A DNA stretch of 43,815 nt from Candidatus Neomarinimicrobiota bacterium (GTDB taxonomy: Bacteria > Fidelibacterota > Marinisomatia > Marinisomatales > S15-B10), in contig JAZGBI010000031.1 of assembly GCA_036476315.1 (NCBI GenBank), positions 1 to 43,815 on the forward strand. Reading direction: 5' to 3'. The position numbers were made by a program, and so were the translations under genes. Positions 1-43,815 of this stretch are shown piece by piece. Within the stretch, counting starts at the first letter, position 1; every line of letters begins with the position of its first letter. Under the pieces are notes generated by a model. The model had not been told where the DNA came from. It did no database searches and saw nothing but the letters and a program-made list of their open reading frames with translations.

Positions 1-663
1 AGAACAGATGAGAACGGTGACTTTCGGCTTGACCTTCCTCCACCCGGGAGTGAGGGAACAGGAGAAGGAGTGAATGAAGATTTCTATCTCCATTACTATG
101 TGGCCAATTACCGGCTCGATTCATCGAAGGTAGTTATTTTGAATGGGGAAGTGGCAAGATCAGCAGGCGATATCAATGGCAGGGGTGAGTTAAATGATGT
201 CAAGTATCTTTCCAGGATTCTAGATATCACTACAGACGTTTCCCCTCAGGGAATCCCGGAGGATTATAAGAAACCTGTGACTGTTAAAGTTTCGCTAAAG
301 GCTACGTCAAGGCCTCTCTTCGTGAAATCACTCAAGAGAGTGCAAAACAGAGTACTCAAGAGAACAGGCCTGATCATACTGGATGAAGACGATAATTTCC
401 TGAGAGCTATGGATTTCGATCCAAATTGGAGGTTGGCGCGTGAAAGAGTCACTCTTGAGCAAAAAGTATGGAATATTATCTTCTTGTGGAGTGCTTGTGA
501 TTTGCCAAAAGGAACATACAAGGTGATTCCATACCTCTTGGTCCAGCAAGAGAACGTTCCGCCTGAATTGATTGAAAGTCTTGGCTCGGAGGCTGAAAAG
601 CTTGGACAGGGTTATCTGAGAATGCCGTTCAAGAGAGACGAAGGGCAGCTCGTTGTATTTTAG
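1..663 (+). CDS. C-terminal part of an unrecognised protein, 5' end cut by the window
   Basis: The frame is open from base 1, so the visible 220 residues are a C-terminal part. The first residues (TDENGDFRLDLPPPG) look like the end of a carboxypeptidase-regulatory or similar beta-sandwich domain, where a 'T-D-x-x-G-x-F' turn is typical. This argues against starting the gene at the internal GTG at 70, although a purine-rich GGAGAAGGAG precedes that codon. The rest is polar and mixed alpha/beta with no membrane segment or known catalytic motif, and ends in a TAG at 661-663. I do not recognise a family for the C-terminal 190 residues. A secreted or envelope protein would fit the neighbourhood, but that is inference. 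Confidence 0.6.
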   Translation, partial: RTDENGDFRLDLPPPGSEGTGEGVNEDFYLHYYVANYRLDSSKVVILNGEVARSAGDINGRGELNDVKYLSRILDITTDVSPQGIPEDYKKPVTVKVSLKATSRPLFVKSLKRVQNRVLKRTGLIILDEDDNFLRAMDFDPNWRLARERVTLEQKVWNIIFLWSACDLPKGTYKVIPYLLVQQENVPPELIESLGSEAEKLGQGYLRMPFKRDEGQLVVF

Positions 664-880
664 AACTTACGGGAGAAAAGATGGCTGATTCCCCGGGTCC
701 ATTTTTTCTTCTCATCTCACAACAAATACCAAACTTCCACCAGTGCGACGGTGGACGTCATAAAAACACCGATACTGCCCACGATCCAGATTCGTTGATG
801 CCTTTTCCATTGGACACTGCTAAATCCCCTTGGCATACATAATTCACAATACTGATTCACCTTATTAAGAGGACACTACA
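664..880. other. Intergenic stretch with one weak hairpin, no gene seen
   Basis: No supported gene. A 6-bp perfect stem, TCCACC (736-741) and GGTGGA (750-755) with an 8-nt loop, could act as a weak terminator for the upstream gene, but no T-tract follows it. An AAGAGGA ribosome-binding site near 867-873 belongs to the next gene. Confidence 0.4.
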
Positions 881-1414
881 ATGAATGACAGGCAAGTTAC
901 ATTTTTAGGAATCACCGTTAAAACAATTGTGGTTCATACGGTCACCTATTTTGTCATGGGTGTTCTGGCTTTCATAATAATGGATTACGAAACCACATTT
1001 GCTGAAACCGATCTTAGATATATTATGCGACAAACTGATGATGCAATGGTCATGGCCGGTCCTTTATTCCAACCTATAAGAGGTTTGCTATTTGGAATCG
1101 TATTTTTCTTGTTAAGTGACGTATTCTTTGGAAGAAAAAATGGGTGGATCATAATGTGGCTGATGTTAGTCATTGTTGGTATTTTATCAACTTTTGGCCC
1201 TACATCCGGATCCATTGAAGGAATGATCTACACAACATTTCCAATTTGGGATCAACTAGTTGGACTCTGGGAGACTGTATTGCAATCATTGTTACTGTCT
1301 TACGTCATTTGTTTTTGGGTAAATCATCCAGAGAAAAAATGGCTTAACATTACTCTTGGAATGGCGTTTTCAATGGTGATTCTATTGACAACGATGGGTT
1401 TACTTGCCTCATAG
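881..1414 (+). CDS. Small polytopic membrane protein, unknown function
   Basis: A 177-residue protein with about five hydrophobic segments, roughly residues 10-33, 60-80, 85-105, 125-147 and 153-175, so an inner-membrane protein. The ATG start has a good AAGAGGA Shine-Dalgarno about 9 nt upstream. Short charged loops separate the helices and no catalytic or transport motif stands out; I do not recognise the family. The gene is visibly AT-rich compared with the roughly 50% GC genes around it, and sits alone between two gene-poor stretches, consistent with recent acquisition. It is isolated from neighbours by 217 and about 500 bp, so it is probably monocistronic. Confidence 0.7.
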   Translation: MNDRQVTFLGITVKTIVVHTVTYFVMGVLAFIIMDYETTFAETDLRYIMRQTDDAMVMAGPLFQPIRGLLFGIVFFLLSDVFFGRKNGWIIMWLMLVIVGILSTFGPTSGSIEGMIYTTFPIWDQLVGLWETVLQSLLLSYVICFWVNHPEKKWLNITLGMAFSMVILLTTMGLLAS

Positions 1415-1913
1415 ATTATTCGTAATCGCGTTAAAGAGTTTCCATCCTGTCTGTACTGTTAAATGCCGTCTTTACTACTTTGGACTTACGTTTTTTGAAC
1501 CACATCTACAGATTCGAATAGGTGCGTGGGCAGCTTAATGCCGTTTAGAATGGGAATTGTGAATGTATTAGCTAGTCCTACACCCTGTCTCACATGTTGG
1601 GCTTTTTTGTTGCGTTAGAATAACGGGGTTGTAAATTCTATCGGTGGTGAGCATTTCAGATTTCCCAGTTCATGCAAGTTTTCCATTTGCTGGAACCGCA
1701 TTTCGCGGTATGAGATAGGATGTGACTTTTTCACCACGTTGGATGTTTCCGGACATCAATTCGCTACATGTGTGAAATCCGTGCTTTTATGAACAATAGG
1801 TACTTCTTGATTAACAGTCACTTCAAGGCTAATGATAATCGATTTGACCATAATTCCGTGCTACTTGTATCCGACAAGCAGCATTCAACATGACATACTC
1901 AGGGAGCCAAGCG
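1415..1913. other. AT-rich gene-poor region, about 500 bp
   Basis: No ORF here is supported on either strand. The stretch contains a small hairpin, ACCGC and GCGGT with a 5-nt loop near 1698-1712, and a T-run near 1600-1607. It may hold the promoter of the downstream Asp-box protein gene. Its AT-rich composition matches the preceding small membrane protein rather than the downstream genes. I see no recognisable transposase remnant or terminal inverted repeats. Confidence 0.4.
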
Positions 1914-4900
1914 ATGAACTTAGTGACCAGGTTGACCATTTTAGGTTTTCTAGTCTTAATCATGTCGAACGCACTCTCTGCACAAAATGAAGATGAAGAC
2001 GATCTATTATCTGATGGCACTTTTGCCGGACTGAAACTACGCAGCATAGGGCCGGCTTTCATGTCGGGTCGCATTGCCGATATTGCTATCAATCCCGATG
2101 ATCCCAGTCAGTGGTACGTTGCGGTAGGTTCCGGCGGTGTCTGGAAGACACATAATGCCGGCACCACCTGGCAACCAATCTTTGATGATCAGCCATCTTA
2201 TTCCATAGGATGTATCACGCCAGATCCTTCGAATCCATCTGTTATCTGGGTAGGTACCGGTGAAAACGTGGGTGGTCGACACGTGGGTTATGGTGACGGC
2301 ATTTACCGCAGCATCGATAGTGGTGTCAGTTGGGAGAATTTAGGTCTAAAAGAATCACGTCATATTTCGAAAATAATTGTGCATCCGGATAATTCGGATA
2401 TCGTGTGGGTTGCCGCCCAGGGGCCATTATGGTCAAAAGGTGGTGATCGCGGACTTTACAAGACCAGTGACAGTGGCGGAGAATGGGAAAAAGTGTTAGG
2501 CGATGATGAATGGGTAGGTGTAACGGACATTCTGATTGATCCGCGGAATCCGGATCAGCTCTATGCCGCTACCTGGCAACGTCACCGTAATGTCGCCGCC
2601 TATATGAGTGGTGGTCCGGGTTCGGGTATTCACCGTTCAGGCGATGGTGGAGAAACCTGGGAGAAGCTTAGCGACGGTTTGCCGGGTTCCAATATGGGCA
2701 AAATTGGTCTGGCCATTTCTCCGCAGAATTCTGATGTCTTGTATGCTGCCATCGAACTGGATCGCCGAACTGGTGGTGTCTTCCGTTCCGCCAATCGCGG
2801 TCATTCCTGGGAAAAACAATCTGATGCGGTTTCCGGTGGTACAGGCCCTCATTATTACCAGGAGCTCTACGCCAGCCCGCATCAATTTGACCGGATCTAC
2901 CTGGCGGATGTCCGAATCCAGGTCTCAAACGATGGCGGCAAGACGTTCACCCGCATGAAGGAACAATTCAAGCACGTGGATAATCATGCCCTGGCGTTCC
3001 GTGCAGATGATCCGGATTACTTGCTGGTGGGAACAGATGGCGGTTTGTATGAAAGTTTTGATCTGGCAGAAAACTGGCGCTACATAGCCAATCTACCGGT
3101 TACCCAGTTTTACAAAGTCGCAGTGGATGATGCCACACCATTCTACAACATTTACGGTGGCACGCAGGATAATTCCACTCAGGGTGGTCCTTCACGTACG
3201 GTCTGGACGCGCGGTATTCTAAACTCGGATTGGTTTCTTACTGTTGGAGGTGACGGGCATCAGCCGGCGACGGAACCTGGCAATCCGGATATCGTCTATT
3301 CTGAATCCCAGCAAGGTTTTCTGTCCCGCATTGACGTTACCACCGGTGAGATTCTTCTGATACAACCGCAGCCGGAAGCCGGTGAAGATTATGAACGATT
3401 CAATTGGGACTCTCCGATTCTGGTCAGTCCGCATTCGCCCACCCGTATATATTTCGCGTCACATCGCGTATGGCGTTCCGAGAACCGTGGTGACAGCTGG
3501 ACGGCTATTTCAGGTGATCTGACCCGCAACCAGGAACGTATCGCACTCAAGATTATGGGACAAACCTGGAGCTGGGACGCCCCGTGGGACCTTCTGGCGA
3601 TGTCGACCTACAACACCGTCACCTCACTGGCCGAATCACCCTTACAGGAAGGCCTGATTTATGCGGGAACGGATGACGGCCTCGTTCAAATCAGTGAAGA
3701 CGGGGGCACAAACTGGCGCAGGGTGGAAGTGGGCAGATTTCCAAACGTACCCAAAACCGCCTTCGTCAACGACATAAAGGCCGATTTACACGATGTAAAT
3801 ACAGTATACATCGCCCTCGACAATCATAAATTCGGTGATCTCAATCCCTATCTGCTAAAGAGCACGGATCGTGGCAAAAGGTGGAAGTCTATAAGAGGAA
3901 ACCTGCCTGATCGTACACTGGTTTGGCGCCTGGTACAGGATCACCTTGAACCTAACCTGCTTTTCGCCGCAACCGAGTTTGGCATTTACTTCACCATTGA
4001 TGGAGGAGATAAGTGGTTGAAACTCAGCGGTGGGGTGCCGACCATTTCGTTTCGCGATCTCGCCATCCAGCGCCGCGAAAATGACCTGGTTGGTGCATCC
4101 TTTGGTCGCGGCTTTTATGTATTCGATGACTACAGCGTTCTGCGTCACATTTCGGAAGAACAGTTGAAACAGGAAGCCACCTTGTTCCAACCCCGCAAAA
4201 CCTGGTGGTATATTCCGCGACAACTTAGTGTCATTCAAGGTGCGTCCCAATATACAGCCCCTAACCCACCTTTCGGTGCCGTCTTCACATACTATCTGAA
4301 GGATGCACTAACAACCCAAAAGGCTATCCGTCAGAAAAAGGAAAAAGAACAGCTCGATAAGAAGCAGCAATTGGAATTCCCGGGCTGGGACGAAGTTGAA
4401 GCTGAACGAAGGGAGGAAGCGCCACAAATCTGGTTAACGGTAAAAGATAATGAAGATTACGTGGTTCGCCGGATTGAAGGTGTTAACCAAAAGGGCTTTT
4501 ATCGTATAGCCTGGGATCTGCGCTATCCGGCGACAGACGCGATCAGTAATGTGGCTGACATTGAGGGCAGCTATATAGGTGCCATGGTTGCTCCGGGGGA
4601 TTATGCCGTTACACTTTCCAAACAAGAAGACGGCGTCATCACCGATTTGTCGGAGTCTATGCACTTTAGAGTTGAAAGGATGTACGAAGGTGCTTTGGCC
4701 GGCAAAGACCCGCAGGAAACCGCTTCTTTTTGGAAGGAGACCGAGAGGCTGAACAAGTCCACCACAGCTGCTTCACGGAAGCTGAGTAAAGCCATCGAAA
4801 GAGTGAGCTTGTTACAAAAAGCGTTGACCCGGACACCGGCAGCCCCGGGCAACCTGGATAGTGAATTGCATCAGCTGAAGCGATCGTTGATGGAGATTGA

Positions 4901-5177
4901 TGAGCGATTAAATGGTAATCGTTCAAAACGGCAAATTGGAGAAAAAACCAAACCAACAATTGCCGGTCGACAGAACGTGGCCTCTTTGGGAACCTTTGGT
5001 TCTACATATGGCCCGGCACCATTGCATAGGCGCAGCCTGGAAATTGCTGCTGCCGAATTTCAGGAGTTGAGGAAAGATTTGGAAGAAATCGTGGATGTGA
5101 AATTGCCAAGGGTAGAAAAAGCGCTAAGAGATGCCGGAGCACCCTGGATAGAAGGACAGGCTATTCCTGAATATTGA
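1914..5177 (+). CDS. Secreted Asp-box (BNR/sortilin-like) beta-propeller exoprotein
   Basis: A 1087-residue exported protein. The start at 1914 is preferred over the ATG at 1890 because AGGGAG lies 8 nt upstream and it leaves a clean signal peptide ending near LSA-Q (residue 23). About ten Asp-box motifs (S/T-x-D-x-G-x-x-W) are visible, for example SIDSGVSWE, RSGDGGETWE, RSENRGDSWT and ISEDGGTNWR, so residues from about 35 to 760 should form one or two beta-propellers like those of sialidase/BNR and VPS10 proteins. A charged helical, probably coiled-coil region occupies roughly residues 920-1080. Homologues are usually annotated 'glycosyl hydrolase' or 'WD40/YVTN/BNR-like', but no sialidase catalytic residues are evident, so enzymatic activity is not assumed. 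A secreted prolyl oligopeptidase follows 82 bp downstream, suggesting co-transcription. Confidence 0.88.
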   Translation: MNLVTRLTILGFLVLIMSNALSAQNEDEDDLLSDGTFAGLKLRSIGPAFMSGRIADIAINPDDPSQWYVAVGSGGVWKTHNAGTTWQPIFDDQPSYSIGCITPDPSNPSVIWVGTGENVGGRHVGYGDGIYRSIDSGVSWENLGLKESRHISKIIVHPDNSDIVWVAAQGPLWSKGGDRGLYKTSDSGGEWEKVLGDDEWVGVTDILIDPRNPDQLYAATWQRHRNVAAYMSGGPGSGIHRSGDGGETWEKLSDGLPGSNMGKIGLAISPQNSDVLYAAIELDRRTGGVFRSANRGHSWEKQSDAVSGGTGPHYYQELYASPHQFDRIYLADVRIQVSNDGGKTFTRMKEQFKHVDNHALAFRADDPDYLLVGTDGGLYESFDLAENWRYIANLPVTQFYKVAVDDATPFYNIYGGTQDNSTQGGPSRTVWTRGILNSDWFLTVGGDGHQPATEPGNPDIVYSESQQGFLSRIDVTTGEILLIQPQPEAGEDYERFNWDSPILVSPHSPTRIYFASHRVWRSENRGDSWTAISGDLTRNQERIALKIMGQTWSWDAPWDLLAMSTYNTVTSLAESPLQEGLIYAGTDDGLVQISEDGGTNWRRVEVGRFPNVPKTAFVNDIKADLHDVNTVYIALDNHKFGDLNPYLLKSTDRGKRWKSIRGNLPDRTLVWRLVQDHLEPNLLFAATEFGIYFTIDGGDKWLKLSGGVPTISFRDLAIQRRENDLVGASFGRGFYVFDDYSVLRHISEEQLKQEATLFQPRKTWWYIPRQLSVIQGASQYTAPNPPFGAVFTYYLKDALTTQKAIRQKKEKEQLDKKQQLEFPGWDEVEAERREEAPQIWLTVKDNEDYVVRRIEGVNQKGFYRIAWDLRYPATDAISNVADIEGSYIGAMVAPGDYAVTLSKQEDGVITDLSESMHFRVERMYEGALAGKDPQETASFWKETERLNKSTTAASRKLSKAIERVSLLQKALTRTPAAPGNLDSELHQLKRSLMEIDERLNGNRSKRQIGEKTKPTIAGRQNVASLGTFGSTYGPAPLHRRSLEIAAAEFQELRKDLEEIVDVKLPRVEKALRDAGAPWIEGQAIPEY

Positions 5178-5259
5178 TTGGACATTGAAAGGAACCTGCT
5201 TGACCTGCTCCCCAGAAGTTGCCCAAAGAATGCGGCCGGACCAAGGGGGAATATCAAAA

Positions 5260-7407
5260 ATGCCTTGTCAAAGTAAATCAAGAGAGAAGAAATGTCCGGT
5301 ACGTGAGAGCGCACGGTCAATCCTACTACTCACGTTATTTTTGTGTGGAACAGGATGGGCACAAGTCCCGACGCCCGGGACACCACCTGAGACCCGGAAA
5401 GATAATGTAAAGGAGATAATCCACGGCGTAGAAGTGGTTGATCCTTATCAGTGGCTGGAGGACCAGGAGAGCCCGGAAACGCGAGAATGGATTGATGAAC
5501 AGAATGCATACAGCAAACCTATTCTCGATTCTTTACCGCGGCGCGATAATATCCAAAAAAGACTTGCAGAATTAATGAAAATAGATGTGACCGGCAGCCC
5601 GCAGGTGCGCAACAGTCGTTATTTCTTCATCAAGAGAATGAGCGATCAAGAGCTTTACGTTATCTACATCCGAGAAGGACTTAAAGGCGAAGACCAGGTG
5701 CTAATTGATCCTCACGGGATGAGTCCCGACAACACAACAAGTGTCGGCATGCGGGATGTGTCGAAAGACGGAACAATTCTGGCTTACGCTATTCGTGAAG
5801 GTGGAGAAGATGAGGTAAGGATCCGTTTCTTGCATGTGGATAAGCGTGAGCATTTACCGGATGAACTGTCCAAAGCTCGTTATTGGGGGATTTCCATCAC
5901 GCCGGACAATGAGGGTTTCTATTATACTCGTCATGAGGCAGAGGGCCCAAGGGTATACTATCATGGGATGGGAACAGACCCTGCCAGTGACACGGAGATT
6001 TTTGGAGAGGGTTACGGTCCGGAAAAGATCCTGTGGGCTGATCTTTCCGAGGATGGAAAGCACCTGCTCATCATTGTCTGGCACGGATCGGCGGGACTCA
6101 AAACCGAGATTTATTACCAGAATGTGGCTGAAAAAGGTCAGATCATAGCGGTCGTTAATGACATCGATGCCAGATTCAGCGGGGAAATTGGAGGTGATCG
6201 AATCTACCTACAGACCAACTGGAACGCCCCCAGAGACCGAATCCTGGCCGTTGATATAAATGATATTCCTCGAGATCCTTCCGAGTGGGAAGAGATTATC
6301 CCCATGACGGATGCCATCATAGAGGGGTTTTCCACTGCTGGTGGGAGACTATTCGTCAACCATCTTGAGAACGTCGCTTCGTATGTTAAGGTCTTCGAGC
6401 CGAACGGTCGCCATGTGAGGGACATCTCCTTTGCCGATCCTGGTTCGGTGGGCTGGGTGAGCGGCCAGTGGGAGAGTAACGAAGCCTTCTACTACTATTC
6501 ATCCTTCCACATCCCTCCGACGATCTACCGTTATGATGTCGAGACAGGGAATCAAGAAGTATGGGCGAAGTACGACGTTCCCCTCAAAAGTAACAATATC
6601 GAAGTCAATCAGGTTTGGTACTCTTCCAAAGATGGAACGGAAATCCCGATGTTTCTTGTGCACAGAAAAGGCCTGAAGCTTGATGGATCAAACCCGACGC
6701 TGTTGACAGGATACGGAGGATTCAACACAAGTCTCACTCCGTGGTTTTCGTCAACGGCCGCAATATGGGTTGAGAATGGCGGTGTATACGCTCGGCCTAA
6801 TTTGCGTGGGGGGGGAGAGTTCGGAGAGGAGTGGCACAAAGCGGGAATGCTGGAAAACAAGCAGAACGTATTCGACGACTTCATCGCCGCCGCTGAATGG
6901 CTCATTGAAAAAGGATACACAAGTCCAACGAAACTATCCATTTCAGGCGGGAGCAATGGGGGTTTGCTGGTAGGTGCCGCTCTGACTCAGCGTCCTGATC
7001 TCTTCAGGGCCGTGGCCTGTTTCTATCCGCTTCTCGATATGGTCCGGTATCACAAGTTTCTGGTTGCATCCTTCTGGATCTCTGAATATGGTTCAACGGA
7101 TGATCCAGAACAGTTCAAATATCTTTATGCCTATTCGCCTTATCATCGGGTAAAAAGTGGAATTGAGTATCCGGCAGTGATGTTCATCACGGGTGATTCG
7201 GACACGCGCGTCGATCCACTCCACGCTCGCAAAATGGCGGCGCTACTCCAGGAATCGACTGAATCAGACAATCCTGTCTTGCTGTACTACGACACTAAGT
7301 CAGGACATTCCGGCGGACGGCCACTGAGCAAGCAGATTGAGGACACCACCAGGTGGCTTAGTTTTCTGTTCTGGCAGCTTGGTGTGAAGAGCCAGGTTGG
7401 ACAGTAA
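5260..7407 (+). CDS. Secreted prolyl oligopeptidase (S9A family)
   Basis: A 715-residue S9A serine peptidase that cleaves short peptides, classically after proline. The ATG at 5260 is chosen because AAGGGGG lies about 9 nt upstream; a TTG at 5185 and an ATG at 5230 are in frame but lack this. A positively charged N-region and hydrophobic stretch ending GTGWAQ form a signal peptide, so the enzyme is periplasmic or surface-exposed, unlike cytosolic animal POP. The N-terminal beta-propeller (about residues 55-420) is followed by the alpha/beta-hydrolase domain. The triad is visible: Ser565 in GGSNGG, Asp648 in GDSDTRVDP and His683 in SGHSGG; the Arg two residues after Asp648 matches the substrate-binding Arg643 of porcine POP. 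It follows the Asp-box exoprotein gene in the same direction. Confidence 0.93.
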   Translation: MPCQSKSREKKCPVRESARSILLLTLFLCGTGWAQVPTPGTPPETRKDNVKEIIHGVEVVDPYQWLEDQESPETREWIDEQNAYSKPILDSLPRRDNIQKRLAELMKIDVTGSPQVRNSRYFFIKRMSDQELYVIYIREGLKGEDQVLIDPHGMSPDNTTSVGMRDVSKDGTILAYAIREGGEDEVRIRFLHVDKREHLPDELSKARYWGISITPDNEGFYYTRHEAEGPRVYYHGMGTDPASDTEIFGEGYGPEKILWADLSEDGKHLLIIVWHGSAGLKTEIYYQNVAEKGQIIAVVNDIDARFSGEIGGDRIYLQTNWNAPRDRILAVDINDIPRDPSEWEEIIPMTDAIIEGFSTAGGRLFVNHLENVASYVKVFEPNGRHVRDISFADPGSVGWVSGQWESNEAFYYYSSFHIPPTIYRYDVETGNQEVWAKYDVPLKSNNIEVNQVWYSSKDGTEIPMFLVHRKGLKLDGSNPTLLTGYGGFNTSLTPWFSSTAAIWVENGGVYARPNLRGGGEFGEEWHKAGMLENKQNVFDDFIAAAEWLIEKGYTSPTKLSISGGSNGGLLVGAALTQRPDLFRAVACFYPLLDMVRYHKFLVASFWISEYGSTDDPEQFKYLYAYSPYHRVKSGIEYPAVMFITGDSDTRVDPLHARKMAALLQESTESDNPVLLYYDTKSGHSGGRPLSKQIEDTTRWLSFLFWQLGVKSQVGQ

Positions 7408-7536
7408 TGCTACCATGGTAAACCGAAGTGATGCAGGTTTGGATTCCGGAAATTCAGATGTTGAAGAAGAACGAAAGAAACTATAAACTGAATGAGTGAG
7501 CAAAGCGCTATTCAGAAAAGAGAACAGGAGGTAGCA

Positions 7537-8058
7537 ATGTCAAAGAGAATGCCCTCATGGATGATTCCTGTGATAACCTTGGGTGCCTTGGTTCTTATGG
7601 CAAATTCGGCAGACGCCCAGGAAGGAACGATGAAAGGTACCCACGAACAGGGGATGATGTCCCACACGTCTATGAAAGGAGAAAAGCATCAGACGGGAAT
7701 GGGACACAAGTACATGATGAGACAAAAGCATCATGGAGGAGACAAGTTTTTCCTCGGGATGAAAGATGAGTTGGGTCTTACGGATGAGCAGGTGTCCAAG
7801 CTCAGGGCTTTGAAGAGCGAAACTGAAAAGCGGATGATACGAACCAAGGCAGATCTGGGAATCCTGGAAATAGAACTCCACGATCTTCTCAGAGAGGACA
7901 AGGTGAATGTCAAAACCGTTGACTCAAAGATTGAGAAGATCGGGGAACTTCGAACGAAAATGCAGAAGGCTCATGTCCATGCAGGCCTGGATGCCCGGAA
8001 GATGCTGACCTCTGAACAACTGAAGAAGCTCCATGGGCATAAAGGAAAGGGAATGTAG
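7537..8058 (+). CDS. Met/His-rich Spy/CpxP-like periplasmic protein
   Basis: A 173-residue exported protein. The start at 7537 is fixed by a perfect AGGAGG 7 nt upstream; the in-frame ATG at 7492 lacks one. A signal peptide ends near ADA-Q (residue 27). Residues about 28-65 are strikingly rich in Met, His and Lys, as in periplasmic copper- or zinc-binding segments. The helical C-terminal half carries two LTxxQ-type motifs (LTDEQ and LTSEQ), the signature of Spy/CpxP/ZraP proteins: dimeric periplasmic chaperones or metal-stress sensors. A role in metal binding or envelope-stress protection is inferred. It lies 129 bp after the prolyl oligopeptidase and before a methyltransferase whose frame opens inside it. 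Confidence 0.8.
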   Translation: MSKRMPSWMIPVITLGALVLMANSADAQEGTMKGTHEQGMMSHTSMKGEKHQTGMGHKYMMRQKHHGGDKFFLGMKDELGLTDEQVSKLRALKSETEKRMIRTKADLGILEIELHDLLREDKVNVKTVDSKIEKIGELRTKMQKAHVHAGLDARKMLTSEQLKKLHGHKGKGM

Positions 8059-8146
8059 GAAAAGCAGGCGTAATTGTTCTTCGGTTTTCAGATGCACATT
8101 GCATACCTCTGCGCACCATTCGACTGATCAGGCGGTCTATTCTACT

Positions 8147-8782
8147 GTGGTTGTGAATAAGGATCCCTATCGTAACAGCGCAAAATGGTACGACACATTG
8201 TTCGAACCATTCAACACCGGTCTGAGGGGTCTTTGTGTGAAAATGCTTCCTCCAAGAGAAGGGATGTTTGTTCTCGATATGGGTTGTGGCACAGGATCGC
8301 AACTGGATGTTTACCAGAAGGCTGGTTGCGAGGTTTTCGGAATTGACCCATCAGTTGCCATGATTGACTTGGCCCGGCAAAAACTTGGTAACCACGCAAA
8401 CCTTTGCGTGGGTGATGCGTCAAGAATGCCATATGGAGAAGGATCATTCGACCTGATCGTTGTGTCACTGGTACTGCACGAAATCTCCTCCAGAATTCGT
8501 TCAGTGCTTGTTAGTGAGTCAAGGCGGGTTCTGAAAAAAGATGGCCGGCTTTTGGTTGTGGATTATCACGCCGGTCCTCTCAGATTTCCGAAAGGCTGGC
8601 TGCTCAAAAGCTTCATCACATGCGCAGAAATTGCCGCCGGTTCTGAGCATTTCAAGAATTATCGCCAGTTTATGGCTAACAAAGGAGTCCCTGCTCTGGT
8701 AGCTGAACACAGACTTTCCGTTGAAATGAAAAAGATAGTCAGCGGCGGTAACCTGGGGCTATTCTTGTTGGCCTCACAGTAG
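8147..8782 (+). CDS. Class I SAM-dependent methyltransferase
   Basis: Rossmann-fold methyltransferase of the UbiE/Methyltransf_11 type. Motif I is VLDMGCGTG, followed by the acidic ribose-binding FGIDPS strand, GDASRMPYGEGSFDLIVVS (motifs II/III) and a post-motif region RVLKKDGRLLVVDY. The substrate is not predictable. The start is uncertain: the frame is open from an ATG at 8033 inside the upstream gene, but the first 38 residues look non-coding, and the conserved family start (DPYRNSAKWYD) follows GTG codons at 8147 and 8153, which have a weak AGGCGG about 11 nt upstream. I give 8147, 211 residues. It ends 58 bp before the convergent CsgG-like gene. Confidence 0.82.
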   Translation: MVVNKDPYRNSAKWYDTLFEPFNTGLRGLCVKMLPPREGMFVLDMGCGTGSQLDVYQKAGCEVFGIDPSVAMIDLARQKLGNHANLCVGDASRMPYGEGSFDLIVVSLVLHEISSRIRSVLVSESRRVLKKDGRLLVVDYHAGPLRFPKGWLLKSFITCAEIAAGSEHFKNYRQFMANKGVPALVAEHRLSVEMKKIVSGGNLGLFLLASQ

Positions 8783-8840
8783 ATGGCCGAGTCGGCGTTC
8801 CTATTACTGTGATGAGCTGGCCGGCCCTACCGAACTCGAC

Positions 8841-10142
8841 TCACATGGTGTACCGTTTCAGAGTCCTCGACAGTGAATTGGAGAGATCTTTTGTCGCCCG
8901 GTTCACCATTTCCCCCTCAACGGGGGCGGACTTTTCATTTCTTCTCAGAAGAACCATGGTCCCAAAGTCCAATGCTCTCCTGTCCCCTTTAAACGTCGCC
9001 CATCTGTATTCAAAGCTTGATATTCCTTCAAAAGATTCGCCCTTTTTCAGCCTGGCTGTTTCTACATCTATGATCCGGAAGGACCCGGTAATCTTGGCGG
9101 CTGCGGTTCGCGTATAGATCGTCGCAACGGCAGAGACTTTTTCATAAACTTCTTTCGTGCGGATATTCCCCTTACTATCCTTGTACTTTTCCTTACCCAC
9201 CACGATCCTTGCTTCCCGCTCCACATTTTTTTCCAGCGTTGTGGTGGGAGTATAGATGACCTGAGTAATCCTTCCCGTCAAAATCTCATGGATGCCGAGT
9301 ATCTTTCCCAACTGTACGGCACTTTCTTCGTCCACGATGCCTGCGAGAGTCAAGCGGTGTTCTTCCATCACATTTTCCAGTTCTTCCCGCGAAACAAGTT
9401 CCAGAAACTCCATGGAGGAAGGATCATTCATGAATTCCGTCACAATTTCGTCAACTACCAGACCTGGTAAGTCACCGTATCTTCCTTCTTTACCGCTCCT
9501 GTCTTCGAAGGGAACGATGGCCATTCTCTTTACCCCTGCTTGCCTTGCCTTTTCGTACAGTTCGGCCGCATCCTTATAATCCTCAATGAAACTGGTGGCC
9601 AGACGAAACTCCAGGGCAGCACCTCGCTGCTCGTCGACACCTTCCCGTTCAAGCAGACTCAATCCTTCTTGATAGTGAGCCTCTGCCGCGTTGGTTTTTG
9701 CTTCAACCAGGTGTTGAGTGTAGTCTGAGGTCTCGAACTCGATTACCTCACCTGTTTCTTTCACCTTAAGCGTGGGAAGTTCCCTAACCGCCTGATTGAT
9801 TTTCACGAGAGCCTCATACTCCTGGACAATTCCATCCCACCTGGACTTTGAGGACGAAGCTTCGAGTCCAGCGAGCCTTGCGGCGTGGGCTTGCGTGGCG
9901 GCCCTGAAAGCATTCCCGATGAGAATCTGGGCCTTTTCATAGTCCGGATTCAATTTCAGTGACCGGGTGCATTCGAAAACCGCCGTGTCATAATCACCCC
10001 CAGCGTATGCCTCACGAGCGCTGCTTTCCAGCCGGCCATGCTGGGTGAAGCCGGCACACCCAATCATGAAGATCAGTAGGACCGCTAGGGCACCGGTCTG
10101 AAGGTTGCGATAGTCGTTCACAAGTCTTTTTGGTCGCCTCAA
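8841..10142 (-). CDS. TPR lipoprotein with CsgG/FlgO-like domain
   Basis: A 433-residue predicted lipoprotein. The N-terminus has a hydrophobic segment ending in a lipobox-like FMIGC, then a TPR-like region (residues about 35-70: AREAYAGGDYDTAVFECTRSLKLNPDYEKAQ). From about residue 205 it resembles CsgG/curli-assembly proteins: MAIVPFEDRSGKEG..., a FLELVSREELENVMEE helix and GKILGIHEILTGRIT. CsgG forms outer-membrane secretion pores; the short relatives mostly have unknown envelope roles, so function here is open. The TTG start at 10142 overlaps the TGA of the upstream lipoprotein gene (TTGA), suggesting translational coupling. A GTG at 10121 preceded by GAGGCG is an alternative that keeps the signal peptide. 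Confidence 0.78.
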   Translation of the reverse strand: MRRPKRLVNDYRNLQTGALAVLLIFMIGCAGFTQHGRLESSAREAYAGGDYDTAVFECTRSLKLNPDYEKAQILIGNAFRAATQAHAARLAGLEASSSKSRWDGIVQEYEALVKINQAVRELPTLKVKETGEVIEFETSDYTQHLVEAKTNAAEAHYQEGLSLLEREGVDEQRGAALEFRLATSFIEDYKDAAELYEKARQAGVKRMAIVPFEDRSGKEGRYGDLPGLVVDEIVTEFMNDPSSMEFLELVSREELENVMEEHRLTLAGIVDEESAVQLGKILGIHEILTGRITQVIYTPTTTLEKNVEREARIVVGKEKYKDSKGNIRTKEVYEKVSAVATIYTRTAAAKITGSFRIIDVETARLKKGESFEGISSFEYRWATFKGDRRALDFGTMVLLRRNEKSAPVEGEMVNRATKDLSNSLSRTLKRYTM

Positions 10143-10837
10143 AATTCGGTGGTTATGTGATAGTAGGAACTGGGATTGGAGAGTGTCGTGAAGACTCTTA
10201 TGTAGTGCGTTCCGGTTTGGGCAGCGGCAATCTCAATCGTTTCACTGGTATTTCCAGTGTTCGATGAAGCTGAAAGCTCCGTTCCATCGGGATTGAAGAG
10301 ACTGAGATTCAGGTCTTCGTCCAGTTCATCAAGTAGGATAGAGATCATCCCTCCGGCGGCGATTCCCTGCATTTTGTACCAGTCCTGATCCGGTTCACCA
10401 AAAATCGTATTAATAAGACCACCGTACTTTTTGTCCGACTCCATCGGTTGAGCATCTTCGTAAGAATCGTTCTCTACATTATCCACCGTGGCGATCGTTG
10501 TAAAGTAGAGTGAATCCGTAACGATATTCTTTCCCGATAGACCGATTTCGTATGCGACCTCGTTCGAAAGGGGATTCGAGAACGTGAGTGTGAGTGTGTC
10601 GTCACCTGCGTTAAGAATCATTTTTTCGATGTCCGCACTGGGTGCGAACGAAACATCAGGGAAGTCATCAACCGGATCGCTGAAGGCGATCTGAAGAGGT
10701 TTATGAACGGGAACGTCCACGGTGGTTCCCACCAGTTCCGCCGTTATCTCAGGCTCCTCTATCGTACAGGAGGGGAGGTAGACGCCTAGGACAATACCCA
10801 ATAGAAGCCAGGAAGGCTTGACAAAGGCCTTGGACAT
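10139..10837 (-). CDS. Lipoprotein with Ig-like (Big_5) and PPC domains
   Basis: A 232-residue lipoprotein. The ATG at 10837 has AAAAGGGATC upstream and is preferred to an in-frame GTG at 10861. A signal peptide ends in the lipobox LPSC (Cys near residue 24). Residues about 30-115 look like an SbsA/Big_5-type Ig-like domain (a '...PLQIAFSDPV...' strand and DDTLTLTFSNPLS). Residues about 145-232 match the bacterial pre-peptidase C-terminal (PPC) beta-sandwich (DWYKMQGIAAGGMISI..., LFNPDGTEL, GTHYIRVFT). PPC domains are common on secreted peptidases and surface proteins, but no catalytic domain is present. It is first in a two-gene operon with the CsgG-like lipoprotein, so a joint envelope function is likely. 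Confidence 0.8.
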   Translation of the reverse strand: MSKAFVKPSWLLLGIVLGVYLPSCTIEEPEITAELVGTTVDVPVHKPLQIAFSDPVDDFPDVSFAPSADIEKMILNAGDDTLTLTFSNPLSNEVAYEIGLSGKNIVTDSLYFTTIATVDNVENDSYEDAQPMESDKKYGGLINTIFGEPDQDWYKMQGIAAGGMISILLDELDEDLNLSLFNPDGTELSASSNTGNTSETIEIAAAQTGTHYIRVFTTLSNPSSYYHITTEF

Positions 10838-11103
10838 CTGATGATCCCTTTTGATTCTCACACCCTGGGATAACTCCTCAGGATCAACTCAAGGGGAAAA
10901 GACCACTGGTCAGTTGGCCCAACTCATTGAATTGAGGGACTTGAAATAGTGAACACACCGGGACAAAATATAGTCAACCCAGCCGCTTTTGACCAGTTCA
11001 AGATCTTTAGCATGAATAATTCATCAGCAATTATCGAATGTGTGTACATTCAGAAATAATTAGACTTTAAACATAGAGATATATTTCTGCTGAATTAATG
11101 AGG
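10838..11103. promoter_or_regulatory. Intergenic region with two short palindromes upstream of the lipoprotein operon
   Basis: This gap lies upstream of the minus-strand lipoprotein operon and downstream of the Mth938/deacylase pair. It contains a perfect 13-bp palindrome AGTTGGCCCAACT at 10912-10924 and a perfect 13-bp palindrome ATGAATAATTCAT at 11012-11024. On the minus strand, TTGACTATATTTTG near 10965-10978 could be a promoter element. Palindromes this short can occur by chance; operator function is inferred from position only. Confidence 0.35.
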
Positions 11104-11475
11104 TTAGCATGTCGAGTGGAAGAGGCCGCCGACGGATTCCTTTTCGCGAAGTTCATTGTACAACCGGACCGCCCCGTCGGTCTTCAGAACATGCACAGTG
11201 ATCTCCTTCTCTTTGAGGAAACGAAGAGTCTCAGGTTGTGTGCCCAGACGCCCAAGCATTCCTCTCGAAAGCACCACAACTCGGGCGCCGTTTACCAGGA
11301 GTTCCTCCACGTCTTTGACCTGAATTCCTGGAGAGTGTCGGGTTCCTGTTTCATTCCAGTCCCATTCCCGGCCTCCTCCGGGATACAGTTTGGCATCCTT
11401 GAAATGGAGAGTACCCTCAACGTCCAAACGGCCCCAGGATAGACGTTCGATTGCAGGTGAATTCATCGGTTTCAT
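11104..11475 (-). CDS. Mth938-like domain protein (DUF498 family)
   Basis: A 123-residue protein that matches the small Mth938-like (PF04430) fold throughout: YPGGGREWDWNETGTRHSPGI, then VKDVEELL, VVVLSRGMLGRLGTQPETL and the C-terminal signature AVRLYNEL...VGGLFHSTC. Members include mitochondrial NDUFAF3 and AAMDC-like proteins; the bacterial role is not established and no catalytic mechanism is known to me. The ATG overlaps the TGA of the upstream deacylase gene by 4 nt (ATGA), so the two are translationally coupled and probably produced together. It has no signal peptide, whereas its partner is Tat-exported, so a direct complex in the periplasm is not obvious. Confidence 0.85.
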   Translation of the reverse strand: MKPMNSPAIERLSWGRLDVEGTLHFKDAKLYPGGGREWDWNETGTRHSPGIQVKDVEELLVNGARVVVLSRGMLGRLGTQPETLRFLKEKEITVHVLKTDGAVRLYNELREKESVGGLFHSTC

Positions 11476-13142
11476 TTCTTATGACGAAGAATTCTACCAC
11501 GCCTGGCCCCAGTATGTTTTCCCTTTTCAATGGTGAGTTTTCCGTTGACAAAGACATATTCGATCCCCACAGGATACTGATGCGGGTTCTCGAAGGTTGC
11601 GCGGTCGATAACCGTTTTCGGATCAAAGACGGTAATGTCCGCGACTTTTTTCTTCATCAGGATTCCCCGGTCTGCCAGACCTAGCTTCGCAGCCGGCATG
11701 CCGGTCATTTTGTGCACTGCGGCTTCGAGACCAATTATTTGTTCGTCACGAGAATACTTGCCAAGAACTCGCGGGAATGTTCCATAGAATCGTGGATGGG
11801 GATTCCCTGCAGCCAGCTTGCCGTAGGGGGCGATAGCGTTGCCATCGGAGCCAATCATTGTGAAAGGTGATGCCAGGACTTTCTCAAGATTCTCCTCGCT
11901 CATGGCAAATCCCACAATGCCAACCTGATTCTTTTCGGAAAGTAGCAGACCTATGGCAAAATCCACCGGTTCCTGTCCGGCTTCTTCGGCGCAGGAGAGG
12001 ATGGTCTTCCCCTGGTATTTTTTCCCTTGCTCACTGGCGCAGTAACTGATCATGACCTTATCCCAGCCCCCGATCCTCAACGCACGGGATTCGGCGAAGG
12101 TCCTAATCCTGGGAGAATGCTCCGGGTCATTCAGACGTTCAAGGACCTGCTCCGTTTCCCCCTGCCGGGATTCGAGAGGGAGGAACGTGGTAAGTCCCGT
12201 TCCCCATGCGACATAGGGGTACCGGTCGACCTCCACGGGTAAGGTCTCCCGTGTCTTGTAGATCAACTCCAACACGCTGTCGATCTTATGCCAGTTTCCC
12301 TGATTGGCCACTTTCAGGTGGGAGATCTGCGTGGAGACTTCCGCCCTTCGGCAGATCCGGAGCGCTTCCTGAATGGCATCCTTAACAGTGTCATCTTCGT
12401 TGCGCATGTGCGTGGCATAGACACCGTCATACGCGGCTGCAACTTTTGCCAGTTCAATCAATTCTTCCGTTCCCGCGTAGCTACCGGGTGTGTATTCAAG
12501 ACCGGTTGCGAGGCCCAGGCTTCCCACTTCCATGGTCTGGGCAAGGAGCCGCTTCATTTCAGCCAACTGCTCGGGGCTGGCCGGTACGTCATTCTTCCCC
12601 ACGACGGCACCTCTCAGGGAACCGTGCCCTGTGAAGGTGGCATAGTTAATGGAGGGTTCAGATAGTTCAAGCCGTGTGAAAAACCCTTCCAGATCGTGCC
12701 AACTAACGTTTGTGCCGAATCGGTTCCGCCATCTTTTGTCCAACTCTGTGCGATCGTCTTCATCAAGGGGAAACGGAGAAGACCCGCAATTGCCTGACAC
12801 TTCGGTGGTCACTCCCTGGCGTATTTTGCTTTCTCCCAGGGGATTAGCCAGGAGTTCAACATCGGTGTGGGTATGTATGTCGATGAAGCCGGGCGCCACG
12901 ACAAGTCCCGCGGCATCGATGACTCGATCGGCACCTGCTCCTTCCAGATCACCCAGCGCTGTGATCGTGTCGCCTTTGATGCCGACATCGACTGGTCTCG
13001 AATCCTTTCCCGACCCATCAATGACGGTCCCGTTTCTTATGATGGTATCGAAAGGGCTGTTGATTTTGATCCCCAAGGCCGTCCCCGCGAGGCCAAGGGA
13101 TCCGATCTTCACGAATTTCCGACGTGAGATTCTGGATGTCAT
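11472..13142 (-). CDS. Tat-exported N-acyl-D-amino-acid deacylase (D-aminoacylase)
   Basis: A 556-residue amidohydrolase. The N-terminus SRRKFVKIGSLGLAG is a twin-arginine signal, implying export of a folded metalloenzyme. Family motifs are in place: HTHTD with metal ligands His90 and His92, EVSGNCG with the Cys119 typical of D-aminoacylases, His245 in THMRNE, His275 in SHLKV and Asp433 in GSDG. The family hydrolyses N-acyl-D-amino acids to D-amino acids plus a carboxylate; some members act on N-acyl-D-Glu or D-Asp. The ATG at 13142 has only a weak GAGAGA Shine-Dalgarno. The gene is coupled by ATGA overlap to the Mth938-like gene. In context it suggests scavenging of D-amino-acid derivatives such as peptidoglycan or lipopeptide debris (inference). 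Confidence 0.92.
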   Translation of the reverse strand: MTSRISRRKFVKIGSLGLAGTALGIKINSPFDTIIRNGTVIDGSGKDSRPVDVGIKGDTITALGDLEGAGADRVIDAAGLVVAPGFIDIHTHTDVELLANPLGESKIRQGVTTEVSGNCGSSPFPLDEDDRTELDKRWRNRFGTNVSWHDLEGFFTRLELSEPSINYATFTGHGSLRGAVVGKNDVPASPEQLAEMKRLLAQTMEVGSLGLATGLEYTPGSYAGTEELIELAKVAAAYDGVYATHMRNEDDTVKDAIQEALRICRRAEVSTQISHLKVANQGNWHKIDSVLELIYKTRETLPVEVDRYPYVAWGTGLTTFLPLESRQGETEQVLERLNDPEHSPRIRTFAESRALRIGGWDKVMISYCASEQGKKYQGKTILSCAEEAGQEPVDFAIGLLLSEKNQVGIVGFAMSEENLEKVLASPFTMIGSDGNAIAPYGKLAAGNPHPRFYGTFPRVLGKYSRDEQIIGLEAAVHKMTGMPAAKLGLADRGILMKKKVADITVFDPKTVIDRATFENPHQYPVGIEYVFVNGKLTIEKGKHTGARRGRILRHKK

Positions 13143-13444
13143 GGGAATGGATCTCTCTCGTTGGTCACATGAATTTTAGGAACAAAAATCGATTCAATCC
13201 AGTCAGATTCCTGAATTATACGCAGGATCTTCCAAAGGATCTTGAGATGAGATTCGCCGCCTTCAAGGGAGTCCCTGTGACCCGCAGGGTCTCCTCCGGA
13301 GGGATGAAGAACGCGAAGGAGAAAGGAGTGTTAAGGTGTTAGAGTGTGGGGATTTGTCGGTTCTCGAACAGATGAACACATGTCCGCCGGATTCCTTGGA
13401 ACACTCTGTCACTTCAGGCGACGCATGATCGCTTCCCTTTTGGC
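13143..13444. other. 302-bp intergenic gap between two minus-strand genes
   Basis: No gene is supported on either strand. The gap should hold the promoter of the D-aminoacylase gene and the 3' end of the GH172/phosphatase transcript. The only repetition noted is a short direct repeat, AGGATCTT, near 13224 and 13238. No strong terminator hairpin with a T-tract was found. Confidence 0.4.
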
Positions 13445-15484
13445 TCAGGGGGGAGGTTGGGTGGTCCAGGTAAGATCGCCGTCAGGATCCACGAACCGGA
13501 CATAGAATCCCCAGCCACCGGCACCCTGGAGTATCTTAACCAGCAGCTTGTTCCAACCCTTCTTTAGTAGCACATCCACTCTGTCTTGATCTGGATAGGC
13601 GCCGCGGTATGCGGGATTATTGTGAGTAAGGACGTCATTGAGCCATAAACGAACACCATCGTCACTTCCGAGGAGTATCTGGCTTTTCCGTTCATCCGGA
13701 GAAAAGAGATAGACAAGTCCGTAAACGATTGATCTTTCATTCCGCGTAAAGAGATTGTCAAGCCTGATGTAACCGGATGGGCCGGCCTGAAACACCTCCC
13801 ACGACACATCAGTGCTGTCTGCACCCGGATATTTTTTCTGGAGATCTATTTGACTTTCGGGAGGATAAGGCACCTGAAGGAATGTCATATCGGGGGCCTC
13901 AAAAGGTCCAAAAAGGTTCCAGTCTGTGACATAGCGGGGGGAAGAGGGGGAAAGAGTCATAGCCACGTAACCGACTTCCGTTCCCTGAGAGGTTGGGTCC
14001 TTCCCCGTAATGTTGAGAACCAACGTGTTGAGACCAGCATGAAGGAACACGTTTCTTACCTTCAGAACTTCTATCGACTCTTCGCGGGAAAACCCTTGAA
14101 AGGGCTTCGATTCGAATGGTGAGGTACCTTTTCCTGACCGAACTTCCTCCACTTCAAATGATCCCATTCTCTTGCCTCTGAGAAAAAAGAGGTCCACATT
14201 GTATTGCTCTCCCACATCGACTGGTACGGCTACCCGGCATTTGTCCCCCACGTCGGCACCGTCGGTCATGAGCACAGGGTACCTTGTGCCGTTTTGGTTG
14301 TAGAATGAACTCAGGAAATGGTAGAGGTTTGTGGCTTCGTAGGTCATGCCCGTTTCCGAATCCTCGAATCGTGTCATCTTTTCTACGCTTACCTCTTTCC
14401 AGGTCGGTAGAGTCATTTCCCATGAGGATTCAAGGGCAAAGGGGAGACGATCGGGGGCAGCGGCAAGTAGAGGGAACGGTACGTGAGGCTCATCCTGATA
14501 CCAGTAGGCCACCGATGAGAAATAGTCCGACCGATTGTTGGCGTGTCCATGCTCGATGGCTACCCTGATGGATTCCTCAAACGGTATGGGGTCCGGAATG
14601 TGAAAGCGGTAGACCGTGGCTTTAGAGCCAGTTTGAAAATCGGATTCCTGGAGAGGACACCCGTAGAACAGGTTATCGTCCTCACGCATGCCCCAAGCGT
14701 CAGAAAAGTAGTCCTCGGAACCTGTCCCGTGCAAGGAAGGTATCTTTTCACCGTCTATGTAGATCATATCGTCACCTTCGCCCCACCATCCCATTGCCCG
14801 CTGAAGGATGCTCAAGTTGCAACCCACGTAATGTCCTTTACCAGCAGTGTCAAGTATGAGATAATTCTCGCCGGGAATGCAGGGAGTTTCCTGACGGTAT
14901 TGAGCGTGAAAATAGGGCGTGCGGGCAGATAGTCTCGGGAGCTCTCTGTAGTAATAGAAAGAGCCAACCGTTCTCGATCCTTCGTTGGTGGCGGTGATTC
15001 TCGCTGATTTTCGAAAGGGCATGTACCAGTAGCAGTTTCTCGCTCTCCCATATGACGAGCAACTGATTGGAAGAGAACTGAGGTTTCTGTCCAGGCCGTG
15101 ACCCACACTGAAGAAATCTCCAACGGGAGACACAACGGAGGGAGTTTCCTCCCCGTCCCAGTACATCTTGAGGATAATCTTCCGGCCGTAAAATGGTTCC
15201 GCAGAAACTGTTATCCAGATATGATGAATTGCCCCTGGGCCTTCAATTTCTGCCAACACGGCCGTTTCCCCGGGATCAAGGGCAACGGCATCCCGGTTTC
15301 CCCCTGTCGTGTCGAAAGATGAGATTCGGTTACTTCTGAAGTCCTGGTGTGTGCCCAGATCGATGAGCAAATCGTGCTGGGCCAAAGAGAACACTGGAAT
15401 GCCCACAAACGAGAGAAGAAGAACCATGAGGGTCGCCAGGCAGCGGGAACCTCCCTGTGACTCTGGACGGTTGAGATACATCAT
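13445..15484 (-). CDS. Secreted DUF2961 glycosidase (GH172 family)
   Basis: A 679-residue exported protein. A signal peptide ends near SLA-Q (residue 36). The DUF2961 core spans about residues 40-370, with the signature WGEGDDM (234-240) and HGTGSEDYF (252-260), the latter carrying the conserved Glu expected in the active site. GH172 enzymes act on fructofuranosyl or arabinofuranosyl linkages; the exact substrate cannot be read from sequence. The protein is longer than core-only members: about residues 390-520 look like a beta-sandwich and 530-679 like a PA14/discoidin-type module, ending GWNKLLVKILQG...GFYVRFVDPDG. The start codon overlaps the stop of the upstream phosphatase gene (15481-15484), an unusual coupling of a signalling phosphatase to a glycosidase. 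Confidence 0.87.
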   Translation of the reverse strand: MMYLNRPESQGGSRCLATLMVLLLSFVGIPVFSLAQHDLLIDLGTHQDFRSNRISSFDTTGGNRDAVALDPGETAVLAEIEGPGAIHHIWITVSAEPFYGRKIILKMYWDGEETPSVVSPVGDFFSVGHGLDRNLSSLPISCSSYGRARNCYWYMPFRKSARITATNEGSRTVGSFYYYRELPRLSARTPYFHAQYRQETPCIPGENYLILDTAGKGHYVGCNLSILQRAMGWWGEGDDMIYIDGEKIPSLHGTGSEDYFSDAWGMREDDNLFYGCPLQESDFQTGSKATVYRFHIPDPIPFEESIRVAIEHGHANNRSDYFSSVAYWYQDEPHVPFPLLAAAPDRLPFALESSWEMTLPTWKEVSVEKMTRFEDSETGMTYEATNLYHFLSSFYNQNGTRYPVLMTDGADVGDKCRVAVPVDVGEQYNVDLFFLRGKRMGSFEVEEVRSGKGTSPFESKPFQGFSREESIEVLKVRNVFLHAGLNTLVLNITGKDPTSQGTEVGYVAMTLSPSSPRYVTDWNLFGPFEAPDMTFLQVPYPPESQIDLQKKYPGADSTDVSWEVFQAGPSGYIRLDNLFTRNERSIVYGLVYLFSPDERKSQILLGSDDGVRLWLNDVLTHNNPAYRGAYPDQDRVDVLLKKGWNKLLVKILQGAGGWGFYVRFVDPDGDLTWTTQPPP

Positions 15485-16386
15485 GCCGTCTTCTTAATGA
15501 CCACGTAGCTCAGGTCGTCCTGAGGTGGAGCAAACCTGGCGAGGTCTCCTTTCACCGCATCAAAGATCTCCCGTGAGGCGAGATCTTTCGTTCTCCTCAA
15601 TATCTCTTCCAGATTGCCGGGGAAGTACTCCTCACCGTTTCTGCGGTGTTCGGACAATCCGTCTGTATACAGAACAATGATGTCGCCCACCCCCATGAGG
15701 TTAATCTCGTTGACTGTGTATTTTTCCTTATATCCTATCTGACTGAAATGGCGCCTTTTGTCTATGTCGTCTTCGGACGGAAACATACCCAATGGAGGAT
15801 AAGTAACGAGTCGATCCCCGCTCATTTCTATTATCTTGTTGTATTTATTTGAGAAGACAACTGGACCCGGATGACCCGCGGAGATGAATCGAAACGTGCC
15901 TTCCTCCGAAATCTCGCCGTAGAGGAGTGTCAAATACTTGTCTATGGTCAGGGAATCGTAGAATCTCGTGTTCAACGTCTCGAACAGACGAGCCGTTATC
16001 TCTCCATAATTGTGGAGTTCATACAGAACGCCCGTCAGAAACGCGTCGTGAAGTCTCCCGGCCAGATAGGCGTCTGTGATACTATGTCCTGACACGTCCA
16101 GGATGAGGATTCCGGCTCTTGAAGTATTCAGGAGCAGTTTTTCTTCCACTTCTTTCTTACCCTTTTCTCTGGCGATTCTTATTCTTGTGTCCATATCGTA
16201 TCTGTTGTTGAAATCGACAAAGATCATGTGGTCTCCTCCAACATCGCCGTGCAGCGGCACGCAGTCTCCATAAATATCAATATGTTCAAGCCGCGGAATG
16301 CTCCCGGGAGGGTTGATCAGGATTTTGGAGATTGTCTCGAAATTCTCCAGCTCCTGTCTCAGGTAATCCATAGCTTGGTTCTTCAT
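15481..16386 (-). CDS. RsbU/SpoIIE-type PP2C serine phosphatase
   Basis: A 301-residue PPM/PP2C-family phosphatase. The ATG at 16386 is chosen because GGAGGA lies 6 nt upstream; the frame extends to 16488 without another good site. Metal-binding signatures are GDCVPLHGDVGGDHM (GGD, residues 50-52), ILILDVSGHS (Asp97), FISAGHPGPVV, VLYTDGLSE and the C-terminal DDLSYVVIK. Such enzymes dephosphorylate anti-sigma-factor antagonists in partner-switching pathways. No sensor domain (PAS, GAF, response regulator) is attached: only about 35 residues, probably helical, precede the phosphatase domain. No anti-sigma factor or STAS gene is nearby, so its partner lies elsewhere. It is coupled to the GH172 gene by a 4-nt overlap. 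Confidence 0.88.
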   Translation of the reverse strand: MKNQAMDYLRQELENFETISKILINPPGSIPRLEHIDIYGDCVPLHGDVGGDHMIFVDFNNRYDMDTRIRIAREKGKKEVEEKLLLNTSRAGILILDVSGHSITDAYLAGRLHDAFLTGVLYELHNYGEITARLFETLNTRFYDSLTIDKYLTLLYGEISEEGTFRFISAGHPGPVVFSNKYNKIIEMSGDRLVTYPPLGMFPSEDDIDKRRHFSQIGYKEKYTVNEINLMGVGDIIVLYTDGLSEHRRNGEEYFPGNLEEILRRTKDLASREIFDAVKGDLARFAPPQDDLSYVVIKKTA

Positions 16387-16617
16387 CGTTGTCCTCCAGC
16401 CCTGGGAGAAAGTGGAATTTAGTGATTCCTGGTGCGAAAAAACGACCCATAAGAGCAAAATACGAGTGCTCGTATTCACCGAAATCATGGAGTCTTAAGT
16501 ACCGTCTGTGCCTAGATTCCAGCCACTGCAGACCTTATTTGGCGGTCATGCAGCCAACCTGACATGAGCTATTTTGGTGATTTATACAGAGTATTTCGGC
16601 TGGTCAGGGGATTAATC
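16387..16617. promoter_or_regulatory. Divergent intergenic region with an 18-bp palindrome
   Basis: This is the shared upstream region of the phosphatase/GH172 pair (-) and the alpha/beta hydrolase (+). It contains AATACGAGTGCTCGTATT at 16459-16476, with two perfect 8-bp arms around a central TG. Position and symmetry suggest an operator for one or both genes. Its core (ACGAGTGCTCGT) resembles the core of the long palindrome at 31338-31369 (ATGAGTACTCGT). Confidence 0.45.
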
Positions 16618-17628
16618 ATGTCGCACGGGCCAAGACCGGAAGGTGTGACCGAAACGGACGAATTCTACCAGGGACCCAACGGCGAAAACGTACCAGTAAA
16701 GATTTTCAACTCCAGGAATCCTTCCCGTCATACGCTTATCATCTATCCGGGAGCATCTCCAATGGCGGAGGCTCATCCGGCCCTAAGAGCGGTTGGCGAA
16801 GCCATGGCAGGCGCCGATTTCCAAGTTTTCATCCCGAGAATCCCCCCTTTTAAGGACATTAGTCTTTCTGAGGAAGGTATCGAATGGATTGTACATTTCT
16901 ATGAATGGCTCTTGAGGTCGAAAAGCCTTTCAGGAGATAAGATAACAATGAGCGGCATAAGTTTCAGCGGTGCTCTTGGCTTGAAGGCAAGCCTCGACAA
17001 ACGTGTTCAGGCGCGTCCTCCCAGGTCGATTTTTGTCTACAGCACATATTACAGCATGGAGACTTATCTTCGATTCCTGGCGACGGGAGAAATGAGAGCG
17101 AATGGCGAGAAGCGACGCGTCCAGCCGCATGAATGGGGACTCGTGGTTCTGTTCTACAATTATCTTCGGAGGGTGGATGTGGGGTACAACACGAGCAATG
17201 TTCAAAGAATCCTGCAACTTTGCGTGCAGGATCTTATGGACGACGTGGAGGAACACACCAAGAGGATTTCGGGGAAAGAACGGGAGCTCGTTGACGGCAT
17301 TCTGCATGCCCGAGCGTCCCAGGAAATCGTGAGGATCACCAATCTGTTCTGGGAGCAGTTCAAATCCGAACTTGAGAGCTTATCACCGAAGACGTGGTGT
17401 GACAAGATTGTTACCAGAGTCTTCATTATGCACGGAGCGGAAGATTCCATGACCCCGTTCACTGAATCGATTCGTTTGGCCGATGCGTTAAACAACAGCA
17501 GCCTCCTGATTACGCATGCCTATGAACATGGGGAGCTGTCGAGCAAGCTCGGCTTCATTTCTCGCCTGGGAGAATCTGTGAGAGTCATTCTATATTTCTT
17601 CCGTTTCATTCGATATTCTGAAGGTTGA
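16618..17628 (+). CDS. Alpha/beta hydrolase, cytosolic, unknown substrate
   Basis: A 336-residue predicted serine hydrolase. The strand LIIYPGASP with an oxyanion-type turn, the nucleophile elbow GISFSG (Ser115; a G-x-S-x-S variant of the usual G-x-S-x-G), the acid in MHGAEDSMTPF and the base in YEHGEL together give a plausible Ser-Asp-His triad. An insertion of about 100 helical residues (roughly 140-250) forms a cap that should set substrate choice. There is no signal peptide. The ATG at 16618 has AGGGGA 7 nt upstream; the frame is also open from an ATG at 16564 with no Shine-Dalgarno, adding 18 residues. It stands alone, divergent from the phosphatase operon and convergent with transaldolase. 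Confidence 0.75.
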   Translation: MSHGPRPEGVTETDEFYQGPNGENVPVKIFNSRNPSRHTLIIYPGASPMAEAHPALRAVGEAMAGADFQVFIPRIPPFKDISLSEEGIEWIVHFYEWLLRSKSLSGDKITMSGISFSGALGLKASLDKRVQARPPRSIFVYSTYYSMETYLRFLATGEMRANGEKRRVQPHEWGLVVLFYNYLRRVDVGYNTSNVQRILQLCVQDLMDDVEEHTKRISGKERELVDGILHARASQEIVRITNLFWEQFKSELESLSPKTWCDKIVTRVFIMHGAEDSMTPFTESIRLADALNNSSLLITHAYEHGELSSKLGFISRLGESVRVILYFFRFIRYSEG

Positions 17629-17710
17629 CGTTTCCGACGCAATCACTGAGGAACAGGCGTTTATCTCAAGTACAACTTGCGGTGATTCTTGTATCTACCA
17701 TTTTCTGAAT

Positions 17711-18676
17711 CTAATCAAACATTTCTTTTACATATTTCTCAAGTTTTTCGGTGTCTCTCGAGAATCTTCTTATGCCTTCCGCGAGTTTTTCCGTTGCCAT
17801 GGGATCTTCATTGAGCATCCACCTGAACTCTTTTTCATCCAGATTCATTTTTTCTCCCCCAAGATCTAGGGAAGACTCAGGGTTGAGTTTCCTTGGTACC
17901 TTTCCCTCAGAGTTCTGAAGTTCCTCCATGAGTGAAGGACTGATGGTCAGCAGATCACACCCGGCTAGTTGAAGGATTTCGTCCACGTTTCTGAAACTTG
18001 CCCCCATGATAACGGTTTCGCATTCATGTTTCTTGAAGTAATGGTAGATCGTCTGAACCGATTTAACACCGGGGTCCTCATGGGGTGGGAAGTTGTCCAC
18101 ACCCGAGTTCTTCAGATACCAGTCAAGAATTCTTCCAACGAACGGTGATATCAACGTAACTCCTGCGTCGGCGCAAAGGACGGCTTGGGCAAAGCTGAAC
18201 AGCAGCGTCATATTGCAGCGAATCCCATCTTTTTCGAGGCGCCTGGCAGCCTCTATCCCTTCCCACGTGGAAGCAATCTTGATGAGCACCCTTTCCGGTC
18301 CGATCCCGGCTTCTTCGTAAAGCTCCATGATCTCACGTGTGCGGTCCACGGTGGCGTCGGTGTCGAAGGAGAGTCTCGCGTCGACTTCAGTGGATACGCG
18401 GCCCGGTATGATATGGAGTATTTCGGCTCCGAAATTGATGAAAAGACGGTCAACTGAGTGGCGCAGTTGTTCTTCCGGAATACGTGATCTTGATTTGCCG
18501 TATTTGATGGCAGATGTGACAAGGTTGCGATACTGGCTCATTTGCGCCGCCCTAAGAAGGAGGGAAGGATTTGTCGTTGCGTCGGACGGCTTGTATCTTC
18601 CGATGGACTCAATGTCGCCTGTATCCGCAACTATGGTGGTCATTTGTCTTAACTGATCGAGCTTGTTCATAGTCAT
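17711..18676 (-). CDS. tal: Transaldolase (TalB type)
   Basis: A 321-residue cytosolic enzyme of the non-oxidative pentose phosphate pathway, moving a dihydroxyacetone unit from sedoheptulose-7-phosphate to glyceraldehyde-3-phosphate. It aligns along its whole length with E. coli TalB: VADTGD near the start (Asp18), [24 protein letters not shown], the Schiff-base Lys133 in [41 protein letters not shown] and [11 protein letters not shown] at the end. Length is normal. The ATG at 18676 has AAAGGTG upstream. This is the longer TalA/B class rather than the short MipB/TalC class. It is monocistronic, with a 400-bp repeat-bearing leader region upstream. Confidence 0.97.
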
Positions 18677-19080
18677 GACACCTTTCAGATACTCTCGCTT
18701 TGTCCGAGATTTTCCTGGAACCTTCTGAATGAAACGACACCCGGGTCAAATTTTCGAACCAATTCTCTTTGTTCCAACTGGGAATTGCAACGACCTTTTC
18801 AAGGTCAACGACCGGCAATAAAGCACCAAATGACGGAGAAATGTCAAATCACAAAATCCAAGCACCAAATTCCAAATCTGCCGCTGATGATGTTCATATA
18901 AAAAAAGACCCTTTGAAAATTGCAGTTCGTGATTTGAGATTTCTTTGTTATTTGGGATTTGAAATTTGGAATTTGTTTGTTATTTGGAATCTGTGATTTT
19001 GTCTTATGCAAGTGTATCGCAAAAGCCATACAATGACATTGTCAAGTAAAGGCGAATTAGTGATACAAGTCATCAGCAGG
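18677..19080. other. Intergenic region upstream of transaldolase, repeat-bearing
   Basis: This gap between two minus-strand genes holds the probable promoter of transaldolase (near 18680-18800) and a repeat element at 18845-19001 described separately. ORFs that can be drawn through the repeat have low-complexity Ile/Asn/Phe/Trp content and are not considered genes. Confidence 0.5.
18845..19001. repeat. Imperfect inverted repeat with internal direct repeats
   Basis: The left arm at 18845-18877 (starting CAAATCACAAAATCCAAGC) is the imperfect reverse complement of the right arm at 18964-19001 (ending GGAATCTGTGATTTTG). Inside the right half the 18-mers at 18944-18961 and 18976-18993, both beginning TTTGTTATTTGG, are 16/18 identical. 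This type of ATTTGGAATTTG-rich element recurs in intergenic DNA of many environmental bacteria; whether it is mobile or a structured RNA is unknown. Confidence 0.6.
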
Positions 19081-20424
19081 TCACCTGTTAGGTTGAACAA
19101 ATTCCCGTGTCCAGAGTGGCCTGCCGTCCTGAAAGACCCGTTCAGTAAGTTCATCTCCCCTTTCGGACCACGTCATTTCCTGAACGGGAATCCCTTTGAT
19201 GAATACGGTGAGACTTTGAACCTTTCCGCTCACATCGAATTGAACTTCCACTCCATGTTTCTCGTCCTGCTGGTAGTCCACTTCCCTCGAAACCCGGCCA
19301 TTGGGGTACCATTCTCTCACCGTTTCGGTTGAGTCTCTTCTTCTCCCGGGCTCGATTCTCCTTCCATGACGATCCCATGCTACTGTCCAGAAAGGTCCAT
19401 CCTCCGAAAACGCGGTCACGTTCTTCAGGATACCCGTCGGATGCCACTTAATCGCGGAATGAGGCTTTCCGGAGAGGAAAATAGCGTGCTCCTGCATCTG
19501 ACCCGAGGGTGACCATCTGATTTGGTCTCCGTGCCTGAGGCCTTCGACATACTCAAATTCAGAGGCGGTCACTCCTGTCGAGTACCGTTTGACAGACTTG
19601 CCGTGTCTCAAGCCATCCTTAAGATCCGTCTGGAGCTTTTTCGTTCCATCCTCATACCAGAGAGTGGACCTGCCTTCCCTTTTTCCTGCTCTGTATCTCT
19701 CGACAGATTGCAGGTTTCCGCTTCCGTACCAGCGTCTTGACAGACCATGAAGATGTCCGGCGTGATAGACTTTTTGTGAGTCCAGTTTGGAAAACTCGTT
19801 CCACCATTTCCACTTGCCGTGCGGAAGCCCGTTCCTGAACAGTTTTCCCTCGAGCAGTCTCCCGTTCTCAGCCCACTCTCTCGATTTACCGTGGAGCTTA
19901 TCTGCCTTGTACTCCTCAAGGGATTCAATCTGTCCGTTTGGGAACCATGCTCTTGACGCCCCGCTCAAGAATCCCTCGCGGTACCGCACCACTCTCTTTT
20001 TACGTCCATTCTTCCTCCAGGCGATCGTTTCGCCGTCGAGTTTCCCTCTGGAGAAATGCTTCACCGAATCCATTCTTCCCTCTTGATCCCACCAGGTCCA
20101 CCTCTTGACAGGGAATCCCTTTTTGTAGTACTGTTCGGTTTTCAGTTGACCGTTCTCATACCACAACTGATATCCGCCGTGGAAATTGCCTGACTCGTAG
20201 TGTATCTCTTCCCATGGCCGGTCGTTCCTGTGAAATGTCAACATCTTTACCACGGCAGAATCGCCGTCGTCTACATCATAGCTGATACTTGACCGAAGCC
20301 CGTCGTGGACGGTTTCAGTCGTTATGATTTTCGGTGCGCAACCGGTTTGGAAAAACAATAAGACAAGCAGTAGAATGGCAATCGCCGAGAAGGAGATTTC
20401 GGGCCGGTTTCTCTTAAAAGTCAA
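19081..20424 (-). CDS. MORN/YwqK-repeat lipoprotein
   Basis: A 447-residue lipoprotein made mostly of about fifteen copies of the MORN_2 / YwqK-type repeat of 23-25 residues, with the pattern W-x-x-N/D-G-x-L/K...Y-x-x-G-x-x-H-G (for example LWYENGQLKTEQYYKKG and WFPNGQIESLEEYKADKLHG). A signal peptide ends in the lipobox FQTGC (Cys near residue 29), so the repeat sheet is membrane-anchored. In other bacteria such proteins are often labelled 'toxin-antitoxin system YwqK family antitoxin', but no toxin gene is adjacent, so that label should not be transferred. The start is a TTG at 20424; an in-frame stop shortly upstream leaves no better choice. Confidence 0.85.
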   Translation of the reverse strand: MTFKRNRPEISFSAIAILLLVLLFFQTGCAPKIITTETVHDGLRSSISYDVDDGDSAVVKMLTFHRNDRPWEEIHYESGNFHGGYQLWYENGQLKTEQYYKKGFPVKRWTWWDQEGRMDSVKHFSRGKLDGETIAWRKNGRKKRVVRYREGFLSGASRAWFPNGQIESLEEYKADKLHGKSREWAENGRLLEGKLFRNGLPHGKWKWWNEFSKLDSQKVYHAGHLHGLSRRWYGSGNLQSVERYRAGKREGRSTLWYEDGTKKLQTDLKDGLRHGKSVKRYSTGVTASEFEYVEGLRHGDQIRWSPSGQMQEHAIFLSGKPHSAIKWHPTGILKNVTAFSEDGPFWTVAWDRHGRRIEPGRRRDSTETVREWYPNGRVSREVDYQQDEKHGVEVQFDVSGKVQSLTVFIKGIPVQEMTWSERGDELTERVFQDGRPLWTREFVQPNR

Positions 20425-20497
20425 ACCGGCAGGGGAGTGAGGTTACTGAATGGATGGGCCTTATCTCCTTGAGACAGACCGGGGAGGGAGTGTGATT

Positions 20498-21067
20498 TCA
20501 TTCTTTCTTGAGGATCACGACCATTCCGTCCCCCTTCTCCTCGGAGGCTCGTATGACGACCATATCATAAGCTGGATCATTTTCCACGGTCTGAATGAAC
20601 TCTCTCATCTCCTCGGCATGGATGATGACATTGTCCGCTACGATTGCGGCACGTCGCTTGAGCTTCGGTTCCAGGAGCTTGAAGTACTTGAAGTAGTCCC
20701 GCTTGGCCGCATCGATGAACACAAAGTCGAACTCTCCGTCAAGTGTGGGAATCACATCGAGAGCATCTCCTTCGAGGCAGGTCACGGACTTTTCGAGGCC
20801 GACCTTCCGGAGGTTCTCGCGGCATTCCTCTACCATGTCCCCTGAGATGGCCATCGTATAGAGATGACCTCCCGTCAGTTCGAATGCCATTCCCATGTGG
20901 ATGGAACCGTAACCGTTGGCCGAACCGATTTCCGCTCCCCGCTTGGCGTTCATGAATGTTACCAGGATCCTGAGAAACAGCGCGTCTCCTGGGGTCGTAT
21001 TCATGTGAATTCGAGGAAAGTTCTCAAGGAAGTTTTCTCTATAGGTATTGAGTTCTGCCGGTTTCAC
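20498..21067 (-). CDS. O-methyltransferase (caffeoyl-CoA OMT-like)
   Basis: A 189-residue class I SAM methyltransferase of the Methyltransf_3 type, slightly shorter than the usual 200-220. Motif I is GAEIGSANGYG; MAISGDMVEECRENLRKVGL follows, with the expected acidic ribose-binding residue replaced by Ser in 'TMAISGD'. EGDALDVIPTL, DFVFIDAAKRDYFKYF (metal/catalytic Asp region) and AAIVADNVI follow. Small bacterial members methylate catechol-type acceptors or are uncharacterised. The start is a GTG at 21067 with no clear Shine-Dalgarno; the start could be a little downstream. It is followed 73 bp later by the MORN lipoprotein gene in the same direction. Confidence 0.8.
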   Translation of the reverse strand: MKPAELNTYRENFLENFPRIHMNTTPGDALFLRILVTFMNAKRGAEIGSANGYGSIHMGMAFELTGGHLYTMAISGDMVEECRENLRKVGLEKSVTCLEGDALDVIPTLDGEFDFVFIDAAKRDYFKYFKLLEPKLKRRAAIVADNVIIHAEEMREFIQTVENDPAYDMVVIRASEEKGDGMVVILKKE

Positions 21068-21415
21068 GTTTGACGAAGAATCGGATATGTCCTTGTTTCA
21101 GACAGGGAGGATTTGACTTCTTCAGACACTTGTCAGAAGGTAATCAAACGCCGGGTAACTGTCAAATTGCAATTCACCTGTCCTTATTTGGCTGGTCCCT
21201 TCCTCTATTTCCCCCATGAATGCTAATTCAGGATACAAAAGTCTACTCATATTGCTTGTGGGCCAAGAAATAGTTACTTTTGGTATATTCCGCTGTGAGG
21301 CGTTCCTTACAGAAGCGTGTTCGATTCATAGGCCAGTGGTGAAGGAAAACACCAAGACTGTGGAGTGAATGCAAATCAGTTCAAATAAAGGGGAGTCAGC
21401 TTTGAACTGGAAATC
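21068..21415. promoter_or_regulatory. Divergent promoter region, about 350 bp
   Basis: No gene is seen here. It separates the O-methyltransferase (-) from the FlgO/LA_2272-like gene (+), so should carry promoters in both directions. TACTTTTG at 21275-21282 matches the Bacteroidetes-type -7 element TAnnTTTG in the plus direction, but no convincing -33 TTTG precedes it at the expected spacing, so this is only a candidate. Confidence 0.3.
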
Positions 21416-22423
21416 ATGAAAGTCCTCATCTCATCTATTCTTTTCTCAGGTTTTGTTTCATTTCTTTCGGGGCAAGAAACCGTGAGTTCCGGCACTCCGC
21501 CCCCGGACTCTTTGACCACGATCGCCGTTCTTCCCCTGGAAGGTAAGGGAATATCGACTCATGAATCAGAGATATTGACTGAACGATTGCGGTCGACTCT
21601 TGTTCAGGATGGTCGATACCAGGTGGTGGAACGGTCTCAGATGCAAGAAATCATGAGAGAACAGGGGTTTCAGCAAACGGGTTGTATTTCGCAAGAGTGT
21701 CTGGTGCAGGCTGGCCTGATTCTCGGTGCCATGAAAATGGTGAGTGGCACGGTGGGGAGGCTTGGCCAAAGCTTCGCCGTTGATGTGCGTCTGTTTGACG
21801 TGGAGACAGCCAGAATTGTGAGGGCGGTCACCCGCGATCATAAGGGAACAATTGACCGACTCCTCCCGGTCATCACAGACGTCGGAAGAGAACTGGCGGG
21901 TGAGGGTCCCGTCACTGCATCCCGGTCCATGAATGAAGAATCTGAAGATGTTTCCCATCAACTCGAGGCGGCTTTCGACAAAGTCACGACCTCGATCTCA
22001 CGTACATTTACTTCTGACCACGGGGAAATTGAAGAAATCACCACCGCGTGGGGAATGAGCTGGTCTCCGTTTCAATTCTCCGTCCTTTATCCTCTTCAAC
22101 TCGTCCCTGCTCGTGTTGACATCTATGGTCTGAGGATCACCCTACTCTACGGAAAGAATGAGAATCTGTTCGGCTTCGATAACGGCTTCATTAATGAAAT
22201 CAACGACACTGTAATAGGTTACCAAACCGGCGTTTACAATAAGAGCGGAAAGGTGTACGGTGCTCAGTGGGGTCTCCTGAACACCTGCGAAAGACTTTAC
22301 GGTGTTCAAATTGGAGTCATTAACAGAAGTGATCATTTGAGAGGAGTTCAGATCGGCGTACTGAACTTCAATCCCGTGAGTGGAGGTATTCCATTCATGC
22401 CATTCATCAATATTGGTTTTTAG
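21416..22423 (+). CDS. Exported FlgO/CsgG-like protein fused to LA_2272-type repeats
   Basis: A 335-residue exported protein; the signal peptide ends near LSG-Q (residue 19). Residues about 35-165 form a CsgG/FlgO-like N-terminal domain (TIAVLPLEGKGIS..., RLRSTLVQDGRYQVVERSQMQEIMREQGF, GAMKMVSGTVGRLGQSFAVDVRLFDVETARIV). Residues about 215-335 resemble LA_2272/LA_2273-type surface repeats: LYPLQLVPARVDIYGLRITLLYG, then the tandem units YGAQWGLLN, YGVQIGVIN and RGVQIGVLN. The two modules are usually seen in separate proteins, so this looks like a fusion. The start ATG has a weak GGAA upstream. A 15-bp palindrome follows the stop, then a Crp/Fnr gene. Confidence 0.75.
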   Translation: MKVLISSILFSGFVSFLSGQETVSSGTPPPDSLTTIAVLPLEGKGISTHESEILTERLRSTLVQDGRYQVVERSQMQEIMREQGFQQTGCISQECLVQAGLILGAMKMVSGTVGRLGQSFAVDVRLFDVETARIVRAVTRDHKGTIDRLLPVITDVGRELAGEGPVTASRSMNEESEDVSHQLEAAFDKVTTSISRTFTSDHGEIEEITTAWGMSWSPFQFSVLYPLQLVPARVDIYGLRITLLYGKNENLFGFDNGFINEINDTVIGYQTGVYNKSGKVYGAQWGLLNTCERLYGVQIGVINRSDHLRGVQIGVLNFNPVSGGIPFMPFINIGF

Positions 22424-22438
22424 CCTGAATTATTCAGG
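22424..22438. promoter_or_regulatory. 15-bp perfect palindrome CCTGAATTATTCAGG
   Basis: The site begins directly after the stop codon of the upstream gene and lies 70 bp before the GTG of the Crp/Fnr gene. As RNA it forms a 6-bp stem with a 3-nt loop followed by a short T-run, so it may be a weak terminator; as DNA it could be an operator of the regulator gene. The core TGAATWATTCA recurs at 11013-11023. Confidence 0.4.
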
Positions 22439-22508
22439 TTGGCTTTTCCCGCGTCAATGGCGGTAACCGGAAGCAAGTCTTGAATCGTTTTCTATTCATT
22501 TCACTCCA

Positions 22509-23195
22509 GTGAACACGAGCGACATAGAACTCCTTAGAAGCGTCCCTCTTTTCATCGATCTTTCCATGGCAGTTTTGCAAGAGCTTCTCGACAGAATGAG
22601 CAAACGATTCTACCGGAAGAATAATATGATCCTGATGCAGGATGAAATGGGGGACACCTTTTTTACCATCAGCAAGGGGAGTGTCAAAATCAATCGTCTG
22701 AGTGCCGACGGTAGGGAGGTCGTCTTTGCCATCTTGGGCGAGGGCGAATTCTTTGGGGAGATGTCCCTCCTGGATGAAGAGACGAGATCAGCCAATGCAG
22801 TGGCTCTTGAGGATTCCGAGGTGTTGATTCTAAAGCGGGGCGATTTTCTGGCTTTCCTGGAAAAATACCCCAGGGTGTCAATCTCCCTTCTTGCGGAAAT
22901 GGCGGGGAGAATAAGGAAAATTGACGCGCAGATTGAAGGATTATCCTTAAGTGATGCGGCGCATCGCATCGGAATGACGCTTCTCCGGCTTTCTGAGGAA
23001 CTCGGCGTCATTCAGAAAGGGGTGATTGAAGTCAATGGTCTTCCTTATCTCAAAGATATTGCCAATATGGCAGGTACTTCCCGGGAGACAGTGTCCAGAA
23101 CGATGAAGCTGTTCGAAAGAGAGGGTATGATCCAGCGTCGCGGACGAAGGTTGAAAATCTTCGACTATTCTCAGTTCAAGCGTACGTTTGGGTAG
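22509..23195 (+). CDS. Crp/Fnr-family transcriptional regulator
   Basis: A 228-residue regulator. Residues about 12-125 form the cyclic-nucleotide-binding jelly roll (FYRKNNMILMQDEMGDTFFTISKGSVKI, GEGEFFGEMSLLDEETRSANAVAL, an arrangement like the phosphate-binding cassette GEMSLL...RSA of CRP). A dimerisation helix follows, and the C-terminal winged helix is typical (YLKDIANMAGTSRETVSRTMKLFEREGMIQRRGRRLKI). N-terminal cysteines for an Fe-S cluster are absent, so it is not a classical FNR; an Arg in the cassette is compatible with cyclic-nucleotide binding. The GTG start has no strong Shine-Dalgarno. It directly precedes the TonB/peptidase cluster in the same direction and is the obvious candidate regulator (inference). 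Confidence 0.92.
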   Translation: MNTSDIELLRSVPLFIDLSMAVLQELLDRMSKRFYRKNNMILMQDEMGDTFFTISKGSVKINRLSADGREVVFAILGEGEFFGEMSLLDEETRSANAVALEDSEVLILKRGDFLAFLEKYPRVSISLLAEMAGRIRKIDAQIEGLSLSDAAHRIGMTLLRLSEELGVIQKGVIEVNGLPYLKDIANMAGTSRETVSRTMKLFEREGMIQRRGRRLKIFDYSQFKRTFG

Positions 23196-23252
23196 CGACC
23201 GGCTCCTGGATAATGGGGTTGAAAAAATTCCGTTAATATGATATATTTCTCC

Positions 23253-23266
23253 TGAGGTTAACCTCA
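23253..23266. promoter_or_regulatory. 14-bp perfect palindrome TGAGGTTAACCTCA, candidate operator
   Basis: The palindrome lies 107 bp upstream of the TonB receptor start and just downstream of an AT-rich promoter-like stretch (23234-23249). Read as TGAGG-N4-CCTCA it has the 5-4-5 layout of Crp/Fnr-family sites. The inner GGTTAACC recurs in the palindrome at 31453-31464, upstream of the oligopeptidase B gene. Confidence 0.45.
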
Positions 23267-23372
23267 AAAAAGCTGTGGCAGTTGGGGTGCAACGTTTGAC
23301 ATGGTAGAACGCTTCCTGATTTCCCTTGCGTAATCAGGGGTCAGGGAAGAACATGAACCAGGAGGAGCCATA

Positions 23373-26234
23373 ATGGGATCACTTCTCAAATTGCGCGTCT
23401 TCGGAGTATCGCTCATTTTTGTGTCCCTGGTCGCCGAGACACTCATGGCAGGGACGACAGGAAAGATTCAGGGGACGGTAAAGGAGAGGAAAACCGGTGA
23501 TCCGCTCGTTGGAGTCAATGTCGTTGTCTCGGGAACGGAACGCGGAGCTGCCACTGATCTCACCGGTTACTACTTCATTTCGAATATCGCGCCGGGAACG
23601 TACGCCCTTTCCCTTTCCATGGTGGGATACAGAACCACGGAAGTTCAGAACGTCAAGGTATGGATCGATAGAACAACGGATGTACACGTCCAGCTTGAGA
23701 TAGCGGCGGTTGAATTCGAGACCGTGATTGTACAGGCGAGGCGACCTCTTATTGAGCCGCGGGTGACCAACAAGACTATCTCTATTCGCTCTGAGGAAAT
23801 CAAGGTCATGCCTGTAACGAGTTCCCAGGAAATTCTCCGGCTTCAGGCAGGCGTAACCCAGGTGGAAGGATCGTTCAACAAAGTGGCCGGGTTTGAAGAC
23901 AGGGGGATTGACCAGACACACGTACGAGGTGGCCGAAGCGGGGAGATTGCCTACCTGGTTGACGGGATGTACGTTGAGGATGCCATCTACGCGGGAATGG
24001 GCACTTTTGTCAATCGAGCTGCCATCGAGGAGATGAAGGTGGAAGTGGGAGGCTTCAAGGCAGAGTACGGCGAGGCCCAGGCCGCGGTTGTAAATATTGT
24101 GACCAAAGAGGGACGCAGCCGCTTTCACACTTCCCTTGAGGTGAGTTCAAGCGGTTGGGCGGATATCGATGGCCGGGGGAAAGGGCTCAAGCCCATTTCG
24201 ACTCCTGATGCCCTGCGTGATTATCACGATATTCTCGGTTCCATCGGGGGACCTGTACCGGGAATACCCGGACTCTCGTTCTTTCTCTCCGGTGAACAGC
24301 GATTCAAACGTTATTCGGTATTTGAGTTCGATGATATTACCTACGACTCCACCCTTATCTCCGACCCCACTGACAAGAACTTTGGCGAGCGCGTGGGGGA
24401 CACGACCTACACGTTCGCTTACGGAAAAGAGCGGAGGTCCCATCCATTTGACAATTCTACCGGCTGGCAGGCGCTCGGGTTTGATGACAGGTGGGATTAT
24501 TCCGCAAAGTTGACCTACAGCCCGTTTCCGGCGATCAAGATCAACATACTTCACCGGAAAGCCGACAAGCAATTCCGGAACTACGTGAATTCATATCGAT
24601 ATTCCATGAAATCCCGGCATATCACGTCGGACAGAACCGAACAGCAAGGACTTACCTTGAATCACCAGCTGAGTCCCGAGACGTACTACACGCTGAACTT
24701 CAACCGTTTCTGGAAATCACGCACCTACCGGATACCTGGTCTCCACTCAGATGAATTTGGTCCCGGGCTTAACAGGAATGACTATGACAATGACGGAGTG
24801 GGAGCTCCGGATGACCCGGATGAGATGTGGCATTATGTGGAGAATCAACCGGATCATCCAAGCTCGAGTTCCACGTCTGGATTTTACAATCCTCTGGCCA
24901 CGGTGGGATTCGATTCCTCACGAGGCGTGTACGTCTACCGCGGCGGACTCATGCGATACTGGCACCGGGATTTTCAACAGTCATATGGTATTAAGAGTGA
25001 CCTAACCAGTCAGATTACGAAAAGCCACGAAATAAAGACGGGGTTTGAATTTCGTCAATACGATATCTACTTCCGCGAAATCCAGCTCCCCTATCTCGAG
25101 AACCCCTATGCGGACAATTACCTAGAGCATCCCAAGGAAGCCTCGGCCTATCTACAGGATCAGTTCGATCTGGGACGAGTTATTATGAACATTGGGGGAC
25201 GAATTGACTACTCCGACTCACGGGGTGAATTGTGGAGCGACCCAAAAGACCCCACCACGAAAGTGGTGCGTGGGCGTCACAAGTGGCAGGTAAGCCCCCG
25301 GTTGGGTTTCGGCTACCGAGTTACTGACAGAACCACTTTTCACTTCAATTATGGTCATTTCTTTCAGGTTCCCTCTTATCGCGACCTTTATGTGGGTGCG
25401 TCCACCCGGGACCTGGATACGCCAAGGCCTCTCATCGGAAATCCCCATCTGCAGGCTGAAAGGACCATGCAGTATGAATTCGGTTTCAAGCAACAGTTTG
25501 GCCGACTCTGGGCGGTCGACGTCACCGCCTGGACGAAATCGATCACGGGCCTTTCGGGGACCGTGAACATTATCGGCTTTGATCCTGACAGCCTGGGTCT
25601 GTACAACTACTACAATTTTGATAACTACGATCACGGGACCGCCCGAGGCGTTGACGTGACCGTGGAAAAACAGTTCAGCGACTATTTCATGGGTAAAGTA
25701 AACTATACCTATTCCGTGGCAAAGGCGAACCGGTACTATTCCTGGACGGGGTACTGGAACTCGGAAACGGAGGAGACGGAGGCGAAACGGGAACTTCTCA
25801 TGCAGTACGATCAAACACACGTCATGGACGCGTGGTTCTTTGTCCAGTTTCCAGATCATTTTGGTCCCAAGTTTTTCAACCGTTATCCTCTCGAGCGGTT
25901 TTCAACGAGTTTCATAGTTTCGTATCAGACCGGTTATCCTTACACTCCCGTGGTGGGGGGCCGGGCCGGGGAACCCATGTCTGCCCGCTTTCCCCCCCGG
26001 ACACGCGTCGACGCCGATATTCGGAAAGGGTTTCCGGTTCTGTGGGGAAGGATTGAGCTCTTCGCCCGCATTCTGAATCTTTTTGATCTACTCAACCCAC
26101 TGACGCTCTGGGCTTCGACGGGAAGTCCCACCGAGCCCGACCCGGTCGCTTCCGGCTATAGCACCCAGTTCAATCGCCCCGATTTCTTCGATATCCGCCG
26201 ACAGATCGATATGGGAATTCGATTTGAGTTTTGA
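23373..26234 (+). CDS. TonB-dependent receptor with carboxypeptidase-regulatory domain
   Basis: A 953-residue outer-membrane receptor. An AGGAGG lies 7 nt before the ATG; the signal peptide ends near LMA-G (residue 26). Residues about 29-115 form a carboxypeptidase-regulatory-like domain (GKIQGTVKERKTGDPLVGVNVVVSGTERGAATD...). The plug domain spans about 125-250 (THVRGGRSGEIAYLVDGMYVEDA, AAIEEMKVEVGGFKAEYGEAQAAVVNIVTKEG), followed by a 22-strand-type barrel ending in an aromatic FEF, as required for Bam-dependent assembly. Such receptors import bulky substrates using TonB energy; this organisation resembles SusC/OmpA-like importers, but no susD follows. It is the first gene of a tight cluster with the sorted exoprotein, a lipoprotein and a PorV-like gene. 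Confidence 0.93.
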   Translation: MGSLLKLRVFGVSLIFVSLVAETLMAGTTGKIQGTVKERKTGDPLVGVNVVVSGTERGAATDLTGYYFISNIAPGTYALSLSMVGYRTTEVQNVKVWIDRTTDVHVQLEIAAVEFETVIVQARRPLIEPRVTNKTISIRSEEIKVMPVTSSQEILRLQAGVTQVEGSFNKVAGFEDRGIDQTHVRGGRSGEIAYLVDGMYVEDAIYAGMGTFVNRAAIEEMKVEVGGFKAEYGEAQAAVVNIVTKEGRSRFHTSLEVSSSGWADIDGRGKGLKPISTPDALRDYHDILGSIGGPVPGIPGLSFFLSGEQRFKRYSVFEFDDITYDSTLISDPTDKNFGERVGDTTYTFAYGKERRSHPFDNSTGWQALGFDDRWDYSAKLTYSPFPAIKINILHRKADKQFRNYVNSYRYSMKSRHITSDRTEQQGLTLNHQLSPETYYTLNFNRFWKSRTYRIPGLHSDEFGPGLNRNDYDNDGVGAPDDPDEMWHYVENQPDHPSSSSTSGFYNPLATVGFDSSRGVYVYRGGLMRYWHRDFQQSYGIKSDLTSQITKSHEIKTGFEFRQYDIYFREIQLPYLENPYADNYLEHPKEASAYLQDQFDLGRVIMNIGGRIDYSDSRGELWSDPKDPTTKVVRGRHKWQVSPRLGFGYRVTDRTTFHFNYGHFFQVPSYRDLYVGASTRDLDTPRPLIGNPHLQAERTMQYEFGFKQQFGRLWAVDVTAWTKSITGLSGTVNIIGFDPDSLGLYNYYNFDNYDHGTARGVDVTVEKQFSDYFMGKVNYTYSVAKANRYYSWTGYWNSETEETEAKRELLMQYDQTHVMDAWFFVQFPDHFGPKFFNRYPLERFSTSFIVSYQTGYPYTPVVGGRAGEPMSARFPPRTRVDADIRKGFPVLWGRIELFARILNLFDLLNPLTLWASTGSPTEPDPVASGYSTQFNRPDFFDIRRQIDMGIRFEF

Positions 26235-26242
26235 GAGCTAGG

Positions 26243-29200
26243 ATGATGAAAGGAGGCTCATTTCCCGTGAGGATGGCACGGATAGGACTGTATATCCTGA
26301 TGTGTCTTGTTTGGCATGCCTCTGAGCTGGGGGCATCCTCCAACCGCAAGGAAAAGATGAGGGACCAGAAGCGGCGCCTGGAAAAGGCGGCGCGCAGTAT
26401 CGATTATGCCGTGGGCGTCATCGATGCCGGAAAGATTCAGCACGGTCTCGACAACAGTGGAAACCTGGCGAGTATTTGGGGATGGAACAAAGAGATCTAC
26501 CTGGCCCTTCCCGGAGCCTGGTACAAAGGATATGGCTACATCCCCAGCCTCTCCATGATGATTGGGGTTCCGGAAGGCCCATGGACACCCAGGTACTGGA
26601 GCCCCGCCAAGGGAGATTCAATGAGTTTGGGTCCCACCGTTACCGAAACGGATGTGGGGGGTGACTGGGGTCCCGCTGATGGACACCAGGGGAAATACCA
26701 TTCAAGTAATGTCTTCATCGATGAAGTGGCCGCCAGAGGATCTCCTCCCCACTATCCCCTCATGGCAACCAGCACCAATGAGCTGACCTGGCCTGAAACA
26801 GGCTGGCCGGGAGATTGGGCCATGGATCCCGGTCCAGATGGTATCGCCCGGACAGATGACGATGTTGAGCTTGAAGGTGAGTTTACAGGTGACCAGGAGT
26901 TGTTCTTCGTCATGAATGATTTCGACTTGAATAACAAGGGGTTGAAGTATGGCGAAGCGGATGACGATCCAACACAGGGGTATTCCCTCGGTGTTGAGAT
27001 GAACATTCAGGCCATCGGGTATGGACGCTCGTTTGCGGAGGACCTCATTTTTTTTCCCATGAAAATAGTGTACACGGGGCAAGACACCTTGAAAGGTGTC
27101 TATCTCGGATTTTATATCGACGTCGATGCCCCTGAATACGACGAAGGAGGAACCATCAACCACCGCGAAGACTGGATGGCGTTTCTCCGGGAAGAGTATG
27201 ATCCCGAGCTCGATACCACTTACCGGTACAATATGGGATACATTTACGACCAGGAGTCTGCTCCCTATGGGGGAGCCGGTCCCATTGCCTATACGTGCAT
27301 CAAGTTGCTCGAAACCCCTAAGGCCACAGAGGAAATCGATCTCGATGGTGACGGTGAGATTGATATTAAAGAAGGGGAGCAGCTGGGTATAACCGATTGG
27401 CACTGGTTCAGATGGGAGAATCGCCCGGGTGTTATTGAGAGCGAATTGCAGGAATGGGAGCAGTACAAACTACTCAGCGGAGGTAGCAAAGCGACTCTGT
27501 GGGATACTAAGAATGAAGAGTGGGGCGATTTCAAGGTGAGTCAGGGCGAACTGTTCATGGCCGACACCATGTGGGATGGGACAGTCTATGAGTTGACCTC
27601 TCTCCACACTGCGGATGATGCATGGTTTCACGCCGATGAGACCGGCAAGTTGAACACCCATTTTGACGATTACAGTATCATGGAGAGGGAGGAGTGGACA
27701 GACCTCGATTGTGTCTTCATTATGAGTTCGGGACCCTTCACGCTAATCCCGGGTGAATCCACAACTTTCTCCTTCGCCCTCATTATGGGTGATAATCTGG
27801 AAGATCTCAAACTCAACGCCCGCGCGGCCCAGATTATGTACAATCTGAACTATCTGGGAGCCGATCCGCCCCCAGCCCCAACGCTAACCGCCATTCCCGG
27901 CGATGGAGAGGTCAGGCTCTACTGGGATGCGGCGGCGGAATCTGCGGTGGATATTCTCACGCGGTATGAAGATTTTGAAGGGTATAAGATTTACAGAACA
28001 GCCGTCCATCCGGCGAATAATAAGTGGGGTGAATTAATTACGGACGGACTTGGTAATGAAATGGGATTCGAGCCAATGGCTCAGTTTGACTTGGACAATA
28101 CCATCAGTGGATTGGACCCCGAATATCCCTATTTGAACCGGGGTTCCAACACGGGCCTTCAGCACTCATGGACCGATACAGACGTAAGGAACGGTGTGAC
28201 ATACTGGTATGCAGTGACGGCCTACGATAGAGGCATAAGTGCCGAAAACGATACATCACTGAATCCGGACAATTGGGCAGAATTAAATTATCTGGAGAAT
28301 GCGAAAGGGAACAACCCTGAAAGCGTATCAAACCTGGAGGAAGTGGTGCCCGACCGGAAACCACCGGGGTACGAACCTCCAACTGTCTATGAAGTTTCGC
28401 CTGATCCCGACTCACTCGGAAAAGGATCCATTGACCTATTGCTAGTGAATCCCGATGCCGCCTCTGAAACCCATACTTATACTCTCACATTTGACGACGT
28501 CACGAGCCCTGAACGACTTCTCTATTCCGTCACAGATGACCAAGGCAATCTGCTCGTTGAGGGAAGTGATCGAACGGAAGGAGATGACGGGGGAGAGGTC
28601 TTCAACGGTTTACGGCTCATTATTAATGAATATGACATTCTGGAGTTCCTGGAGAACAGGTGGCTTCACGTGGAGGGGGATACTACCAATCTGGAGTTTG
28701 GCTCCCTAGTGGAGGCAGACACCGGGTCGGGACAACCCTGGGACTACAGTATGATGTTCAAGGAAACAGCGTCGCCGGATATGATGAGTTTTGCCATCTA
28801 CAACGTCACTCTCGGTCGAGAAAAGACCACGGCGCTTCTGGACACTTCAATCGATGTTTCCGAGGAAGAAGGGGAGTTTGAATTCGAGCTGAATGAGGTG
28901 ATAGATGGAGAAACCGTTCCCACGTGGGTGTACAATCTTTCCTGGAGAACGACTCTGACTCCGTCAGATACGGTTGTCGTGGGCACGGACACTACGATCC
29001 AGTATCAATATATTCCGGCCTGGCCTCCATCGCCTGGAGATGAGCTTTTGATTCGAACGCAGAAACCGTTGACGACCGAAGATGTGTTTCAGTTTGAGGT
29101 TGAAGGATTTTCCATGAGGGAACAGATCGAAGACGAAGAGTTGGAAGCGGTACGGGTGGTGCCCAATCCCTACATTGTGAGAGCGGACTGGGAGTTAAAT

Positions 29201-29434
29201 GCAAACCGGAAACTGCTCGCCTTCACGAATCTGCCACCCACATGTGACATTTACATTTATACCATGACCGGTGAGCTCGTGAAGAAGATCAGGCGTCGGA
29301 ATTCATCAGTCTCGAGGGAGCATTGGAACCTGCTAAACGAGAGTAATCAAGGAGTGGCCTACGGTTTGTATCTGTACGTCGTTGAGTTACCCGGAGGAAA
29401 GAAAACTACTGGGAAATTCGTTCTCATAAAGTAG
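26243..29434 (+). CDS. Large secreted protein with type IX-like C-terminal sorting domain
   Basis: A 1063-residue exported protein; the start is ATG 26243 or 26246, just after the receptor's stop codon, with GAGAGCTAGG upstream. A signal peptide ends around residue 32. Most of the chain is acidic beta-rich sequence rich in Trp, Tyr and Gly without a catalytic motif I recognise. Residues about 575-680 look like a fibronectin type III-like domain (APTLTAIPGDGEVRLYWDAA, YEGYKIYRT-type strand, GVTYWYAVTAYDR). The last ~85 residues (VRVVPNPYIVRADWE... FTNLPPTCDIYIYTMTGELVKKI ... GLYLYVVE ... GKFVLIK) form the FlgD-Ig/Por-type sorting domain common in FCB secreted proteins. A PorV-like gene lies two genes downstream. 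Likely surface-attached; function unknown. Confidence 0.85.
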   Translation: MMKGGSFPVRMARIGLYILMCLVWHASELGASSNRKEKMRDQKRRLEKAARSIDYAVGVIDAGKIQHGLDNSGNLASIWGWNKEIYLALPGAWYKGYGYIPSLSMMIGVPEGPWTPRYWSPAKGDSMSLGPTVTETDVGGDWGPADGHQGKYHSSNVFIDEVAARGSPPHYPLMATSTNELTWPETGWPGDWAMDPGPDGIARTDDDVELEGEFTGDQELFFVMNDFDLNNKGLKYGEADDDPTQGYSLGVEMNIQAIGYGRSFAEDLIFFPMKIVYTGQDTLKGVYLGFYIDVDAPEYDEGGTINHREDWMAFLREEYDPELDTTYRYNMGYIYDQESAPYGGAGPIAYTCIKLLETPKATEEIDLDGDGEIDIKEGEQLGITDWHWFRWENRPGVIESELQEWEQYKLLSGGSKATLWDTKNEEWGDFKVSQGELFMADTMWDGTVYELTSLHTADDAWFHADETGKLNTHFDDYSIMEREEWTDLDCVFIMSSGPFTLIPGESTTFSFALIMGDNLEDLKLNARAAQIMYNLNYLGADPPPAPTLTAIPGDGEVRLYWDAAAESAVDILTRYEDFEGYKIYRTAVHPANNKWGELITDGLGNEMGFEPMAQFDLDNTISGLDPEYPYLNRGSNTGLQHSWTDTDVRNGVTYWYAVTAYDRGISAENDTSLNPDNWAELNYLENAKGNNPESVSNLEEVVPDRKPPGYEPPTVYEVSPDPDSLGKGSIDLLLVNPDAASETHTYTLTFDDVTSPERLLYSVTDDQGNLLVEGSDRTEGDDGGEVFNGLRLIINEYDILEFLENRWLHVEGDTTNLEFGSLVEADTGSGQPWDYSMMFKETASPDMMSFAIYNVTLGREKTTALLDTSIDVSEEEGEFEFELNEVIDGETVPTWVYNLSWRTTLTPSDTVVVGTDTTIQYQYIPAWPPSPGDELLIRTQKPLTTEDVFQFEVEGFSMREQIEDEELEAVRVVPNPYIVRADWELNANRKLLAFTNLPPTCDIYIYTMTGELVKKIRRRNSSVSREHWNLLNESNQGVAYGLYLYVVELPGGKKTTGKFVLIK

Positions 29435-29442
29435 GAGGTCCG

Positions 29443-30294
29443 GTGATCTCAAACAGGATACTGAAATATCTTGCAGCTTTTGCGTTTGTTCCTCTCTTTT
29501 TGATGGTGAGCTGTGAAAGAGAAGAGGACGTTACAGGTCCCGCAACGGAGACCCTGAGGCCTGCGGAAGCGGAGATAAGCGTGGACAGATCCACAATTCT
29601 CTCAGGAGGGAGGGACTCATCACATTGGGATATTAAGCTATTTCAAGCGAACGGTGACGATATGGCTGCTTTTGAATCAGCTTATACTCTGGAATTGCTC
29701 ACGGATCGCCACGGATATTTCCTCGATAACGGGGATGTGGCCAGGCGCATTACCGTTACGACCGATGCCAATGGTGAAGCAAGTCTGAATTTCTATGGGT
29801 CCCGGGAGCCTGGAATCTCTGAGACATTGATCTGGGGGGAGGGCTTCGGTCCCCAGACGGTAACGGTGAGCGTAGTTGCCGGGTTTCCATATTACATCGT
29901 TCTCGAATTCAAGGATCCCGGGGAGCCGGAGTGGATGTCTACAGACAGTCTGGTCTCCGGGGAGCATTTTTCAAAGCCGGATTCCACGATGGTTCGCATA
30001 ACGATCCTGAATGAAGACCAGCTGCCTCTGGAAGGCGTCCAGGTGAATCTGAACAACGGCTCCCCGGCAATCGGCGGGGGATTGTATGGCTACTTCAAGT
30101 CCATAGCACCCGAGAAGGATCTATCTTATGGCTCCGCTACCACTGGCGTTTCGGGCATTGCCAGCGACTTCTACTACTCTGATGTTGTTCCGGTATCAGG
30201 GAACCCGGTTACTGTGGAGATTGTTGCCCAGGTGGACTCAGCCCGTTTCGGAAGAATCATTTCCAGCAAGTTTCTCACGATTTCGCCTCCCTAA
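29443..30294 (+). CDS. Lipoprotein with Ig-like domains
   Basis: A 283-residue lipoprotein. The GTG at 29443 follows the previous stop by 8 nt and has AGGAGG 5 nt upstream. A signal peptide ends in the lipobox LMVSC (Cys near residue 24), followed by acidic residues. The rest appears to be two immunoglobulin-like beta-sandwiches of the invasin/Big_1 type: residues about 42-145 (AEISVDRSTILSGGRDSSHWDIKLFQANGDDM..., TTDANGEASLNFYG) and 150-283 (VRITILNEDQLPLEGVQVNLNNG..., TGVSGIASDFYYSD). It is probably an accessory surface or periplasmic subunit of the receptor/exoprotein assembly, in the position SusD would occupy in a Sus locus, but it has no SusD-like TPR fold. Confidence 0.8.
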   Translation: MISNRILKYLAAFAFVPLFLMVSCEREEDVTGPATETLRPAEAEISVDRSTILSGGRDSSHWDIKLFQANGDDMAAFESAYTLELLTDRHGYFLDNGDVARRITVTTDANGEASLNFYGSREPGISETLIWGEGFGPQTVTVSVVAGFPYYIVLEFKDPGEPEWMSTDSLVSGEHFSKPDSTMVRITILNEDQLPLEGVQVNLNNGSPAIGGGLYGYFKSIAPEKDLSYGSATTGVSGIASDFYYSDVVPVSGNPVTVEIVAQVDSARFGRIISSKFLTISPP

Positions 30295-30315
30295 CCAACT
30301 GGAGAAAACGAGAGA

Positions 30316-31335
30316 ATGAAGAAGTTGTTATGTCTGTTCGTTACCGCTGCCGTCCTGGCTCCACTCGCCGGTCAGGATGACGGGGAATTCACCAAGGGCG
30401 GCACGTCCGCAGCCCAATTCCTGAAGTTCCCCGTGGACGCTCGCTCGTCTTCCCTGGGTGGTACGCATTCGGGAATCTACGGGGATGTGGCTTCCCTTCA
30501 CTGGAATCCCGCGGGGATCGCCGCAATCGACAGGTTTGCTTTGGCTGTTTCCTATTTCGATTTGTTCGTGGGAATCAAACATTCCTTCCTCGGTTTTGTC
30601 ACCAAGGTGGGAGGAAGCGGTGCCATTGGTATCAGTGCAATCGTTCTCAGTTCAGGGGTAATTGAAGAGACGACGATTGATGAGCCTGAGGGGACAGGTG
30701 CAATATTCAGCGTGATGAACTATGCACTGGGTCTGAGCTATGCAAGGTACATGACACAGTGGCTGATGCTCGGTGCAACGGTCAAATACGTAAGAGAAGA
30801 CCTCTGGCACGAGACAGCACAGGCAGTGGCAGTTGACATCGGATCGGTCCTCGAAACAGGGATATGGGGCATGAAGCTGGGAATGAGCGTCTCTAACCTG
30901 GGACCGGATATGACACTTGAAGGTCAAGATCTCCTCCTACCGCTGGAGCAGCCCGGATTTACTGATGCCAGAGGGGCTAGACTCAAGACCGAAGCTTGGC
31001 CATTACCATGGAGATTTCAGGCGGGCGTGGCGGTGGACATCATTGGTGGATCCAACCAGACCTTTTCCAGTGACGTTTCCCGCGTCACGGTGCTGAGCCA
31101 GTACGAAGAAGTCAATGACGCAGGGACCAGGGGCAATTTTGGAATTGAATACCAGTGGAACAAGATGGTGTCAATCAGGACAGGATATTTCTCCGGATAC
31201 GATACCGCAAGACTTTCCTACGGTCTCGGTGGATCCTTCAGTATGGGAACTAACCAGTTGCAGCTCGACTACGCCCTGGTCGATTTTGCCAGATTGGGCT
31301 ATGTTCACCAGACCACTCTGGGCGTGAAGTTTTAG
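30316..31335 (+). CDS. PorV/PorQ-family outer-membrane beta-barrel protein
   Basis: A 339-residue outer-membrane protein. A purine-rich GGAGAAAACGAGAG precedes the ATG and the signal peptide ends near LAG-Q (residue 20). The family signature is clear: GTSAAQFLKFPVDARSSSLGGTHSGIYGDVASLHWNPAGIA, with alternating hydrophobic strands and a terminal aromatic residue (GVKF). PorV is the outer-membrane shuttle of the type IX secretion system, delivering sorting-domain cargo to the cell surface; many FCB genomes have several paralogues encoded next to their cargo. Its position two genes after a sorting-domain protein supports a dedicated or preferred cargo (inference). It is the last gene before a 233-bp regulatory-looking gap. 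Confidence 0.9.
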   Translation: MKKLLCLFVTAAVLAPLAGQDDGEFTKGGTSAAQFLKFPVDARSSSLGGTHSGIYGDVASLHWNPAGIAAIDRFALAVSYFDLFVGIKHSFLGFVTKVGGSGAIGISAIVLSSGVIEETTIDEPEGTGAIFSVMNYALGLSYARYMTQWLMLGATVKYVREDLWHETAQAVAVDIGSVLETGIWGMKLGMSVSNLGPDMTLEGQDLLLPLEQPGFTDARGARLKTEAWPLPWRFQAGVAVDIIGGSNQTFSSDVSRVTVLSQYEEVNDAGTRGNFGIEYQWNKMVSIRTGYFSGYDTARLSYGLGGSFSMGTNQLQLDYALVDFARLGYVHQTTLGVKF

Positions 31336-31337
31336 CC

Positions 31338-31369
31338 TGATTAATTCATGAGTACTCGTGAATTAATCA
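31338..31369. promoter_or_regulatory. 32-bp near-perfect palindrome after the PorV-like gene
   Basis: Each 16-base half mirrors the other (left half begins TGATTAATTCA, right half ends TGAATTAATCA) with a single T/G mismatch pair that would wobble in RNA. It starts 3 bp after the stop codon. As RNA it gives a 14-bp stem, possibly a terminator without a U-tract or a stabilising 3' hairpin; as DNA it may be an operator for the downstream peptidase gene. Confidence 0.55.
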
Positions 31370-31568
31370 CCCTTCCCCGCATTCTGCGGAATCTTCCACG
31401 GGCCACATGTTTCGATAACTTTCGGAACTGCCTGCCTGGCGGTCAGACAGGCGGGGTTAACCCCACCACAGGCAGCCTTCGGTGACAGGTTAGAGCTGCC
31501 GCGATATTTCTGTTTTATCCACTCTCGCTGTTTGCCTGCCAATACATACTTTAAAAGGAGGAGTCATC
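31370..31568. promoter_or_regulatory. Structured leader region upstream of oligopeptidase B
   Basis: This region holds two competing stems: 31431-31438 with 31448-31455 (8 bp, one wobble), and CTGCCTG 31428-31434 with CAGGCAG 31469-31475 (7 bp, perfect). They overlap and so are mutually exclusive. It also holds the perfect palindrome GGGGTTAACCCC at 31453-31464, 104 bp before the start codon. A ribosome-binding site, AAAGGAGG, lies at about 31555-31562. GCCTGCC-type hairpins are common extragenic repeats, so the structure need not be regulatory. Confidence 0.45.
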
Positions 31569-33677
31569 ATGCATGTCTTTAGTTTGAGTTTCGCTGTCAT
31601 TCTATTCTTTAGTGTCATGGCCTCTGAAGCGTCAAAACAAAAACCCCCGGTTGGCAAGGTCAGTCCAAAACGTTTGGAAGAACATGGGAATGTCCGGATT
31701 GACAATTACTACTGGCTGAAGGAACGGGACGACCCAGAGGTCATCAGCTACCTTGAGGCAGAGAATGAGTATACCGAAGCCGTCATGGCCCACACGGAGA
31801 AGTTCCAGGAGTTTCTCTTTGAAGAAATCAAAGGGAGAATCAAGCAGACAGACATTTCCGTTCCATACAGACTGGATGATTACTACTATTATTACAGGTA
31901 CGAAGATGGAAAAGAGTATCCTATCCACTGCCGTAAGCGGGACTCTCTTGATGGACCTGAGGAGATAATGCTTGATGTCAATCTGGTGGCCAGGGGACAC
32001 GAATTCTGTTCCGTTCGAGGACGTGAAGTGAGTTCGGGACAGAATATTCTCGCTTTTGCCGTTGACACGATCGGTCGGCGCAAATACACAATCCATTTCA
32101 AGAACCTTGATAACGGGGAGGCGTACGGGGACGTGATCACAGAGGTCAGCGGAAACTTGGCGTGGGCAAACGACAACAAAACTCTGTTCTACGCCAAACA
32201 GGATTCCCTCACCCTCCGGTCGTATCAGATATACCGCCACGCTCTGGGGACGGACGTATCCCAGGATGAGCTGGTGTACGAGGAAAAAGACGAGACGTTT
32301 TCGAGTTATGTGTGGAGAACGAAGTCGAAAAAGTATCTGATGATAGGCTCTTTCCAGACTCTGAGTCATGAATACAGATTCCTGGACGCGGACGATCCCT
32401 CAGGTGAATTCAAGGTGTTTCTGAAACGCGAGCCTGATCATGAGTACGATGTGGATCATTTTCAGGACAAGTTTTACATTCGAACGAATTTCCGTGCCAG
32501 GAATTTTCGTCTTATGGAGACACCAACGGAGAAAACGGGCAGAGAAAACTGGAGGGAGCTGATCCCGAACCGGGACGATGTATTCTTGTCGGGATTCACC
32601 CTTTTCAGGGATCACCTGGTACTCCAAGAGAGGAAGAAAGGACTGGTTCATATTCGCATCGTACCGTGGAGTGATGAGGAAGAACATGATCTTGATTTCG
32701 GCGAACCGGCCTACCTGGCGTACGTGGCTAATAATCCTGACATGAATACTCCTGTTCTCCGGTACGGGTATACCTCGATGACCACACCGAATTCCGTCTT
32801 TGATTACAACATGGAGACACGTGATAAGACGCTGATGAAACGGGACGAGGTGTTGGGTGGTTTCGATTCCAACAATTATGAAACGCTGCGTCTGTTCGCT
32901 ACGGCGGATGATGGCATCGAGATTCCCATATCCATCGTCTACCGCAAAGGCAAGAAGAATGGCGGCAATCCACTGCTGTTGTACGGATACGGTTCATACG
33001 GAGCAAGCATGGATGCGACTTTCAGCTCTCCAAGACTGAGTCTTATAGATCGAGGTTTCATCTATGCCATCGCCCACGTGCGGGGAGGACAAGAGCTTGG
33101 ACGTGCGTGGTATGAGGATGGGAAGCTGTTGAAGAAAAAGAATACGTTTACCGATTTCATCGCATGCGCAGAATATCTCATCCAGGAAGGGTACACCAGT
33201 TCAGATGAATTGTATGCCATGGGTGGGAGCGCGGGAGGATTGCTGATGGGTGCGGTTGTTAATATGGCTCCAGATCTATTTAACGGAGTTGTGGCCAGGG
33301 TGCCTTGGGTTGATATCGTTACCACCATGCTTGACTCGGAAATTCCTCTTACCACGAGTGAATATGACGAATGGGGAGATCCCAATGATAAGAAATACTA
33401 CGACTATATGTTGTCCTACTCTCCTTACGATAATGTTGTGGCCCGGGACTATCCAAATCTTCTGGTAACGACGGGATTGCACGATTCCCAGGTCCAATAC
33501 TGGGAGCCTGCAAAGTGGGTCGCCAAGCTGCGGGCAGTGAAGACAGACGGCAATAGGCTCCTCTTAAAAACCAACATGCAAGCCGGACACGGGGGACGTA
33601 CCGGTAGATACAAGCGCTATGAGGATACCGCGTTCATCTATGCCTTCCTCCTCGATCTTGCGGAAATTACCAAATGA
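31569..33677 (+). CDS. ptrB: Secreted oligopeptidase B-like S9A peptidase
   Basis: A 702-residue S9A serine peptidase, closer to oligopeptidase B (protease II) than to prolyl oligopeptidase. The C-terminal signature GHGGRTGRYKRYEDTAFIYAFLL is PtrB-like. The triad is Ser554 (GGSAGG), Asp639 (GLHDSQV) and His674 (AGHGG). PtrB enzymes cleave short peptides after Arg or Lys. Unlike the E. coli enzyme, this one has a short signal peptide (MHVFSLSFAVILFFSVMASEAS), so it should act outside the cytoplasm. An AAAGGAGG sits 6-7 nt before the ATG. A TonB receptor gene follows 43 bp downstream. With the prolyl oligopeptidase at 5260 it gives two secreted S9A peptidases of different cleavage preference in one window. 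Confidence 0.93.
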   Translation: MHVFSLSFAVILFFSVMASEASKQKPPVGKVSPKRLEEHGNVRIDNYYWLKERDDPEVISYLEAENEYTEAVMAHTEKFQEFLFEEIKGRIKQTDISVPYRLDDYYYYYRYEDGKEYPIHCRKRDSLDGPEEIMLDVNLVARGHEFCSVRGREVSSGQNILAFAVDTIGRRKYTIHFKNLDNGEAYGDVITEVSGNLAWANDNKTLFYAKQDSLTLRSYQIYRHALGTDVSQDELVYEEKDETFSSYVWRTKSKKYLMIGSFQTLSHEYRFLDADDPSGEFKVFLKREPDHEYDVDHFQDKFYIRTNFRARNFRLMETPTEKTGRENWRELIPNRDDVFLSGFTLFRDHLVLQERKKGLVHIRIVPWSDEEEHDLDFGEPAYLAYVANNPDMNTPVLRYGYTSMTTPNSVFDYNMETRDKTLMKRDEVLGGFDSNNYETLRLFATADDGIEIPISIVYRKGKKNGGNPLLLYGYGSYGASMDATFSSPRLSLIDRGFIYAIAHVRGGQELGRAWYEDGKLLKKKNTFTDFIACAEYLIQEGYTSSDELYAMGGSAGGLLMGAVVNMAPDLFNGVVARVPWVDIVTTMLDSEIPLTTSEYDEWGDPNDKKYYDYMLSYSPYDNVVARDYPNLLVTTGLHDSQVQYWEPAKWVAKLRAVKTDGNRLLLKTNMQAGHGGRTGRYKRYEDTAFIYAFLLDLAEITK

Positions 33678-33720
33678 TGTGAAAGGCTTTCACCCTGGGC
33701 TATTCTAGAAAAGCGGAATC

Positions 33721-35937
33721 TTGGTCAGAACGAAACTGATCCGGGCATTCTCAACCTTTGCCGCCCTTATGGTGACAACTGGTTTCGCCAGTGGAGCGGT
33801 GGAGGGTACAGTTCTGGATGGTGAGACTTCTAAGCCAATCGTGGGAGCCAACGTAGTGATTCTGGGTACTGATCAGGGAGGAACGACGGATGGGGAAGGG
33901 AGGTTCAAGATTGAATGGGAAGGTGTATACCCCGTGACCCTTCTAGTCTCACATATTGCCTATGATTCGAAAGAAATGGATATTCTATTTCCTGGATCAG
34001 TGACCGTTTCACTGGCGTCGAAAATCCTGAGAGGTGAGGAGGTTTTCGTAGTCGGAGAGAGAACCCGATCCCAAAGGGAAGTCTCAACGGCCATGGATGT
34101 TGTGGAAATTGAATCGATCGAAAGCCAGGGAGCGCGGGATGTGGGCTCCGCCCTCAGGAGAATTAGCTCTCTCTATGTGGATCAATCGAGTTCCGGCGCG
34201 CAGACGGTGAGTATTCGCGGGAGTAACGCCAACGAAGTGGCCGTTTATCTAGATGGAGTCAAAATCAACAGTGCAAATACGGGTGTGGCGGATCTTTCAC
34301 AGATCGATCTCTATTCCATTGACCGAATCGAGGTGCTGAGAGGAGGAAATGCCTATCTATTTGGCCAGGGGAATCTCGGAGGGGTCTTGAATCTGTCATC
34401 CCACAGCCTGGCTGAAAACGATTTCTCTTTCGACTGGGGGGAGGGACTTTCTTTTGACGATGATCTGGATCTTTCTGTGGGCGGCTCCCGCGTCTTGGGA
34501 CCTCTGGCATTTGGGGGGAGGTTTTCGGGGCGATATCGTGCCTACGAAGGCCGAACGCTCACGGCTTCCGGTTTTAGCAGTCTATTAGGGGATCTGGATT
34601 TTTCGAAAGGAAAAACAAGGGCAAGATGGTATCGGCTGCAAAATGCCCTCACCTATCCTTCGGGCAAAGTTGCATCCGGAGATCAACAAACGGTGGGAAG
34701 TGTCCATTACACCGGTAACATACTTGGCACCAGTGGCTGGGAGCTGTTCTCCGGGAATCGCAGCTGGTTTGAGGTGAACAATTTTTTTGTCAACATGAAC
34801 CAGGAATTGGACGACAAAACCGTTTCTTACAGGATTGGCAAGTCCTTGCATCTCCGGATTCTGGAGGCCAGTTTTCAGATAGAGAGGGAAGATCAGACAT
34901 TCACGGCAGACAGGACGTTCAGAAACCCTGACCGGAACACATACACGGACAGCGACAACGAACTGTCACGTCTGTCGGATGGATTAGTTCTCGCGACACG
35001 TTGGATGAATCAAAACGAAGAGGCCGCGCTTCTTCGCTTTCACGTGGAGGTAAGCGGCCGGTTCGACAGGATCGTGACCCATCGTCGGCAGCAGCAGGTG
35101 ACCTCTTCTGCGTCCGGTGTTCGTGGCAGTCCCGAACAAAATTCCGCGCGGGGAGTTTCTAAGTTTCTCAACAAACGGATTGGCTTTCGGATGGAAGGTC
35201 TTAGCGACAGGTTTCGTTATGCTCTGTTTGCAGGGCAGGGAAGCAATCACAGGCCGCCCACTCTGAACGATCTCTTCATCCAGGCAAATACGAGTTCGGA
35301 TTCACTGCGCAACGCCCCTCTAGCAGCGGAATACTTGAACACCTCCGAAATAAATCTTGAAGTTGCTCTGGTGGATATTCCAACAATTCCCATTCTGTTT
35401 GCGCTTGAAGCCAAGGGGGCCTATTTCAAAAACAACTATGATAACAAGATCGGCTACAAGGATCTGAAGGGGAGGTTCGAGGAACCCCCTGTGCCATATA
35501 ATGAAGCTAATGCAGATATCAACGGATTTGAGCTTAGTCTTGCAGCATCAGCCTGGGGCGGAAAGTTTCGACTGCAGGCGAGTGCCATAAGGCTCAATAT
35601 TGAAAATCTGACCCTGTTTCCCAATAAACCTGATCATCGATATGTGGTGGCCGCGGACTGGAATCTGGACTGGCTTTCAGTGAGCTTTGATCACTTCAGG
35701 GAAGGAGAGAGATTTGTCATCGGCAAAGGATTTTCACGCCTCATAGAACCGAGGAAGAATGCCAATCTCAATGTTACTGTGAACCGGAATATTGGGAGTG
35801 TGCATCTGAGCTTGTCTTATACGTTACGAAACCTGCTGTCAATGAAAAAAAAAGGCCAGAGCTCCGAACTGGACATTCTCTTCTTCAACTACTACGACGA
35901 ATACAGGCAGATACTCACGCTGAGGGCTAGACTATGA
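33721..35937 (+). CDS. TonB-dependent receptor, second copy, BtuB/CirA-like size
   Basis: A 738-residue outer-membrane receptor. The start is a TTG at 33721; the signal peptide ends near ASG-A (residue 25). Residues about 26-105 are a carboxypeptidase-regulatory domain (GTVLDGETSKPIVGANVVILGTDQGGTTDGEGRFKI), and about 115-230 the plug (SLYVDQSSSGAQTVSIRGSNANEVAVYLDGVKINSANTG, IDRIEVLRGGNAYLFGQGNLGGVLNL). The barrel follows, ending LTLRARL. It is 215 residues shorter than the receptor at 23373 and looks like the siderophore/vitamin-type class. The stop overlaps the next lipoprotein gene by 4 nt, so the receptor and that lipoprotein are probably made together. The substrate is not predictable. 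Confidence 0.9.
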   Translation: MVRTKLIRAFSTFAALMVTTGFASGAVEGTVLDGETSKPIVGANVVILGTDQGGTTDGEGRFKIEWEGVYPVTLLVSHIAYDSKEMDILFPGSVTVSLASKILRGEEVFVVGERTRSQREVSTAMDVVEIESIESQGARDVGSALRRISSLYVDQSSSGAQTVSIRGSNANEVAVYLDGVKINSANTGVADLSQIDLYSIDRIEVLRGGNAYLFGQGNLGGVLNLSSHSLAENDFSFDWGEGLSFDDDLDLSVGGSRVLGPLAFGGRFSGRYRAYEGRTLTASGFSSLLGDLDFSKGKTRARWYRLQNALTYPSGKVASGDQQTVGSVHYTGNILGTSGWELFSGNRSWFEVNNFFVNMNQELDDKTVSYRIGKSLHLRILEASFQIEREDQTFTADRTFRNPDRNTYTDSDNELSRLSDGLVLATRWMNQNEEAALLRFHVEVSGRFDRIVTHRRQQQVTSSASGVRGSPEQNSARGVSKFLNKRIGFRMEGLSDRFRYALFAGQGSNHRPPTLNDLFIQANTSSDSLRNAPLAAEYLNTSEINLEVALVDIPTIPILFALEAKGAYFKNNYDNKIGYKDLKGRFEEPPVPYNEANADINGFELSLAASAWGGKFRLQASAIRLNIENLTLFPNKPDHRYVVAADWNLDWLSVSFDHFREGERFVIGKGFSRLIEPRKNANLNVTVNRNIGSVHLSLSYTLRNLLSMKKKGQSSELDILFFNYYDEYRQILTLRARL

Positions 35938-37328
35938 CCCGACGACATCGAGTGGTATTCGGCCTTCTTGCGGTGATGTCGGGACTGGGCGTTCTCATGG
36001 TCTCGTGTGATAATCCGTTTATGCCGGAACTGTCGAAAGATGAGGATTTTTTCGAGCTCGATCACGATTTTGAGGGAGGTCCGCGGATTTTGAATGACGT
36101 TCCTATCACGCTCACCTGGACGGAAGTCACCATTCCGGATTTCAAAAGTTTTACGGTCTACCGGACTGCGGTTGGTAGCGCCAAAGAGTACTGGGTAGTA
36201 AGGAGAGAGATTGTGAATCCACTGGTGGTGAGTTATACAGATACCATTGATGATGATGAGACATTTCAGTACAAGGTTCGAATTGAGGATAACAGCGGAA
36301 ACTACAGAGAGGTTGAAACAGACCTCATTAAGCTCCGGACGACGCATATCGTGGTCCCTGATGAATACCAGGCGCTGCAGGAAGCGTACAATACACCTTT
36401 TATCGACGATGGAGATACCATTTATGTCAACCCCGGAACCTACGTTCATCCATTTAAATTCTTGGGTAAAGACGTATTTATCAGGAGTGTAGCTGGAAGG
36501 GAGGAAACTGTGCTGAAGCGTGGAGGCACGGTGTTCTCCATGAACCGTGGAGTTTTGAGCGGTTTTACCATTACCCGGGGCTCGGTAGACCTGCACGGCA
36601 CAGCCCGGCTGGAGGACTGCCTCATTACAGGGATCTACACGTTTGACATATCGTTGGGGGATGGATACAACGAACGATCGGCGGTCACGGTTCGTGACAG
36701 CGCCGAGCTGAGGAACTGCGTGATTGAGGATAATACCAAGCGTCCCTTCTGGGGGGAAGGCGGCGGCAACGGCGGTGGTGTGAGCATTCATGACCGTGCC
36801 AGGCTCCGGAATTCCCGAATCACTAACAACTGGTCGGGCAACCGAGGGGGCGGTCTATCCATTCACGGTGAGCCGACTCTGACAAACTGTATCATAGACA
36901 ATAACTACGCCTTGAACGGGGGTGGAGGAATCCTCGTCGATGCTACGTCCAGCCCGACTATTGTAAATTGCGTGATCGTTGGAAATGAATCGGGGCTTCA
37001 TAATGATCAATGGAGTCAGGCGCGGGGAAAAGGCAATATTTATATAATGAATAGTATTGTGGGTAAAGGGGGGACCTACCGGTACGGAGGTGGAGAAGGT
37101 GTCCTCTGGAGAAACGCATCGTACAGCGCCATCGCCGGTGAAACAGAGGGTATGGGTAACATCGATACCCTTCACCCACGTTTTGTCGATTTCAGCGGAG
37201 CCGATTTTCATCTGAAGGACGATTCTCCCTGCATCGATACCGGCAACCCCGCACCGGAATACAACGATCCCGACGGGTCAAGTAATGACATGGGCGCGTA
37301 CGGAGGACTGTTTGGTGATGCATGGTAA
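35934..37328 (+). CDS. Right-handed beta-helix lipoprotein with FN3-like N-domain
   Basis: A 464-residue lipoprotein; its ATG lies in the ATGA overlap with the receptor gene. The signal peptide ends in the lipobox LMVSC (Cys near residue 25). Residues about 55-130 resemble a fibronectin type III domain (PITLTWTEVTIPDFKSFTVYRT..., ETFQYKVRIEDNSGN). From about 138 on, the short-period pattern of a parallel beta-helix is evident (TIYVNPGTYVHPFKFLGKDVFIRS..., LRNCVIEDNT, GGGNGGGVSIHDRARLRNSRITNN, LTNCIIDNNYALNGGGGILVD), ending DSPCIDTGNP...DMGAYGG, a closing typical of 'choice-of-anchor' or polymorphic-repeat proteins. Such helices often bind or cleave polysaccharides, but no pectate-lyase-type catalytic residues are identifiable. 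Probably a surface binding partner of the receptor. Confidence 0.85.
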   Translation: MTRRHRVVFGLLAVMSGLGVLMVSCDNPFMPELSKDEDFFELDHDFEGGPRILNDVPITLTWTEVTIPDFKSFTVYRTAVGSAKEYWVVRREIVNPLVVSYTDTIDDDETFQYKVRIEDNSGNYREVETDLIKLRTTHIVVPDEYQALQEAYNTPFIDDGDTIYVNPGTYVHPFKFLGKDVFIRSVAGREETVLKRGGTVFSMNRGVLSGFTITRGSVDLHGTARLEDCLITGIYTFDISLGDGYNERSAVTVRDSAELRNCVIEDNTKRPFWGEGGGNGGGVSIHDRARLRNSRITNNWSGNRGGGLSIHGEPTLTNCIIDNNYALNGGGGILVDATSSPTIVNCVIVGNESGLHNDQWSQARGKGNIYIMNSIVGKGGTYRYGGGEGVLWRNASYSAIAGETEGMGNIDTLHPRFVDFSGADFHLKDDSPCIDTGNPAPEYNDPDGSSNDMGAYGGLFGDAW

Positions 37329-38214
37329 AGCGGTGGTAGATAAACCGATAGACGACGCGCTGAAACAGAGAATTCTGAAAGCTCAGAAGATTGAAATCAC
37401 TGAGTATATCATTTACGGAAAACTCTCCCGATCGGAAATGGTTGCCCACAACAGGGATGTCCTCGATCGCATATCCTCTGACGAGCTCAGACACTACAAT
37501 TTTCTCAAGGAACACTCCCGGGAGGATGTGAAGCCCAACAGGTGGATGATCGTGAAGTACTATCTCATCGCGAGAATACTCGGTCTCACCTTCGGATTGA
37601 AGCTCATGGAAAGGGGGGAGGAGAGAGCTCAGAAGAATTATGAGGCAATGATGGAAATCATGCCGTCGGCCGAGATGCTTGTCCGGGAGGAAATCGAACA
37701 TGAGAGAGAATTGATAGATTTGATCGATGAGGATCGGCTCAGGTATGTGGGATCCATGGTTCTCGGATTGAACGACGCACTGGTGGAACTCACCGGGGCT
37801 CTTGCGGGATTCACGCTTGCCCTGCAGAACACGAGGCTTATTGCCATGGTGGGAATGGTTACAGGGATTGCAGCGTCCCTCTCGATGGCCGCCTCAGAAT
37901 ACCTCTCCACCAAAACGGAAGAGGATGCCAGAAATCCATTGAACGCCGCCGTCTATACCGGTCTTGCCTACATCGTAACGGTGATATTTCTCATTTTCCC
38001 GTACTTGGTCTTTTCCGACTATTTTTTCTGTCTTGCCTTTACGATTTTCAATGCGATTCTTGTGATCCTGGTTTTTACATTTTATGTCTCTGTTGTGAGA
38101 GAAATCTCGTTCAGAAATCGTTTTGTGGAAATGGCCACCATCAGCCTCGGGGTGGCATTCTTGACGTTCTGGATAGGATTCCTCATCAGGAGAATCCTGG
38201 GTGTGGAGCTGTAG
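37318..38214 (+). CDS. Ferritin-like/VIT1 fusion, predicted iron transporter
   Basis: A 298-residue membrane protein. The ATG at 37318 has GGAGGA 10 nt upstream and overlaps the previous gene by 11 nt; a start at 37285 is possible. Residues about 15-135 are a rubrerythrin/ferritin-like four-helix bundle with di-iron-type ligands (E26/E29 in KIEITEY, DELRH with E56 and H59, REEIEHE with E124/E125 and H128). Residues about 143-298 are a VIT1/CCC1-type transporter: GSMVLGLNDALVELTGALAGFTLAL, GIAASLSMAASEYLSTKTEED, and three more hydrophobic helices. The same fusion (MbfA type) exports Fe2+ from the cytosol in alphaproteobacteria; an iron- or manganese-efflux role is likely. Its overlap with a TonB operon ties it to metal-linked uptake (inference). 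Confidence 0.88.
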   Translation: MHGKAVVDKPIDDALKQRILKAQKIEITEYIIYGKLSRSEMVAHNRDVLDRISSDELRHYNFLKEHSREDVKPNRWMIVKYYLIARILGLTFGLKLMERGEERAQKNYEAMMEIMPSAEMLVREEIEHERELIDLIDEDRLRYVGSMVLGLNDALVELTGALAGFTLALQNTRLIAMVGMVTGIAASLSMAASEYLSTKTEEDARNPLNAAVYTGLAYIVTVIFLIFPYLVFSDYFFCLAFTIFNAILVILVFTFYVSVVREISFRNRFVEMATISLGVAFLTFWIGFLIRRILGVEL

Positions 38215-38226
38215 CTTCGAATCGTG

Positions 38227-39135
38227 ATGGGTTCATCCAATACTGAAAGAGTAAGACACAGTCGCCTCCTTTTTCTCTTCACCTCCCTGGCTCTTTGGAG
38301 TTACTCTTTTCTCCTCGCCCAGGCTCCATCGCCATATTTTTTCGTGGTTGCCTCGGATCCTCAGCTCTTTTTCAATCAAGAGAATGACCTTAACTGGGGG
38401 AAGACCATCTCGCACGTCAACCGGCTCAGACCGGATTTCGTGGTTGTCTGTGGGGATCTCATCCATGCTGACAATGATCCGGCAAAGTGGAATGATCCCG
38501 CGGAACTGCAGAAATATGACGTTCTTGCCGCCGCCTACCTCAACAATGCCGCGACAATAGATCCTGGGATCACCCTTCATAATGTGGCCGGGAATCATGA
38601 CGTTTCTTCAGAACCGACACGTGAAACCATAGCCTGGTATTCGGACAGGTTTGGCCGGACATGGTATTCCTTTGAACATAAGCGAAGTTTTTTCATCGTT
38701 CTCGAATCGAACCTCATGAAGAATCCGAACGGTGCGCCTGATCTGGCGAAGGAACAGATGTCCTGGCTGCACGAAACGCTGAAGCGGGTGGAGAAGGGCC
38801 ATTTTTCCCATAAGATTGCCTTCATGCATCACCCTCTCTGTATTAATCGCCTCGATGAAGATGAGGGCTATTTCAACCTGCCGAAAGAGATGCGTTTCGA
38901 GTTACTTGGTCTTTTTCACAAATATGGCTTTGATGCGGTTTTCTCCGGCCACTACCATCGCAACGCCTATCTGAGAGACGGTGAGCTCGAACTGATTACG
39001 ACGAGCTCCTGTGGGGCAGCACTGGGCGACGACCCGCTGGGATTGCGCATTGTGAAAGTCTACCCGGACAGGCTTGAGCACGACTACCATGCCTTCGAGG
39101 AGATGCCGACAGAAGTGAAGATGAAAGGAGATTGA
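38227..39135 (+). CDS. Exported metallophosphoesterase, CPPED1-like
   Basis: A 302-residue calcineurin-like phosphoesterase. ATG 38227 is chosen; a GTG at 38224 is adjacent. The N-terminal hydrophobic stretch ends near LLAQ-A (residue ~32), so it is probably exported. The five metallophosphatase motifs are present in order: SDPQ (about 43-46), GDLIHA, GNHD, MHHP and GHYHRN. The overall layout, including KEQMSWLHETL and a short C-terminal cap, resembles CPPED1/Ser-Thr-phosphatase-like metallophosphoesterases. The substrate may be a phosphomonoester or nucleotide; it is not predictable. It is 12 bp downstream of the ferritin-VIT gene, which suggests shared transcription and possibly phosphate or metal scavenging. 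Confidence 0.88.
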   Translation: MGSSNTERVRHSRLLFLFTSLALWSYSFLLAQAPSPYFFVVASDPQLFFNQENDLNWGKTISHVNRLRPDFVVVCGDLIHADNDPAKWNDPAELQKYDVLAAAYLNNAATIDPGITLHNVAGNHDVSSEPTRETIAWYSDRFGRTWYSFEHKRSFFIVLESNLMKNPNGAPDLAKEQMSWLHETLKRVEKGHFSHKIAFMHHPLCINRLDEDEGYFNLPKEMRFELLGLFHKYGFDAVFSGHYHRNAYLRDGELELITTSSCGAALGDDPLGLRIVKVYPDRLEHDYHAFEEMPTEVKMKGD

Positions 39136-39252
39136 GCCAACAGAGCCGTTTCGACAGTACTGGCGATTCTACATTTTGGCTGGGAATTTCGTTGAATTGT
39201 TGTCTGTTTCTGCTGAACTTATTATCAAACAGATACCTGGGAGGAATTGATC

Positions 39253-39507
39253 ATGGAAGAACAAGAAATTGGTTATATCTCCAACTATTTCTCAAAAATA
39301 TCTGTGGCTATTGTCGAAATCACCAAAGGTAAGCTTCAAGGAGGAGACGCGATTCACATCAAGGGCAATACGACGGATTTCAAACAGGATGTGGAATCGA
39401 TGCAGATCGAACATGAGACTGTTCTGAAAGCAAAAAAGGGGGACAGTATCGGATTGAAAGTAAGCAAGAAAGCGAGGAAGAAAGACAAGGTTTTCAAAGT
39501 TCTCTGA
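39253..39507 (+). CDS. EF-Tu domain II-like mini-protein
   Basis: An 84-residue protein comprising only the translation-factor beta-barrel domain (EF-Tu domain 2 fold): EIGYISNYFSKISVAIVEITKGKLQGGDAIHIKGNTTDFKQDVESMQIEHE..., AKKGDSIGLKV. It has no GTPase G-motifs. Stand-alone proteins of this type are annotated 'translation elongation factor-like' in bacteria and archaea, often near U32 peptidase genes; their function is not established. The ATG at 39253 has GGGAGGA about 8 nt upstream, better than the in-frame TTG at 39247. The nitrilase-superfamily gene begins 7 nt after its stop, so the two form a tight pair. The lysine-rich tail could contact RNA or the ribosome. Confidence 0.85.
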   Translation: MEEQEIGYISNYFSKISVAIVEITKGKLQGGDAIHIKGNTTDFKQDVESMQIEHETVLKAKKGDSIGLKVSKKARKKDKVFKVL

Positions 39508-39514
39508 CGACAGA

Positions 39515-40318
39515 GTGAAAATCGGCCTCATTCAGAAATTTCCCGGCTCCCACCGAGAAGACAACATCCGGCGGGGTGTGAAACATCTGGAAGAAGCTGC
39601 ACGTGAGGGGGTTGATCTTGTGGCCTTTGCCGAGCTTGCTTTTGATCCCTTTTTTCCCAGGAAACCGGCGACAGGTGATGTTACTCGCCTGGCTGAGGTC
39701 ATTCCTGGACCTACCACCGATATCTTCGCCAGGAAAGCAAGAGAGCTCGGGATCATTGTTGTCCTGAATCTATTTGAAAGTGACGGTGAGCGGACTTACG
39801 ATGCCTCTCCCGTGATCGACTCCGACGGCACGCTTCTCGGTGTCACCCGAATGATTCATATTGCCGATTACGAAAACTTCTATGAAAAGGATTACTACAC
39901 GCCAGGTAACAGATGGGTTCACGTCTATCATACCTCCGCAGCGAAAGTCGGCGTTGCTATCTGTTACGACCGCCATTATCCGGAGTACATGAGGGCCCTG
40001 GGAGTTGAAGGGGCTGAACTGGTCGTGGTGCCCCAGGCGGGAACGGCAGGCGAGTGGCCGTCGGGTCTATTCGAAGCGGAGCTGCAGGTCGCTTGTTTTC
40101 AGAACGGTTACTTCGGGGCATTAGTGAACCGCGTGGGCAGGGAAGGCGACATGGAGTTTTCCGGAGAATCTTTTATTACTTCCCCTGAGGGTTCGGTCCT
40201 CACTCGCGCTCCGGCAGGGAAGGAGCACACATTGATCGCAGACCTGGATCTTTCTCGCGTAGCGGATTCACCGGCGAGACGCATGTTCCTCAGAGACAGA
40301 CGCCCTGAGATATACTGA
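39515..40318 (+). CDS. Carbon-nitrogen hydrolase, nitrilase superfamily, with unusual active site
   Basis: A 267-residue nitrilase-fold amidase resembling N-carbamoylputrescine amidase and beta-ureidopropionase relatives. The catalytic Glu is Glu40 (AFAELAF) and the nucleophile Cys150 (VGVAICYDRHYPEYMR); the second acidic residue lies in LFEAELQVA. Where the catalytic Lys normally occurs (YRKxH), the sequence reads VTRMIHI, placing Met113 at the Lys position. FYEKDYYTPGN follows as usual. I recall relatives with the same TRM-V/I-H sequence, so this is probably a subfamily feature rather than a sequencing error. The start, GTG at 39515, is coupled to the EF-Tu-domain gene 7 nt upstream. Cytosolic; substrate unknown. 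Confidence 0.87.
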   Translation: MKIGLIQKFPGSHREDNIRRGVKHLEEAAREGVDLVAFAELAFDPFFPRKPATGDVTRLAEVIPGPTTDIFARKARELGIIVVLNLFESDGERTYDASPVIDSDGTLLGVTRMIHIADYENFYEKDYYTPGNRWVHVYHTSAAKVGVAICYDRHYPEYMRALGVEGAELVVVPQAGTAGEWPSGLFEAELQVACFQNGYFGALVNRVGREGDMEFSGESFITSPEGSVLTRAPAGKEHTLIADLDLSRVADSPARRMFLRDRRPEIY

Positions 40319-40395
40319 ACTACGTTTCTTTCTCCACGTTGATTCAGGCTCAAAAACTCACCTGTCAAATTCGTACGACGAAAGGGTAACTCAGT

Positions 40396-40986
40396 ATGTT
40401 TAGATGGTTGAGAAGACTGTACGATTGGGTGCTCCATTGGGCGGAAACTCCATACGCCGTTCCCGCGTTGATTATTCTTGCCGTGGCGGAATCATCGTTC
40501 TTCCCGGTCCCCGCGGACGTGTTGTTGATTGCGCTGGCGGTGTCGATTCCCAGGCGGTCATTTGAATACGCCGCGTACACCTCCCTCTTCTCTGTTCTTG
40601 GTGGGGTAGGGGGGTACGTTATAGGCCTGAAGTTCATGGCATTGGTGGGTTCGCCGATTATTGAGTTGTATGGCTACCAGGCCCAGTTTGAATCATTGAG
40701 CGGAATCTTCCACCGGTACAATTTCATCGCCGTTTTGACGGCAGCGATGACGCCTATTCCCTATAAGGTTTTCACCATCACAGCGGGTGCCGTGGAAGCA
40801 GATTTCGTGGAATTCGTCGTGGCATCGGCCGTTGGGCGCTCTCTTAGATTCTTTGCAGTAGGGGCATTGATCTACTTCCTTGGTGAGCGTGTCAAAGAAT
40901 TCATCGAAAAGTATTTCAACATCTTGGCTGTCGCCTTCGCCACCCTTCTCCTGGGCGGGTTTGTCGTGGTGAAATTGGTCTTTTGA
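40396..40986 (+). CDS. YqaA/DedA-family membrane protein
   Basis: A 196-residue inner-membrane protein of the SNARE-associated/VTT (DedA-like) superfamily, YqaA branch. Hydrophobic segments at about residues 20-45, 55-85, 112-135, 140-165 and 172-195. Family signatures: AESSFFPVPADVLLIALA (the re-entrant E-x(n)-P-x-P loop near residue 32) and an FTAGAVEAD-like FTITAGAVEADFVEFVVASAVGRSLRF. DedA-type proteins are now linked to lipid scrambling or undecaprenyl-phosphate recycling; for the YqaA branch this remains inference. The ATG has only a weak AAGGGTAAC upstream. It is the last protein gene before the repeat/tRNA region. Confidence 0.88.
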   Translation: MFRWLRRLYDWVLHWAETPYAVPALIILAVAESSFFPVPADVLLIALAVSIPRRSFEYAAYTSLFSVLGGVGGYVIGLKFMALVGSPIIELYGYQAQFESLSGIFHRYNFIAVLTAAMTPIPYKVFTITAGAVEADFVEFVVASAVGRSLRFFAVGALIYFLGERVKEFIEKYFNILAVAFATLLLGGFVVVKLVF

Positions 40987-41032
40987 CTGTCATTCGTCTC
41001 CAAGTCAGTCTAAATTGTACATTAGTTTTGTG
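40987..41032. other. Short spacer before the repeat array
   Basis: This separates the YqaA-type gene from the first 8-bp repeats. GACTG (40985-40989) and CAGTC (41006-41010) could pair weakly; no clear terminator is seen. Confidence 0.3.
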
Positions 41033-41153
41033 AGGAGAATTGGAGTAATGGAGTATTGGAGAGATGCACTATTGGAGTGGTAGAGAGTGGAGTGATTTCT
41101 AACAACTTGGTTATTCAATTCTCCAATTCTCCATTTTTGCATTACTCCATTTT
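41033..41153. repeat. Repeat unit 1: 8-bp tandem repeats in inverted arms
   Basis: The left arm (41033-41094) is built from degenerate 8-bp units of the form GGAGTATT (GGAGAATT, GGAGTAAT, GGAGTATT, GGAGAGAT...). The right arm (41119-41153) consists of the reverse complement (ATTCTCCA, ATTCTCCA, ...ATTACTCC), so the unit can fold into a long imperfect hairpin. The centre contains TAACAACTTGGTTATTCAAT, shared almost unchanged with units 3 and 4. Confidence 0.75.
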
Positions 41154-41157
41154 AAAG

Positions 41158-41218
41158 CGGGGTGTAGCGTCCCGACGGGTCGGGAAGGTCCCCGGTTCAA
41201 CTCCAGGCACCTGGACCA
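41158..41218 (+). pseudogene. Degenerate chimeric tRNA-like fragment, D-arm missing
   Basis: A 61-nt fragment. Bases 41158-41169 equal the first 12 nt of the intact tRNA-Pro. Next comes the hairpin TCCCGACGGGTCGGGA (41170-41185), then a T-arm-like segment (CCCGG-TTCAACT-CCAGG, one mismatch) and an acceptor-like end with encoded CCA (41216-41218) that differs from the tRNA-Pro 3' half. Five of seven acceptor pairs plus one wobble can form, but there is no D-arm and no 7-nt anticodon loop, so it is not a functional tRNA by normal rules. Confidence 0.6.
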
Positions 41219-41227
41219 TAATGAGTC

Positions 41228-41335
41228 ATTGGAGGATGTGAGTAGTGGAGTGCTGGAGAATTGGAAAACCGGAGCCAGGTATGCGCATTGGATTACTCGA
41301 TTCTCCAAATTTCCATTCCTCCATTGCTCCAGTTT
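41228..41335. repeat. Repeat unit 2: diverged inverted-repeat unit
   Basis: The same architecture as unit 1, with GGAG-rich 8-bp units on the left (41230-41264) and CTCC-rich units on the right (41299-41331), but a different centre that includes AGCCAGGTATGCGC. It lies immediately upstream of the intact tRNA-Pro. Confidence 0.65.
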
Positions 41336-41339
41336 TCAT

Positions 41340-41414
41340 CGGGGTGTAGCGCAGCCTGGTTAGCGCGCGTCGTTCGGGACGACGAGGTCGGGAGTTCGAA
41401 TCTCCCCACCCCGA
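41340..41414 (+). tRNA. tRNA-Pro, anticodon CGG
   Basis: A complete cloverleaf: acceptor CGGGGTG/CACCCCG (41340-41346 with 41407-41413, perfect), D-stem GCGC/GCGC (41349-41352 with 41363-41366), anticodon stem CGTCG/CGACG (41368-41372 with 41380-41384), loop TTCGGGA with anticodon CGG at 41375-41377, variable loop AGGTC, T-stem GGGAG/CTCCC around TTCGAAT, and discriminator A41414. The following CGG shows that CCA is not encoded and must be added post-transcriptionally. It is embedded in the repeat array rather than in an ordinary intergenic region. Confidence 0.95.
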
Positions 41415-41429
41415 CGGTCATAGATTTGT

Positions 41430-41582
41430 TGGAGTATTGGAGGGTTGGAGAGATGGAGTATTGGAGAACTGGGGTAGTGGAGTAATGGAGTATTGGAGTA
41501 TTGGAGTGGTGGAGAGCGGAGTGACTTCTAACAACTTGGTTATTCAATTCTCCATTTCTCCATTTTCGCATTACTCTACTTC
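41430..41582. repeat. Repeat unit 3: 8-bp tandem repeats in inverted arms
   Basis: The longest run of regular 8-bp units: GGAGTAAT, GGAGTATT, GGAGTATT, GGAGTGGT in succession (about 41480-41511), then the conserved centre with TAACAACTTGGTTATTCAAT and a CTCC-rich right arm. With the preceding tRNA 3' part (41385-41414) it forms the first copy of a direct repeat of about 200 bp. Confidence 0.8.
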
Positions 41583-41593
41583 CTATCAGGATT

Positions 41594-41646
41594 TGGCGCG
41601 TCCCGACGGGTCGGGAAGGTCGGGAGTTCGAATCTCCCCACCCCGA
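41594..41646 (+). pseudogene. Truncated tRNA-Pro 3' copy with altered anticodon arm
   Basis: Bases 41617-41646 are identical to the tRNA-Pro variable loop, T-arm and acceptor 3' strand (41385-41414). The anticodon arm is replaced by the palindrome TCCCGACGGGTCGGGA (41601-41616), which is also in the fragment at 41158. The 5' acceptor strand and D-arm are missing, so it cannot form a tRNA. Identity continues into the 3' flank (CGGTCATAGATTTG). Confidence 0.75.
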
Positions 41647-41660
41647 CGGTCATAGATTTG

Positions 41661-41838
41661 CTGGAGTATTGGAGGGTTAGAGAGATGGAGTATTGGAGAA
41701 CTGGGGTAATGGAGTATTGGAGTGGTGGAGAGCGGAGTGACTTCTAACAACTTGGTTATTCAATCCTCCAATTCTCCATTTTCGCATTACTCCATTACTA
41801 CCTCCAAATCTCCATCTTCACATTTCTCCACTTTCAAT
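41661..41838. repeat. Repeat unit 4: second copy of the direct repeat
   Basis: Nearly identical to unit 3 through the centre (a few substitutions) but two 8-bp units (16 bp) shorter in the left arm, the pattern expected from slippage. The CTCC-rich right arm continues further (to 41830). It ends just before the leuS leader. Confidence 0.8.
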
Positions 41839-41883
41839 GGGATATAACCGAGCCCTTTAGCACGTTTCACGCCCGAAACGATC
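41839..41883 (+). promoter_or_regulatory. leuS leader with start-proximal hairpin, tRNA-5'-half-like
   Basis: The hairpin CGTTTC-ACGCCC-GAAACG (41863-41880, perfect 6-bp stem) ends 3 nt before the leuS ATG, and no Shine-Dalgarno is visible. The stretch from 41838 shows partial identity to the 5' half of the neighbouring tRNA-Pro (GGG-T-TA-C--AGCC...TAGC-CG). The hairpin falls at about the position of the anticodon arm. It could hinder or regulate initiation, or simply be degenerate tRNA debris. Confidence 0.4.
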
Positions 41884-43815
41884 ATGTCAAGATACGATCA
41901 TAAGTCCATTGAAAAGAAATGGCAGGATTACTGGGAGAAAAACGGACTGTTCAATGCGGCTGAAGATCCAGGTAAGAAGAAGTACTATGTACTTGACATG
42001 TTTCCCTACCCATCGGCGGCAGGTCTTCATGTGGGCCATCCTCTCGGATATATAGCCACTGATATTGTTGCCAGACATAAAAGAATGTGCGGGCTCAACG
42101 TGCTCCACCCTATGGGATGGGATGCCTTCGGTCTGCCGGCCGAACAGTATGCCCTCCAGACGGGAACCCATCCATCGTCAACGACGGCAAAGAATATCGC
42201 CAACTTTCGAAGACAGATCAAGATGTTGGGCTTGTCATACGACTGGGACAGGGAAATCAATACGACGGATCCAGGATACTACAAATGGACCCAGTGGATT
42301 TTCCTTCAGCTTTTCAAGAAGGGACTCGCCTACGAGGCGAGGGTTCCAGTGAACTGGTGTCCCCAACTGGGTACCGTTCTTGCAAACGAGGAGGTGATTG
42401 ACGGCAAATCGGAACGAGGTGGGTACCCCGTCTACCGAGTTCCCATGCGCCAATGGATGCTGAAGATCACAAAGTACGCAGAAAGTCTACTCGAGGGACT
42501 GGATCAATTGGATTGGCCGGACAGCGTAAAAGAGCTTCAACGGAATTGGATAGGACGTGCCGAGGGAGATGATGTAGTTTTTGAACTTCCAAGCATAAGT
42601 GACTCTCTTATTGTATTTACCACCCGACCGGATACCTTGTTTGGAGCCACATACATGGTGCTAGCGCCGGAGCACCCGATGGTAGGGAAACTTACGGTTG
42701 GTCAGAGAGAAAAGGCCGTGGATGCGTATCTGAAGTCATCTGCCCGGAAATCAGAGAGAGTGAGGACCGATCTGGCGGAGGAGAAAACGGGAGTCTTCCT
42801 CGGGTCACATGCAATCAATCCGGTGAATGGAGCCCGAGTACCCGTGTGGATTTCGGACTACGTCCTCATGACATACGGAACGGGGGCGATCATGGCCGTT
42901 CCCGCGCACGACCAGAGGGACTGGGAATTCGCCAGGAAGTATCATCTTCCCATTGTTGAAGTGGTAAAGGGAGGCGACATCAGGAAGGAGGCGTACGAGG
43001 ATATTGAGGGGGGAAAGGTGGTCAATTCCACTACCCCTGACGGCTCCTTCAGCATTGACGGACTTTCCGTGGAGGAGGCAAAGAAGAAAATCATCGGCTG
43101 GTTGGAGAAGACCGGGAAAGGGAAGTACCGGATCAACTACAAACTTAGAGACTGGCTTTTTTCCAGGCAGCGATACTGGGGGGAACCTTTTCCCATTGTT
43201 CATGTTGGGGGTGAGGCGCGAGGTATCCCCGAAGGGGACTTACCCGTGGAGCTGCCGGCTCTCGAGAACTATGAGCCGTCTGGCACGGGGGAGTCGCCCC
43301 TGGCATCATCAGAGGAGTGGGTCAATATTACCGTTGACGGAGAACCGGGTGTACGAGAAACCAATACCATGCCCCAGTGGGCAGGGTCAAGCTGGTACTA
43401 CCTCAGGTATCTCGATCCTCACAACCGTGAGAAGGGGTGGGATCCAGAGAAGGAGCAATACTGGATGCCCGTTGATTTGTACGTGGGCGGACAGGAGCAT
43501 GCCGTTTTACATCTGCTCTACGCACGATTCTGGCATCATGTCCTGCATGATCTGGGATATGTATCCACGAGTGAACCTTTCAAGAAACTTTTCAACCAGG
43601 GAATGATTCTCGGTGAAGATGGCCAAAAAATGAGCAAATCCAGGAACAACGTGATCAATCCGGACGAGATTGTGAATGAGTATGGGGCCGACTCGATGAG
43701 GCTTTTTGAAATGTTCATGGGGCCCCTGGAGAAATCAAAACCGTGGAGCACCTCGGGTCTTCAGGGCTGCTACCGTTTTCTGAACCGCCTCTGGAAAATG
43801 TTTGTCGACGAAAAG
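41884..43815 (+). CDS. leuS: Leucyl-tRNA synthetase, 3' end cut by the window
   Basis: The first 644 residues of a class Ia aminoacyl-tRNA synthetase charging tRNA-Leu. The HIGH-type motif is HVGH at residues 49-52 ([17 protein letters not shown]); [13 protein letters not shown] follows. The CP1 editing domain is recognisable by [20 protein letters not shown] and [19 protein letters not shown], so post-transfer editing should be intact. The zinc-type insertion ([25 protein letters not shown]) keeps only one of the usual cysteines and probably lacks zinc. [11 protein letters not shown] and the KMSKS loop at 582-586 follow. Roughly 170-220 residues (anticodon-binding and C-terminal domains) lie beyond the window. 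The ATG at 41884 is the only start after an in-frame stop at 41845 and has no Shine-Dalgarno. Confidence 0.97.

Follow-up and report, generated by a model that had tools for sequence, protein, structure and literature searches.

Intervening sequences (IVS) without an open reading frame (ORF) are known. In Coxiella burnetii, the IVS of the 23S rRNA combines inverted repeats and heptamers repeated in tandem with an S23 ORF, and RNase III cuts it out (PMC4990558). The locus described here combines variants of such IVS-like elements with variants of another known kind, the elements that occupy tRNA sites, in the spacers between dedA, tRNA-Pro(CGG) and leuS.

Anatomy of the dedA – tRNA-Pro(CGG) – leuS locus

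The stretch of DNA analysed (the window, 43,815 nucleotides) is a complete contig, C31, of a Candidatus Neomarinimicrobiota genome assembled as 2.6 Mb in 112 contigs. From dedA to leuS the array reads unit A, pseudo-tRNA 1, unit B, intact tRNA-Pro(CGG), unit C, pseudo-tRNA 2 and unit D (Table 1). The arms of the GGAG units consist of (TGGAGNNN)n on one side and (NNNCTCCA)n on the other, and the octamer pattern has 31 matches in the window, all within the tRNA-Pro locus, against 0.14 expected from dinucleotide shuffles. Four inverted-repeat units with octamer arms, as described in an earlier note on this DNA, are thus borne out; so is its intact tRNA-Pro gene starting at 41340, and both of its tRNA fragments are real, the chimeric one at 41158 and the 3′ one at 41594, which is identical in 34 of 34 nt to 41385-41418. 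What that note left unremarked is the palindrome TCCCGACGGGTCGGGA, common to the two fragments. The leuS leader (41838-41883), which it took for a possible further tRNA piece, is not supported as one: it aligns with a score of 8 where shuffles reach 6.5 ± 1.2 (P = 0.17), and 26% of random window segments score equally well; the leader scores better against the pseudo-tRNA of a relative (P = 0.0005), in a comparison chosen post hoc.

Table 1. Features of the locus in window coordinates, followed by the three GIY-YIG/tRNA loci elsewhere in the same genome (contig:position)
Feature	Position	Strand	Remarks
VTT-domain (DedA-like) gene	40396..40986	+	left neighbour of locus, conserved
GGAG inverted-repeat unit A	41033..41157	+	ORF-less IVS-like hairpin; fold z -4.1
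Pseudo-tRNA 1	41158..41218	+	tRNA-Pro first 12 nt, palindrome, AGGTC, T arm/acceptor end (ACCA) of a different tRNA
Palindrome TCCCGACGGGTCGGGA	41170..41185	+	within pseudo-tRNA 1
GGAG inverted-repeat unit B	41226..41339	+	core diverged
Intact tRNA-Pro(CGG)	41340..41415	+	64 bits; anticodon arm 41368-41384
GGAG inverted-repeat unit C	41417..41590	+	fold z -2.4
Pseudo-tRNA 2	about 41590..41650	+	D-arm end, palindrome, tRNA-Pro from nucleotide 44 onward
Palindrome TCCCGACGGGTCGGGA	41601..41616	+	within pseudo-tRNA 2, anticodon-arm place
GGAG inverted-repeat unit D	41649..41837	+	duplicate of C, extra CTCC words at end
leuS	41884..43815	+	right neighbour, conserved, cut by contig end
GIY-YIG/tRNA-Asn (L082)	C12:2950		
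GIY-YIG/tRNA-Ser(TGA) (L087)	C61:24460		
GIY-YIG/tRNA-Ser(CGA) (L094)	C23:478		

Units A and C fold more stably than their shuffles (z scores in Table 1). Units C and D are about 87-92% identical and hence copies of each other, so that A to D do not represent four independent insertions. With such a fragmented assembly an assembly error remains a worry, against which the 8-13% divergence between the copies argues. The insert at the tRNA-Pro locus of the window has no ORF and no integrase or nuclease gene; besides tRNA, Rfam searches of the units (E up to 10) gave chance hairpin matches only, mostly to eukaryotic miRNA models, and the pseudo-tRNAs score below the Rfam tRNA model. In another spacer of the window (18951-19002) there is a different degenerate word array, of the TTTGAAATTTGGAATCTG type.

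Dispersed GGAG units and the word arms of PF05635 genes

Across the genome a triplet of the octamer is found at 26 separate loci (clusters within 1 kb being counted as one locus) and the backward pattern at none. At C79 a copy can be aligned with units A, C and D across arms and core alike, so that the unit, and not the word alone, is dispersed; this core is common only to these four copies. Of the 26 loci, seven have a tRNA or tmRNA gene no more than 300 bp away (Pro-CGG, Arg-CCG, Gly-CCC, Ala-CGC, Leu-CAG, SeC and tmRNA), compared to about 1.2 expected if the noncoding share is near 10% (P about 1e-4). The five ordinary tRNAs among these neighbours are all C34 tRNAs, that is, 5 of 11 C34 tRNAs against 0 of 24 others (Fisher P = 0.0014, for a split noticed post hoc). 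C34 tRNAs are mostly dispensable isoacceptors. A miniature element mobilised by a transposase (MITE) would be expected to have fixed terminal inverted repeats and a target-site duplication; the GGAG arms consist of word runs that vary in length and lack fixed ends, and by eye no target-site duplication is seen at C31 or C79.

Two further word arrays recur in this genome, ACGTTNG at about 12 loci and CTTGATNC at about 23, often in the same spacers as GGAG arrays, and some of them adjoin tRNA-Arg(CCT), tRNA-Leu(CAG), tRNA-Ala(CGC) or tRNA-His.

The earlier note read the locus as a bacterial SINE-like element, in which a tRNA-Pro head and a GGAG body and tail spread as one unit. Two parts of that proposal stand, namely the dispersal, with a further copy of the unit, core included, at C79, and the link to tRNA genes, near which GGAG loci exceed expectation. 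The single spreading unit is another matter: tRNA pieces and GGAG units do alternate in the window, and C and D are duplicated along with the tRNA 3′ end, but the pseudo-tRNA fragment has two copies in the genome, both in the window, GGAG loci near other tRNAs of this genome come with no displaced 3′ copy of those tRNAs, and those pseudo-tRNAs of relatives that were inspected have no GGAG arms. GGAG copies beyond the window yielded no tRNA fragment, and octamer copies elsewhere without tRNA sequence are what the note itself had named as evidence against its reading. Eukaryotic SINEs also have tRNA-derived sequence adjoining a repeat-rich body; here the body has not taken its tRNA part along to other loci, and no sign of retrotransposition was seen, neither a reverse transcriptase nor, by eye, an A-tail or a target-site duplication. 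The observation made in the note is largely right, whilst its SINE reading is not supported and appears to us very improbable.

A different relationship is suggested by C71, where GGAG arms frame a PF05635 (23S_rRNA_IVP) gene. Most other PF05635 genes of this genome lie between other words and their reverse complements (e.g., GTTAGAC, GGATACT, GATTAGTT). We set the left flank of each gene against its reverse-complemented right flank, taking mismatched flank pairs as the null, in a sample of 49 PF05635 genes drawn from this genome, from four relatives and from named genomes spread over several phyla, the contigs being scanned with a single protein as query since the family alignment is too diverse. 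Flank scores of at least 22 were reached by 37 of the 49 genes against 6.8% of mismatched pairs, and scores of at least 30 by 23 of 49 against 1.1%; none of 28 ordinary window genes exceeded 22. Paired arms of one short degenerate word (7-8 bp) are therefore a general property of PF05635 genes, with the word differing from element to element. The Coxiella 23S rRNA IVS agrees with this layout, and the GGAG units of the window are most likely ORF-less, dispersed relatives of PF05635 elements, located outside rRNA. The 23S_rRNA_IVP genes are widespread and unexplained, and inverted arms of a single word in several phyla give a handle on their nature and spread.

One PF05635 protein of this genome has its best named match in Marinimicrobia bacterium TCS56 (55% identity). 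The longest and nearly identical word arms (AGGCACGA, AGCGACGA) belong to Planctomycete PF05635 genes (loci L161, L167 and L171), so that these elements may be the most recently active.

Palindrome-swapped pseudo-tRNAs and GIY-YIG ORFs

The two pseudo-tRNAs both have TCCCGACGGGTCGGGA immediately ahead of AGGTC (tRNA nucleotides 44-48), in place of the 17-nt anticodon arm; a 16-nt palindrome, TCCCGA-N4-TCGGGA, has thus replaced nucleotides 27-43. Pseudo-tRNA 1 has also lost the D arm, and the donor of its T arm, which ends in ACCA, unlike the tRNAs of this genome, was not found among the tRNA loci compared.

A similarity search returned the identical palindrome junction in three genomes of other families, and a pattern search of 245 genomes of the phylum gave a match in 27, against one match for the reversed control. 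About 16 of the pattern matches are plainly tRNA and, together with G010, found by synteny, they bring the swap to nine families. The pattern fixed the palindrome arms and their spacing to the T loop, which in part accounts for the constancy of both among its matches; independent of it are the window, G010 and the cases found by similarity. Mostly the left junction falls where the D stem ends (AGCGCG, AGAGCG), indicating that the anticodon arm was replaced exactly. Twelve swapped loci have an intact tRNA no more than 300 bp away, and in 10 of them it is a C34 tRNA (eight Pro-CGG, one Val-CAC and one Arg-CCG). Where compared, the T arms of the relatives' pseudo-tRNAs match the neighbouring tRNA, so that these pseudo-tRNAs look locally made rather than imported; no exact palindrome-swapped tRNA was found in viral contigs. 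TCCCGA-N4-TCGGGA is also the commonest hairpin of 6-bp stem and 4-nt loop in 257 kb of this genome, with 15 copies, 13 of them outside these pseudo-tRNAs.

Hairpins of the same form are found inside the RNase P RNA genes of two relatives (L179, L180) and inside this genome's own tmRNA gene (L072, about 2763), either as insertions or as native helices.

In four relatives (G021, G012, G032 and G221) a GIY-YIG ORF, assigned by PF01541 in three of them and by similarity in G032, lies between or beside the intact and swapped tRNA copies; in G012 and G032 the array runs intact tRNA, ORF, swapped copy, ORF. Elsewhere, when it is the cargo, this ORF runs from the tRNA 3′ end into the D loop of the displaced copy, where it stops. 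In the genome of the window a GIY-YIG open frame begins inside the 3′ part of tRNA-Asn, tRNA-Ser(TGA) and tRNA-Ser(CGA). Behind the Asn ORF follows a displaced tRNA 3′ part, about 42 of 44 nt identical and broken by a different 16-nt palindrome (TCCGGC-GGCT-GCCGGA), and behind the Ser-CGA ORF an identical 18-nt tRNA 3′ end. A displaced 3′ copy lies downstream of just three of the genome's 36 tRNAs, Asn and Ser-CGA, both with a GIY-YIG ORF, and the window's tRNA-Pro, without one. The window locus therefore has the architecture of a GIY-YIG element, its GGAG units occupying the place that the ORF has in relatives.

On the minus strand of L094 (about 1890-1940) the T loop of the displaced tRNA-Ser holds a second palindromic repeat family (CTCCATAGGAGCTCCTCCGGAG), and related repeats stand between GGAG words at C89, C69, C16 and C20.

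The same locus in relatives takes several forms. In G013 dedA, tRNA-Pro and leuS are present with neither kind of element; G004, of the same family as the genome of the window, has one GGAG unit before a single tRNA-Pro and no pseudo-tRNA; G032 has a pseudo-tRNA between dedA and tRNA-Pro, G021 a pseudo-tRNA and a GIY-YIG ORF in that place, and G010 a pseudo-tRNA with TCTCGACGGGTCGGGA before tRNA-Pro and leuS. At tRNA-Ala(CGC) of G004 another GGAG unit follows the tRNA, and ahead of the tRNA stand two of its 5′ pieces in tandem, joined to TCCCGATGGATCGGGA. The two kinds of element thus occur both apart and together, and since G004 belongs to the same family and is without a pseudo-tRNA, their history is not one of simple descent.

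These comparisons bear on two further readings. GGAG hairpins and pseudo-tRNAs could be functional RNA hairpins, kept because they act when the tRNA-Pro and leuS transcripts are processed or terminated, as their stable folds, their location between tRNA and leuS, and the GGAG unit that in both G000 and G004 separates tRNA-Ala from the conserved stretch that comes next would suggest. However, G013 and G008 have no such units ahead of leuS, arms and cores turn over rapidly, and the poor fit of the pseudo-tRNAs to the tRNA model also speaks against a retained function, which makes this reading quite doubtful. Alternatively, unequal crossing over may have multiplied a single GGAG unit and a single tRNA, decay following and the rest being chance. 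Such local tandem duplication, which agrees with the 87-92% identity of C and D together with the adjoining tRNA 3′ end and with the single unit and single tRNA of G004, covers C and D but not the recurrence of one palindrome at the anticodon-arm place in nine families, and it leaves both the 25 other GGAG loci and the word arms at PF05635 genes unaccounted for. As a complete account we hold it unlikely, if somewhat less so than retained hairpins.

Origin of the locus and comparison with known systems

On balance, we favour an origin in which two unrelated kinds of small element entered the dedA – tRNA-Pro(CGG) – leuS locus and local duplication followed; GGAG hairpins and pseudo-tRNAs alike are probably tiny selfish DNA. 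Read from sequence, both kinds would be mobile. The first would be a homing-type element directed at tRNA genes, which shows itself as an intact tRNA together with a cargo and a displaced copy of that tRNA. On entry a GIY-YIG element may cut the tRNA gene, restore it with a 3′ part of its own and displace the old part, so that displaced copies would originate from nuclease cutting and repair; the displaced part might then tolerate or need the palindrome, which would prevent recutting. Swapped loci with a GIY-YIG ORF number four, a minority, and the palindrome lies mostly outside tRNA (13 of 15 copies), which makes its link with the nuclease an indirect one. The window locus is itself without such an ORF, and architecture is the basis for counting it among these elements. 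The second kind, the GGAG hairpin units, may be mobilised with the help of a PF05635 element and, if their transcribed hairpins are excised by RNase III, by analogy with IVS, would be harmless beside stable RNA genes. The succession of intact tRNA, C, pseudo-tRNA 2 and D resembles a block, made up of the tRNA 3′ part and a GGAG unit, that was duplicated in tandem.

It is tempting to go one step further and imagine a minimal tRNA-directed system, in which the GIY-YIG element restores the tRNA and leaves a palindrome-immune copy, IVS-like hairpins serve as its non-autonomous cargo and, separately, PF05635 arms are built by repeated copying of a short word, different in each element. We offer this as a tentative possibility, and a rather improbable one.

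In the open-access literature searched no paper was found on PF05635 word arms or on palindrome-replaced anticodon arms, and both the arms and the exact swap seem to be undescribed there. The swap in nine families, in some cases tied to GIY-YIG ORFs, points towards a homing system of very small size whose targets would be tRNA genes.

Compared to the IVS of 23S rRNA (PMC4990558), the window units share an inverted-repeat stem, their arms being able to form a long one, and C71 adds a short tandem word by an ORF, with the PF05635 gene between GGAG arms; unlike these IVS, the window units have no S23/23S_rRNA_IVP ORF between their arms and lie in spacers beside tRNA genes, between tRNA-Pro and its neighbours, rather than in a 23S rRNA helix (this genome's own 23S rRNA is assembled only in part). 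With integrative elements at tRNA sites (prophages and ICEs; PMC9897764) the locus shares an intact tRNA and a displaced partial copy across the insert, but the insert measures a few hundred bases with no integrase seen and carries GGAG hairpins or, at comparable sites, a GIY-YIG ORF, and the displaced copy has a palindrome for an anticodon arm. GIY-YIG homing endonuclease elements (PF01541; PMC1564403) similarly place a small ORF on a presumed target gene that is partly duplicated; what is seen here differs from them in that no intron is involved, the window has no such ORF and the putative targets are tRNA genes. Finally, REP sequences and Rickettsia palindromic elements are likewise short palindromes repeated genome-wide, whereas the palindrome described here sits exactly at the anticodon-arm place of tRNAs, and does so in many families.
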